Shown here in pieces: positions 1 through 64,000 of a stretch of DNA of 64,000 nucleotides. The DNA comes from Tachypleus tridentatus. Lineage: Eukaryota; Arthropoda; Merostomata; Xiphosura; Limulidae. The translations under genes and the position numbers were made by a program. Position 1 is the stretch's first letter; the number at the start of each line of letters is the position of its first letter. Location: positions 91,826,170-91,890,169 of the forward strand of contig NC_134834.1 in NCBI RefSeq assembly GCF_004210375.1. The letters are read 5' to 3'. The notes beneath the pieces are model-generated. The model did not search any database. It was not told the DNA's origin and saw nothing but the letters and a program-made list of their open reading frames with translations.

Positions 1-179
1 AAAATAAACATAAGAACAGATTACCAGTGTAATATAAGGATTTTTAGCAAAGTTGATATCATCTACAAAAGAAGATGCACACAAGAAGTGACTCGATGTG
101 GTTATTTAACCACAATATATTTCGTGCACACGATGTGTAATCAAATTGTTATTGAGTTATATAAACATATATACATCCA

Positions 180-330
180 CAATACCTGCCTACTTTTCAA
201 ATATTTTCAAGAATAAAACATTTAGAACATTAGCCAAATCTCAGATTACTGGCTTGTTTTTCGTATTTTTCTTTACCAGTGGGGTCCATATATTGAGTAA
301 TTTGATGCTTTACCTTGTCACGACACATAA
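180..330. repeat. Unnamed dispersed repeat, copy 1
   Basis: Shares a long diverged match with 6290-6430, including the stretch TCAGTGGAGTCCATATATTA and the preceding TTTTCGTxTTTTTCTTTA. It could be a fragment of an unclassified transposon or a duplicated upstream segment of the CA locus. Confidence 0.5.
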
Positions 331-335
331 TGTAA

Positions 336-430
336 GCCTACTGGTTTACAACGATAAAATCAGGAATTGGATTCCCCTCAGTGGGCTTAGCAGGTAGCCA
401 GATGTGGCTTTGCTATAAGAAAATACACAC
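336..430 (+). mobile_element. Short tRNA-like SINE (family B), 5'-truncated
   Basis: Family B is a ~110-bp element with a tRNA-like core: box-B-like GGTTCGATTCCCCTC after TTTACAAC, which would place a TAC anticodon, followed by GCAGATAGCCCGATGTGGCT and an AAGAAAACACAC tail. This copy begins in the TTTACAACGATAAAATCAGG part. Confidence 0.7.
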
Positions 431-489
431 ACACAGTGAAGTGAAGTAACTAAAAATGTGAGAGAAGTAACTGATATTTAGTATCAAGC

Positions 490-778
490 TTCATAGAGTT
501 TTTTTGTTTAGACTTTGGCGCAAAGCTATTCGAGCGCTATCTGCTCTAGCCGTCGCTAATTTAGCAGTGTAAGACTACAGGGAAGGCAACTAGTCATCAC
601 CACTCACCACCAACTCTTGGGCTACTCTTTTACCAACGAATAGTGGGATTGACCGTAACATTATGACACCTCCTCGACTGAAAGGGCGAGCATATTTTTG
701 GTGCGACGGGGTTTCGAACCCGCCACCCTTGGATTACGAGTCGAATGCCTTAACACGCTTGGTCCAAGGTTCATAGAG
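490..778 (-). mobile_element. SINE family A with TSD
   Basis: Near full-length family A element, minus orientation (body 499-769). Flanked by the direct repeat TTCATAGAG at 490-498 and 770-778. It lies in the 5' region of the upstream CA copy and is absent from the other copy, so it inserted after the duplication. Confidence 0.9.
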
Positions 779-1010
779 AACTCGTGTATTAATTCACTGA
801 ATTAATTGCAATGTTGATGGTACATTTTTTGTTATTATTTTATTATTAATGTTTTATTATTTAAACCAAGAACGATATCGTTACACAAGCGGTGTGATAT
901 ATAGTTTAGAAAAATAAATTTCATAAACCGATTTGGCCTTGATTCACTTACTTATTGTGTTAAATCAACACGTGGAATTAATCTCATCAGCTTCCACTTG
1001 CGTTTTTCAG

Positions 1011-4000
1011 TTGTCGTTACATCAGCGGCTCAATGGAGCTATAGTGGCAAAACAGGTAAGCTTCATTTGTTTCTTCTGTTATTTTGCTATGAAATACTTT
1101 ACTGTTAAAGATTTAAACAAAAACATCATTTTATATGTGTTTCTTTTTCATTGTTTAATTACTTTCACTGATAGAGTTGTAAACTTTTATAGTTATGACA
1201 GTCTTTCTCATAGAACTGAAGTTGTTTTGAAAATCAAATGAATTTATTTAATGTAATGATGTACTATGATATTCGTTATAGTAGTATTGGGTATATTAGC
1301 CCTGACATAACAATTGTTAGATTCGGCTACGCTAAATGACTCATAGCAAAACATATTCTAAAACAAATTTATCAGTTTGATCGAAAATACCATATTGCCA
1401 TGGTTGCTGTGATGCCAACATATTCAAATAATTAATCCGAGTTATTCTTTTAAAAACTAGATCTGTCATACAAGGACATTATAATATATCTATGTTTCCA
1501 ATCTAACATTATTAAATAGGCTGATTTCATAAAAAAATTGTTTATCGATATTATTTTTAAAGAATGAGATAATAAAACTGTGAAGTGGATGAAAGGTGTA
1601 AAATAACAAACATCCATATTTTCACTAAAAGTCTCTCATGATACCAGGTTACTTTCATATCAATTGATTCAAGTATTTATTACTAAACTTTCGGCCTTTT
1701 TATTACATATTAATTATTAAAGGTTTGTAAGTATGCTGAGTTTTCTCAATTTGGAATACCTTCGACATACAAACAATTGAAAATCCTCTTTAATTGCCAT
1801 CACATGGCATTTTTAACTAACTCGTATTTTCTTCTATTGATAAAAATAATCTACTCAAGGATATAATCTCTTTTCACCTTCTGCAGGCCCGTCTAAATGG
1901 CCACAGCTATTTCCTCAATGTGGTAAAGGTACTCAGTCACCTATTGATCTAACTGAGAAACACCTGGTAGTGAACGACCTCAATTTCGTGGGTTATGATG
2001 TAAAGTTGCATTCCATGGCTTTTAAAAACGATGGTAAAACTGGTATGTAACGTTAATTTCTTTAATAAGGAATTATATGTTTTATTGTTTACCTAACTAG
2101 TGTATGGAGACATAAACAAATGACATGGTAGATAACAGAGTTTGCACATTTTGTTCCATTTAGTTTAACTGAGTTGAACTGAAAGCGAAAGTCGTCGACA
2201 GGCGTCGCTCTAGAAATACCTTGTACCTTGTTTGTTTCTTTAATATCTGACAAGGAGACATTGTAGACTTTATCCGATAGCCCTAAAAATGCTTTCCATA
2301 TTTTGTAGAACCTGGGTGAGCTATAAGAGAAACGATCTAAACCCACTATTCAGTCAATTAAGAGTAACTATTAATTATCTGCATATATTTCATTCTTTCA
2401 GTTCAAAATTCTGAACGTTTAGTTCATATAATTCTTGTGAAGTTTTGCTCGAATTTGAAGAATCAAACAAACGGTATGACATATCGTCTGTTTATGTTTT
2501 ACAATACTGAAAAGTCCTAAAATATATAGACACAAACACACATGACAAATTAGTTACAGCATAATTAAATAATAGTTCCTTGGTGCATCAGCGTAAATTA
2601 TACGTACTTGCAAAGCTGAAATGAATGGTTTGATTCCTCGCGGTGGAAAGACGGCAGATAACTTATTGTGTATCTTTATACTAGAGAACTCCAAGTCCAG
2701 TATCTCCAACTAATGCAACCTTATTAAAAGAAGAGTTACATATTAACATTAAATTGTATAGATGTTTATGCACAATGTTGATAGTAGCTGGTGCTCACAG
2801 TTAAACTGGAATATTTCCTTGTTTAGTTGACACCAGATAAGATGCAAAAAACAATTTGACTTAAAGTTGTGTTTTTGAAAGATTGCAAATTACTTGATAC
2901 AATATTTAGCAGGCTCAGCATGGCCGGGCGGTTAAGGCCCTTGAATGGTAATCCGTGGGTTCGAATCCCCATTACACCAAACATGCTCGTAAGGATATTA
3001 TAATATGACGATCAATCCCATTATTCTTTGGTAAAAGAGTAGCCCAAAAGTTGGCTGTGGGTAGTGATGACTAGCTGCTTTTCCTCTAACCTTACACTAC
3101 TAAATTATGGACGGTTAGCACAGATGGCCCTTGTGTATATTTGTGTGAAATTCAAAACAAGCAATACTTAACAACAGTTTTATGTCAAGAATGCATTTTA
3201 GCCCTAAGAAACACATTTGAGACCAACAGATTTATATTTTCAAATTTAATATTTTATAAAACATAAATATCTGAAAAAAATTTTAAAGTGTTTGTTTTTC
3301 TATTTCGTATTTTACTGCTGATATTCAGACTGAATTGCTTGAAATATTTTTTTCCTTGTGAAAATGGAACATTTAATTACTCTGTAGTGTTTCTGATGTA
3401 TTTACCCAGATAATAAAGAGTAAAGAAATGAACAGAAATTACAAAATCACAGTTATATCACTTTTTGTTATACTCAGTTCAAACGACATATTTAACAAAT
3501 ACGTGACTGTTAAAAATGATTTATAATTGAATTTAATACAGTGGATAACTCATGCTCTTATAAATATATTCTTTAGTGAAAGTAACCTTCGACAGCTCTG
3601 GCACTCCAATTTTACAAGACAAGGTGAAGAATGCAGAGTACTTTTTACATAGTTTACACTTTCACTGGGGGAAAGTGAATAATCGTGGATCTGAACACAC
3701 AGTTAAACAGATTGCCTATCCTTTAGAAGTAAGTTTGCTTCAAAACGATACAATGAAACACGCTATAGTATTTGAAAGGTTTTAAATTTATTTTGTTGTA
3801 AAGGTCTACGTTTCAAGCATTTCTAAATATCTCTTTAAAAAATAAATATATTTATTGATATGCCAAATACAAAGTGGAACGTTTTTCGATTTGTTTGCTG
3901 CATATAAAATATTTTATTGATTTAGTTAGTGACTATAAATGGTATTATTGATATAGCTGTTACACATAAAACGATCTATTTATATGGTTTCTATAAATTA

Positions 4001-5104
4001 TTATTTAACTGCTACACTCAAAACATTTTATAAATTTAGCTGTTGTATATAAAACTGCTACAAATAACAGTTGTTAACAACTTCAGAGACAAAGAAGTTG
4101 GAGACCGAGTTGTTTTACTGTTGGTTAATATTATATTACTTTAGAGAACCTTATTACAATAAATGTTGTACAATACACCCATATTTATATCTATTATTGA
4201 TTTATTCTGGCTTGCTTGTAGCTCCATCTAGTTCACTACAATTCCATGTACTCCAACCTCTCGGAAGCTTTAAATTATGAGGATGGCATAGCCGTTGTCG
4301 GTGTGCTTTTTAAGGTATTAGTTATTTTGTAAATTTTGTGTTCAATATTTATAACAAAAATATTTAATTTACAATAAAAATAACTTACTGTTATTTTTCA
4401 AAAGTACAGTAAAACTTACTTAGTTCATAAGTTAAAAGAAATGAATGAAAAACGATGAATAATTTTACATACATTTTTGTACCATAATAAAATATTATAA
4501 CTTCAAAGTTATATCTTATGAACACTTTCTATATTAAAATGTTTCTGAATCATTATAAAAAATATACATGTTTTTCATCAGTTGAACGAATATTCGTGTG
4601 AAGAATTAGATGATATCAGTGATTGCTTGGAATCAGTGGAAAGAGCAGGAACTACTTTCAATATTATTGAACCTGAATTAAAACTATCATATCTACTGCC
4701 TGCAGACACTTCGGTTCACTTCCGTTATGAAGGTTCCCTTACCACTCCTATGTGTAATGCTGCTACCTGGAATGTTTTCGTTGGAAAGACCATCTCCCCT
4801 AAATCAGTATGTATTAATCTGTTACGTATTACTTGTTTAGTGATACTCTAGTTTTTACTTATCTGATTAATGTACACTGACTTGTTTATAGAATGAACTC
4901 AGACAGGTTTATTAAAATACCGTATGTAGATTTACTGTGTATATATTTATATGTGTGTGTGTGTGTGTGTGTACTTCATGTTATTTTTTTTCACAGTTGG
5001 AAGCATTCCGGTTTCTCAAGAACACGAAGGGAAACTTTTTGGGAGACAATTTTAGACCAACCCAAAAAACCCAAACGAAAGAAACAAACATGACCGTTCC
5101 ATAA
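1011..5104 (+). CDS. Alpha-carbonic anhydrase, secreted type (upstream copy, 6 exons, 5' exon missing)
   Basis: Exons by splice sites: 1011-1055, 1887-2042, 3577-3728, 4222-4314, 4582-4806, 4997-5104 (stop TAA). The visible part is about 259 codons, close to a full alpha-CA domain. Family function: zinc-dependent hydration of CO2 to bicarbonate. Seen: WSYSGKTG and QSPIDL at the N-terminus; HFHWG supplies zinc ligands His94 and His96 (CA II numbering); GSEHT supplies Glu106; LHLVHYN supplies Glu117-side context and His119; SLTTP supplies Thr199. Cysteines in FPQCGKG and TTPMCN match the Cys23-Cys203 disulfide of extracellular CAs, so it is probably secreted. The first exon begins in phase 1 with the end of a signal-like segment (VVVTSAA); the ATG exon is not visible and probably lies before the window. 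Odd: the proton-shuttle position 64 is Lys, positions 67 and 92 are Lys and Ser, and two extra cysteines (SCEE, SDCLE) lie in exon 5. All frames are open and all donors/acceptors are GT-AG, so it looks functional. Confidence 0.93.
2610..2690 (+). mobile_element. Degenerate short tRNA-like SINE
   Basis: Box-B-like GGTTTGATTCCTCGCGGTGG followed by CAGATAACTTATTGTGT, the typical short-SINE order. In intron 2 of the upstream CA gene. Confidence 0.5.
2911..3162 (+). mobile_element. SINE family A, diverged
   Basis: Head CAGCATGGCCGGGCGGTTAA, T-arm-like GGGTTCGAATCCCC, and a tail region ending in GTGAAATTCAAAACAA. In intron 2 of the upstream CA gene. The other CA copy has a short similar residue (GCGATGCCGGG) at the same place, so an older insertion later deleted there is possible. 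Confidence 0.85.
4951..4972 (+). repeat. (TG)n microsatellite in CA intron 5
   Basis: TG repeats just before exon 6. The other CA copy has a shorter interrupted TG tract at the same place (18060-18081). Confidence 0.9.
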
Positions 5105-5288
5105 ATTTCAGTCTGTGTCTATTGAAGACAAGCTTGCGTTCTCTAATTTTCTTGATTGATTAAATTTCTATAATTATGATTTAATTACGATGTGTATCTG
5201 AATGCTTTCAAAGCATAATGTGTTTTTTTTCTTCCTAGTGGTGCAAATAATTTTATTAAAAGTGTACTTAGCATTAACTATCTGTAAC

Positions 5289-5294
5289 AATAAA
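5289..5294 (+). promoter_or_regulatory. Polyadenylation signal AATAAA, upstream CA gene
   Basis: AATAAA about 185 nt after the stop codon of the upstream carbonic anhydrase gene, within the duplicated 3' flank. Position fits a normal 3' UTR; no downstream GU-rich element was scored. Confidence 0.5.
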
Positions 5295-5560
5295 CTTTGC
5301 AATTTGAAAATGTTTTGAACGAAAGAATGTAACTCATTTGGTAAGAACGAACACGATTCTTCTCACCTTTACAAACTGTTTGGAGACGACGTTTCGTTCA
5401 TCTCTTAAAAAAAAGCTCCAATAGGCGTGTAATGTCCGTTGGAACTCTGAGGAGGATTACACATTGTATAAGCCAGTTTTTACTCTTTCCTTTCATTGGC
5501 TAGTTTTTAAATTACTGAATTTTTAAATAACTTTTTCTTAGTTCACAATGAAAAACATCC

Positions 5561-6289
5561 AACAAGCGTTACACAACTAAGTGTTGTTAAAGTACTACTA
5601 AATTCTCCTAACTTTCAATATCGCCACCAAGATAAGAAAATGATAATCTTCGTTACTAGATAGCAGCACTTCATAACGCCTCCAGGAAGAAATACTGCTA
5701 ATCTTCATTACCATTACTGTAAACTTATGCTAACAAAATCAAGCTTTTCATGAGGCTGCCAGGTTAAGACTCGACTAATTTTCATTAATAAACAGGAGTT
5801 TTTTATATAGTGGTCAGAGTAAGACAATGTTAATCTTAGCTAATAAACCGAAACTTTCCATAACACTGTCAGAATATAACAATATTCTTCGCTAGTTAAC
5901 AGTGCTTATGACCTATTTATTTTTAATACCAGTAAGAGTCCAAAAATTATAATAAAAATGAACACAAATTTTTGAACAATAATGAATGAAACAAACGACA
6001 CCATACCAGAAATATCTTCACGAACTTTACAAAGACTATCATAGGATATATAATATAAAATTCTAAACTGACAAGTTCTAAACCTGTTGTCTTCCTTGAT
6101 CTCACATAAAGAACTTATAACAATAAAATTTGTATATTTCGACTGGAATGGTAACTTAGGCACTTACTGATGCCTGGTCAGGCCAAGACACCAGTTCATG
6201 TATAATTATCCAGAATTTTTAAATCTATACCATCAGTTAGTAACACCCGCTACTAGAAGGACTAAAGATCCATAATTAACTACCTTTTG
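5561..6289. other. No gene seen
   Basis: AT-rich DNA downstream of the first CA copy. The short minus-strand frame at 5906-6163 has no recognisable features. Confidence 0.6.
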
Positions 6290-6430
6290 TTTCAATATTT
6301 TTAAAGGAATTAAAACTCAAATTATAGGTCAAACCTCAAATTATCGACTTCTTTTTCGTGCTTTTCTTTATCAGTGGAGTCCATATATTATGTAACTTGA
6401 CGTTTTACTTTGTTACATTATTCATTAAAG
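6290..6430. repeat. Unnamed dispersed repeat, copy 2
   Basis: Diverged second copy of the repeat at 180-330. A tRNA-like remnant (6540-6600) follows it. Confidence 0.5.
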
Positions 6431-6859
6431 AGAACTGACTACATCAACTTTGTTGGACTTCAAGCCGAATAACGGGAACAACTGTCACTCTTATAATGCA
6501 CCTACAGCTTAACTGAATAGTGTGTGCAGCAGAGAAATGATGCAATTCTTTGACTTATCAATCCAAAGCCTAGTACTTTAACCACTATGCCACTCTCGTC
6601 AAAATTATGTCAGTAACTTTTGAAGTAAAAACCTTAAAAATCAACAAACTTTAATTTAAACCTGTATAGCAAAATGTGATTGCAAGATTGCACATTCATA
6701 TATATCGTTAAAATAATTATAAATCATCTTCAGACATATAATAGAATAACTATTGATTTTTGTGAACTATCAAAAATGACACTACACGATTTTAAACATT
6801 TTTATAGGTAAATTCACATCAAACGTTTTGTTTGTACTTAAGATCTAATCTACACGATC

Positions 6860-6940
6860 TGTCATCTCTCTACCGTGGGTATCTAAACCCGATTTCAGCG
6901 TTTTATTTCCATAAGCTTGCCGCTGAGCCACAAGGGGAAG
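6860..6940 (-). mobile_element. Short tRNA-like SINE fragment
   Basis: The order ACCGTGGGTATCTAAACCCG, TTTCAGCG, then GCCGCTGAGCCAC matches the minus orientation of the short SINEs. It explains the open frame at 6832-7038, including its fortuitous GTAAGT. Confidence 0.6.
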
Positions 6941-7319
6941 ACGATGGAGAAGTTCACTCTGAACTACTGTTTTCATATAACGAGGTAAGTCCTAACAATC
7001 GAATTTTAGTGTATCACTTCACACTAGTTTATAATTAATCCACTAGATGACAGCTTTATTTATTATTTCATTAGAACAATACAAAGTATATCAGTTATTC
7101 TTGTGTTATCATGTATTTTTATTTACAACCCAATTAAACTGAACTAATCGACACTGCTCTTGTGTAAATTGGTCTTCCAAGTGTAACTATTAACTGTTTA
7201 GAGGAATAGATTTGGTCACGTTTAAAGTAAAAATCATACAAGTTTTAAATATAACTTGATCAGCATCTTTTTTTTATATCGTAATAATCTACGCCACAAA
7301 AATAGGACGGAGATTATGT

Positions 7320-7620
7320 TTTCACCTTTGTGTAAGTGTATGTGTGAGCACGATTCCTGAATATATTTGGACGAAAGTTGGTATACATTTGGATTATAAC
7401 CCAACTTATCAGTTTCGGAGATTCCAGGTCGAAGGTTAAACACAAAATCTCTATATCTCAGTCGGGTTTTGATGAAACTTGGCAGACATACGTAGGATAT
7501 CAATCGTAAGGTAATTTTCCTGCTAGAAATGTTCCGTGTCCGTTGATAATGACGAACATACGTAAGCGCTATATTGAGTGTCCCTCTTGTTATTGAATTG
7601 AACTTCAATGGCTAAACCAT
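7320..7620 (-). mobile_element. Unclassified transposon remnant
   Basis: Contains TATATCTCAGTCGGGTTTTG followed by ATGAAACTTGGCA. This wording recurs at the ends of arthropod Helitrons and other DNA transposons. No coding domain is visible; the 124-codon minus frame here has no recognisable motif. Confidence 0.3.
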
Positions 7621-7759
7621 ACGGCGACAGTTAATGTTTAAAATTTAACCCGAACAGTTTTTTTCTTAATCTTTAAAGACACTTTCGTAGCGCATACTTA
7701 CTGAACCTCGTTTCAAAATAATGTACTAGAAGCCTTCTTAGCCACTAATTTATATACGC

Positions 7760-7862
7760 CACCAGCAGCACAGCGACACATTTGTAGACTCACGCCGCTA
7801 AAAACCGAGTTTCGATACCCGTAGTGAGCAGAGCACAGATAGCACATTTGTGTTTAATTCGA
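7760..7862 (+). mobile_element. Short tRNA-like SINE
   Basis: CAGCGACACATTTGTAGACT, then GAGTTTCGATACCCG, then CACAGATAGCACATTTGTGT and an AAACAAA tail. Confidence 0.65.
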
Positions 7863-8835
7863 AACAAATTAATTTATATCTATTGGTATATTGTGAGTGT
7901 TCCTTTGCAACAGATAATATAATAATTTCACTTCACACGTTGTACAGTTTTTGTATTCTATTACTTTTAGATGTATATAAACTATCGATTTTCCATTCTT
8001 CAATTGTTCTAAATAATCTACTGAGTTGTTTTAAATTTAAGTTAGCAAATATATAAAATCGAATGAATTTGGTTGAAACTACGTTTCATATTTTTTTTAA
8101 AAATACGAACACGATAATTAATCCGTTCGTGCTTTTCCTAATTATCCGAAAGCAGTACTATACTGTTATTGTTAATTACCTAGCGGACACTATTTTTTTT
8201 ATACTGAAACTATTAATGTCTTACCTGTCAACGACAGTGTGCTATGACGTAATATCATATGTGCAGTACATACAGATTGTTTTGAACTGAATAAAATCAA
8301 TAAGTCCTGTCCAGCATGTGGTGAAGAAGTAGAAATAAGACAAAGGTTCGTTATTTTTTCTATTGTTGTTAGAACTTACATTTCTAATGTAACTGTTATA
8401 AAACTGTTATTATTATATCTAATAAAATACTGATTTATAGATAAACCATGATTTTCCAAGTAAATAAACATCCCTTTTATTTTGTAATATCTAAATAACA
8501 CAGACCAAATTTTTAACATTACTGGAAGTTGCTTATTTCATCTATTAATGTAAATGTTCTAAAACGTTGACGTTAAAATGACTTCATTCTATCTTTATCT
8601 AGAGACTTGACTTGTCCGATCATCTTACATAGAGAAGAACAACATATAAAATGTTTAGACAAGTACAGATAACATAGATAATTCTACAGATACAGTTAGA
8701 CCACATATATATATTATATGTCTTTATGTATATACTTAAAATGTATAAAAGATAAACTGTTATGAAAGACGAATATATTAATAACTTATGTTTCGTAAAG
8801 GCCTTTGAAATATTGGTCACTTCTAAAACTATACA
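7863..8835. other. No gene seen
   Basis: AT-rich, with several short frames typical of low-GC DNA and no recognisable domain. A splice-like candidate was not found. Confidence 0.5.
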
Positions 8836-9211
8836 GCTGCGACTATTCATAGAGTCTAACTATGGTCAGCTCTGACTCTGCATAGTGTCTAACTGTGGTC
8901 AGCTCTGACTCTGCATAGTGTCTAACTGTGGTCAGCTCTAACTCTGTATAGTGTGTAACTGTGGCCTGCTACGAGTCCATATAGTGTCTAACTATGGTAT
9001 ACTACGACTCTAAATAGTGTCTAACTGTGGTCTGCTACGACTTTGTATAGTGTCTTACTGCGGTCAGCTCAGACTCTGTATGCTGTCTAACTGTGGCCTG
9101 CTATGACTTTTTATAGTGTCTAACTGCATTTAGCTTCAGCTCTGCATAGTGTCTAACTGTGATCAGCTACGACACTATATATTGTCTAACTGTGGTCAAT
9201 TACGACTTTGG
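8836..9211. repeat. 33-bp minisatellite, about 11 diverged units
   Basis: Unit contains TCTAACTGTGGTCAGCTCTG plus ACTCTGCATAGTG. The early units are nearly identical and the later ones vary at the GTCAGCT and ACTCTG positions. Confidence 0.9.
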
Positions 9212-9967
9212 AGCCGGTAACTTGAAGTTTATCATAAACATGACTTTATTCTAACATAAGAAGATTGTAGCATTTACAAATAATGGGTTTGTACGAATAT
9301 TTTCATCTTATTTTATCTCACTTAAGCATGTTTAGGATATGGTGGCACTGTAAAAGTTACCGTTATACGAGAGAATAGGTGCTGTTGACTAGCTACTTAC
9401 ACTCTAGCCTATTAATTAACATTTAGCAACAGCTTTGTGCAGATAACCCTTTCTGTTGCCTTGTGCGAAGACCCTTAACTAAACAAACTTTTGTTCATTA
9501 TCATTGTAAACATCACCAGTCGAATTTTACCCACCACCTTTCGTAAGAACTGTGAGTACATTACCACCTCTTGTAAAATTAAGTAGAATAACAAATATTA
9601 TAACATACAGATTGTAACGACTGCATCAGTACCTCGTGTCCGGCTGGTTTATGATCACTTTAAAACTTACAGTTTACTCTGTGTTAAGTTATTTGTTCTA
9701 CACTGTGAATTCCACTTATCAAACCAAGTATATTTAACGAATCACAATCTACTGTAATTGGAATTATCACAAACCTATATGATTTATTAATTCTTCAACT
9801 TATATGACTTTTATTTAAAATACTATTGGATATTTTATGGGTTATTTTTCTTTTAAACCACTGACTTTCGACTGAGAAGAATTTCAAAGTATTACTGTTT
9901 GAGTGATCGGTATAAATGTATATCAAAAGTTTACAGTCAGTGTTATTGTTACACATTAAGTGAACTC
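9212..9967. other. Mostly featureless; isolated array-like units at 9535-9600
   Basis: Around 9540-9600 are about one and a half diverged units resembling the 43-bp array at 12.84-13.64 kb (GAGTACATTACCACCTCTTG, TAAAATTAAGTAGAATAACAA). The stretch 9360-9470 resembles a degenerate family A SINE middle. No gene. Confidence 0.5.
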
Positions 9968-10075
9968 TAGTGACACAGCGGTACGTCTGTGAAGTTACAA
10001 CGGTATAAACCGGGTTTCAGTTCCCATGGATGACAAAGCACAGACAGCCCATAGTGTAGCTTTGTGCTTGACTAC
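9968..10075 (+). mobile_element. Short tRNA-like SINE
   Basis: ACACAGCGGTACGTCTGTGA, CCGGGTTTCAGTTCCCATGG, CACAGACAGCCCATAGTGTA, GCTTTGTGCTTGACTACAAA: all blocks of the short SINE in order. Confidence 0.75.
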
Positions 10076-10267
10076 AAACATCCACTTACGTTATATTTTT
10101 ATCATTTTCTGTACAAAGTATAAGTGTAAGGTTTACTGTACTAAGTATAAATGTAAGTACAAAGAAAACATTTTTCAATTAAATGTTCCACACATTGTAT
10201 AAACATGTGAAATGTGGTACTTAGGTGCATATACACTGTCTTGGATTTCGTAACTATCATTGGATGC

Positions 10268-10487
10268 CTGACTATAATTATACTTTGTGAATACAAACAA
10301 CTGACTGTAATTATACTTAATGAATACAAACAACTGACTGTAATTATACTTTGTGAATACAAACAACTGACTGTAATTATATTTTGTGAATACAAACAGT
10401 TGACTGTAATTATACATTGTGAATACAAACAACTGACTGTAATTATATTTTGTGAATACAAACAGCTGAGTGTAATTATATTTTGTC
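10268..10487. repeat. 33-bp minisatellite, about 6.5 units
   Basis: Unit: CTGACTGTAATTATACTTTG followed by TGAATACAAACAA. The period is divisible by three, which opens reading frames on both strands (10141-10519). These are repeat artefacts. Confidence 0.95.
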
Positions 10488-10900
10488 ATGTTGCTCATTT
10501 TCCTGTTTTATCGAGGTAAGAATCTGCCTCTCTTGCTTATTAAAGTCTAAAGGCTTCCAATAGATTCCAAAAAGAGTACGAGCCATGAGTTTGAACTTTA
10601 ACAGTTACAATAAAATGGAGATGTAAAGCTTGGCCATCATACAACGTCCGTATTTTTAGGTTTAACTAAATTATTTACAATTTGTAGATATGGAAGTACA
10701 AAAATAAACTGGTAGGTTTTTGATGTGAAAAAAATCGTTGTATTTTGTTGTATTTGCTGTGTTTTTGTCACATACAACATGGCTAGAGTGGAAGTATTAC
10801 TCTTAGATACACGTTTATATCATATTAATAATTGTTAGTAAAACTGACAAAAGACGCCAACGCGACGAACCACCAACTAACCTCATAATTAACAAATCTG

Positions 10901-11060
10901 ACCGTCAGTTAAGCACTGAAGAGATGCTTCTGCTAAACCTACCGTCAGTTAAGCATTGAAGAGATGCTTCTGCTAAACCTACCGTCAGTTAAGCACTGAA
11001 GAGATGCTTCTGCTAAACCTACCGTCAGTTAAGCACTGAAGAGATGCTTCTGCTAAACCT
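10901..11060 (+). repeat. 40-bp tandem repeat, four units, inside the PLE ORF
   Basis: Four nearly identical units, each starting ACCGTCAGTTAAGCACTGAA and ending GCTTCTGCTAAACCT. In one frame a unit reads RQLSTEEMLLLN, which fits the N-terminal part of a PLE polyprotein. Forty is not a multiple of three, so each extra unit shifts the frame. Confidence 0.93.
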
Positions 11061-11135
11061 TGAACTCAATAACACTATCCATCAAGTAACACTATTATTA
11101 TTAATTAAATTATTATTAATTCTGTAACACTATTA

Positions 11136-12307
11136 CAGAAGTTCCAACCACTGAAGCCTGCAAGATAGCCTTAGAACTCTATATCCGAGACCCTAACCCA
11201 ACTATAGAAATTCCCAGTGACCAGTTAGCAACCCTCATAGAATTCACCACGATAAAGACAAACTTCATGTTCAACAACCAAAACTATATGCAAACAAATG
11301 GCCTAAGCATTGGCAACCCAGTATCACCAGTTCTAGCCAATATTTTTATGACACAAGTTGAAACACAAGCAATTAACACAGCATTACATCCACCACTATA
11401 CTGGTACAGATATGTAGATGACACGGTTGCGGAATTCACATCTACAGAACACATACTTAATTTTTTCAATCACATTAACTCTATACATCCCAACATTAAC
11501 TTCACATGTGAACAGGAAGAAAGCAATCAAATATCATTTCTTAACCTCAAATTTACAAGAACCGATACACAATTCAAAACAGAAATCCACCGAAAAATCA
11601 CCCATACTGGACTATACATTCCTTGGAACTCAGCACATGAAACAAAACAAAAACTCAACATACCAAGAAACCAAATAAACACAGCCATAAAACTATGCTC
11701 ACCAGATAAAATTAACGATTAATTAGACAAAATAAAACAATACTTCATCAACATCAATAAGTTTCCCCCACAAACCGTAAAAAACATTATACGCACACAC
11801 CTAGACAGAAAGCAAAATCAACCAACTAAAGTAAATATATCTCACGAATAAAAAAAACCACGAAACCATATACTGCTGTATACCATATATTCCTGACATC
11901 AGCAAACAAATAACCAATATTTGGCAAAACTAGTAACAAAATATGGCATTCCAGTTAATACCAAATTTATTCAAAAACCAGGCACAAAACTGAGGTCTAT
12001 ACTATGTAAAAAGTACACTGACAAACACCACACCAACATTATTTATAAAATACAATGTGATAACTGCCACGACTTCTATATTGAGAAACAAGTAGAAAAT
12101 GGAAACCAGATTCAAAGAACATAAAAAGTCACCTTCACACGTTTTCGAACACTGCAAGTCAAATAAACACAACATAACCATAGAAAACACTCAAATACTA
12201 AATAAAGAAACAAACATAAACAAACGCAAAATTAAAGAAGCCTTACTTATACAACAACTTAAACCCAAAATAAACCAATATAAAGGAACGCCTTTATACC
12301 TATATTA
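11136..12307 (+). pseudogene. PLE polyprotein remains: reverse transcriptase and GIY-YIG endonuclease
   Basis: The RT palm is open from about 11136 to 11722. It shows GLSIGNPVSPVLANIF (the RT motif 4 G-PVS region) and YRYVDDT with the catalytic Asp pair, followed by FTCEQEESNQISFLNLKF. After stops near 11720 and 11850, the linker and endonuclease follow: NIIYKIQCDNCHDFYIEKQ and, in another frame, METRFKEHK, HVFEHCKSNKHN, LLIQQLKPKINQYKGTPLYL. The GIY-YIG motif here has YIE. The minus-strand PLE copy at 36 kb keeps YIGET, so the change and the frameshift are decay in this copy. RT motifs 1-3 are absent. Confidence 0.88.
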
Positions 12308-12349
12308 ATATAATAAAATAAATAAAATTATATATTCAAACATCTAATA

Positions 12350-12643
12350 CCGCCCTCTACAGGCCTGGCATGGCCTAGCGCGTTAAGGCGTGCGCTTCGT
12401 AATCTGAGGGTCGCGGGTTCGCGCCCGAGTCGCGCCAAACATGCTCGCCCTCCCAGCCGTGAGGGCGTTATAAAGTGACGGTCAATCCCACTTTTCGTTG
12501 GTAAAAGAGTAGCCCAAGAGTTGGCGGTGGGTGGTGATGACTAGCTGCCTTCCCTCTAGTCTTACACTGCTAAATTAGGGACGGCTAGCACAGATTGCCC
12601 TCGAGTAGCTTTGTGTGAAATTCCAAAACAAACCGCCCTCTAC
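12350..12643 (+). mobile_element. SINE family A nested in the PLE, 11-bp TSD
   Basis: Body 12361-12632, flanked by CCGCCCTCTAC at 12350-12360 and 12633-12643. The PLE fragment at 35.66 kb has the uninterrupted empty site, which proves insertion into the PLE. Confidence 0.97.
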
Positions 12644-12712
12644 ATTTCGACACTCAGTTACACAACCCCTTTCAAACATGTGGTCAGCTTCCGGTCAGTT
12701 ACCTCTTTCTTT

Positions 12713-12754
12713 GTGAACCTGACGATGACCGAAGAAGGTCGAAACGTTGTTCGC
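12713..12754 (+). ncRNA. Hammerhead-ribozyme-like motif in PLE tail
   Basis: Core CTGACGA (12719-12725, fits CUGANGA) is followed by one extra T, helix II GACC/GGTC with a GAAGAA loop, then GAAA (12741-12744) and CGTT. Flanks GTGAAC and GTTCGC can pair as a 6-bp helix I (one G-U). Helix III is not closed within the molecule, but ACGU is self-complementary, which would suit pairing between two RNAs. PLE-associated hammerheads, including small variants acting as dimers, are described in the literature. Activity is not shown here. Confidence 0.55.
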
Positions 12755-12839
12755 TCTTCTATGCAAAATATTTTCTCAACCCAAACGAGCCGTTTTTGCA
12801 TATATATTTCTCAACAAGTGGGTTTCTCGACATCACTGA

Positions 12840-13640
12840 TTAAATCACTACTTCTAGTAACATTAAGTGGATCAACAAATTACTACCTCTTGTAACATTA
12901 ATTAGAACAACAAATGAGTACATCATTACTTCTAGCAACGCCAAGTGGAACAATAAATGAGTACGTCACTACTTCTAGTAACATTAAGTGGATCAATAAG
13001 TTACTATATCACTACCTTAAATAACATTAATTGGAACAACAAATGAGTGCATCACTTCCTTTAGTAACATCAAGTAGAAGAAGAAATGAGTACATCACTA
13101 AATATTGTAATCTTAATTAGAACAACAAATGAGTACCTAATTACTTCTAGTAACATTAAGTGGAACAACAAGTGAATACATCACTACATCTCGTAACATT
13201 AAAAGGAACTGCATGTGAGTACATTACTATCTCTAGTAATATTAAGTAAAACAAGAAATAAGTACATCAATCCCTTCAGTAACATCAAGTAGAACAACAA
13301 ATGAGTACATCTCTACATCTTATAACATTAATTAGAACAAGAAATGAGTACATCACTACTTCTAATGACATTAAGTGGAACAACAGATTAGTACATCACT
13401 TCCTTCAGTAACATTAAATGGAACAACAACTGACTACATTACTACTTTTAGTAAAATTAGGTGGAAAAACAATTGACTACATTACTACTTTTAGTAAAAT
13501 TAGATGGAACAACAAGTGAGTACTTCATTACTTCTAGTGACATTCAGTGGAACAACAAATAAGTATATCACTACTTCTTTTAACTTTTAAGTTGAACAAT
13601 AAGTGAATACATCACTACTCCTAATAATATTAAGTGTAAG
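12840..13640. repeat. 43-bp minisatellite, about 18 diverged units
   Basis: Unit ATGAGTACATCACTACTTCT plus AGTAACATTAAGTGGAACAA and CAA. Units differ by substitutions and small indels, so it is older than the 42-, 48- and 24-bp arrays. Confidence 0.92.
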
Positions 13641-13650
13641 AACAATAAGT

Positions 13651-13743
13651 TTGTTTGTTTGTTTTTTGAATTTCGCGCAAAGCTACTCGAGGGCTATCTG
13701 CGCTAGCCGTCCCTAATTTAACAGTGTAAGACTAGAGGGAAGG
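13651..13743 (-). mobile_element. SINE family A, truncated to its 3' third
   Basis: Starts with the (GTTT)n tail complement and stops after GACTAGAGGGAAGG. The tRNA-like head is missing. Confidence 0.85.
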
Positions 13744-13840
13744 ATTAATTCTTAGAATTATATACATACTGGTTTGGTAAATGGTTGTTAAATTTGGCGC
13801 AGAAATTAATAAGCCTAGTGTTAATACACTGTGAGTTTTA

Positions 13841-14090
13841 TGTTTTTGTTTCTCGCGGAACGCTACACGAGGCTATGTGAGCTAGCCGTCCCTAATGTAG
13901 TTACGTAATACCAGAGAGAAGGCAGTCTGCTAACTCTTGGGCTATTCTTTTACCAACGAACTGTGCGATTGACTATTACGTAATAACGCCGAACGGCTGA
14001 AAGGGCGAGCATGTTTGGTGTGATGAGGATTCGAATCCGTTACCTTCAGATTACCAGTCAAGCGCCCTTTCCACCCGGCCATGCCAGGCC
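13841..14090 (-). mobile_element. SINE family A, diverged
   Basis: Full order in minus orientation, ending GGCCATGCCAGGCC. Imperfect flanking repeats TTAATACACT / CTAATATACT may be the TSD. Confidence 0.88.
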
Positions 14091-14810
14091 TAATATACTA
14101 CGAAAGTGACCTCGTTTGTAAAACTAAAAGTCAGTTTTTAAGCACTGCATATGAAATATTATGATATTGAATAGCTTCACTTATAAAGGGCTAATTATGT
14201 TATGCTAAGACGATTTTAATATGCATATTACTTATCCTTGAGAGAATCACGTTAGATATAAAGTTACGGTACCTCGACCTGTTTGAAAATTACATTTGAC
14301 AATGTTTAGTGTTCATAGGGATGCAAGAACTCTTACCGACCAAAATATCAATAACTCACAACAATAAGACGTATCGTTGGTGAGAATATAGGATTCCAAG
14401 ACAGGGATATCTCTTGTATTTAATAACATTAGAAAATAAAGGAATATGGATCAATTGGGACATCTCGATCACCCAGAATATATCTTGAATAACTCATAAC
14501 TCAACCGTGATATGCCAAGTATGGCGTCCTGTAAAGGCTGACAATTACTGTGCACAATGTTCAGTGACAGAAGCCGTTTACTTGAATCTAGTAACGACAA
14601 GATCAAGAAATATGTTACTTTATAAAAGCGACGAAAACCACAAGTTGCACACAAATTGCTTTTACACTAGTGGGATATGTCCACCGTTCAACTGTTGCAC
14701 ACTCCAAGCAACTGGATAGTAAAACAAATATTCATGCGAAATCATTTGTAGAATAATGTGCTTCATGAAAGTGGTATAAAGTGTGAAGGTTATAAGGAGA
14801 TCTTTATAAA
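14091..14810. other. Upstream region of second CA copy; possible TATA box at 14621-14628
   Basis: TATAAAAG at 14621-14628 is a good TATA match about 800 bp before the first visible CA exon. I could not find a signal-peptide exon with a phase-1 donor downstream of it; the ATG at 14677 gives a non-hydrophobic frame. The equivalent part of the first copy lies outside the window. Confidence 0.3.
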
Positions 14811-15122
14811 ATAAACATAAGAACAAATTACCAAGTGTAAAATAAGGATTTTTAGCAAAGTTGGTATCTTCTATGAGAACAAAAAAACGTGATAAAAACA
14901 ATTGATATTTAACATAAAATACACAGAGGACCAATGTAGTAGATTTGTTTACATAGTTTTGTTATTAATGTTTTATTAAAGACACTTTCACCGAGAACGA
15001 TATTGTCCCACTAGCCATGTGGAGTATATTTCTATTATAAAAAGGAATTTGAAAAGCCGTTGTTGTCGGGATTCACTTATTTATCGCTTTAATTCAATAC
15101 GCGAAAACATTCTGATTAGTTT

Positions 15123-15421
15123 CTATTTATCTTTAGACCCGGCATGGTCAGGTGGGTTAAGGCAGGCGACTCGTAATCTGAGGGTCGTGGGTTCGCATCC
15201 CCGTCGCACCAAATATGCTCGCCTTTTCAGCCGTGGGGGCGTTATAATGTGACGGTCAATCCAACTATTCGTTGGTAAAAGAGTAGCCCAAGAGTTGGCG
15301 GTGGGTGGTGATGACTAGCTGCCTTCCCTCTAGTCTTACACTGCTAAATTAGGGACGGTTAGCGCAGATAGCCCTCGAGTTGCTTTGCGCGAAATTCAAA
15401 ACAAACAAACTATTTATCTTT
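15123..15421 (+). mobile_element. SINE family A with 12-bp TSD, next to a CA exon
   Basis: Best reference copy of family A. Body 15135-15409: tRNA-like head (CCCGGCATGGTCAGGTGGGT, D-arm-like; anticodon-loop-like CTCGTAA with CGT at the anticodon position; box-B-like GGGTTCGCATCCC), then a body with AGTAGCCCAAGAGTTGGCGG and CTTCCCTCTAGTCTTACACT, and an AAACAAAC tail. TSD CTATTTATCTTT at 15123-15134 and 15410-15421. The second TSD copy is the pyrimidine tract of the acceptor used at 15426. Confidence 0.96.
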
Positions 15422-15425
15422 TCAG

Positions 15426-18177
15426 TATTTCTTGCATCTGCGGCAAAGTGGATATATAGTGGTGAAACTGGTAAGCCCAAATTACTTCTTCTATTATCTT
15501 TCTAACAAAAATTCTGCCACTATGGACAAAAAGCATTTAATACGAATTTCTTCCTTTATTCATCACTTCGACTCATACATTGGGGATATTCTTATGTTAT
15601 CGAATTCAAATTGTTTCGAAAATAAAAGAAACAAAAACAATCTTATTAATGGTATGATCGTTTTGTAAATATATCTTACATTTTCTACAGGCCCGTCTTT
15701 CTGTTCAGAGCTATTTCCTCAGTGTGATCGAGGTACACAGTCACCTATCGATCTAACTATGCGACACCTCAAATTAGACGGCCTGAAGTTCGTGGATTAT
15801 GATCTAAAGTTGAATTTCATAACTTTGAAAAACATTGGGAAAACTGGTATGTAACATTAATTTTGTTAGGTTATGGGGTTGTTAAGGTAATATAGTTTTC
15901 ATACTTTACCTAACTAGTGTATGAAGACATAATCAAAAGACATGAAACATAACAGCATTTTCTCATTTTGTTCCATTTAGCAGTTTAGCTGTGTCGAACT
16001 GAAGACAAAAGTCTCAAACAAGTGACTCTCTAGAAACGTTTTGTACCTTGTTTGCTTCTTGAATATCTGACACGTTTGTACACTGGTTACAAACGAGATA
16101 CAAGAAAAAGTTTATTTTAGCTATGTTTTTGAATGGCTAGAAATTACCAGATACGATATTTAGTAACAGTGCGATGCCGGGAGTACATGTTAGTCCTAAA
16201 AAACACATTAAAGACCAACATATTTATGTTTTCGACAATTATATTTTATAAATGGGAAATATTTAAATAAATTTTGAAATTTATGTATTTCGTATTTCGT
16301 ATTTTTGTGTTAAGTTAAGATTGAAATGTTTCGTATATTTCTTTCTCTTGTGAAAATTACCTTACAACGCGTAAATATATCGTCTTTCATTGTATTAAAT
16401 TCCAACGATATATTTAACAAATACGTGACTACAGAAACTGCTTTTTATGTAAAATTAATACAATAGATAACTCATGCTCTTATAAATATATGTTTTAGTG
16501 AAAGTGACCTTCGACAGTCCTGATACTCCAATGTTACAGGACGAGGTGGACAATGCAGAGTACGTTTCAGATCGTTTCCACTTTCACTGGGGGAAAGTGG
16601 ATACTCGTGGATCTGAACACACAGTTGAACAGACTGCCTATCCTTTGGAAGTAAGTTTGGTTCAAACTTATATTAAGAAGAATATAGTATTTATAAGGTT
16701 TTTAAAATATTATATAGTTGTAAAGGTTTAAGATTATTTAAAGTATTTCTTAATTCTGCTTTCAAAAATACATATATTTATTGATTTGACTTCTACAAGG
16801 TGAAATTTATTTTCGATTTGTCTGATAGCGATTTGACTACTGGAAATAAAACATTTTATTGATTTAGTGAATATAAAGTGTAGCTACTTCACAAAATATA
16901 TTTATTTACATAGTTTTTACACAGAAACTATCATGTAACTGTTACAGGACAAACATTTTAGCTGCTGTATATAAAACTCTTTGCTACAAAACAACAAGTA
17001 GCGTTAATAACTTCAGAATCAAAGAAGCAAATTAAAGTTAGAGACTGAGTTGTTTAACTGGTAGTTAATATTATAATACTTTATAGAACCTTACATGCTC
17101 ATTCATGTGCCAATAAATGTAGTACAATACATCCATATTTATATGTAATATTGGTTTATTCTGGCTCGCATATAGCTCCATCTAGTTCACTACAATTCCA
17201 AGTATTGCCATTTAAAGGAAGCTTTAGCTCATGAGGATGGCATAGCCGTTGTCAGAATGCTTTTTAAGGTATTACTTATCTAATGTTGTATTTAATATTA
17301 AAAATAAATGTATTTATTTTACAATAAAAGTAACCCACTATTATATTTTAAAAGTATAGTAAAACCTACTTTGCTCACAACTTAAAGAAATGAATGAAAA
17401 AAATAGACAATTATGTTTTATGCATTTCTGATAATAATCAGAAAAGAGATATAACAATGAAAGTAATTGTATCTCAGAACGGCTGGTATGGGTATTAACA
17501 CTTTTATTGATGGGGGAAAAAACAACGTTTCGACCTTCCTAGGTCATCTTCAGGTTGAGAATGAAAGTTATTATTTTATTTTAAAATTTTACTTAAAAAT
17601 ATGAGGACTTTCTGTATAAAAATGTCTCCAAACAATTGGAAAAAAAATACACGTTGTTTGTTCTTATTAGTTGAACGAAGATTCGGCTCACAACTTAGAT
17701 GATGTCACTGATGCCTTGGAATCAGTGGAAAATAAAGGAGATACGTACACTGTCAATGATCTTGACGTAAAGCTGTCAGATCTACTGCCTTCAGACACTT
17801 CAGTCTACTTCCGTTATGAAGGCTCCCTCACTACTCCTATGTGCAATGCTGCTACCTGGAATGTTTACGTTGGAAAGACCATCTCACCAAGTCAGGTAAA
17901 TATATAGTAAACTATCCTGAATCAGTATGTACTTATCTGTTACGTATTACTTGTTTAGTGATACTCTGGTTTTTACTTATCTGATAAATGTACACTGAGT
18001 TGTTTGTAGCAAGAGCTCAGAAAAGTTTATTAGAATAACGTATGTAAGTTTACTGTGTATATATGTGTGTATGTGTGTGCTTCTTGTTATTTTTCTTCAC
18101 AGTTGGAAGATTTCCGGTCTCTGAAGGACGGCGATGACAACTACTTGGTGGACAACTTTAGACCAATTCAACTCTGA
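15426..18177 (+). CDS. Alpha-carbonic anhydrase, secreted type (downstream copy, 6 exons, 5' exon not found)
   Basis: Exons: 15426-15470, 15691-15846, 16499-16650, 17176-17268, 17671-17895, 18103-18177 (stop TGA); 248 codons visible. Exon lengths and phases equal those of the upstream copy, except that the last exon is 11 codons shorter and ends in the usual NFRPIQL. Catalytic set intact: HFHWG, GSEHT, LHLVHYN, SLTTP. The two extracellular-type cysteines (FPQC, TTPMC) are kept. Exon 5 matches the other copy at 51 of 75 residues. Odd: position 64 is Lys, 62 is Ile, 67 Lys, 92 Arg; the conserved Trp of GPxxW is replaced by Cys (GPSFCSEL) and another Cys appears in exon 4 (KYCHL), so a second disulfide unique to this copy is possible. 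The N-terminal VFLASAAKW looks like the end of a signal peptide whose ATG exon I could not place. Confidence 0.93.
17476..17572 (-). mobile_element. PLE tail fragment in CA intron 4
   Basis: Minus-orientation tail: GGCTGGTATGGGTATTAACA, then the complement of the hammerhead-like core. The other CA copy lacks it in the same intron. Confidence 0.85.
17518..17560 (-). ncRNA. Hammerhead-like core in PLE tail
   Basis: On the minus strand: CTGAAGA (17547-17553), an extra T, helix II GACC/GGTC, then GAAACGTT. The core matches consensus, but helix I is reduced to about 3 bp. Confidence 0.4.
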
Positions 18178-18193
18178 AGAAACAACTAAACGA

Positions 18194-18223
18194 AATAAAC
18201 TGTTTCCATGTCGGTTTAATAAA
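18194..18223 (+). promoter_or_regulatory. Polyadenylation signals, downstream CA gene
   Basis: AATAAA at 18194-18199 and again at 18218-18223, 16 and 40 nt after the stop. If used, the 42-bp array starting at about 18232 lies at or beyond the mRNA end. Confidence 0.45.
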
Positions 18224-18231
18224 TTTCTTTT

Positions 18232-19151
18232 GGTTTATATCTGTTGAAGACAAGCTAGTCATTGTCTCTGAATAGTTTATATCTGTTGAAGACAAGCTAG
18301 TCATTGTCCCTGAATAGTTTATATCTGTTGACGACAAGCTAGTTATTTTCCCTGAATAGCTTATATCTGTTGAAGACAAGCTAGTCATTGTTCCTCAGTA
18401 GTTTATATCTGTTGAAGACAAGCTAGTTATTTTCCCTGAATAGCTTATATCTGTTGAAGACAAGCTAGTTATTTTCCCTGAATAGCTTATATCTGTTGAA
18501 GACAAGCTAGTCATTGTTCCTGAGTAGTTTATATCTGTTGAAGACAAGCTAGTCATTGTTCCTGAGTAGTTTATATCTGTTGAAGACAAGCTAGTTATTT
18601 TCCTTGAATAGCTTATATCTGTTGAAGACAAGCTAGTCATTGTTCCTGAGTAGTTTATATCTGTTGAAGACAAGCTAGTCATTGTCCCTGAGTAGTTTGT
18701 ATCTGTTGAAGACAAGCTAGTCATTGTCCCTGAATAGTTTATATCTGTTGACGACAAGCTAGTCATTGTCCCTGAATAGTTTATATATGTTGAAGACAAG
18801 CTAGTCATTGTCTCTGAATAGTTTATATCTGTTGAAGACAAGCTAGTCATTGTCCCTGAGTAGTTTATATCTGTTGAAGACAAGCTAGTTATTTTCCCTG
18901 AATAACTTATATCTGTTGAAGACAAGCTAGTCATTGTTCCTGAGTAGTTTATATCTGTTGAAGACAAGCTAGTTATTTTCCCTGAATAGCTTATATCTGT
19001 TGAAGACAAGCTAGTCATTGTTCCTGAGTAGTTTATATCTGTTGAAGACAAGCTAGTTATTTTCCCTGAATAGCTTATATCTGTTGAAGACAAGCTAGTC
19101 ATTGTTCCTGAGTAGTTTATATCTGTTGAAGACAAGCTAGTCATTGTCCCT
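18232..19151. repeat. 42-bp minisatellite, 22 units, derived from CA 3' flank
   Basis: Unit TTTATATCTGTTGAAGACAA plus GCTAGTCATTGTCCCTGAGTAG. A single diverged unit (GTGTCTATTGAAGACAAGCT) sits in the same place beside the upstream CA gene near 5112. Units alternate between TCATTGTTCC and TTATTTTCCC types. The period is 14 codons, which produces a spurious 249-codon minus-strand frame. Confidence 0.97.
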
Positions 19152-19530
19152 CATTTTATTGGATCTTCAAGTTTCTGTAATTGTGATTTAACTACGTTGG
19201 GTGTTTGTGTGTAATGATAGTTTTCGTAGTGTGCGCAAATTTTTCAACCCAAAGTGTACAATGAAATAAATGTTTCAAACAGTAAACTATGCGACTTAGA
19301 AGTGTTTTGGACGATTTATTTAGTATGTTTCATCAGCCTTATGCTACCGTTTATAGACTGTTTGGAGACGACGTTTCGATTTATCTCTAGCAAGAAGAAA
19401 TACAACAGGAATTTTACAGAAACCCTAATAGGCATGTGAGATTCGTTGAATATTTGAGAAGGCTAACTTTTAGATGATTTGGGTTTTTAAATAACTTTCC
19501 TTAGCGCAAGAATGATAAGCAACCATTAAC

Positions 19531-19979
19531 CTATAAACAACTAGCTAAGCCTTTACTTACTGTTTTGTTTCTCTTAAGAGCAAACCTAGTAGGGTATTAT
19601 CAGTGAAACGTATCTTCAAATAACCGTTATATTGTTTTTCTCATGGTATGTATCTACATATAACAATATACATTAATACAATGTTATCTCATTTTAAAGG
19701 TAAGGTAAAATTAGACCTTATCGTTGCTTTTATTCGTTTCTGTTTTATGTTCGTTTCACTTTATTTGGTATTGTATACAGGTGTAATAACAACTTAAACA
19801 TTCTAATTAGGCTTTAATGATATGTGCAAGTAGAATATCCAGGTACTTCTGGTTTATGCGGTACGTTGTATTATCAGGTAGGTTAATTCATGCCACATTA
19901 GGTTTCTTCCTTTCCAGTTTATTGCACAGTTTGTTTGTTTTTTCTGGCGTGATTGATGTTGCAAATATAGGTCGGGACC
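19531..19979. other. No gene seen
   Basis: AT-rich spacer after the duplicated block; nothing recognisable. Confidence 0.5.
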
Positions 19980-20274
19980 ACCAAGTTTTGTTTGTTTGTC
20001 TTCGAATTTCGCACAAAGCTACTCGAGGGCTATCTGTGCTATCCGTCCCTAATTTAGCAGTGTAAGACTAGAGGGAAGGCAGCTAGTCATCACCACCCAC
20101 CGCCAACTCTTGAGCTACTCTTTTACCAACGAATAGTGGGATTGACAGTCACATTATAATGCCCCACGGCTGAAAGGGCGAGCATGTTTGGCGCAACCGG
20201 GATGCGAACCCGCGACCCTCAGATTACGAGTCGCACTCCTTAACACGCTTGGCCATGTCGGGCCAACCAAGTTT
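19980..20274 (-). mobile_element. SINE family A with 9-bp TSD
   Basis: Body 19989-20265, TSD ACCAAGTTT at 19980-19988 and 20266-20274. Near full length; accounts for the frames at 19817-20370. Confidence 0.93.
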
Positions 20275-20721
20275 CGTATGTTGTATCATTTACCAGAATT
20301 CAAAATTTTATTGTGTTTGCTTTCATTGTTTTTAATGTACGGAGGTTCACAACCACAAGAAGTGTTGTAAACGGTGCTTTGCTATCCTAGTGACTTAATG
20401 TTTACTAAGTATGTGGTGTTGCGTTGTAAAACTGTTCCAACATTACCCTGACTGTAAGAGAAAAAACATCAACAAACAAGATAAGATAAACCATAGGGTT
20501 AGGGTGTTAAAACGTTAATCTGTGAAACTATATAGTTAAGGCAATACAGTATAAAGATCCACGGATAATTTCAAATCAGATATATATATTAACAGCTGTA
20601 TTAAATATCCATATATATGATAAATTTGTTGCAATTTATATATTCTTTACAACACAATTGCAGGCTTAGTTCCTAGTGTAGAAAATAAGATAATGGACAT
20701 AATGTTTTAAATATTAGTTAT
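20275..20721. other. No gene seen
   Basis: AT-rich spacer between a SINE and the 32-bp array. Confidence 0.5.
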
Positions 20722-21168
20722 CAGGTGAGTGATATCATATGGGAGTGAAGCTTCAGGTGAGTGATATCATATGGGAGTGAAGCTTCAGGTGAGTGATATC
20801 ATATGGGAGTGAAGCTTTAGGTGAGTGATATCATATGGGAGTGAAGCTTCAGGTGAGTGATATCATATGGGAGTGAAGCTTCAGGTGAGTGATATCATAT
20901 GGGAGTGAAGCTTTAGGTGAGTGATATCATATGGGAGTGAAGCTTTAGGTAAGTGATATCATATTGGAGTGAAGCTTCAGGTGAGTGATATCATATGGGA
21001 GTGAAGCTTCAGGTGAGTGATATCATATGGGAGTGAAGCTTCAGGTGAGTGATATCATATGGGAGTGAAGCTTTAGGTAAGTGATATCATATGGGAGTGA
21101 AGCTTCAGGTGAGTGATATCATATGGGAGTGAAGCTTTAGGTAAGTGATATCATATGGGAGTGAAGCT
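20722..21168. repeat. 32-bp minisatellite, 14 units
   Basis: Unit CAGGTGAGTGATATCATATG plus GGAGTGAAGCTT. Very homogeneous, with only C/T and G/A variants. Each unit contains AGGTGAGT or AGGTAAGT, a strong 5' splice-site consensus on the + strand. Confidence 0.97.
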
Positions 21169-21189
21169 CCATCGTGTATTCTCTTTGCT

Positions 21190-21282
21190 TTTGTTACTAG
21201 TTAAGTACAAAGCTACACAAAGGGATATCTGTGTTCTGCCAACCATGGGTATCGAAATCTGATTTTTAACGCTATAAGCCTA
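21190..21282 (-). mobile_element. Short tRNA-like SINE fragment
   Basis: CAAAGCTACACAAAGGGATA, ATGGGTATCGAAATCTG, TTTTTAACGCTATAAGCC in the order of the minus-strand short SINE. Confidence 0.7.
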
Positions 21283-21930
21283 CTTTTTTCTTTATTAATC
21301 CACCCTCGTATAGGGTAGAGGCATAAATACATTATATTCTTCGAACAGAATATGATAATAACATTACACAACAATAAAATACACAACTAATTACAATATT
21401 CGTATTATAATACACTGCTCAGAAGGATACTGAAAGAAAGCAAAAAAAAACCTATGAAATTCAATAGTGAATCTCTCAACCCCTGGAATTGAGCTGTAGC
21501 TTGTGAAAAATATTCTAATTTTATGCTGTTTAGTTTCTATACAATGTTAAGAATAATAAAATAATTAGCAAGATAAAATACATCAAGGTGTTTGACAATG
21601 AAACATTTAGTCTGTAGACTATACAGCATAATGATTCTCTGAACCATCGACACATGCGTAGATTCATAGATTTATAGGTTCACAATGTATAACATACTCA
21701 ATCTCTGTATTTGTCTATACATGTGTTTCTGTCAAAACAGTTAGAAGCATAACTTTTCTTCAATATAAATCATGGTAGAAACACAGAATTCAGTTAATAT
21801 TAGATTATTTATTTATTACTGCAGATCGCTGTATTAAGGTTATCTTTTGTTAAGTTGTTCTACGTTCTTACTATGTTGGACACAAGGTATGTTCTAGCCA
21901 AAACACTAACATCTTGCTTCTTACATTTAG
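21283..21930. other. No gene seen
   Basis: AT-rich; no domain, array or SINE recognised. Confidence 0.5.
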
Positions 21931-22332
21931 AATTTGTCCGTCATGGCCACTTGGTTAAGGCACTCGACTCATAATATGAGGGTCGCGAAAAACTACACTG
22001 ATAAATAAATATAAACAAACGCAAAATCAACGAATCCCTACTTGTAGAGTAACTAAAACCAAAATTAAACCAATATAAAGGAACGCCTTTATACCTATAC
22101 TACTTAATAACCTGGCATCCAACTGCAGCGCCCCCTACAGTATCTTACCCGTTTGTACTCTCGTCGCTAAGACGTGTCCGGCAACGGTCAGTTGCAAATT
22201 CTCTTTGTTAACCTAAAGATGACCTTGGAAGGTCGAAACGTCATTTTCTGCTTATCAATAAAAGTGTTAAAACCAATACCAGCCATTTTCAGATACGTTT
22301 TTATTTCAAGTGGGTTTCACGTCATCAGGAAT
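21931..22332 (+). mobile_element. Chimera: SINE family A head joined to PLE 3' tail
   Basis: Bases ~21934-21987 are a family A tRNA-like head (CATGGCCACTTGGTTAAGGC through GAGGGTCGCG). At 21988 it passes directly into PLE sequence (AAAAACTACACTGA), then after an internal PLE deletion continues to the C-terminal codons (TATAAAGGAACGCC) and the tail with GACCTTGGAAGGTCGAAACG and CAAGTGGGTTTCACGTCATC. A template switch during reverse transcription or a deletion between neighbours would produce this. Confidence 0.75.
22205..22248 (+). ncRNA. Degenerate hammerhead-like motif in PLE tail
   Basis: CTAAAGA replaces CUGANGA (G5 lost); helix II GACC/GGTC and GAAACG are retained. Probably inactive. Confidence 0.3.
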
Positions 22333-22917
22333 CATAAATTTAATACATCTCTGTATTTAATTAACTTCCAAATTAAAATTAATTTCAGCAAGCTGTTTGA
22401 AATCGTTATACGTAACACAGGTGAATTGTGTGTTGCGTTTCTAAATGGTACGTATTTAGACGTTACCGTATAATTATTAAAACCTGTTCGATAAACATGC
22501 CAAAGAGAAAAAAAAAATACACACTTTCAACTACAATTGTATCACATCTATCTTAGTGTAATTAGACACCAAATAAAAATCTAACAGTCTCATGTCAATT
22601 TATTTAGCTCAAACAATGTCTCAAGCTTCCTTATAGAAAAACTAGTTAAATCGTATGTTTTCAATTTTTTATTTATCATTTTTATCTTTATATTTTCATT
22701 TATTAGTAGTTTTATAGCATGATGGGATACTTTTATTTACCTAAAATGATTCAAGTCGCAAAGTGTTTTCTGTTAAAAAGACTAACCTGATCAAATTGTA
22801 ATAAAATATAACGTACTTTATATAGTGTCATATTCAAATTATTCAGTATGAATTACAAGTCTTATTTGTACAATTAGAAACGAAGCTCTTCTGAATTTCT
22901 ATTTACCTTTCTACCTA
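22333..22917. other. No gene seen
   Basis: AT-rich spacer, no recognisable feature. Confidence 0.5.
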
Positions 22918-23187
22918 GGCCTGACATGGCCAGGTGGTTAAATCACTCGACTCATAATCTAAGAATTACAGGTTCGAATCCCGTCATATCAAACATGCTC
23001 GCCCTTTCAGCCATGGGGCGTTATAATATGTCGGCCAATTCCATTATTTGTTGGTAAAAGAGCAGCCCAAGAGTTGGCGATGGGTAATGATGACTAGCTG
23101 CCTTCCCTCTAGTCTTTCATTGCTAAATTAGGGACAGCTAGCGCAGATAGCCCTCGTGTAGCTTTGCGCGAAATTCCAAACAAACCA
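22918..23187 (+). mobile_element. SINE family A
   Basis: Head GGCCTGACATGGCCAGGTGG, box-B-like CAGGTTCGAATCCCG, tail GCGCGAAATTCCAAACAAAC. Near complete. Confidence 0.93.
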
Positions 23188-23624
23188 AATAATTCTATCT
23201 GCTTCTATGCTCAACGTTTTCTAAAGCAAATAAAACAACATTCGTTATTATGCATGGACATATAAGGCAGCACCTGCATGAGACAAAGTATTATAGTTGA
23301 AAATATTAAACAAAATGTACAAATGAAAGTCCCTGGATGCTTGTTAAGAAGATAGCGTGTGTATTATATTTTCATAATACGATAAAACCCAGTGAATAAT
23401 TTAAACTAATTCCGAAAAAAAAAACAACTATAAATGTGATAAAATGGTTCTTTTCAGGAGCTTGAAAAAGTGGTTATTGTATTGTCTGTTTACTAGATCT
23501 TACGTGATTTCATTACTTAAACAGTTTGTGGTTTGTAACAAAAAGAGAAAAGAATTTTAACTCAGTTTTCAGTTAAACATATTTTGTAATTCAATCATAA
23601 TCTCAAACAGTCTTTCATTTGAGG
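23188..23624. other. No gene seen
   Basis: AT-rich spacer. Confidence 0.5.
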
Positions 23625-23922
23625 ATGTAGAACCATTTGTTTGTTTGTTTGTTTGGAATTTCGCACAAAGCTACTCGAGGGCTATCTGCGCTAGCCGTCT
23701 CTAATTTAGCAGTGTAAGACTACAGGGAAGGCAGCTAGTCATCACCACCCACCGCCAAGTCTTGGGCTTTTACCAAAAATAGTGGGATTGACCGTCACAT
23801 TATAACGCTCCCACGGCTGAAAGGGCGAGCATGTTTGGTGCAACCGGGATTCGAACCCGCGACCCTCGGATTACGAGTCGAACGCCTTAACACGCTTGGC
23901 CATGCCGGGCCATGTAGAACCA
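23625..23922 (-). mobile_element. SINE family A with 11-bp TSD
   Basis: Body 23636-23911; TSD ATGTAGAACCA at 23625-23635 and 23912-23922. Near full length. Confidence 0.95.
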
Positions 23923-24348
23923 ACAACTGTACTTCAAACACTGCATGCATTACGAATAAATAATTTTATTTGTGTAGTAAAAATCACTTCAACACACTTC
24001 AAATTGTTTTAGCGTGATATTTACAAAATAATCGAGCGAAATGTGATCTTGCTACCGATAAACAATGCAGCAAAAGTATCTGTAATTTCATGGAAGACGT
24101 TAAAAGTGAATTGATATCGTTTTCTACACCTTCAAATAAACTTTAGTCATTAAATCGCACCCATCACGTCAAATTAAAAACTCTCTGACGCCTGAGAAAC
24201 AGAAATATAAACGTTTAAACAAAACAAAAAAGAGCAAAAAGTAGCCTGTAACAACATATAACAAACAGATATATCATACATCAAACACACATTTATATAT
24301 ATATAAGGTTAAAACGTTAGCAGTTAAAATGAGTTTTGAAAGTGAAGG
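23923..24348. other. No gene seen
   Basis: AT-rich spacer with a short TATATATATA tract at about 24295. Confidence 0.5.
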
Positions 24349-24614
24349 TTTATTTTGATTTTCACGCAAAGCTGCACACGAGTTATCTGCTAGCCGTTCC
24401 TAATTTAGCGGTGTAACACCAGAGGGAAGGCAACTAGTCATCACCACCCACCGCCAACTCTTGCTCTATTCTTTTACCAACAAACAGTAGGATTAACCGT
24501 TACATTATAATGTCCCCACGGCTGAAAGGGCAAGCATGTTTGACGTGACGGAGATTCGAACCCGCGACCCTCATATTTCGAATCGATCACCCTAACCACC
24601 TAGCCATGCTAGGC
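24349..24614 (-). mobile_element. SINE family A, diverged
   Basis: Minus orientation, from TTTTCACGCAAAGCTGCACA to TAGCCATGCTAGGC. Confidence 0.9.
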
Positions 24615-25582
24615 GAAACAGAATTGACACATTTACTTATATTGTGCACTTTCGATTGTGCTGAGTATACTACAGTGCGAAACTGGCTCGTTAAATCCAA
24701 GTTTCAACAATATTATAGTTTTTATAAGAAATGAGGAACAAAAATACCCAGTTTTTCTTTCAAAACGTTAATTATTGAACTTGTGAACATTCTATTTACT
24801 TACTTTAGTCACACCGAGATCATGTCATTACGAACTTTGTCAAATAGTTTATACAAAGTTAGATAAACGTTAAAACAAATTTCATTTCAGTCATTGTTTT
24901 AACTGATTGCGCAATAAGCAGGTTTCCTGTGACAGTTTTCCTAAAGACGTGAGAACTGAAACTAACTAGTGCAGATACGCTATAACTAGTTAAGCCACCA
25001 CATCTCAACTTCCGGAATTCTTAGTTTTCGTTACTGAGTTATTGTGTCTCTGATTAAAATTTTCAGTTTTGTTATTAATACTAAGTTACTGTGTTCGGAA
25101 CACCTCGATACTGTGTTCGGAACACCTCGATAAGTGGTGAGAGAGTTTGAGCAGTACACATAATCACCATTTTCAACTGCTCAGCAAAATTCTAACTTCG
25201 TTCCAGTGAGCACCACCCTTAAAACACAATAGATAGCATGTAGGAAAGGTAATCCGAAACTGGAAATAAACATCAATTAATTATGCCTGAATATAAAATA
25301 TGAGTAAAAATATCTCATATCTAAAATTCACCTGATGCAAGTGATTAGATTTAGAACACCGCGGTCAACGTTCTAGATTCCTCTAACAAAGCTGTCTAGT
25401 GACACCCAGAAAGACAGAGATAGAAAGATATTATTTTATACTAAAAATAGCGCATAATATAAAATAGGCCTTGAGCCTCTAGGGAAAAACAAAGAAAACA
25501 TTATAGCACTATTTATAGCCTCTCTTTCTGATTTGAAGTGACATTATTTAATATCATACATATTATAAGGTAAATGTTTTTT
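24615..25582. other. No gene seen; short direct repeat at about 25090-25130
   Basis: TACTGTGTTCGGAACACCTC is directly repeated twice near 25090-25130. Otherwise AT-rich without recognised features. Confidence 0.5.
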
Positions 25583-25885
25583 TTTATCATTTGTTTGTTT
25601 GTTTGTTTTGGAATTTCGCACAAAGCTACTCGAGGGCTATCTGTGCAAGCCATCCCTAATTTAACAGTGTAAGACTACAGGGAAGGCAACTAGTCATCAC
25701 CACCCACCGCCAACTCTTGGGTTACTCTTTTACCAACGAATAGTGGGATTGACCGTCACACTATAACGCCCCCACGGCTGAAAGGGCGAGCATGTTTGAT
25801 GCAACCGGGATTCGAACGCGCGACCCTCAGATTACCAGTCGAACGCCTTAACCCATCTGGCAATGCCTGGCGCATTTATCATTTG
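25583..25885 (-). mobile_element. SINE family A with 11-bp TSD
   Basis: Body 25594-25874; TSD TTTATCATTTG at 25583-25593 and 25875-25885. Confidence 0.94.
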
Positions 25886-26090
25886 AAAATATCTTTATTA
25901 GCGTGAAAAAAGTGTATAATTCGTTTTTATTATCAAATCTCCATTCTTTATTGTTCCCAAATGTTAAATCTTGCGCTTTTCTTATCATACTTTTCAGTCA
26001 TTACAGTAGATTACAGGTGGTCATAAGTAGTCTTTTTGTGACACGCGTGCTTTCAACGAATGTCCCAGTATTGAAATTGGTTTAGTGAGA

Positions 26091-26360
26091 GGCCCTGCAT
26101 GGCCAAATGGTTTGGGCGCTGTACTCATAATATGAGGGTCTCGAGTTCGAATCCCCCCCGCATTAAACATGCTTGCCTTTTCAGCCATGTGGACGTTATA
26201 TTGTGCAGTCAATTCCACTATTCGTTGGTAAAAAAGTAACCCAAGAGTTGGCGGTGGGTGGTGATGACTTGCTGTTTTCTCTATAGTCTTATACCACTGC
26301 TAAATTAGGAACGGCTAGCGCAGATAGCTCTTATATAGCTTTGCGCAAAATTCAAACAAA
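26091..26360 (+). mobile_element. SINE family A
   Basis: Head GGCCCTGCATGGCCAAATGG to tail TTTGCGCAAAATTCAAACAA, moderately diverged. Confidence 0.92.
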
Positions 26361-26384
26361 GCCTTGTGAGACTAATAGACTTAA

Positions 26385-26515
26385 AAATGAGCTTGTTTTT
26401 TGTTATGCCCAAAGCTACACAAAGAGCTACCTGTGTTCTGCCCACTATGGGATCGAAACCCTGTTCTTAGTAATATAAGTCCACAGACATACCACTGTGC
26501 CATTGTGGGGGGGGG
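26385..26515 (-). mobile_element. Short tRNA-like SINE
   Basis: CCAAAGCTACACAAAGAGCT, ACTATGGGATCGAAACCCTG, CCACAGACATACCACTGTGC, ending in a G run. Confidence 0.8.
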
Positions 26516-26714
26516 TGTAGACTCAAAGAATAAAAATCACAAAGTGAAGGAAAACGGCATTTGGTGATGAAAACCGTTTAGGGAAAAAAAATCAAAAGAT
26601 ACAGTTTTGTGTGTGTGAGTACTGTTCGCCAAGCTACTTGTTTGAGCTCCTTTGACTGGAAATGACATCAAGAACAATTTTTTAGACATGTGCCAGCACG
26701 ACATGTTACAAGGA

Positions 26715-26830
26715 CGGGTGTTTGTTTTTGAGCAAACTTACATTAAGCTGTCTACTGAGTCCACCGTGGGAAACCGAGCCTCAGATTTTAGAGTTATAAG
26801 TCTGTAAACCTGTCGCTGTCCCACGATAAT
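26715..26830 (-). mobile_element. Short tRNA-like SINE, diverged
   Basis: TACTGAGTCCACCGTGGGAA, CAGATTTTAGAGTTATAAGT, CTGTCGCTGTCCCACG: diverged blocks of the minus-strand family B order. Confidence 0.6.
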
Positions 26831-27345
26831 TTTCTTTTCTCAATGGGCATTCAGTCGTAAAAGAACAAATTATTTAATACCTTATGTTGACAAATTATTT
26901 TGATTTACGAAGTCAAAATATTATAAGTGCATTTGAGACTGTCTTTCAAAGCTACAACTGACTCTACGCATTCTTCTCCCAACTAAAAAAAAACACAAAA
27001 AAACTTTCGAATATTTAATTTTCCTTTTCATTCTTCTGAAGACGAATAGTTAACTATTCATAAACGTTTGAATTTTGGGTCATTTCTTGTTTCATTGCAT
27101 CTTTTGTATGTGGTCCCGTATGTTAACTCTTTTATCAGAACTGATTCTCTGTTTCATATTGTCAGTAGGCCTAAATGAGTGAATAAATATTATACAAAGC
27201 TTGTAGTCAAGCTGTAGTAATTTTCATGTTATGTATGACTACATTACAGCATATTTCACATTATTATTCATCATACCATTCCTATAGAGTGTATTTTGAA
27301 TGCATGTTAGTAGTAACGATTCCACTTCTACAAAGCCATACTATA
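26831..27345. other. No gene seen
   Basis: AT-rich spacer. Confidence 0.5.
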
Positions 27346-27670
27346 TATAATGGAACCTCCTTATGATGCAACATTTCGGGTCCACGAAGTGTGATCGCAT
27401 TAAATATGGTGTCGCGTTATTTCAGAGTACCCACAAGTTATTTTCCACATCCTTTGCATTGTTGTTTGTTACCTAAGATGTGTTTTAAATTTATTTTGAG
27501 ACTTCAAGTAACCAAATTATCTATCACTTTTATTCCACATGCTCTCTGCTATACCTTATTTATTTTATGTTATATCCAAGTCATGTCAAAATCATCACAT
27601 GATTATGTTTATTAATTACACTGGTTAAATGCGGTACAACATTTATTTTTTGCATTAACGAACAACTCTT
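27346..27670. mobile_element. Possible pogo/Tigger-like non-autonomous element
   Basis: The left end, GGAACCTCCTTATGATGCAA and then CGGGTCCACGAAGTGTGATC followed by GCATTAAAT, has the wording of pogo-like inverted ends. Near 27655 GCATTAACGAACAAC resembles a decayed right end. No transposase is visible. Confidence 0.3.
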
Positions 27671-28585
27671 GTGGTGTTTCTTATTACGTGGTCACATTGT
27701 GAGCATTCGGTTCTTCAGACATTCACTCATAGGTTGGGAAAATCGTCATCTGAGAAAAAAAACAAAACAGTCGATGATGTCACGTGTGACACGTGTGTAC
27801 TGGTCCAAATCTTTTTGGCCAGGCCTACGACCTCTTTTATGAAGCCTTCGAGAGTAAACTATCAGTTCTTATCCTCAGAAAGGTTAGCACGTGGAAATGT
27901 CGAACCTAAATCCTCACCCAACATTGTTCCAAGATGGCTGACTGCTTTAGTAGCCAATGAACACAAACACTTTTCGATGTGAAGAAAATCAGAAATCGTG
28001 TGCTTAATTATTTTGCGTCGACAGCTCTGCTTAAAGACGGTAATGAATCCTTTAGTCTAGAGGCTGAGTATTAGATGTCTTGTTCTTTAGGAGATACGAC
28101 AGTTTGATCTTGGCATCTTGTCTCACTATAGAAAATTGGGAGCAAAACGTTGACCGTGTTTATATCCGTATTCACGTTATATCTTTAAAGCTATTCAACT
28201 GTTTTAAAGCTGACTCAGCTTTGTTTCAACAAATCAAAGCTTAAATTCCTGATTAATAAACATCCATTTAGAAACAGAGGTAAATACTTCACGTCATCTC
28301 TGAAGAAACTAAATAAAATTTGTAAAACGTTCCTTCCAGTTAAATGTGATTACCATTGTAATGGAAATAATATATTATTGTTTTTAAGAAATATTATCGT
28401 CTTCCATGCAATATTATTATAATTTAAGTAATGTTATTGTTTTACTTTCACAAGAATAGAAAGAAAATACGAGCAACAAGTTGGTTAGTAATCACCATTA
28501 GATTCCATCAAGGAACATTGGGCCACAATCGCTTGCGGATTCTTCAACAGGGATTTAAGTGAGTAAATTGTTAGCCCACTGCACC
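27671..28585. other. No gene recognised
   Basis: Includes a 103-codon + frame (27671-27982) with no motif I recognise. A CAG followed by AAAGGTTAGC inside it is splice-like, but there is no supporting context. Confidence 0.4.
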
Positions 28586-28793
28586 GAGCCGTCCCTAATT
28601 TAGTAGTGTAAGACTAGAGGGAAGGCAGCTAGTCATCACCACCCACCGCCAACTCTTGGGCTACTCCTTTACCAACGAATAGTGGGATTGACCGTCACAT
28701 CATAACGCCCCCACGGTTGAGAGGACGAGCGTGTTTGGCGCGACGCCCTCGGATTACGAGTCGCACGCCCTACGCGCTTGGCCATGCCAGGCC
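28586..28793 (-). mobile_element. SINE family A lacking its 3' tail
   Basis: Starts at GAGCCGTCCCTAATTTAGTA and ends at GGCCATGCCAGGCC. It also lacks the box-B-like segment between GGCGCGACG and CCCTCGGATT. Confidence 0.88.
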
Positions 28794-29034
28794 CCCAATG
28801 CCCAGTTCAAACTCCTCATATTTAATGATGTCTTTTATAAAAGTCCTGAAAATACTGGAAAAGTTTCGTCCACATAACAACAGAAATGTTCAAGACATTT
28901 CAGAAAATTGAAACAGACAGACAACCGATATAAACATTTTTCATGCGATTCATAGAAAACATTCCTAATGTGTCATTCAAATTAATTTCGGGCGACTTTT
29001 TAACTATAAAAGACTGCCGAAGGGCTTAGAAGTT
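28794..29034. other. No gene seen
   Basis: Short spacer, AT-rich. Confidence 0.5.
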
Positions 29035-29243
29035 AGCGAGTTCAAGCGTGAATGTTATGTTCCATGATTCGTGTCTTGTCGCCGCAATAATGTGTTCGGT
29101 CCTTTGGGAGTATTGGTGCGTTATAAGAGTTACGATCAAATCCAACTTTTCAATTAGAGTTGTCCAAGAGTTGGCGATGGGTGCTGTTTATATCGTACTA
29201 TGAATTTACACTTACGAATGATTATCGCAGCTAGCTCTTGAAA
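29035..29243 (+). mobile_element. Heavily diverged SINE family A
   Basis: Recognisable only by order: GTTATAAGAGTTACGATCAA, AGAGTTGTCCAAGAGTTGGC, GATGGGTG, then a CAGCTAGCTCTTGAAAT remnant. Confidence 0.55.
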
Positions 29244-29885
29244 TAAATAAAAGAACAGTTAACTGTACAAAGAATAGGAAATTAAATTATTCTACTAGTA
29301 AAGACTGCAGAAAGCTAGCTTAAATAACCTTCAACCATGATTTAACTGTGAAACGTCGTCTGTAAAAGAATGCTATAAACAGATTTAATTAATGTCACAA
29401 AAGATTGAGTTACTGGTTAACCAGTTTTTCTGATGTTCAAATAAATAACTAGTAATGTGTTGTTAGTATTTTTCCTAACGAAAGTTACGCTTCAACAACT
29501 TATTTTATTTTATACCACAGCGGTAGTTGTTCATGTAGTTCAGTGATATAAATAACACCTTAACTACTTTTGTGTCTATCGTATCCAAGCCAGCCTGATG
29601 AGTTCTGGTATTAGAGAAAGGTTTCGGTGGCAATGAATCTGACAGACATACTGTGCACGGCAGTCCTTTGTGGTGAGTGACATGTGCTCTTACACATGGA
29701 GTTCACGCTAAGGGGCACCAAACTACACATTGCGATTAGCAGGTGTTTTTTTTTTCAGTTTTGCAGGAGTAAGGTTCGCTGATACAAAATTTTGGTTAAG
29801 GTTAGTTCTTATAGGGTATATGGCTGGCATAGCGCTATATGCTACTTTCTACTTTCAGTCTACTTTCAATCGAAAAGTTTCATGT
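29244..29885. other. No gene seen
   Basis: AT-rich spacer. CCTGATGAGTTCTGGTATTA near 29595 and CGTGATGAGTTCTGGGTTGA near 59033 resemble each other and may mark copies of a further repeat. Confidence 0.4.
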
Positions 29886-31661
29886 AATTAGGACATTCGA
29901 CTCGCCTCTTTAATCGTGGGCCGCTATTAAGTAACCGTTAAATCCACTTTGCATTGATAAACGAGTAGTCCAAAAGTTGGCCGCGGCTAGTGTTGACCAC
30001 CTGCAACCCCTCTAGTTCATCACTTCTAAATGAGGAACGGCTAGCGCAGGTAGCTGCAACCCCTCTAGTCCATCACTTTTAAGTGAAGAACGCGCAGGTA
30101 GCTGCAACCCCTCTTGTCCATCACTTTTAAGTGAAGGACGCGCAGGTAGCTGCAACCCCTCTAGTCCATCACTTCTAAATGAAGAACGCGCAGGTAGCTG
30201 CAACCCCACTAGTTTATCACTTCTAAGTGAAGAACGCGCAGGTAGCTGTAACCCCTGTAGTCCATCACTTTTAAGTAAAGAACGTGCAGGTAGCTGCAAC
30301 CCCTCTAGTCCATCACTTCTAAATGAAGAACGCGCAGGTAGCTGCAACCCCTCTAGGCCATCACTTCTAAATGAAGAACGCGCAGGTAGCTGCAACCCCT
30401 CTAGGCCATCACTTCTAAATGAAGAACGCGCAGGTAGCTGCAACCCCACTAGTCCATCACTTCTAAGTGAAGAACGTGCAGGTAGCTGCAACCCCTCTAG
30501 TCCATCACTTCTAAATGAAGAACGCGCAGGTAGCTGCAACCCCACTAGTTTATCACTTCTAAGTGAAGAACGCGCAGGTAGCTGTAACCCCTCTAGTCCA
30601 TCACTTTTAAGTGAAGAACGCGCAGGTAGCTGCAACCCCTCTAGTCCATCACTTTTAAGTGAAGAACGCGCAGGTAGCTGCAACCCCTCTAGTCCATCAC
30701 TTCTAAATGAAGAACGCGCAGGTAGCTGCAACCCCACTAGTTTATCACTTTTAAGTGAAGAACGCGCAGGTAGCTGTAACCCCTGTAGTCCATCACTTCT
30801 AAATGAAGAACGCGCAGGTAGCTGCAACCCCTCTAGGCCATCACTTCTAAATGAAGAACGCGCAGGTAGCTGCAACCCCTCTAGGCCATCACTTCTAAAT
30901 GAAGAACGCGCAGGTAGCTGCAACCCCTCTAGTCCATCACTTCTAAATGAAGAACGCGCAGGTAGCTGCAACCCCACTAGTCCATCACTTCTAAATGAAG
31001 AACGCGCAGGTAGCTGCAACCCCTCTAGTCCATCACTTCTAAATGAAGAATGCGCAGGTAGCTGCAACCCCACTAGTCCATCACTTCTAAGTGAAGAACG
31101 CGCAGGTAGCTGCAATCCCTCTAGTCCATCACTTCTAAATGAAGAACGCACAGGTAGCTGTAACCCCTGTAGTCCATCACTTTTAAGTAAAGAACGTGCA
31201 GGTAGCTGCAACCCCTCTAGTCCATCACTTCTAAATGAAGAACGCGCAGGTAGCTGCAACCCCACTAGTCCATCACTTTTAAGTGAAGAACGCGTAGGTA
31301 GCTGCAACCCCACTAGTCCATCACTTCTAAATGAAGAATGCGCAGGTAGCTGCAACCCCTCTAGTCCATCACTTCTAAATGAAGAATGCGCAGGTAGCTG
31401 CAACCCCTCTAGTCCATCACTTCTAAATGAAGAACGCGCAGGTAGCTGCAACCCCTCTAGTCCATCACTTCTAAATGAAGAACGCGCAGGTAGCTGCAAC
31501 CCCTCTAGTCCATCACTTCTAAGTGAAAAACGCACAGGTAGCTGCAACCCCTCTAGTCCATCACTTCTAAGTGAAAAACGCACAGGTAGTTGCAACCCCA
31601 CTAGTCCATCACTTTTAAGTGAAGAATGAGCAGGTAGCCCTTGAGTAGCTGAGCGCGAAAT
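29886..31661 (+). mobile_element. SINE family A expanded from within by a 48-bp array
   Basis: The 5' part (CATTCGACTCG, AACGAGTAGTCCAAAAGTTG, GCCGCGGCTAG) and the 3' end (CAGGTAGCCCTTGAGTAGCT, GAGCGCGAAATTAATT) belong to one family A element with a deleted T-arm region. The array at 30001-31630 sits between them at the correct internal place. Confidence 0.85.
30001..31630. repeat. 48-bp minisatellite, about 33 units, SINE-derived
   Basis: The first unit (30001-30053) is 53 bp and aligns base for base in length with the SINE segment from CTGCCTTCCCTCTAG to GCGCAGATAG. All later units lack five bases (GGCTAGCGCAG became CGCAG) and are 48 bp. Common unit: CTGCAACCCCTCTAGTCCAT plus CACTTCTAAATGAAGAACGC and GCAGGTAG. 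The 529-codon minus frame is a by-product of the 16-codon period. Confidence 0.97.
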
Positions 31662-32283
31662 TAATTAAAAATTAACATAAATTAACACTACCTATTGCTA
31701 TACAGTAACCCTGTCGTTAGTTTTTAAGAACTGAGACAGCACTGAAAGGTCATTTCAGTACAACACTTTCAGATTAATTTAAAATTGAAGAAAATATGTG
31801 TGTGAATGTAGCCGGAACTATTCGCAACGTGCAGAAACTTCACACAAACCGAACGAACAGAAAATATATTCATCATATTAAATACTACCATAATTACATG
31901 CAGGGACAGACATGGCCGTGATAGCGGTTAAGAAAGCCTTACACAAACACTGATCCTCATAGAGTGATTCTATTAGTATTTTCCCACTAAAAAAGACTTA
32001 AAATCCGTCAGGAAGAAGTTAAGTTCAGCAAGTAAATCCGGGCCACTATAACATCTCCAGCCAGGGGACGTCACAAACTACCCAAAAAAGATTCGGGACT
32101 TGGACCCTAAGAAATTAGCTGCTATTCTGAAAAATCAAAATGTAATTGCAATTTACCTAAAAAAATTCTCCCTAGTTGCACGTCAAATACATGCACGTGC
32201 TTTCTTTAAGGATTAGAAAAAAAGTAAGTGGTGTATATTTCTATGTATATATATACTCAATAAACTGCTTACTTACTTACCAG
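31662..32283. other. No gene seen before the candidate exon
   Basis: Contains a weak tRNA-like start near 31905 (GACAGACATGGCCGTGATAG) that does not continue into a SINE body. The rest is featureless. Confidence 0.4.
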
Positions 32284-32364
32284 TGAACTACTACTCTTTT
32301 GGACAACACAAACCAGCTTCAGGAAATGCAGAGACTTGCCAATTTGTTGACGGAATTGTAGTAG
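32284..32364 (+). CDS. Candidate isolated internal exon (phase 1-1, 81 nt)
   Basis: A TTACTTACTTACCAG acceptor is followed by an open 81-nt stretch and a GTAAAA donor. With one base from an upstream exon it reads xNYYSFGQHKPASGNAETCQ followed by FVDGIVVG. Phase 1 on both sides is common for exons of secreted proteins. I recognise no family, and no partner exons were found on this strand nearby. It could be a chance open segment. Confidence 0.3.
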
Positions 32365-32764
32365 GTAAAACTTTGCTAAAATACACATAAGTTTATATGT
32401 TATGATCGCGATTACAAGTATGATTACACAAGTATCAACACGTTCATAAGGCGAAGAAGTTTGACTAGGCGATCTTCTATTAATGACTTCTTACCCTCCA
32501 TTCAAATGCCTAAATATGTAATGTACCAACAGACTGAAACTTTAGGGGAAATAATTATTCTTAATTTATTTATTATGCATGCCATAAACAGCTATATACG
32601 TTAATTCTTTGTATACTGCGCCCATTGTTATCTTCTGAAAACACGCTTGTTTAAATGTATATTTAAATTAAATGTATATTGTATAAATGTATATTTTCTA
32701 CATGAGTCCAGACTTCTATGACACCCTGTATATTATATTTTTTAGATGTATCTACTTTTTAAAG

Positions 32765-32955
32765 AATGCACAGTAACGTAATCAGTCCTGTTTTAAGATA
32801 TTAAGAGTAACCTTATCAGTCCTGTTCTAAGAAATGTACAGTAACGTAATCAGTCCTGTTTAAAGATATGAAGAGTAACTTTATCAGTCTTGTTTTAAAA
32901 TATGTTTTAAGATATAAGGAATGTAGAGTAATGTTATCGGTTCTCTTCTGAATTA
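32765..32955. repeat. Diverged ~33-bp tandem repeat, 5-6 units
   Basis: Units contain AGTAACGTAATCAGTCCTGT followed by TTTAAGATAT. Accounts for the minus frame at 32816-32998. Confidence 0.8.
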
Positions 32956-33759
32956 AGTCGAACGTCAGAGTCGTTATTATTTTTCTATCTCTAACCAATT
33001 TCTATTTTTCTGATGAATCAGCTCATCCTCCAACAAAAGAACAATTTATAAACGTAACTTTATTTTAAAATTTCGTGTTTTATTACACAGGTAAAAAATG
33101 CACATAAAAATAATTCCCACATGACTTTCCTTATGTTTAAGAAATCAGCGCAATTCCAGCATTGGCGAAAAATATCATAACGGCACCATTCAGTTGAGAT
33201 TATTCATTTGCTGAATTTCAAATAAAGTAAAGTAATCTAAGCCTTCTTTGAATGTAAATGTTAGGACTAATTAAATTTACATATGCATCAACAAAGAAAT
33301 CAGAATTATTTTCTCTCGCCCAATGTGAACACTTACATAGCAATAAAGATGATACAACCCTCTAAACCGATACATTTGGTTAGTTGTATTACATTAAAAA
33401 ACTCTTAATTAACAATGATTCAATTCATAAATAATAAATTACACTTTTAAAAGCTTCAATTTTCGAAAGACATAAGAGTAAAACGCCAACACACTTTAAC
33501 GCATATAATGAATTATAAAACAAATGCTGTAAATCATACAAAATACACAATAAAAGCTTGTATTACTAATAATATAGAAAATACTAATTAATGAGAAACC
33601 AAAGATCAAAATTGTAGTGATTACATAAGCAGCATTATCACGGGCCTTTTAAAGGGTGTACAATTTCACAATAATAGGTTTATAAATATGGGATACTTCT
33701 CTTTAAATCCACTTATATATTACAAATCAAATTGGCAACACCACTACAGATTTACATTT
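32956..33759. other. No gene seen
   Basis: Very AT-rich, with no recognisable element. Confidence 0.5.
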
Positions 33760-33896
33760 TGGGTTTGTTTGTTTGTAGTTAAGCAGAAAGCTACACAATG
33801 GGCTATCTGTGCTTTACCCACCGAAGTTATTGAAACCCGATTTCTAGCGTTGTAAGTCCGCAGATATACCGATATGCCACTTGGGGGAAGGGGCTC
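33760..33896 (-). mobile_element. Short tRNA-like SINE
   Basis: GTTTGTTTGTTTGTAGTTAA tail complement, GGGCTATCTGTGCTTTACCC, TGAAACCCGATTTCTAGCGT, GTAAGTCCGCAGATATACCG. Confidence 0.85.
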
Positions 33897-33984
33897 AAAT
33901 TTTTTATACTATTACATAATTTTTTTTAAAAAAAGGAAGTGATTTTAAACATTAAATGGTGAAAAACAGGGGAGCCTTTAAAAT

Positions 33985-34105
33985 GGTCCCCGGCTAGGAC
34001 AACGATAAGTCTTTAGATTTACAATGCTAATATCAGGGGTTCGATTCACGTCAGTAGACACAGCAGATAGCCCTATATAGCTTTGCTATGAAGAAAACAA
34101 CAACA
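33985..34105 (+). mobile_element. Short tRNA-like SINE (family B)
   Basis: ACGATAAGTCTTTAGATTTA, CAGGGGTTCGATTCACG, CAGATAGCCCTATATAGCTT, then an AAGAAAACAACAAC tail. Confidence 0.82.
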
Positions 34106-34506
34106 CAGACATATACTCTTAAAATGACACATATCAGTTAACCCTTTAAAAATTGTAAATACAATGCTATTTAAACGTAACACAATCTATTCAATAAAAA
34201 CTAAGAGAAAAACGAAATACGCAATAAGATTAAATACAGCCATATACAAATTATACGCATTTCTAAACACGTGAAGTCTTCTTATATAAACAAACCTATA
34301 TTTCTCACCTATATACAAAATTTTACACAACATATCATTGTAATCACAAAGTTCAACCCTCAGTCCATCTCACCACATTTATGGATGCTGCTGTTTTAAA
34401 TCAGTTTCCAGCAAGAATATTGTAGAGTTATTTATACATGGACTTTTCTACATGTTTAACTTGTTTTATTTTTGACAGCTTTCGGCCTTCTTACCTGATA
34501 AGCGTG

Positions 34507-34621
34507 TTTTATTCTTATAGCAAAGCCACATGGGGCTATCTGCTGTGTCTAGTGAGGGGAGTCGAACCTCTGATTTTAGCGTTGTAAATCTGTAGTCTTA
34601 CCACTGTATCAGAGAGGGACA
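34507..34621 (-). mobile_element. SINE family B
   Basis: TTCTTATAGCAAAGCCACAT, GAGTCGAACCTCTGATTTTA, GTAGTCTTACCACTGTATCA; complete minus copy inside the inverted repeat. Confidence 0.88.
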
Positions 34622-34642
34622 GCTTACCGGATGAAATGTGTG

Positions 34643-34751
34643 TTTTCTTATAGCAAAGTCACATCGGGCTATCTCCTGTATCTACCGAGGGGAATCGAAC
34701 CCCTGATTTTAGCGTTATAATTCCGTAGACTTACCGCTGTTCCACAGGGAG
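34643..34751 (-). mobile_element. SINE family B, second of a pair
   Basis: TTCTTATAGCAAAGTCACAT, GGAATCGAACCCCTGATTTT, GTAGACTTACCGCTGTTCCA; same orientation as its neighbour 20 bp away. Confidence 0.88.
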
Positions 34752-34834
34752 TTTACCTGATGAAGGTTCCGATAAGAGGGCGGAAAGCTCGCAAATACAA
34801 GTATTTCAACGTGTAGAAAAGTCCATGTATAATC

Positions 34835-35440
34835 CAGCCTCATGAGTCTTGAACAATACAAGCATTGGTTAGCTCGAGCTTGGATGGGAAATTTTGGCTG
34901 AAGTCTTACCAGTCTCTGGCGAAAAGTTTAAAGTTTTTACATTGTAGCTATATTGTTAAAAAAGAAATATAATAATAAACAAAAATACGTATTTAAAACC
35001 AGGATATACAGAACTCTCTGCAAATTTGTTTTCACTTGAGTAGTAATTAAAGTTAATTTAGTCTCACATATTTGTGTGCCCTAGAATAAGTCGCGTAGCT
35101 TTGAAATATGCGTTTAAAACTACGCAATATATAATTTACTATAACAGAATTTTCTAAACTACTGTAACGCACTTGATTATATAAGAAAACGATAAATAGG
35201 TTAAAAGCTTTCCAATAGCATTCAAAACAGCAAATGTAATTACAAAAAAAACACAAAAAACTAAGCATTTCTGTGCAATTGATGACTTTCACCACCAAAA
35301 CTGTACAAACTGATAAGCAAATAATCTCGAAAGTTAGAAAGTAATAAGAAGAAGTTTCCTTGGGGTTTAGGGACATTTATTTGTATCTCTGGAATTCAAG
35401 AAGTTAGGAAGTGTGAATTTTGGGTTTTACGGTTATATTG
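34835..35440. other. No gene seen
   Basis: AT-rich; the 107-codon minus frame (35053-35376) shows no recognisable motif or splice context. Confidence 0.45.
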
Positions 35441-35890
35441 TGTGTCACCTTCACACGTTTTCGAACACTGCAAATCAAATAAACACAACATAACCATACA
35501 AAACACCCAAATACTAAATAAAAAAAACAAACATAAACAAATAAACAAGAAGCCTTACTTGTACAACAACTCAAGCTCAAAATAAATCAATATAAAGGAA
35601 CGCCTTTATACCTATATTAATATAATAAATAAATAAAATTATATATTCAAACATCTAATACCGCCCTCTACATTTCGACACTCAGTTACACAACCCCTTT
35701 TAAACATGTGGTCAGCTATCGGTCAGTTACCTCTTTCTTTTTTTTGTGAACCTGACGATGACCGAAGAAGATTGAAACGTTGTTTGCTCCTCTATTAGTG
35801 CTTTCTCTATCCATACCAGCCGTTTTTCCATATATATTTTTCTCTACAAGTGGGTTTTTTCGTTATCACGGATTATAATTTTGCGTTTGT
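35441..35890 (+). mobile_element. PLE 3' fragment, + orientation
   Basis: Begins in the endonuclease coding end (CACCTTCACACGTTTTCGAA), runs through TATAAAGGAACGCCTTTATA and the uninterrupted CCGCCCTCTACATTTCGACA (the empty site for the SINE at 12.36 kb), to the tail CTCTACAAGTGGG. Confidence 0.92.
35746..35787 (+). ncRNA. Hammerhead-like motif in PLE tail
   Basis: GTGAAC, CTGACGA, extra T, GACC-GAAGAA-GATT, GAAACGTT, GTTTGC. Helix I can still form with G-U pairs; helix II is damaged relative to the copy at 12.7 kb. Confidence 0.4.
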
Positions 35891-36545
35891 TTATGTTTGT
35901 TTCTTTATTTATTATTTTAGTGTTTTTTATGGTTACATTGTGTTTATTTGATTTGTAGTGTTCGAAAACGTGGGAAAATGACTTTTTGTGTTCTTTGAAT
36001 CTGGTTTCCATTTTTCTACTTGTTTCTCCAATATAGAAGTCGTGGCAGTTATCACATTGTATTTTATAAATAATGTTGGTGTGGTGTTTTTCAGTGTAGT
36101 TTTTACATAGTATAGACCTTAGGGTTATGCCTGGTTTTTGAATAAATTTGGTATTAACTGGAATGTCATAATTTGTTACTAGTTTTTGCCAAATGTTGGT
36201 TATTTTTCTGCTGATGTCATGGGGTATATTTACTTTTGTTAGTTGATTTTGCTTTCTGTCTAGGTGTGTGCGTATAACGTTTTCTACGATTTATGAAGGA
36301 AACTTGTTGATGTTGATGAAGTATTGGTTTATTTTGTCTAATTTGTCGTTAATTTTATCTGGTGAGCATAGTTTTATGACTGTGTTTATTCGGTTTCTTA
36401 ATATTGTTGAGCTTTTGTTTTGTTTCATGTGCAGGGGTTCGATTCCCCTCGGTGGGCTTAGCAGATAGCCCGATGTGGCTTTGCTGTAAGAAAACACATC
36501 TTGTTTCATGTGCCGAGTCCCATATCAGCCGTTTTTATGTATATA
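35891..36545 (-). pseudogene. PLE ORF fragment, minus orientation, tail-to-tail with the previous piece
   Basis: On the minus strand, from high to low coordinates: INTVIKLCSPDKINDKLDKI, QYFININKFP; then ITNIWQKLVTN; then IIYKIQCDNCHDFYIGET and METRFKEHKKS, HVFEHYKSNKHN. The GIY-YIG endonuclease motif and CxxC are intact, unlike the copy at 12 kb. The fragment stops inside the ORF at the junction near 35891. Frameshifts near 36410 and a stop in the linker show that it is dead. Confidence 0.88.
36420..36513 (+). mobile_element. 5'-truncated SINE family B inserted in PLE, 13-bp TSD
   Basis: Body 36433-36500, from AGGGGTTCGATTCCCCTCGG to AAGAAAACACATC. TSD TTGTTTCATGTGC at 36420-36432 and 36501-36513, which interrupts the minus-strand PLE ORF. 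Confidence 0.95.
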
Positions 36546-37071
36546 ATATAGGTAGTTTGTTTAATCAAAAATGAATATAAATTATCACGGAAACAATAAA
36601 AACTACGCTTGTAATGATGAAAAAATCATAACTGGGAACAACAACAACAAAACTGGCAGCTATATTGTCCGTGTAACCTAAAAGTTCAAGTTTCATGTTT
36701 ATGAAATAAGGTTTTGAGGCCGGCTTCTCGAGTAGATTTTTAAAATGATTGTGTGCAGTTTCAATCAACTTGCCAACTATACCAACAATTCGCTTGAAGA
36801 AAGTATTTTCTTGGCTAATGGTCAACAGGTGGTGAAACTTTCCTATATTTGGCTCTGAAAAAAAAAAAACCCTAAAAAATTTATTTCTTACGACAAATAA
36901 CTATACCTAAAATAACTTTTACACATTAAGAAACACGTGTATAAAAATGTGGGTAATTGACCTGTCTCTGAATGATATAGTCTACAAAAACATTCCGATA
37001 AACATTTAAATTTCTCTTAACCAGGCCGGTTTTCACTTTAATAAGAACTGCGCTTGCCATGCGCAGACGCG
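36546..37071. other. Upstream of the secreted-protein gene; no other gene seen
   Basis: AT-rich until 37040, then a GC-richer patch (GCGCTTGCCATGCGCAGACG) with NRF1-like ATGCGCA immediately before the TATA box. Confidence 0.4.
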
Positions 37072-37079
37072 TATAAATA
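37072..37079 (+). promoter_or_regulatory. TATA box TATAAATA
   Basis: 67-74 nt before the ATG at 37146, which leaves about 40 nt of 5' UTR if transcription starts ~30 nt downstream. Immediately preceded by ATGCGCAGACGCG. Confidence 0.55.
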
Positions 37080-37145
37080 TAAGATTCCATAGCATCAAAG
37101 TTGTAGTTAAGGGACGAAACTGTATACAACTGAAGCTGATTCATC

Positions 37146-40100
37146 ATGCAGTGGTTGAAGGCAGTAGTAAGTTCATGCTTATATGCTCATGTTATCTCAT
37201 CTGAATACTTTACTGATGTTGTGGGAAGACCTCACCTCACCAAAATTTATAACGTCGTATCAGATACGCATTGAAAATCATGAATTTTATTTAGGAAAAA
37301 GATGGACATGGTACAAGGTATTTCAAAAACTGTCACAGAATGTGTGAAACACATGACCGTTATTCCCAAACTCATCCGTATATTAAACTACTTGCAGCAT
37401 CACCTGTTCTAGACAACATTCGTTTATGTTCACGTCATCTTGTATATTGGCATGAGTTTTATTCCAACCACTAATATCGTACTGATGAAAAATAAAGGAA
37501 AAAGAAATTTGAAATCGAATGCAAGTTTGTTAAAAGCGATCTAAGTATACAGTTAAATCTGTTTTTAAAGCTGATGATTCTCTGTGTGTTTCTGGTGGAA
37601 TTTTTGTTTTTCTAAGACAGTACGTTTTAAAACATAATAACCATAGCTAATAGGTTTTATTTATAATACCCTGTGTTTCGTTAGTAAATATATCTGTAAT
37701 AGATATCACTTCTTTTCAGACATTTATTACGGCCTTATTGATGATAGTTTAACTCATTGTTTTCTATCAATATTTATAGTTTATGCTATATGCTATATTT
37801 GTTCAAAACTAAAGACCTTTGTAAATCTGTAACACTTACAAAACGTTGAGTAAAATGTTCCTTTGAGTATGCCAAGGTTTGTAGATTGCCAAGCTTTACT
37901 AGCATTAAGTTGACATCGTTAGTTAGTTTTAAATCAAAGTCACATTGTACTATCTACTATGGCCGAGCAAGGAAAATCGAACACCTGATTTTAGCGTTGT
38001 AACTGACCGCTGTCCCATCGGGGACAGCTTTTCTCCTCTTCCCTATCAATGCTAGCCGTCCCTAAGTTTGCAGTGTAAGACTAGAGGGAAGGTAGCTAGT
38101 CATCACCACCAACTCGTTTTACCAAAGAATAGTGGGAGTTGGATTGACTGTCCCATTGTAACGCCCCCACGGCTGAAAGGACGAGCATATTTGGTGCGGT
38201 GGGGATTCGAACCCGCGACCCTCATATTACAAGTCGAGTGCCTTAACCACCTTGCCATGGAGAACCTGTCTTCGTTTGAATATGCTTCTAAATATACGAT
38301 ACTGTGAACTAAGTTTAGTGTGTGAACTGGTAATATTTGTTCAGTCATTCTTTTTAGTAATGGTCTGGAAGTTGTTATTTTTAATAATTGATTAAAATGT
38401 CTGTCTTTATGTTTCTTTCCTTTAACTAGATTAAATGATATTATTTCGCATTAGTTCGAAATATATATAAATATTGATGTTCATTGGAAGAAAAGCAGTA
38501 TGTTTAAGATTTTACAGCACTAAAATCCAGGGTTCGAGTCCTTGCGGTAGATAGAGTGCAGATAACTCATTGCCTAACTTTGCACAAAGACAAAACCAGT
38601 AACATATGTCCCTGTTGTTTGTATTTATTATATATGCTTGTTTTTATCATTCGATAATTGTTTCCCATTTTCAAGCTGTTGGTTTTCCTCAATTTTCTTT
38701 CTTTCTCTTGTTCTTTTTTATGCTATGTTTTAATAATACGTACAGAAAGTATCTTATAACAGCTTTTTCTCTGTTTATTCCGACCTTTGACACCATTTTC
38801 ATTCCATTATTCAATAATGGCCTATATTTTTTTTCTAAATGCCTGTTTTTTATTTTTCCGTTAATTAGTTAAAAACGTGTCATTTCAGGTTTTTCGAAAA
38901 ATATGCTGAGGTCCACCGGTAGTTCAGAATATGTGTACGGATTTATAAATCTAAAACCCGAGATTCGTATTCCTGTGGTGGACAGAACGCACGTAACTTA
39001 TTGTGTAGTTTTGCATTAAGAAAACATCAACATAAATCTTTTATTATTTCAATATTTTTACATCCTTCTTGCATTTCTTTGTGTCGTATGTTCGCGTTTT
39101 CAACTTTCACTTCCTATACTAGCCACTGTTTTCACAATCCTGAAAACAACTTTTACGAAATACCAAACTAACAACGTGTAAGGCCTACATTTAATAAACC
39201 ACTTAGTTACGAGTCTAAACCAACTAACAACGTGTAAGGCCTACACTTAATAAACCACTTAGTTACGAGTCTAAACCAAACTTACAACATGTAAAGCCTA
39301 CATTTAATAAACCACTTAGTTACGAGTCTAAACCAAACTAACAACGTGTAAGGCCATTTAATAAACCACTTAGTTACGAGTCTAAACCAACTAACAACGT
39401 GTAAGGCCTACATTTAATAAACCACTTAATTACGAGTCTAAACCAACTAACAATGTAAGGCCTACATTCAATAAACCACTTAGTTACGAGTCTAAACCAA
39501 CTAACAACGTGTAAGGCCTACATTTAATAAACCACTTAGTTACGAGTCTAAACCAAACTAACAATGTAAGGCCTACATTTAATAAACCACTTAGATACGA
39601 GTCTAAACCAACGTATAACAATTTAATATAAGGCCTACATTTAATAAACCACTTAATTACGAGTCTAAACCAAACTAACAATGTAAGGCCTACATTTAAT
39701 AAACTACTTAGTTACGAGTCTAAACCAACTAACAACGTGTAAGGCCTACATTTAATAAACCACTTAGTTACGAGTCTAAACCAAACTAACAATGTAAGGC
39801 CTACATTTAATAAACCACTTAGATACGAGTCTAAACCAACTAACAACGTATTAGGCCTACATTTAATAAACCACTTAGTTACGAGTCTAAACCAACTAAC
39901 ATCGTATAAGCCATACATTTAATAAACCACTTAGTTACGAGTCTAAACCAAACTAGCAACGTGTGAGGCCTACATTTAATCTAGCTAGTCACAGTAACCT
40001 AATCTGAACTTTATCTCAACTGAAATATTTTCTAATATTCTAACTACTTTGTTTATGAACTATTTATCGTTGTTAATTTGTAAAAAAAATATTACTGAGT

Positions 40101-40629
40101 TTTTTAAATAAATATTTAGGCTAAAATCATTTTGTATTGTGTAGTGAAGTCGAAGTGTTATATTTGTCTTTACTTATAAACGCCTAAGTAATATCTCTCG
40201 AATTTGTTTTTACTTTTTCGAAATTACAAAAAACACTCAAATGTTAGTCTTACGTATGGTCTTTACAATGTATTTTCTTCTTTATTTTTGTAGGTATCAA
40301 CGGCGTTACTGCTTATTATCTCTAGTTGTGACCACTTGACCGCAATCAGAGTTTCAATTTCAAACTCTCAACGTCAGGGGGCGGAGCAGCGACTCTACCG
40401 GATCCTACCGAGTATCGAAGACAAGTATCGAACCCAAACCACTTATTTACAGAACACTAACCAGTCAAAAGATCTTCATGCCATGCACTCACAAGTGAAT
40501 ATTCAGTGTTATATTCCTTTTCACAGAGTCCATGAATCACACGTTGAAGATCAAGAAGCAATGATTTTATTACAGCGAATACAGAGAACTTTACCCTATT
40601 TAGGGTCGGTTGTCAACGTTGATATTTAA
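37146..40629 (+). CDS. Predicted small secreted protein, two exons, unknown family
   Basis: Exon 1 37146-37166 (ATG, seven codons) ends at a perfect GTAAGT donor in phase 0. Exon 2 40294-40629 starts after a strong pyrimidine tract and TAG and ends at TAA. The joined protein is 118 residues. It opens with MQWLKAVVSTALLLIISSC, a classic signal peptide with cleavage likely after residue 19 or 24; the hydrophobic core is made only when the two exons are joined, which supports the model. The mature part is ~95 residues, hydrophilic, with one Cys (residue 79), one N-glycosylation sequon (NQS at 63) and a C-terminus ending VVNVDI. No dibasic or amidation sites typical of neuropeptides and no family I recognise. 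The intron (3127 bp) holds SINEs and a 56-bp array. Could be a propeptide, an immune peptide or a lineage-specific secreted protein. Confidence 0.6.
37925..38030 (-). mobile_element. Short tRNA-like SINE, diverged
   Basis: AAATCAAAGTCACATTGTAC, GGAAAATCGAACACCTGATT, TTAGCGTTGTAACTGACCGC; intronic. Confidence 0.75.
38049..38266 (-). mobile_element. SINE family A, partial
   Basis: From GCTAGCCGTCCCTAAGTTTG to CACCTTGCCATGG, with an internal deletion in the GCCAACTCTTGGGCT segment. Intronic. Confidence 0.88.
38490..38600 (+). mobile_element. Short tRNA-like SINE, degenerate
   Basis: TTTTACAGCACTAAAATCCA, GGGTTCGAGTCCTTGCGG, CAGATAACTCATTGCCTAAC, TTTGCACAAAGACAAAAC. Confidence 0.65.
38915..39030 (+). 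mobile_element. Short tRNA-like SINE
   Basis: GTCCACCGGTAGTTCAGAAT, AAAACCCGAGATTCGTATTC, CACGTAACTTATTGTGTAGT, TTTGCATTAAGAAAACATC. Confidence 0.7.
39162..39978. repeat. ~56-bp minisatellite, about 14 units, intronic
   Basis: Unit CTAACAACGTGTAAGGCCTA, CATTTAATAAACCACTTAGT, TACGAGTCTAAACCAA. Units vary between about 50 and 60 bp by small indels (GTGTAAGG versus TGTAAGG). Lies in the intron of the predicted secreted-protein gene. Confidence 0.95.
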
Positions 40630-40807
40630 AGAAGTGATTCTGATGGTAGTTCAGCAATCAGAACAACCTTCTAGTAATGTGGTTCATTTGAACAGTTTTA
40701 TATTGAACGAACAAGTAACAGAAATCGATATGATTGCAATTTATTTTCCAAAAAGTCTTTTATTCACCATTAGCGATATCCGAGTAATTCATAAATCTTT
40801 GAGTATC

Positions 40808-40813
40808 AATAAA
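40808..40813 (+). promoter_or_regulatory. Polyadenylation signal AATAAA
   Basis: 179 nt after the stop codon of the predicted secreted-protein gene, a normal 3' UTR length. Confidence 0.5.
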
Positions 40814-40839
40814 CATGCGTTTAATTAAATAATTTGTAT

Positions 40840-41590
40840 CTATTAAGTAGATAACAAACAGGTAATAATTTTTTTCACCCTGAGGCTACGAGGTAACATA
40901 CCTATTGTTGAAGTTATTACTAGCTAGATATTACTTCTAATGATTACGGCTTAACATGTCGATAACGGCGAAGTTGCTGAGCGAGTGAATGGACGTGTTC
41001 CAATTATTATAAATTTTTATTTTGTAACAATCCATACTCCTGGTTAGACCGGTTTAAAGTTAAATTATCTACATTATTTTCAATGATAATTGGTATTTTT
41101 CATCCATGCAAGTAATCTATATTTTAATTTCACACACACACACACATATATATATATACATGGTATTACTGATGATAATTCACACACTGCCCAATCAAAT
41201 AAAAGCGGGGATTTATATTTATTAAAGACGAGCTAGTCGGACGAATGCACCTCGGAAAATATTGTGTTCAGAACATATAAAATAGCAGTTTGGTCTACGG
41301 TCATGACGGAAACTAGTGAACTAAGATAGCAGTTTATTATAAATTATTTATTTAAATAGATCATTTCAGTAGTTGTACACTAAAGACAAAATAAAGTAGA
41401 TTTCACGCACAAAAAGCAACAAATAATTCTATGCGGCTCAAGTGTTTATCTTAAGTAGTCGTCCACAGGCCAGGTCATTTGGTGACTGACGAGCAAAATA
41501 AATTAAAACTTTCAGAGCTTTCAAACAGTAAATGTCAGTAACTTTAAAGTTGTTTCTTACAAGACCGAAGTCTCTTTAATGAATTAAACC
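40840..41590. other. No gene seen; (CA)n(TA)n microsatellite at 41130-41160
   Basis: Otherwise AT-rich without recognised elements. Confidence 0.6.
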
Positions 41591-41599
41591 TTAATTTGA

Positions 41600-41756
41600 C
41601 AAACGTCTGTTTGTGTGTGCCGCCTATAACTAACGAGCCGCTCAACCGATTGTCACCACATCTAGCATGTACCTTTAAGGCTCTCTTTGGAGCAAGAAAG
41701 AGTTTATAATTCGGATCTGACTCCCTGTAAAACCTCCAAGGTACGTCAGCTAGTAT
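41600..41756 (+). mobile_element. Possible Helitron-type 3' end
   Basis: Wording TATAACTAACGAGCCGCTCA, ACCGATTGTCACC and a terminal CAGCTAGT. Helitrons typically end in CTRR before an A or T; no strong terminal hairpin is visible, so this is tentative. Confidence 0.3.
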
Positions 41757-42755
41757 TCTATAATATTTTAAGGCCAGTTAGAACAGTTAGAACTTTGATA
41801 CCTTCTGGTGGCTCAGCGGTGGTTTTATGAGCCTTTAACTTTATAACAGGAAATTATTTCCAACAATGGACACCTAACAGGTAGTTAATTATAAATAACA
41901 ACAACAAAAAGTTTTTTACCCAATATTTGATTTTTAAACTGATAAATGAAGCCAGATTGCAAATCTTCATTCAAGTAGTTTCAAGAAGAGCGGTAATTTC
42001 ACTCTATAGGAGAAACGTTCTTAATTTCCAGTCCAATGAGAAAAAAAAAATAGATATTTAACAAGCTATCTATATAATATCCATTTTTTCTCCATTCTCT
42101 GAAGCAGTTTATTATACCATTAAATGTTTCCTTTAGTTTGAGAAAAGCTTAAAATATTTATAATATATTATTTTCTAGGCTTAGGCTAATAATAAAAGAC
42201 ACAATTGCAGTGTAGTTGAATTATATCCTTTATAAATACGTTTTTATTTTCTTAATTATTGTGGAGTTAAAATTACAACAAATAATTCCATTTGGAAAGG
42301 TTTATCTTGAATTATAAAATACAGAGTTTATAATACGTTTAGGTTCATAATTGAATTCAAACTGAAACTTAATTTATAATGATACATTTCCAAATGTTCT
42401 AAAACATAAGTATAAATGAATGAGTTATTAGCACACTTGCTATGTTGCGGATCAACCGTATTTTCAATAACTTTCTGAATGTTCGTAAAATATGTATATA
42501 GCTATTTATCTGGATACGTAGAATATCTTACGTGTTCAAATGAGTAATTTGAACTGCCAAGTTAATCCGAATGTGTGTATGTGTTGTTTTTTTAAAATTT
42601 ATAATAAAACAAGTTATCAAAGAAGTCACGACTTTAAGATACAGGCGGTAGATAGAGCCACAATTACTACTTCAGAATTTAATCTAAAATTGTTTTGATT
42701 TTATTTCGGATTAAGCAATACTAATTTTCTTGATGACGAGAAACCCACTTCAAAA
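41757..42755. other. No gene seen
   Basis: AT-rich. A short tRNA-like residue (CTGGTGGCTCAGCGGTGG) lies near 41803 without a recognisable SINE body. Confidence 0.5.
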
Positions 42756-42850
42756 AACCTGAATATGACCTAGGAAGGTCGAAACGTTGTTCTCTCCTTA
42801 TCAGTAAAACTGTTAATACTCATACCAGCCGTTCTAAGATATAATATTAA
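42755..42850 (+). mobile_element. PLE tail fragment with hammerhead-like core
   Basis: CTGAATA (G8 changed), extra T, GACC-TAGGAA-GGTC, GAAACGTT, followed by CATACCAGCCGTTCTAAGAT. Tail only, no ORF sequence. Confidence 0.8.
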
Positions 42851-43087
42851 TTTTCATTCCACAAAAATGATAAAAAATGTGATTGCGATAAAAGTTATCT
42901 GAAATAGAATAATAAATTGAACATTATCCTAAATTCTGTTTTACGCTCTGAACACCGTAAAACAAAAAAGAGTAAAAACGTTTCTTCTCTTATTGTTTCG
43001 CTATTGGTTGGACCTTCGCAAAATTTCGTTGGTTAATTAATAGATTACTTCTCTGTAATTAAAACTAATTAACAGTACGGAAAGTAT
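42851..43087. other. No gene seen
   Basis: AT-rich spacer. Confidence 0.5.
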
Positions 43088-43414
43088 TGTTTGTTTGTTT
43101 TTGAATTTCTCGTAAAGCTACTCGAGAACTATCTGTGCTCGCCGTCCCTAATTTAGTAGTGTAAGACTAGAGGGAAGCACAGATAGCCCTCGAGTAGCTT
43201 TATGCGAAATTCCAAAACAAACAAACAAACAAACTATACTTATGGTAAAGCTGCTAAGACTACTCTTTTACCCACGAATAGTGGGATTGCCCGTAACATT
43301 ATAACGCCCCCACGATTGAAGGGGCGAGCATGTTGGGTGTGACGGGGATTCAAACTCGCAACCCTCAGGTTACGAGTCGAGCACCTTAACCAACTGGCCA
43401 TTCCTGGTGCACGA
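43088..43414 (-). mobile_element. SINE family A with an inverted internal segment
   Basis: 43088-43177 is the 3' part in minus orientation and 43178-43232 is the SINE 3' end in plus orientation, so the two form a ~50-bp foldback. 43252-43414 then continues the minus element to its head. Either a second truncated SINE inserted or an internal rearrangement occurred. Confidence 0.85.
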
Positions 43415-44084
43415 TTTATGACACACGAACAACTAACATTGGTATTTGATTGTTTGAGTTCAACAATGGTTATCAAGTTATTCTTGGACGAGAAAGACGG
43501 GTAGATAAATAGCTAAATGAACCACAAAAACTGAAATAAACAAAATTTCTAGAAAACATACATAACCTACGTTTTATTCTGCCGAACAGGAATTAAGAGT
43601 GTGAAGCGATACTTGGTATCTATAGCAACTGGAAAATACGAATTAGGTCAGGAATATCAAGAATATTCGCGTGTTTCGCTTTCGGCATGATTGTAAGGAT
43701 ATAAGTTACAATTTAAAAACATATGGTTTAGTTTTTAGATCAATTGAGAATTGTCTCTTTTAAGATCATAAGAAAAAAAAAGTTAAAAATAACGTGGTCT
43801 TATTTGCCTAACAACGTACGTATAGATTAGTTTCGATTATAATGAAACATAAAGTACTAAAAACAGTTCAACGGAAGCAACAGTAACTTCTAAAGATAAC
43901 ATCACTATTGAGCCAAGTATTTTAATGCGTGGATAGTGAAAATATTGCAACTGAACCTACGGTTTTAAATGTTTCATGGTACTGGTACTGGTACAGCCTG
44001 AACAGATTTTTAAGCTGAAATGAGTTAACTGGCCTAGTGAGAAGTCACTAGGTTTTAGGCATTTTTGTCCCTAATTTTAGAATA
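43415..44084. other. No gene seen
   Basis: AT-rich; a GGTACTGGTACTGGTAC triplication near 43980. Confidence 0.5.
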
Positions 44085-44258
44085 GTTTATTTTGAATTTC
44101 GCGTAAAATTTACACGCAGTCAATCTATGCTAGCTGGATCCCACGGATAGTGGGATTAACCGTAAAATGATAACGTCCTCACGGCTGAAAGGTCAAGAGT
44201 GTATGGTTTGAAGGGGATTCAAACTTGCGACTCTCAGATTACGACTAACCACCTGAAG
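44085..44258 (-). mobile_element. SINE family A, heavily diverged with internal deletion
   Basis: GAATTTCGCGTAAAATTTAC, ACGGATAGTGGGATTAACCG, CTCACGGCTGAAAGG, TTGCGACTCTCAGATTACGA. Confidence 0.8.
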
Positions 44259-44949
44259 TGAGCTGAGGTGTGTGTGGTGGTAATGAAGGGTAGGGCATGC
44301 CGTAAAACAGTACCTATTGTCATAAAGGATTTTGTTAGTTGTCTGTAGTGCGCTTAAAGTTAGAAGTGTTTATCGTAATCAGAAGCATCATGGTCTGAGC
44401 CTCAACTCAGATTTTTCTTTGAATGTAATAACACTTCAGAACTTTTCTACACCCGCAACGATATCTCTATGTGATGAACACTGAATGTGTAGTAAGCATA
44501 TACGAAACGCCTGATTCCTCAAGAGTGTTTCACATTAACGTTTATTTAAAGATATCGTATATTTAAAAAGTCTTGGCTTTATTCTCGAAAGACGGACTTA
44601 TCATAACTACAGAGTATCATAACTCTAACTGCATGTCGGCTTGTAGTTAGTTTTCCATTATTATTTTCTATGTTATATACACATTATTATTATTCAGCTA
44701 GAGGTCATTTAACGTTTGCTCATTTTTTGTAATTCTCACTCAGGTTTACCTAATAGTAATACAACCTAGCACGCAACGTATTATGTCTCAGCAATATCAG
44801 GGAAGTCCTATCTGTAAATAGAGCAAATCTACGTTGCTTGCACGCTTATGTTTCTTATGAAACGAATACAAAATACTACTTGAAAACAATGATAAATTCT
44901 TCCCATAAACAGAGATGATTCTACTTAGCTACAAAGTATTTTACAAGTC
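44259..44949. other. No gene seen
   Basis: AT-rich spacer. Confidence 0.5.
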
Positions 44950-45160
44950 CTGTACGTCTAAGCCACTCGTCTCATAGTCCGTGGGTCGCGGGTTTGATTC
45001 CCCGTCGCACCAAACATGCTCGCCTTTTCATCCGTGGGGGTGTTATAATTCGGTGGTAGGGATTACCTGCCTTCACTCTAGTCTTACACTGTTAAATTAG
45101 GGACGGCTAGCTCAGATAGCCCTCCTGCAGCTTTGTGCGAAATTCAGAACAAACCAAACT
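44950..45160 (+). mobile_element. SINE family A with internal deletion
   Basis: Head from TGTACGTCTAAGCCACTCGT, box-B-like GGGTTTGATTCCCC; the GTAAAAGAGTAGCCC segment is deleted, then CTCTAGTCTTACACTGTTAA to AACAAACCAAAC. Immediately precedes the LINE fragment. Confidence 0.9.
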
Positions 45161-45175
45161 AATTCTAGAGTAAAA

Positions 45176-46590
45176 TGCTAAACGACTACACAAACATAAT
45201 GCTTACAAACACAATTTCAGCGCAAGAACTCATAGAAGCAATAACAAACACCAAAAATAAATCTCTAGAAGAAGATGGTATACAAACCATTCTTCTTTAA
45301 AAAGGCACTCCGAAATTATTTGAACATCTCACAGCAATTTTTAATGTATCATTATACTCTGGCTGTATCCCGGTTTCTTGGAAGCATGCAAATGTATTAA
45401 TGTTCCATAAAGAAGGAAAGCCAACCAATAACCCAAATAGCTACCGACCAATCAGCCTGACTAGCTGTGTAGGTAAAATTCTAGAGAGAATAATCAGTAA
45501 CAGACACTCCACATTCCTGGAGACAACATCAAAATTACCTAAAGAACAAAATGGTTTCAGAAAGTTCAGACAAACAACAGACCACTTAGTCAGATTAACC
45601 GAAGCAATTGTTGATAGTTTTAATAAACGAGAATGCACTGTCGCTTGTTTTCTCGATATTGATAAGACATTCAACACTGTATGACATAACTGTCTCCGTT
45701 TCCGAGACTACCGAGGGGAACTATTCGCTGGTTGTTAAATTTTCTGTAAAACAGTTCATGTGAAGTAAATATTGAAAGGAACCTCCTCTGAGAGTCTCAC
45801 TCCAGAAGTTGGTGTCCCTCAAGGAGGGGTGGTTAACTCTATCCTATTCGTTATGCACGGGAATAATATGCCTTTAAAAGATCCAAATAATGGGTACTCC
45901 TCACAGTTCGCAGACGATGTAGCGAGCTGGAAAAGTGCACCAACACCAGCAACAGCATCCACAAACATACAACCACAATTAAATAGAATATTGTCAAAAA
46001 TATAGAATCAAAATAAACACAACTAGTAGTATTCACTAAGTTAACTAAACATAAAAAAGCACAACCACATATCTATATGAATGTAGAACTACTCCAGACT
46101 GCTACATCTGTAAAATTTTTAGGACTTACGTTCGACTCAAAACTAGCGTGTGTAAACCACATAAATAATATTATAACAAAAATTTGGCAAAGAACAAACT
46201 ATGCTAGGAATCTAACTGGCAAAACCAGTAGAGCTACGACAGACAACATCATAAAAATATATAAAACATACATTAGACCCGTCATTGACTAAGCAGCACC
46301 TGCATGGATAAATGTATGCAAAAGACTTCTTCAAACAAAACTACAAACAATACAAAATACACTACTTAAAACAGCTTACAAAGTACCCATAACTACATCA
46401 TCTGAATTCATGCACAAATACGCACATATTGAATCAATAGCAGATACACTCCTACATAGTACAATAAACTATTTTGATAAAATTGGAGAAAAAATGAACT
46501 GGTAAGCAAACTTGACAGGTACTCCATACATGATGACAATAGACCTAAGCACCTTTCCCCAGTGAATATATATCTTCTAAATAAATAAAA
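45176..46590 (+). pseudogene. Jockey-like non-LTR retrotransposon, ORF2 fragment (dead)
   Basis: Frames in order: NSYRPISLTSCVGKILERII, then NGFRKFRQTTDHLVRLTEAI and CFLDIDKTFNTV (palm motif A with catalytic Asp), GVPQGGVVNSILFVMH, SSQFADDVASW (motif C, FADD), SVKFLGLTFDSKL, NNIITKIWQRTNYAR, IYKTYIRPVI, and the C-terminal thumb region to LNK near 46580. Family role: reverse transcription primed at nicked target DNA. Stops and frameshifts at about 45298, 45683, 46003 and 46290 inactivate it. The endonuclease and ORF1 are absent, so the copy is 5'-truncated. Confidence 0.88.
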
Positions 46591-46817
46591 GGCCACCTTC
46601 TTATATGATTTAAAAATTTAAAAAAGTTTGCAACTTGAGTGTAGGTTTCTAGAAATTATGTAGCTACAGAAATATTAAATTTCTTCTTTTAAATCTGTAA
46701 TTTGTATAAATTTACAATTTTAAAAGTAGAAAATATCCCATAACTATAAACTGTTAAAGAAATAATTGAGATGCTTATTTTCAGTTATTGATTTTATATC
46801 TTTCAAAAATCTTTTTA

Positions 46818-47113
46818 AACGATTCACTGGCACGGCATGGCCAGGTGGGCTAAGGTGTACAACTCGTAATCTGAAGATCGCGGGTTCGCTTCCCCGTCAC
46901 ACCAAACATTCACGCCTTTTCAGCTGTAAGGGCGTTATAATGTGACGGTCAATCCCACTATTCGTTGGTAAAAGAGAGCCCAAGAGTTTGCGGTGGGTGA
47001 TGATGACTAGCTGCCTTCCCTCTAGTCTCACACTACTAAATTAGGGACGGCTAGCGCAGATAGCCCTCATGTAGCTTTGCGCGAAATTCAAAAAACAAAC
47101 AAACGATCCACTG
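46818..47113 (+). mobile_element. SINE family A with 12-bp TSD (1 mismatch)
   Basis: Body 46830-47101; TSD AACGATTCACTG / AACGATCCACTG at 46818-46829 and 47102-47113. Confidence 0.93.
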
Positions 47114-47247
47114 AAGTTTGTAATCTTTAAAACTTTAAATATTACATATATTTTAATTAAATAAAACATTGCATGCATTATTGCAACGTTTACCACTACA
47201 AGCTTATAATGAAAATGACTTTCTTACCACACTAAAATTATGAACAG

Positions 47248-47410
47248 CCCAGTTTCATGTAAATAAGAGAGGAAACACCTTGGTAACAGTAGTTTCATAT
47301 GAATATGAGGAGACAGTTTCGTTACAGTCTAGTTTCTTATGAATAAAAGAGAGGCCACCTTTTTACAATACAGTTCCATAAATATGAGAAATGGATCACC
47401 TTGAGTGCAG
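47248..47410. repeat. Diverged ~41-bp tandem repeat, 4 units
   Basis: Units begin AGTTTCATRTGAATAWGAG and end near TTACAGT; strongly diverged. Confidence 0.75.
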
Positions 47411-48060
47411 TACATTTTCATAAAGAACTGCACACAATCTAAAACGGTTGGGACCAGAAGGAATACTCATGTTAAATATAATTGAAACGTGTACTGGAAG
47501 GTTATAAAGTGGGTAAATCACCAGATACTTGCTCTTTTTATTCAAACCAAATCTTCTGTCATTTCACAAAATTATATTGCGCTTATTATTCTTACTAATA
47601 TTACTTGACAGATGCCACAAATATTAATTAACAAATATGACAATAAATCTATTATTCATGTTATTAATAAATGGTATAGTGGGATTTTTATGTTAGAAAA
47701 ATTCTATATATCTTTTGGTTTATTTCTTTCAGTCATTCTAAGAATAGGTCTCGTGTATTTTCTAAGTAAATTTTAATATTATACTGCTCAGAACATAGAT
47801 ATTTTTTAAGATATTAAAAATTTTGGATGACTTTAAACTTGATTTCACATCTATCTTCAAAGTAGCACAAGAAATTTTAACATTTCCTTTCTTCTTACTG
47901 AATATCTTTGTATATTTTTCATGAATTAAAACATGTTTATTCTCGCAACAACTTGTTTGTTATAACTGCTTTGTAGCATGCATTTATATACAAAATTATA
48001 TTTCTTAGTTTAGAATTCAATAATTAATTAACTACAGAAATACAGTTACGCAGTTTTCAT
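47411..48060. other. No gene seen
   Basis: AT-rich spacer. Confidence 0.5.
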
Positions 48061-48119
48061 CGTCTTGTGGCTCAACTCAAACAGTTTTTATTGATATATT
48101 CAGTATACTTCTACATGTG

Positions 48120-48290
48120 CGTCATTAGTGGTTCTCCGCATGTCTAACCACATGCGGCTTTAGTCCACATTTCCTGAAGCATGGCTGCAGTTACAGTGGT
48201 ATCCGTAATCTTGGTCTTTAACTTTGTGATGTTTTTATGTTTGTTGGCGACACACGATATCCTTAACATACCCCCATACTTCTTTCCTGT
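48120..48290 (-). pseudogene. Possible transposase-like ORF fragment
   Basis: On the minus strand an open stretch reads GKKYGGMLRISCVANKHKNI, then TKLKTKITDTTVTAAMLQEM and WTKAACG before a stop. The VTAAMLQEMW part resembles the VTPDMLxxVW wording of transposase-derived proteins common in invertebrate genomes. Short and unsupported elsewhere; may be chance. Confidence 0.25.
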
Positions 48291-48379
48291 ACTGGCATCT
48301 GTAATTATGCTGCATCACAGTTTCTCACATATAAAACGATTTACTTGTTTCCTTTCATTTAGTTTCCAATAGCAGCATA

Positions 48380-49266
48380 ACGGCATTTAAAAATCACGAA
48401 ACATTATAGATGCTCATATACACACATATTCGCTTACATCTCTGAATAAGTTGAAACATTTCTGAATGTGAAAATGATGAACCTCTCGAAATTTCAACAT
48501 CATCTCGATAAGTTTTGACTAAACGTGTGTGTGTAATGCAAATATACTAATTCTAATCTTATATCAGTAGATATAAACATAGTTCTTGTCTATCAGAATT
48601 TTTATTTTTTAGACCAGAAACATCATTTTGTAATTTAATTACATTTTAACACAAGTGGAACATTTACAGGCAGCAGTAATACCTAGGTAACATTTGTTTA
48701 AAGTTTAAACAAATATAATTTTCCATCAAATGATGTTCTCTAATCTAGCTAATAGGCCACGTGCTTGCCATGTGAACTAGAATTTCTTATATTACGACTA
48801 TAATCTCTTATTTACTAATTCATGTGCACACAATGTCTACTAAATACTGATTTTTACCTTTAAAAATAATGTAATGATTATTAATTAGGTCAATATTTTT
48901 CTTTTAAAGTCTCTGAGGGACTTATGATCTTTAAATGGAGTTAATAATGAAAACCATTCACAACTATTTAAGAAACAATCTTTGAAAACATGCGATTTTG
49001 TAGTAGCTGTTCATTAAAACAAATTAAATTTGCTTCTGAGTAATGCTATGGAAGTTGTCTTATCAGAGTATTTTAGGAAGTAATATTTTTAGCTCAACTG
49101 AGGTTCCTATGACCACTTTCTATTATTATTATCAAACAGCCTTTCCAGAACTCAAATGCCTTTGAGATTCGATTTGACAGAATAAGGATCTATAATATTT
49201 ATTTCCATAACTTGACTTAAGAATTACAATGTCTTTATTTAGCCATTTCCCTGAAGTGTAAATCTT
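48380..49266. other. 3' flank of the GPCR gene; no other gene seen
   Basis: AT-rich; likely contains the minus-strand gene's 3' UTR. I did not assign a single polyadenylation site. Confidence 0.45.
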
Positions 49267-50916
49267 TTAGACAGGTGAGTGTATTTGGTAGTTCAGCACA
49301 CTCTCTGGTTTGGCCAAGAATGTATCATGCTTTCCACTTTTTAGTTGAAAACAATGTTCTTCACGCTCAGGTTGAAGGTCATGCTTGTTCCCGGTCACAT
49401 TACGCCAACTATGACGAAAAAAAGGAAAACACTTTTTGCTCTCTTCATTAGTTATTTTGCTTTTTTCGAGATATATTGAATTTCTACGTCCAGTCGAATT
49501 AAAGCAACTTCCTGGGACTCGATTTTCGAATCCACAATGTAAGCGATGAATATTTCGTTGACCACACTGACCTTTACTCCAAAAGTTGATCCTTACTCGG
49601 ACATTACTCATTTCCCTGGACATACTGATTTTGTCGTTTACGTTGGAGTAATTGCTATTCTGAAAGCCGACACGTAACAGATTGTACGGACCTGCACTGC
49701 AGAAGTTGGTCCCTTCTCTGATACTGTTTGTCATCCTGGAAACACTGACGTTGTTATTTACGTTGGAGTAGCTGGTATTCTGAAAGTTGACATGTAATCG
49801 GGCCAGTCTAGTCTTCAAACATGGAAAAAATATCTGCAAAAAGGTTCTTCGATATTGCTGACTGAGAAGACAATAAAGAATAAAATTCCCAGCGGAATTA
49901 ATAGCCATCAAGAAGTTAAAGATGTTTCCTAATCCACGAGTCATGGGATTTGGGGGCTGAAACGTGGTGTACACCAGGAGAACAGCTGTGGGCAGCTGGC
50001 AGACCATAAAGGAGACAACTACAGCAATCAGCATAATGGTAATCTTTCTCTCCTGTCGAGAATAATTCCGATTGTTTCGGCGTCTGGTCATCGTTTTCCG
50101 TTGGTCTTTGGAAGCATGTACAGACTTGATCAAGAAAAAGTTGAAGACAGTCAGCATAATAAGTGGTAAGAAGACGAACAAAGATACGCATAACCAGTAA
50201 TATATGTTTCTGTAGAGTATATTCATTCCAAGTTCAGAAAATGTTGGCTGTACTGTAGTTTTGTTCGTAAGGGGGTCAGTGACCTCTGTAACAGTCCATT
50301 CGAAAGGAGTCGGAATAGTCAAACAAGAACATACGAAGGCCACAGTTATAACCACCTTTCTGGCGCGAGACTCGGTGCAGTACACCTTTCCTTTTATTGG
50401 GTGACACACGGCGACATATCTCTCGATTGTAAAGGCTACAGTCAACCACACAGAAGTATTACTACAGGCGTCAGTTAGCAGTATAGTATAGGGCCACAGT
50501 CGCCAGTAATTAACATGGTGGAAATCAGTCATACCAGGGTAATGAGAAATGGACAAGATCAGAATACACATTAAATACAGCATGTCAAAAATGGCCAAGC
50601 CGGTTAAGTAATTATTGGTAGAGGAGCGCATATGTCGACGGGTCATGATCACGATGGTCGAAAGGTTGCCTACGACACCGACAAAAGAAATTATTGGTAC
50701 AAACACTCGTTGAATCCAAAAGCGACTTAAGTTCAGAAATCGTAAGTGTGTGAGCTCAGAACCTATCGTTTCATTTTTTGTTTCGTTTTCTAAGTTAAAT
50801 GCTGTTTCCACAGTCTGCCACAGGTCGCAATATTCTGGTGACATTGAGTGTAGTTTTAGTGTCCACTCTGTAAAGTTACAAATCCAAGTATCGTATGATA
50901 CATCAGATTCGGTCAT
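49267..50916 (-). CDS. Rhodopsin-family peptide GPCR, FMRFamide-receptor-like, intronless
   Basis: 549 residues starting at the ATG at 50916 (AAG before it gives A at -3); the open frame upstream has only a TTG. Family role: plasma-membrane receptor for a neuropeptide, signalling through G proteins. Seen: extracellular N-terminus with sequons NFT, NET, NET, NLS; TM1 about 71-93 with GNLS; TM2 101-124 with LAIFD; TM3 144-168 with Cys151 and ERY at 165-167; TM4 186-205; TM5 239-264 with FVFLP; basic third loop; TM6 293-316 with FMVCQLP; TM7 329-351 ending NFILY in place of NPxxY; Cys366 possible palmitoylation. The TM2-TM3 and TM5-TM7 wording resembles arthropod FMRFamide-type and related orphan receptors; the ligand cannot be named. 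Odd: no Cys in extracellular loop 2 to pair with Cys151, and a ~185-residue tail with an internal duplication. Confidence 0.94.
   Translation of the reverse strand: MTESDVSYDTWICNFTEWTLKLHSMSPEYCDLWQTVETAFNLENETKNETIGSELTHLRFLNLSRFWIQRVFVPIISFVGVVGNLSTIVIMTRRHMRSSTNNYLTGLAIFDMLYLMCILILSISHYPGMTDFHHVNYWRLWPYTILLTDACSNTSVWLTVAFTIERYVAVCHPIKGKVYCTESRARKVVITVAFVCSCLTIPTPFEWTVTEVTDPLTNKTTVQPTFSELGMNILYRNIYYWLCVSLFVFLPLIMLTVFNFFLIKSVHASKDQRKTMTRRRNNRNYSRQERKITIMLIAVVVSFMVCQLPTAVLLVYTTFQPPNPMTRGLGNIFNFLMAINSAGNFILYCLLSQQYRRTFLQIFFPCLKTRLARLHVNFQNTSYSNVNNNVSVSRMTNSIREGTNFCSAGPYNLLRVGFQNSNYSNVNDKISMSREMSNVRVRINFWSKGQCGQRNIHRLHCGFENRVPGSCFNSTGRRNSIYLEKSKITNEESKKCFPFFRHSWRNVTGNKHDLQPEREEHCFQLKSGKHDTFLAKPESVLNYQIHSPV
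49543..49797 (-). repeat. Internal duplication in GPCR cytoplasmic tail
   Basis: Residues ~374-414 and ~415-458 are two diverged copies: NFQNTSYSNVNNNVSVSRMT versus GFQNSNYSNVNDKISMSREM; a third start (CGFEN) follows. The DNA also repeats (TTTACGTTGGAGTA in both). Confidence 0.88.
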
Positions 50917-50971
50917 CTTTGTGATCAAACAAAGAGATTACATAAGTTATTATCAGATAAATAATTCAGGG

Positions 50972-51278
50972 GTTCTTGTTTCTGGGCTTGTTGAATCATG
51001 TGTATATAATAACCCAAAAAATAAAAAAGCCCAGACGTTGTTGTTTCTGGACTTGTGGAATCGTGTAGAGGTGCGAACCTACAAAACAATAATACAGGCA
51101 TTGCTGTTTCTGGACTTGTCGAATCATGTATAGATACGAGTCGACGAAACAAATAATCTAGGAGTTGTTGTTTCTGAACTTGTTGGATCCTGTAGAGAGG
51201 GAGCCTACCAAACAAATAATCCAGGTGTTGTTGTTTCTGGACTTGTGGAATCGTTTAGATGTACGAACCTACAAACAA
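50972..51278. repeat. ~63-bp tandem repeat, 5 units, just upstream of the GPCR start
   Basis: Unit GTTGTTGTTTCTGGACTTGT, GGAATCGTGTAGAGGTRCGA, ACCTACAAAACAAATAATCC, AGG. Begins 56 bp from the ATG, so it lies in the 5' UTR, promoter or a 5' intron of the receptor gene. Confidence 0.93.
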
Positions 51279-51294
51279 GAAGGGTATTAAATAA

Positions 51295-51415
51295 TATATT
51301 TGTTTCAAGTTAAGCCCAATGCTACACAAATGGGTATCTTTACCCTGCCTATCACAGGTATCTAAACCCGGTTTCTAACTTTTTGATTTCGCAGACATAC
51401 CGCTGTATTATTAGG
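51295..51415 (-). mobile_element. Short tRNA-like SINE
   Basis: TTTCAAGTTAAGCCCAATGC, CACAGGTATCTAAACCCGGT, GCAGACATACCGCTGTATTA. Confidence 0.75.
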
Positions 51416-51831
51416 AAATAAAAGAATACATAACAGAAGGAAAACATTTAAATTACATTTGCCTTGTATAAGTAAAGTAAATATGAACAGCAGTTTATAA
51501 ATAAACAAGTTCATCACTGCTTATGTTCATATATCATCTCGAGTTAAAGAGTTTCCTACTTTGCTCTATGAAAAGTTTCTTCATTCTTAATAAACCTTCC
51601 TAGTCTTTAAATACAATAACCTACGGAAATCTCTGAGAGAATATGAGAGTGAATGGAAATGTTTATCGTTCAATTAACTGTTTATTGTGCCGAAAACATA
51701 TTACTGATCTGACTTGTTCCCTACAAGTTTTCTACTGATAACCTGTTTTCCCTTATCTCCTATACACCTTGTTAACTGTAGTGACTCATTACTGTTCTGG
51801 TATGATTCCTCCAAGTTTTCTTCTGATAACA
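51416..51831. other. No gene seen; a local duplication near 51714-51850 and 52130-52210
   Basis: CAAGTTTTCTACTGATAACC, CAAGTTTTCTTCTGATAACA and (after the SINE) CAAGTTTTCTGCTGATAACA form a diverged ~100-bp direct repeat, three units. Confidence 0.6.
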
Positions 51832-52134
51832 TGTTGTCTCTTATTGTTTGTTTGTTTTTAATTTCGCACAAAGCTACTCGAGGGCTATCTGTGCTCGCCG
51901 TCCCTAATTTAGCAGTGTAAGACTAGAGGGAAGGCAGCTAGTCATCACCACCCACCGCCAACTCTTGGGCTACTCTTTTACCAACGAATAGTGGTATTGA
52001 CCGTCACATTATAACGCCCCCACGGCTGAAAGGGCGAGCATGTTTAGCGCGACGGGGATGCGAACCCGCGACTCTCGGATTACGAGTCGCACGCCTTAAC
52101 ACACTTGGCCATGCCGGGCCTGTTGTCTCTTATT
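51832..52134 (-). mobile_element. SINE family A with 14-bp TSD
   Basis: Body 51846-52120; TSD TGTTGTCTCTTATT at 51832-51845 and 52121-52134. Among the least diverged copies here, so among the youngest. Confidence 0.97.
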
Positions 52135-52560
52135 TCGTAAGTACCTTGCTAACTGTAATGATCAATTACTGTTCCGGCATGCTCCATCCAAGTTTTCTGC
52201 TGATAACATGTTTTACCTTATCTCGTCAGTATCTTGTTAAAGTGTGAGGTAACAAATTCTGCTTTTATTTAGTTATGGTTTTGTTCATCGTTTATTTGTT
52301 ATTCCTTTTATACATTAGTTTATCTTGGAATTTTTAGTTACATTTAAAACGTTAACTCACCTTCCAGATTATCATGTGTATTTTGAGTAAACATGCGTGT
52401 ATTATGAGATTGATATCAGATCTTCTAATGGTGGTGTACAGATATCATTAATGTTGCGACAGGAGTATATAAATTAAAATCACATGAGATGTAATCTCGT
52501 GATCTAACAAGTTAATAAAAAACATATATTGAAATATAAAAAGTTAGTTCACTAGATATA
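52135..52560. other. No gene seen
   Basis: AT-rich, apart from the third diverged direct-repeat unit at its start. Confidence 0.5.
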
Positions 52561-52830
52561 GGGCCTGGCATGGCCAGGTGGTTAAGACCCTCGACTCGTA
52601 ATCCGAGGGACACGGGTTTGAATCTCTGTCACACGAAACATGCTCGCCCCTTTCAGCCGTGGGGCATTATAATGTGATTGTCAATCCTACTATTCGCTGG
52701 TAAAAGAGCAGCCCAAGAGTTGACGGTGCGTGGTGATGGCTAGCTGCCTTCCCTCTAGTCTTACACTGCTAAATTAGGAACTGCTAGCGCAGATAGTCCT
52801 CGTGTAGCTTTGCGCGAAATAAAAAAACAA
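52561..52830 (+). mobile_element. SINE family A
   Basis: GGGCCTGGCATGGCCAGGTG to GTAGCTTTGCGCGAAATAAA; near complete. Confidence 0.94.
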
Positions 52831-54241
52831 CCTTTTCCTTTTGGAAATTTCTAAAATTAATAAAACTTGTCGATATATACTTGCTAGTTTCAACATTGAA
52901 CCATTATTCACAAACATTTCACTCAATGAAACAATACATATAATCTTAAATAAACTTTCCCAAACAAAATATGAAATAATACACACAAGCTTTAACCATC
53001 AACAGTTCTAAGAATTACTCAAACTTCCCTTCATGGATAATCATTTTGTCTTAACGGTCAGGTATATGACGAAGTTCATGACGTGGTAGTGAAGTCACCT
53101 TTAGGGTTGAGTCTCAGTAACATTATTTTGTTACTTTGAGTGTTTTTGGCTATATACTTATCCAACTGAATACAAATCAATTCTATTTTGGAGATGTGTT
53201 AATGATACCAACATACTGTTTCGAAGCTCTAATCACATCAAACAGTTATTTAATTAATTAAATTCCAAATATCCTAACATTAATTTTACTTGCGAAACTG
53301 AATAAAAGGAAGAGGTAAATTACCCTCTCTTAGTATCCATATTAGCAGATTACATAACCATTTCACAACATACTCGGGTTTACATACTCGATTCCACAGT
53401 TTTGTTCCGAACTCGTTTGGACGAAACCTTATACTCGGCCTTCTCAACGGAACATATAACATTTGTTCTCAGAGTCTTTCTAGTCATATCGAAATCACTA
53501 ATTAACAGAACATTCTAATAAATAACGGCTATTCCTTGTATTTTATTCAAGCCCTAATATGCAAGTATTTCACATTACCAGTTTATAGTTTTTCTATTTA
53601 AATTAATGTGGCATATGTAGGGGGCGGAGTGATAAATCCAGAATTGATGTCACACTTGACTTAGAAAAAGTGTTTAGTTCCTCAGCATGAAAGACACTTC
53701 TTTACATAAGCACTTCCAATAATAAAAATCATAACTGAAAATGCAGATTGTTATTCTATTATACAAGTTCTTTGTTTTTTAGGCTTTATATGCCTAAAGA
53801 AAGGAATATTTTAGCCTTAACTTTTTCACTCCCAGATTTATAAATAAATAATAGTCCCGGGTTTACTTTTAGTTACACAATGAAAAATCAAAATATACAC
53901 ATTTTAATAAGTCCTTACTTATCTCAAACTTGAAACTGACAAACGTTGGGAAGTTTGAAGGGGAAAATTTCAGCGTGATATTATAAAATTCCAAACTCAT
54001 ATGTTATTGATATCAGACTTTTCTAGCCTAAAACAAAGGTTGTATAGTGTGCCTTATATCTGTACTAATGACAGTTCTTTAGAGTGGGATGTACATATGT
54101 ATGTTTTCATAACTGTGAAAATCCCAAAAAACAAGATAACTAAGAATATAGTTTTCATCAAATAATTATTAAAAATAATTAATAATTTATTGGAAAAGTT
54201 AAGGCTTTTACACAGCAATGTTTCGATGGCTTCAGAAAGAT
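52831..54241. other. No gene seen
   Basis: 1.4 kb of AT-rich DNA. A weak PLE-like coding echo near 53230-53420 (ACATTAATTTTACTTGCGAA resembles the FTCE region at 11.5 kb) may be an old, diverged PLE remnant. Confidence 0.35.
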
Positions 54242-54950
54242 GTGGAAATTTTTAAATAAGATAATACAAAATGTTTCAAATAAGATAATACAAAATGTTT
54301 CAAATAAATTAATACAAAATGTTTCAAATAGGATAATACAGAATGTTTCAAATAAGATAATACAAAATGTTTCAAATAAGATAATACAAAATGTTTCAAA
54401 TAAGATAATACAGAATGTTTCAAATATGATAATACAGAATGTTTCAAATAAGATAATACAAAATGTTTCAAATAAATTAATACAAAATGTTTCAAATATG
54501 ATAATACAGAATGTTTCAAATAAGATAATACAAAATGTTTCAAATAAGATAATACAAAATGTTTCAAATAAGATAATACAAAATGTTTCAAATAAGATAA
54601 TACAGAATGTTTCAAATAAGATAATACAGAATGTTTCAAATAAGATAATACGAAATGTTTCAAATAAGATAATACAAAATGTTTCAAATAAGATAATACA
54701 AAATGTTTCAAATAAGATAATACAGAATGTTTCAAATAAGATAATACAAAATGTTTCAAATAAGATAATACGAAATGTTTCAAATAAGATAATACAAAAT
54801 GTTTCAAATAAGATAATACAAAATGTTTCAAATAAGATAATACAAAATGTTTTAAATAAGATAATACGAAATGTTTCAAATAAAATAATACAAATTGTTT
54901 CAAATAAGATAGTACGAAATGTTTCAAATAAAATAATACAAAATGTTTGA
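54242..54950. repeat. 24-bp minisatellite, about 29 units
   Basis: Unit TTTCAAATAAGATAATACAA plus AATG (or GATG/GAATG variants). Highly homogeneous. The eight-codon period opens both strands (236 and 266 codons); both are artefacts. Confidence 0.97.
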
Positions 54951-55062
54951 TGAGATTTTGTATATTACATTGAGCTCTAATAAATTTGAAAGTAGACAAT
55001 AGTTCTAGACAGCTATTTTTGGTATGTTGCATACATTTTTGGAAGACTTTCTGTGTGTATGT

Positions 55063-55341
55063 GGACCAGACATGGCCAGGTGATTAAAGCACTCGAATTA
55101 TAATCTGATGGTCGCGAGTTCAACTCCGCGTCGCACCAAACATGCTCGCCCTTTCAGCCGTGGGGGAGTTATAATGTGACGGTCAATACCACTATTCGTT
55201 GGTAAAAGAGTAGCCCAAGAGTTGGCGGTGGGTGGTGATAATTAGCTGCCTTCCCTCTGGTCTTACACTATAAATTATGGCCGGCTAGCGCAGATAGCCC
55301 TCGTGTAGTTTTGCGCGAAATTTAAAACAAAAAAAAAACAA
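55063..55341 (+). mobile_element. SINE family A
   Basis: GGACCAGACATGGCCAGGTG to TTTGCGCGAAATTTAAAACA with an A-rich tail. Confidence 0.93.
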
Positions 55342-56277
55342 ATTATATATGTATAAAAATAAAAAAAAACTTTATAAATATATATATTCTCATGTCACAT
55401 TAAAACCTATGTATTGCACAATTAATTTCTGTGCTGTTCAGTAGTTTTAGAAACGAGAAGCTAAGATCAAGGAATAAGGTATACATAAAAATGCTTTGTT
55501 TCCTATTATGCGTTGAAGAAACGTAGGTGGGGTAGACATTACTTTCTTTTCTACATTTTCTTACGTCCTCCAAAATCGTGTATGTAGGCGGGTATTGAGC
55601 TGATTGGATCTTGGAATTTTGTTACCGTATAATTTTCTTTAGTGGTAGTTTCAACTTTCGCAGGTGTTTTGGTTTAGGCTAAAGTGAAATGCAATTGATG
55701 TAACACCGAACGTTTCTGCTAATTAGTCTATCCCAATGTCTATTGAAAGTTCGTACGGATCAACATGTGTTGATATCTGCTCATAATCATTCGAATCCAG
55801 TTTGGGATGGTATGACTCAACACGTTTTTGACTGTTCCAGTAAACTGTGACGCTGTCGTTACTGTGGAAACATGTGGACATTTGTTACTTTTTAGAGACG
55901 ACAGCCAATACTCTAGCCAACGTGATGAAATGTTTAATATTACCTGAATGGAAGCTCACCTATGACTGGCTGAATCGTTGACACATCACATGAACTAACG
56001 AATCAGAGATGTGGTTTCTTATGCCCTTCATCTTGCATAGTATAATAGCAGATTGATGCAATAAAAAATATCGAAAGGTGTTCTTCATATGGGTCGATCA
56101 AGTGATGTTTTATTTATATTTTGTGGGCAGCATTGAGAAACTTCAGGGTAGGGAATATTACGTATGGGCGGTCGAGTAACCAGAGCGAAGCATTTTTTTT
56201 CTAAGCCAAAATTACGTGTTTTGTGTTAATAAATATATAAAATCACCTCCTCTTTCTGTCCATGTCCATATACAGAC
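55342..56277. other. No gene recognised
   Basis: Less AT-rich than its surroundings at 55500-56000, but frames are short and I recognise no domain. An old decayed gene or transposon is possible. Confidence 0.35.
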
Positions 56278-56395
56278 GGTCTCCCGCTGGTACAGCGGTA
56301 AGTCTGCGGATTTACAACGCTAAAATTAGAGGTTTGATTTCCGTCAGTGGACTCGACACATATCACGATGTGGCTTTACTATAAGAAAAACACAC
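56278..56395 (+). mobile_element. Short tRNA-like SINE (family B), near complete
   Basis: GGTCTCCCGCTGGTACAGCG, GTAAGTCTGCGGATTTACAA, CGCTAAAATTAGAGGTTTGA, then GATGTGGCTTTACTATAAGA and AAAACACAC. Best complete example of family B on the + strand. Confidence 0.88.
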
Positions 56396-57559
56396 ATATA
56401 AATAGATCTATATTTCAAGTTAAACGGAATCTTAAAACACAAAACAGCATACATATCGTCAATATTATGTTGTTGTTATTTTTTATTAGGAAAGGCATGT
56501 TTCAGAAAGATCAAAAACTCCAATATATAAATACTTAAACAGAATAATAAAGCATTCCATTCTCAAGGACAAGGAAAACATGTTTGAAGCAAGAATAAAA
56601 ACAGCTGAGTATTATTATATAACGAATGATTGGGGAATTAGTTACTCAGTTTAATCACTGTTACCAATGTCAAATTTAATCGAAAATAGATAATTAAAGA
56701 TACGTTTCATACATAACGATCCAACACAGTAAATTGTGTTACGAAGGTGACTATTTACTTAAAGCATAATATCACAATTACTAATTTACTTAGATTTTAC
56801 CAGAAGTGGTAAACTGAAAGACAATATAAAAATAATGGATTATAAATATATTGCACAACAGTTGAACTTTAGTGTGAACATTTATAACAAGTTTTGACCA
56901 AAAAGAGCTTTGAGAGTCGTTACGAATAGGGCTGTCTTTAGCTGTAAGTAGACTTGCTTTAATGTAAAGTTCGAGGTCTGAAGATCCTGTAGTGATGACA
57001 GAGAAATCGTTAAATGAGATATTCTAACATGTAGTTTGAGAATGTGAACAGATGGATGGGTGTCTGGGTTTAAGTAATGAACGACCAGTTCTGTTTAATG
57101 CTCCAAAATGTTCACAGACAGTAGTTTTGAAGCGAATAAAATGCTTTGCGTTTTATTAACCGTTTTTTTATTCCATATTAAACTTCGTTTACCCTATCAA
57201 GAATCCATTGTTAGTGTTAGAAACGTGAAGTTTTAAAGAGTGCATTCAGGTCATCTTTGAAAGAAAGATTTACTTAGCACCATTAAGAAGAGATTTTTAA
57301 TCTTAGAAGTCTGTAACCGAATAAGATTGCTATTTGTTTTTTATTGTTTGCTTCATGAAACAATAGCACTTCAGTATGATCTATCATTCCAAACATTTAC
57401 AAATAGCATAACAAATGGTTAAGGTTTTTAAAAAATAACTTACACTAAAATACAGTTTCGAATATTTGGTGAAGTCCTTTAAAGAGATAGGAAACTAATA
57501 TAGAAACTTTGTCTACAAATTACAGGCAGGCAGAAAATAAATATTTGCCATGTGTATTT
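56396..57559. other. No gene seen
   Basis: AT-rich spacer. Confidence 0.5.
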
Positions 57560-57678
57560 GTGTGTGTTTTTCTTATAGCAAAGCCACATCAGGCTATCTG
57601 GTGAGTCCACCGAGGAGAATCGAACCCTTTATTTTGGCATTGTAAATCTGTACACTCACCGCTGTACTAGCGGGGGAC
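57560..57678 (-). mobile_element. Short tRNA-like SINE (family B)
   Basis: TTTTTCTTATAGCAAAGCCA, CCACCGAGGAGAATCGAACC, CTCACCGCTGTACTAGCGGG. An ACAAATATTTGCCA repeat on its right side and AAATATTTGCCA on its left may be the TSD. Confidence 0.88.
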
Positions 57679-57722
57679 AAATATTTGCCAAGAAAGCTGT
57701 TTAACCTATCAAGAACAACCAT

Positions 57723-57987
57723 ATGAAGGCAGGTGGTTAAGGTATTCGACTCCTAATCCGAGGGTCGCGGGTTTGAATCCCCATCACATCAAACATGCAC
57801 GCCCTTTCAGCCGTGAGGGCGTTATAAAGTCACTGTCAATCCCACTTTTTGTTGGTAAAAGAGTAGCCCAAGAGTTGGCGGTGGGTGGTGATGACTAGCG
57901 GTCTTCCCTCTAGTCTTACACTGCTTAAATAGGGACGGTTAGCGCAAAGAGCCATCATTTAGCTTTGCGCGAAATTCAAAAACAACA
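57723..57987 (+). mobile_element. SINE family A
   Basis: ATGAAGGCAGGTGGTTAAGG (head start lost) to TTTGCGCGAAATTCAAAAAC. Confidence 0.92.
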
Positions 57988-59771
57988 ATATTATTATTTG
58001 TCCAAATGTTTCCACACATTAAGGCCAGTTTTTCTTCATTGTAATTCTGGATTGGAAAAATTACATTTGCCGTAAAGAAACAACGATTTCTGTTTTTTCT
58101 GCTTTAGTGAGCGGGTTTTTTTTCTCCTCAGTATCTTGGATTTTAACGTAGCAGAAGCCACTAATTTATATCTAACTGTAACCATTCTCTTACACTGGAC
58201 CTTTTCTAGAAGACATGTGCGTGTATATGTACAAAAGTGTCAAGTTAAACTAAGTACAAGAACAATGAACTGCCAAACCAATGACATTTGGAACTTCATT
58301 GATGGGTACCTCAAGTTTAATACCTTACAGATGAGTGAAATAATGACCCAGCATATATCCTGAAGTTATGTTGAAACATTCGCAAGTGGATACATCCATG
58401 TGACATGGATGTTATGTGTAGAGGATTTAGTAATGCATTAAATGTCCCTCACGAACTGATTGCGAAAATCCAGGCACCATTTTGTTCCCTCAAGAAGGCT
58501 GTAATTACTATGTTGAAGAGGAGTTCAATCTTATAAGACTGGTGACAAAGGTCTTCAGAAGGAAAAACTGTCAAAGAGTTTTCTAAAACATAAGCTACAG
58601 GAGATAGCGTTTACAAACCTGAAGATTTCTATTATGAAGGGTTATGTGAATGTTATCTGGAAATGTTATCTGTGTCCTTTCGAGCAAAACAAAAATAGTT
58701 ATCGTTTAGTGAACGCGTGCTCGAACTAGTGAAGCAGCCCAACACACTGACAAATTTTCAGTCACGAAATGTAGCACGAGAGATTAAGCTGATCGTGCAA
58801 CATTCGATTTCTTTCAAATGTCACCAGCGATGAGGGTATACCAAATGAAACAGGAAGTACCACACACAAAATAGGGTTAACTTAATATTTTCTTGGTTAA
58901 TTTTCTCAGTCTCTAAACAAGTAATTATCGAGCTAGTAATAGACGTTCACAACATAATAATTGTTATTCTTATAACAAATGACTTACGTAAATAGTTCTT
59001 CGACCACTCCTGCATTTGTTGTGTTCCAATCGGCGTGATGAGTTCTGGGTTGAGCGAAACATATCGTCAATAATGGATATGACTAAAATAGTGTAGTTGG
59101 TGAAATATTATTATACACACCTCAATAGGGGGCTAACTGAAGAATGCAGTGTTATAAAATATAACAGGCCTAATGTTAACCATAATCATTTTTTACCAGC
59201 TTAGAAAAAGCATCCACACCATAATAATCTTACATATTATTGTTCTATTAAAAACACCCGCGTAACCACTACGTTGTACATTCCACAATCTTTGCTACTA
59301 CAAATCCACATCTCACCTTTGATGTATTCCTAAAACGTGCATGTTTCAGAAAAATTATTTACCGACTGATTCCGTGTAACAATACTAGACGGCTAAACTA
59401 TTCAAAATCCTTCCCATATACAGTTCACAATATTATTTATGACATCACTCTTAATAAATAAAGTTATCTTTAGAATTGTCACAAATAAGGTGGAAAGATA
59501 TTACTATAATCAAAAATGTTCCCCAGTGTCATTGTGGAAATTTTATGTTGAGCTTCGTGTTTGACTCCAAACAATCGTCGAAAATACGAAATTCATATTT
59601 GTTTTTTTAGATAACGTTGGAGAAGACATTTCATAAAATAATTATTTTATATAATATGGAAAAAGAAATTATCCTTTCATGCTATAAACTAAGAATTGAA
59701 ACAAAGTATTAAAAAATGAAGCAATGTTTAAAAATATATCATGGCTGTGGCTGTTCCATAAATTTATATGT
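57988..59771. other. No gene recognised; possible decayed ORF at 58400-58530
   Basis: A 44-codon open stretch reads DMDVMCRGFSNALNVPHELI, then AKIQAPFCSLKKAVITMLKR. It is protein-like but I do not recognise it; it ends in stops. The rest is featureless. Confidence 0.3.
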
Positions 59772-59871
59772 TTGCTCTTCTATGTAAAATATTTTCTCAA
59801 CCCAAACGAGCCGTTTTTATATATATATTTCTCTACAAGTGGGTTTTCTCGACATCACTGATTATTATTGT
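59772..59871 (+). mobile_element. PLE tail fragment (extreme 3' end)
   Basis: GCTCTTCTATGTAAAATATT, CCCAAACGAGCCGTTTTTAT, CTCTACAAGTGGGTTTTCTC, GACATCACTGATTA: matches the tail at 12.75-12.85 kb. The hammerhead-like part is missing. Confidence 0.9.
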
Positions 59872-59940
59872 TCCATAAATTGTTCATAAAAGTCTTTCTT
59901 TCTAGCTTTTACCACTTGTTACGTCCTCCGCGCGAGTCAT

Positions 59941-60211
59941 TGTTTGTTTTTAACTTCGCGCAAAGCTATTCGAGGGCTATCTGCGCTAGCCGTCCCTCAT
60001 TTAGCAGTGTAAGACCAGAGGAAAGGCAACCATTCATCACCACCCACCACCAATTCTTGGGTTACTCTTTCACCAACGAATAATGGGACTGACTGTCAAA
60101 TTATAACGCCCCCACGGCTGAAAGGGCGAGCATGTTTGATAAGACAGGATTCGAACCCGCGACTCTCAGATTACGAGACGAACGCCTTAACCCACCTGGT
60201 CATGCCGGGCC
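59941..60211 (-). mobile_element. SINE family A
   Basis: From TGTTTGTTTTTAACTTCGCG to GGTCATGCCGGGCC; near complete. Confidence 0.94.
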
Positions 60212-61044
60212 TATGTGTGAAAGAACCACAAGTTATTCTTTTATATTTTTAATTCAGTTTTACTCTCGAGGAAGGACACGCCTATCAGACTCGACAGAAT
60301 TAACTTTAAATCTAAAAATGCTTTCATAAACAACCAGCGTCTTTATAAAGTAGCAATATAAAGTTCTATGAAACGAGCGAGGTAATATTAAATTAACAGA
60401 CCATTGTAAGAAAGCATTACTCAGCACCTATCTACATAAAAGTTAGACTACACTGACTATTTTTAACCTTAACAGAAAATACACAGGATTAATATAGTTG
60501 TTTTCACGACTAAACCTCCAAATATTAAGTAAAGATAGAGACATTTCTATTTACCTCTGCTTCGCGTTCTCCTTTTTATCAGGTCACATCAAAGTACTCA
60601 CAGTCGTTAAAAATTACAAAACCTCTACTAGTAATAAAGTTCAATCACGTTCGTTCACCCTAATCACTAAACACTTGATCTCATTTTGACATCTACAAAA
60701 TAACCTCAGACGTGTCCAATGATTCTTGAATATGGAATTTTCAGGTCATGGCCATCCATAGTCACAAAAGAAGGAGGTTTTGGTGGATGTCATGATATAA
60801 AAACTGTTTAATGTAGGTGTTGTTGATTTATTTATTTTGTGAGTGAATATTTTATTATCATTTACTTGTTTTTACCATAACAAGAGAGTTTGAAAGCGAT
60901 TATTTTAAGGCAAACGTTGTGACAATTTTAGTCACGTAACACCTTAAAATCTGTAAATGTAGTTTATGCTTCACTGTCATGTAAGAAGGTAATACAATAA
61001 AATAGTGTAGAAGGTACGAAGCAACGTCAAACCGTCTACACAAC
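60212..61044. other. No gene seen
   Basis: AT-rich spacer. Confidence 0.5.
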
Positions 61045-61165
61045 AGAGTGTGTTTTTCTTATAGCAAAGCCACATGAGACTATCTGCCTTGTCCACCGAG
61101 GGGAATCGAATCTCTGATTTTAACGTTGTAAATGCGAATAGTTACTGCTGTACTAGTGGATGACA
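61045..61165 (-). mobile_element. Short tRNA-like SINE (family B)
   Basis: TTTTTCTTATAGCAAAGCCA, CCACCGAGGGGAATCGAATC, GATTTTAACGTTGTAAATGC. Confidence 0.87.
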
Positions 61166-61884
61166 CGATAAAGAGTAAAAAAATAATATTGGGCGTTGCA
61201 GAAATGTTAGCATGTTTGATGTTGGACGTCAAGTGGAATGTTTCTATTGTTACGACCAGTTTACAATAATATGGACGAAAACACACAAAACCAACCTACT
61301 TAAACAACTAAAAAACACATTTATTATACTGAACTAAATACACGTTTATTACACTGCTATCAATGATATTACGTTTATGATTCTACCCTGCTAATACTGT
61401 AATTACAAGTCTATACACAGTGAGATTAAATACATCACTGGCCTGTCTAATTCCTAATTTGTATGAACTATGAATCTAAACAACATTCAACCAAGCCATA
61501 TGGACAACGTGTTCACTCTAATACAATGGCTAATTCTCGCGGTTTACTAAACTATTGGATTAAATAATACGTAATTTAAAAGAGCTTTGTTTTAAATACA
61601 TTTTAAATGTCAGCCTGAAGAGAACACACACTAAGTTCATAAATGGTCATGATCAAAAATCAAAAGGTAAGTGTGCACTTGAAATGATGGATGATTCACA
61701 AGAATAATTATTATGAGTAATAAAGAGCAATATTATTAGTAATAAAACCATAATAATTAGTTATTACACATAGGTATGTTTATAAGTATAAATAAACGAA
61801 TAACTGTGGACAATGTAAATGAACTACAGTGGATGATTATGTATAACGTTGATGGAAAGAAGTGGACGGTTAGTAAATTCTTAT
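61166..61884. other. No gene seen
   Basis: AT-rich spacer before the satellite. Confidence 0.5.
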
Positions 61885-64000
61885 GTGTAAACATGCATAC
61901 GTGTTTGAACTGATTCATCAAAGTTTACACACATGTATACGTGTTTGAACTGATTTCTAACAGCTTACACACATGTATACGTGTTTGAACTGATCCCTCA
62001 CAGTTTACACACATGTATACGTGTTTGAACTGATTTCTAACAGCTTACACACATGCATACGTGTTTGAACTGATTCATCACAGTTTACACACATGTATAC
62101 GTGTTTCAACTGATTCCTCATAGTTTACACAAATGTATACGTGTTTGAACTGATTCATCACAGTTTACACACATGCATACGTGTTTGAACTGATTTCTAA
62201 CAGCTTACATACATGGATACGTGTTTGAACTGATTCATCACAGTTTACACACATGTATACGTGTTTGAACTGATTCATCACAGTTTACACACATGCATAC
62301 GTGTTTGAACTGATTTCTAACAGCTTACACACATGTATACGTGTTTGAACTGATCCCTCACAGTTTACACACATGTATACGTGTTTGAACTGATTCATCA
62401 CAGTTTACACACATGTATACGTGTTTGAACTGATCCCTCACAGTTTACACACATGTATACGTGTTTGAACTGATCCCTCACAGTTTACACACATGTATAC
62501 GTGTTTGAACTGATTCATCACAGTTTACACACATGTATACGTGTTTGAACTGATCCCTCACAGTTTACACGCATGTATACGTGTTTGAACTGATCCCTCA
62601 CAGTTTACACGCATGTATACGTGTTTCAACTGATTCCTCATAGTTTACACACATGTATACGTGTTTGAACTGATCCCTCACAGTTTACACGCATGTATAC
62701 GTGTTTCAACTGATTCCTCATAGTTTACACACATGTATACGTGTTTGAACTGATTCATCACAGTTTACACACATGTATACGTGTTTGAACTTATTCATCA
62801 CAGTTTACACACATGTATACGTGTTTGAACTAATTCATCACAGTTTACACACATGGATACGTGTTTGAACTGATCCCTCACAGTTTACACGCATGTATAC
62901 GTGTTTCAACTGATTCCTCATAGTTTACACACATGTATACGTGTTTGAACTGATTCATCACAGTTTACACACATGTATACGTGTTTGAACTGATTCATCA
63001 CAGTTTACACACATGTATACGTGTTTGAACTAATTCATCACAGTTTACACACATGTATACGTGTTTGAACTGATCCTCACAGTTTACACACATGTATACG
63101 TGTTTCAACTGATTCCTCATAGTTTACACACATGTATACGTGTTTGAACTAATTCATCACAGTTTACACACATGTATACGTGTTTGAACTGATCCCTCAC
63201 AGTTTACACACATGTATACGTGTTTCAACTGATTCCTCATAGTTTACACACATGTATACGTGTTTGAACTGATTCATCACAGTTTACACACATGTATACG
63301 TGTTTGAACTGATTCATCACAGTTTACACACATGTATACGTGTTTGAACTGATTCATCACAGTTTACACACATGTATACGTGTTTGAACTGATTCATCAC
63401 AGTTTACACACATGTATACGTGTTTGAACTAATTCATCACAGTTTACACACATGGATACGTGTTTGAACTGATTTCTAACAGCTTACACAGATGTATACG
63501 TGTTTGAACTGATCCCTCACAGTTTACACACATGTATACGTGTTTGAACTGATTTCTAACAGCTTACACACATGTATACGTGTTTGAACTAATTCATCAC
63601 AGTTTACACACATGTATACGTGTTTCAACTGATTCATCACAGTTTAGACACATGTATACGTGTTTCAACTGATTTCTAACAGCTTACACACATGTATACG
63701 TGTTTCAACTGATCCTCACAGTTTACACGCATGTATACGTGTTTCAACTGATTCCTCATAGTTTACACACATGTATACGTGTTTGAACTGATTCATCACA
63801 GTTTACACACATGTATACGTGTTTGAACTGATTCATCACAGTTTACACACATGTATACGTGTTTGAACTAATTCCTCACAGTTTACACACATGGATACGT
63901 GTTTGAACTGATCCCTCACAGTTTACACGCATGTATACGTGTTTCAACTGATTCCTCATAGTTTACACACATGTATACGTGTTTGAACTGATTCATCGCA
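61885..64000. repeat. 40-bp satellite, about 53 units, continues past the window
   Basis: Unit CAGTTTACACACATGTATAC plus GTGTTTGAACTGATTCATCA. Linked variants recur: TTTCTAACAGCTT, TCCCTCA, and GTTTCAAC with TTCCTCATAG. Single-base deletions near 63075 and 63710 shift the register. The stretch TACACACATGTATACGTGT alternates purine and pyrimidine. Confidence 0.98.

Follow-up and report, generated by a model that had tools for sequence, protein, structure and literature searches.

Organization of the Locus

The window analyzed here is a 64,000-nucleotide stretch of the Tachypleus tridentatus genome (NC_134834.1, positions 91,826,170 to 91,890,169, forward strand), whose features are collected in Table 1. 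The candidate gene is composed of two putative coding exons separated by a single putative intron, with consensus splice sites (donor at 37167 and acceptor immediately before 40294) connecting one frame. When joined in phase 0, the two exons encode a protein of 118 residues. The start ATG carries an A at position -3, and no upstream ATG occurs in 37090-37145. The putative intron contains both a SINE-like repeat copy and a tandem array, while no repeats of the candidate exons or their near flanks were detected elsewhere in the 64-kb window. All elements named in the preliminary description of this locus (the ATG, seven codons, GTAAGT, acceptor, 111 codons, AATAAA and TATA box) are present at their coordinates, although the AATAAA hexamer lies outside the span of 37146-40629 that had been assigned to the gene. 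With 29 copies of the 8-mer TATAAATA in the window (16 on the plus strand and 13 on the minus strand), the TATA box is weak evidence when taken alone.

Table 1. Coordinates of the candidate gene and of other features in the 64-kb window
Feature	Position	Strand	Remarks
TATA-box-like TATAAATA	37072-37079	+	74 nt 5' of the ATG; GC locally higher
Putative coding exon 1	37146-37166	+	MQWLKAV, 7 codons; ATG at 37146
Putative intron	37167-40293	+	GTAAGT...TTTGTAG, 3127 nt, GT..AG
SINE-like repeat copy in putative intron	38043-38262		
Tandem array in putative intron	39166-39980		
Putative coding exon 2	40294-40629	+	111 codons plus TAA (40627-40629)
AATAAA polyadenylation-signal-like hexamer	40808-40813	+	179 nt past the stop
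Carbonic anhydrase exon (Pfam)	4549-4851		upstream of the candidate
Carbonic anhydrase exon (Pfam)	16486-16731		upstream of the candidate
Carbonic anhydrase stretch	3194-5060		
Carbonic anhydrase stretch	16186-18166		
Receptor-like frame	49267-50937	-	556 codons, stop to stop; downstream of the candidate
Frame with GIY-YIG-like C-terminal part	35844-36290	-	
111-codon frame	36565-36900	-	strong acceptor-like site at 36854
SINE copy	46828-47107		one of 15 long copies
tRNA model match	23840-23905		within one SINE copy
Minisatellite array, 42-nt unit	18233-19151		
Minisatellite array, 48-nt unit	30001-31638		open in a frame on both strands
Minisatellite array, 24-nt unit	54246-54948		open in a frame on both strands
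Minisatellite array, 40-nt unit	61891-63994		

The surroundings of the candidate contain both genes and repeats. The two carbonic anhydrase stretches share ~77% identity in three blocks whose order is kept, and they represent a tandem duplication. The uninterrupted frame downstream of the candidate resembles rhodopsin-family (7tm_1/Srw) receptors and finds its best PDB matches among peptide-hormone receptors; it may be FMRFamide-receptor-like. Reverse-transcriptase fragments are found near the candidate, and a dispersed SINE of ~270 nt with a tRNA-like head is represented by 15 long copies on both strands. The frame with a GIY-YIG-like C-terminal part, which is presumably Penelope-like, lies in a region with similar copies in the window, and Pfam provided no support for it. 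The 111-codon frame on the minus strand, with a codon-position chi-square of 20.2 and no Pfam match, surpasses exon 2 as a coding candidate when judged by periodicity.

Splice Sites and the Choice of the First Exon

Splice-site strength was assessed with simple, home-made donor and acceptor matrices. The donor at 37167 scores 5.3, and 466 of the 8149 GTs on the two strands, counting this donor, do at least as well (225/3902 on the plus strand and 241/4247 on the minus strand). Its earlier characterization as a perfect GTAAGT donor applies to the intron side, whereas the exon side (GTA) is nonconsensus and the score is ordinary. The acceptor before 40294, previously described as strong, deserves this designation: its score of 14.1 ranks second among 7046 AGs by the simple matrix and is reached by two of them, itself included (2/3467 on the plus strand and 0/3579 on the minus strand). 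It constitutes the strongest evidence for the candidate gene. The frame that follows this acceptor, at 111 codons, is longer than those behind the other 19 acceptors with scores of 10.5 or more (runner-up, 95 codons). Of the 220 other acceptors with scores of 7 or higher, 6 lead into a frame of 100 codons or more, 10 into a hydrophobic start, and none into both.

The joined N terminus, with a predicted n-region MQWLK (one lysine) and hydrophobic core AVVSTALLLIIS, passes a crude, home-made signal-peptide test based on the mean hydrophobicity of the h-region (2.77 here) and the -3/-1 rule. With donors scoring at least 4.5, three exon-1 candidates within 5 kb fit the frame, two of which (donors 36079 and 37167) yield a signal-like start; within 20 kb, 29 of 32 candidates pass the crude test, the majority being repeated copies from two tandem arrays. 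As most of the hydrophobic run is encoded by exon 2, other upstream exons also produce such a start, which therefore tests exon 2, and exon 1 only to a small degree. It had been proposed that a signal peptide arises from the spliced product alone and that this independently checks the join. The former holds insofar as the exon 2 frame offers no ATG ahead of the hydrophobic run, but alternative exons pass as well; the latter is valid for the role of exon 2 as a coding exon at the 5' end and applies weakly to exon 1. Exon 2 is better supported than exon 1, the choice of which is not unique.

These observations bear on an alternative that we consider unlikely, namely that exon 2 is real but belongs to a different gene model, either with another first exon (a noncoding leader or one with another ATG) or with an exit through a donor such as 40605 to unrecognized exons. 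Such a model is favored by the signal-like start obtained from donor 36079, by the score of the donor-like site at 40605 (5.8, higher than that of the exon-1 donor) and by a 74-codon frame (40604-40825) overlapping the end of exon 2. However, the exon-1 candidates within 5 kb number only three, and among them a TATA box at a normal distance (74 nt 5' of the ATG) is unique to 37167. In addition, from the 42 plus-strand ORFs listed between 37 and 49 kb (after removal of those with fewer than 38 codons or with at least 30% overlap with listed repeats), 10 besides the candidate were searched against Pfam, and none gave a match above cut-off; none of those ten was therefore recognizable as a further exon of a larger gene.

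Chance Expectation for the Combination

The combination of an acceptor, a frame of 100 codons or more, an ATG exon of at most 60 nt within 5 kb, a donor scoring at least 5.3 and a positive crude signal-peptide test was scanned in the real window and in 1522 simulated windows generated by a third-order Markov model, with tandem arrays excluded from training and the scan leaving out acceptors within 6000 nt of the start or 400 nt of the end of either strand. With thresholds chosen post hoc, after the candidate was known, and a home-made signal-peptide rule, the simulated mean per window was 0.10, 0.014 and 0 with the minimum acceptor score set at 7, 10 and 14, respectively; the significance is overstated, perhaps several-fold, because the simulation has fewer strong acceptors than the real window (real versus simulated, 33 vs 24.4 at scores of at least 10, 7 vs 2.9 at 12 or more, and 2 vs 0.2 at 14 or more). 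On both strands of the real window, the scan recovered the acceptor before 40294, to which either of two first exons could be joined; the most permissive acceptor threshold added one minus-strand site whose peptide is part of the receptor gene. Stop-to-stop frames of at least 100 codons occur about 8 times per simulated 64-kb window on both strands, and ORF length by itself is unremarkable. The two-exon structure beats chance in the simulation.

A chance alignment of splice-like motifs with an open frame, in the absence of any transcript, is accordingly regarded as rather improbable. It is in favor of this explanation that every part but the acceptor is common and that the candidate was picked post hoc from 64 kb, but the complete combination is expected only 0.014 times per window with acceptors of at least 10, and was absent from all 1522 windows with acceptors of at least 14.

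Searches for Relatives and Properties of the Predicted Protein

The best Pfam match of the candidate protein was PF10567 (Nab6_mRNP_bdg; 19.1 bits, E 0.001), a family described as RNA-binding, to which the likeness is limited to 34 aligned residues. With a score (19.6 bits for the mature part) below the cut-off of 30.3 and coverage of 34 of 310 profile positions, this match was taken as chance. The mature part also matched PF08365 at E 0.15. A carboxypeptidase propeptide or SEA-like domain, considered by eye, was set aside; neither was listed by Pfam at E <=10, in a listing whose filters drop most matches above about 0.1. No matches were obtained for the candidate protein in NCBIfam or for exon 2 in PHROGs, and PDB sequences contained no credible relative (best E 0.14, chain m4D2, presumably a designed protein). 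Queries with exon 2 yielded 3 pattern matches in viral contigs and 86 in prokaryote genomes, none of which was confirmed; this silence means little, because neither collection covers the organisms in which an animal gene would be sought. Within this scope, the earlier statement that the protein matches nothing known stands, in that no family exceeded the curated cut-off in Pfam, NCBIfam or PHROGs and no credible relative emerged from the PDB, viral or prokaryotic sets. In the literature, a text search did not find the string MQWLKAV, topic searches gave nothing on the locus among the matches listed, and none of the matches to five repeat strings was on the subject, as judged by title.

The signal would probably be cut after C19 or A24, leaving a mature part of 94-99 residues. 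The predicted mature part is hydrophilic and near-neutral (pI 7.2-8.1), with one cysteine (C79), or two if the cut falls one residue before the end at C19, and one N-glycan sequon (NQS at N63). No dibasic sites are present in the 118 residues, and two RxxR motifs (RLYR and RIQR) were found, a number reached or exceeded in 9% of shuffles. Single-sequence AlphaFold2 modeling of exon 2 alone gave a low-confidence structure of alternating strands and helices (mean pLDDT 51.8, pTM 0.44), for which Foldseek found nothing in the PDB at E <=0.001 (best E 0.34); therefore, no fold is claimed.

Tests for a Coding Signature in Exon 2

Exon 2 has a GC content of 41%, compared with 23% in the 294 nt upstream, and the receptor gene in the window likewise has 41%. 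The GC step of 0.19 at the acceptor is equalled at 1.8% of positions. By codon position, the GC content of exon 2 is 0.50/0.34/0.41. A difference between the first two positions as large as this (0.15) is found in 1.9% of 2504 simulated ORFs and in 3 of 65 further ORFs that span at least 70 codons and are not known to be coding. Three-base periodicity falls short of significance (chi-square 7.4 over codon positions, p 0.28); 23% of the 848 noncoding windows score at least as high, as do 47% of simulated ORFs. Values as low as this occur in 10% of 446 overlapping receptor-gene windows of the same length and in none of 90 windows of one reverse-transcriptase ORF.

When 78 further ORFs with 70 or more codons are compared with exon 2, 23 equal or surpass it on the codon model, 14 do so on amino-acid composition and 50 do so by chi-square per codon. 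Across the six frames over exon 2, the candidate frame ranks first on the codon model and second on composition, where one reverse frame is better. Codon models trained on the window's own exons are poor: with half of the receptor gene as training, held-out receptor pieces score -0.03 and -0.21, and exon 2 scores -0.18. Overall, the coding evidence for exon 2 is mixed.

A spliced noncoding RNA whose second exon is open by chance would agree with a strong acceptor and GC step accompanied by weak periodicity, and with the lack of homologues in Pfam, NCBIfam, PHROGs, PDB, viral and prokaryotic sets, but it is improbable given that frame, phase and hydrophobic start all coincide with the acceptor and that a long frame and a hydrophobic start occur together at 0 of the 220 other acceptors.

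Interpretation and Comparison with Known Secreted Proteins

The sequence signals, the open frame and the crude signal-peptide match are directly observed at this locus. Their best explanation, to which we assign an even chance, is a protein-coding two-exon gene for a small secreted protein that is perhaps lineage-restricted. As a two-exon secreted-protein gene, the initial proposal remains the best single reading and beats the simulation, while periodicity is weak and exon 1 is not unique. Exon 2 is probably a real exon, and whether the gene is exactly as originally drawn is close to an evenly balanced question.

We infer that such a gene would be expressed as follows. Transcription from the TATA promoter would start about 40 nt before the ATG, and the single 3.1-kb intron would be spliced out. 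The 118-residue product would then be directed to the ER by its N-terminal signal, formed by the n-region MQWLK and the h-region AVVSTALLLIIS. Cleavage, probably after C19 or A24, would release a near-neutral, hydrophilic protein of 94 to 99 residues carrying C79 and the sequon at N63. It is a matter of speculation whether this protein forms a disulphide-linked dimer or serves as a precursor that is processed at RLYR/RIQR.

Orphan (taxonomically restricted) small secreted-protein genes are a recognized class in arthropods, with which the candidate shares a signal-like N terminus, a product of ~100 residues, few exons and no recognized domain; it differs in being known here from genomic sequence alone. 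Its signal-like start and small size are also reminiscent of arthropod neuropeptide precursors, but unlike classical precursors it has two RxxR motifs instead of dibasic processing sites. Similarly, it resembles cysteine-rich arthropod venom or antimicrobial peptides in being small and secreted-looking, whereas its mature part has one or two cysteines rather than several pairs. That it is the first member of an undescribed lineage-restricted family, secreted, nearly cysteine-free, of ~95 residues and possibly acting as a signalling or immune factor, is a doubtful proposition at present.

Gene finders easily miss very short first exons, and secreted proteins with split signal peptides may therefore be under-annotated. 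If real, the candidate would add one possibly lineage-restricted secreted protein, with no concept changed. Rather than introducing a new kind of system, the finding matters, modestly, at the level of annotation.
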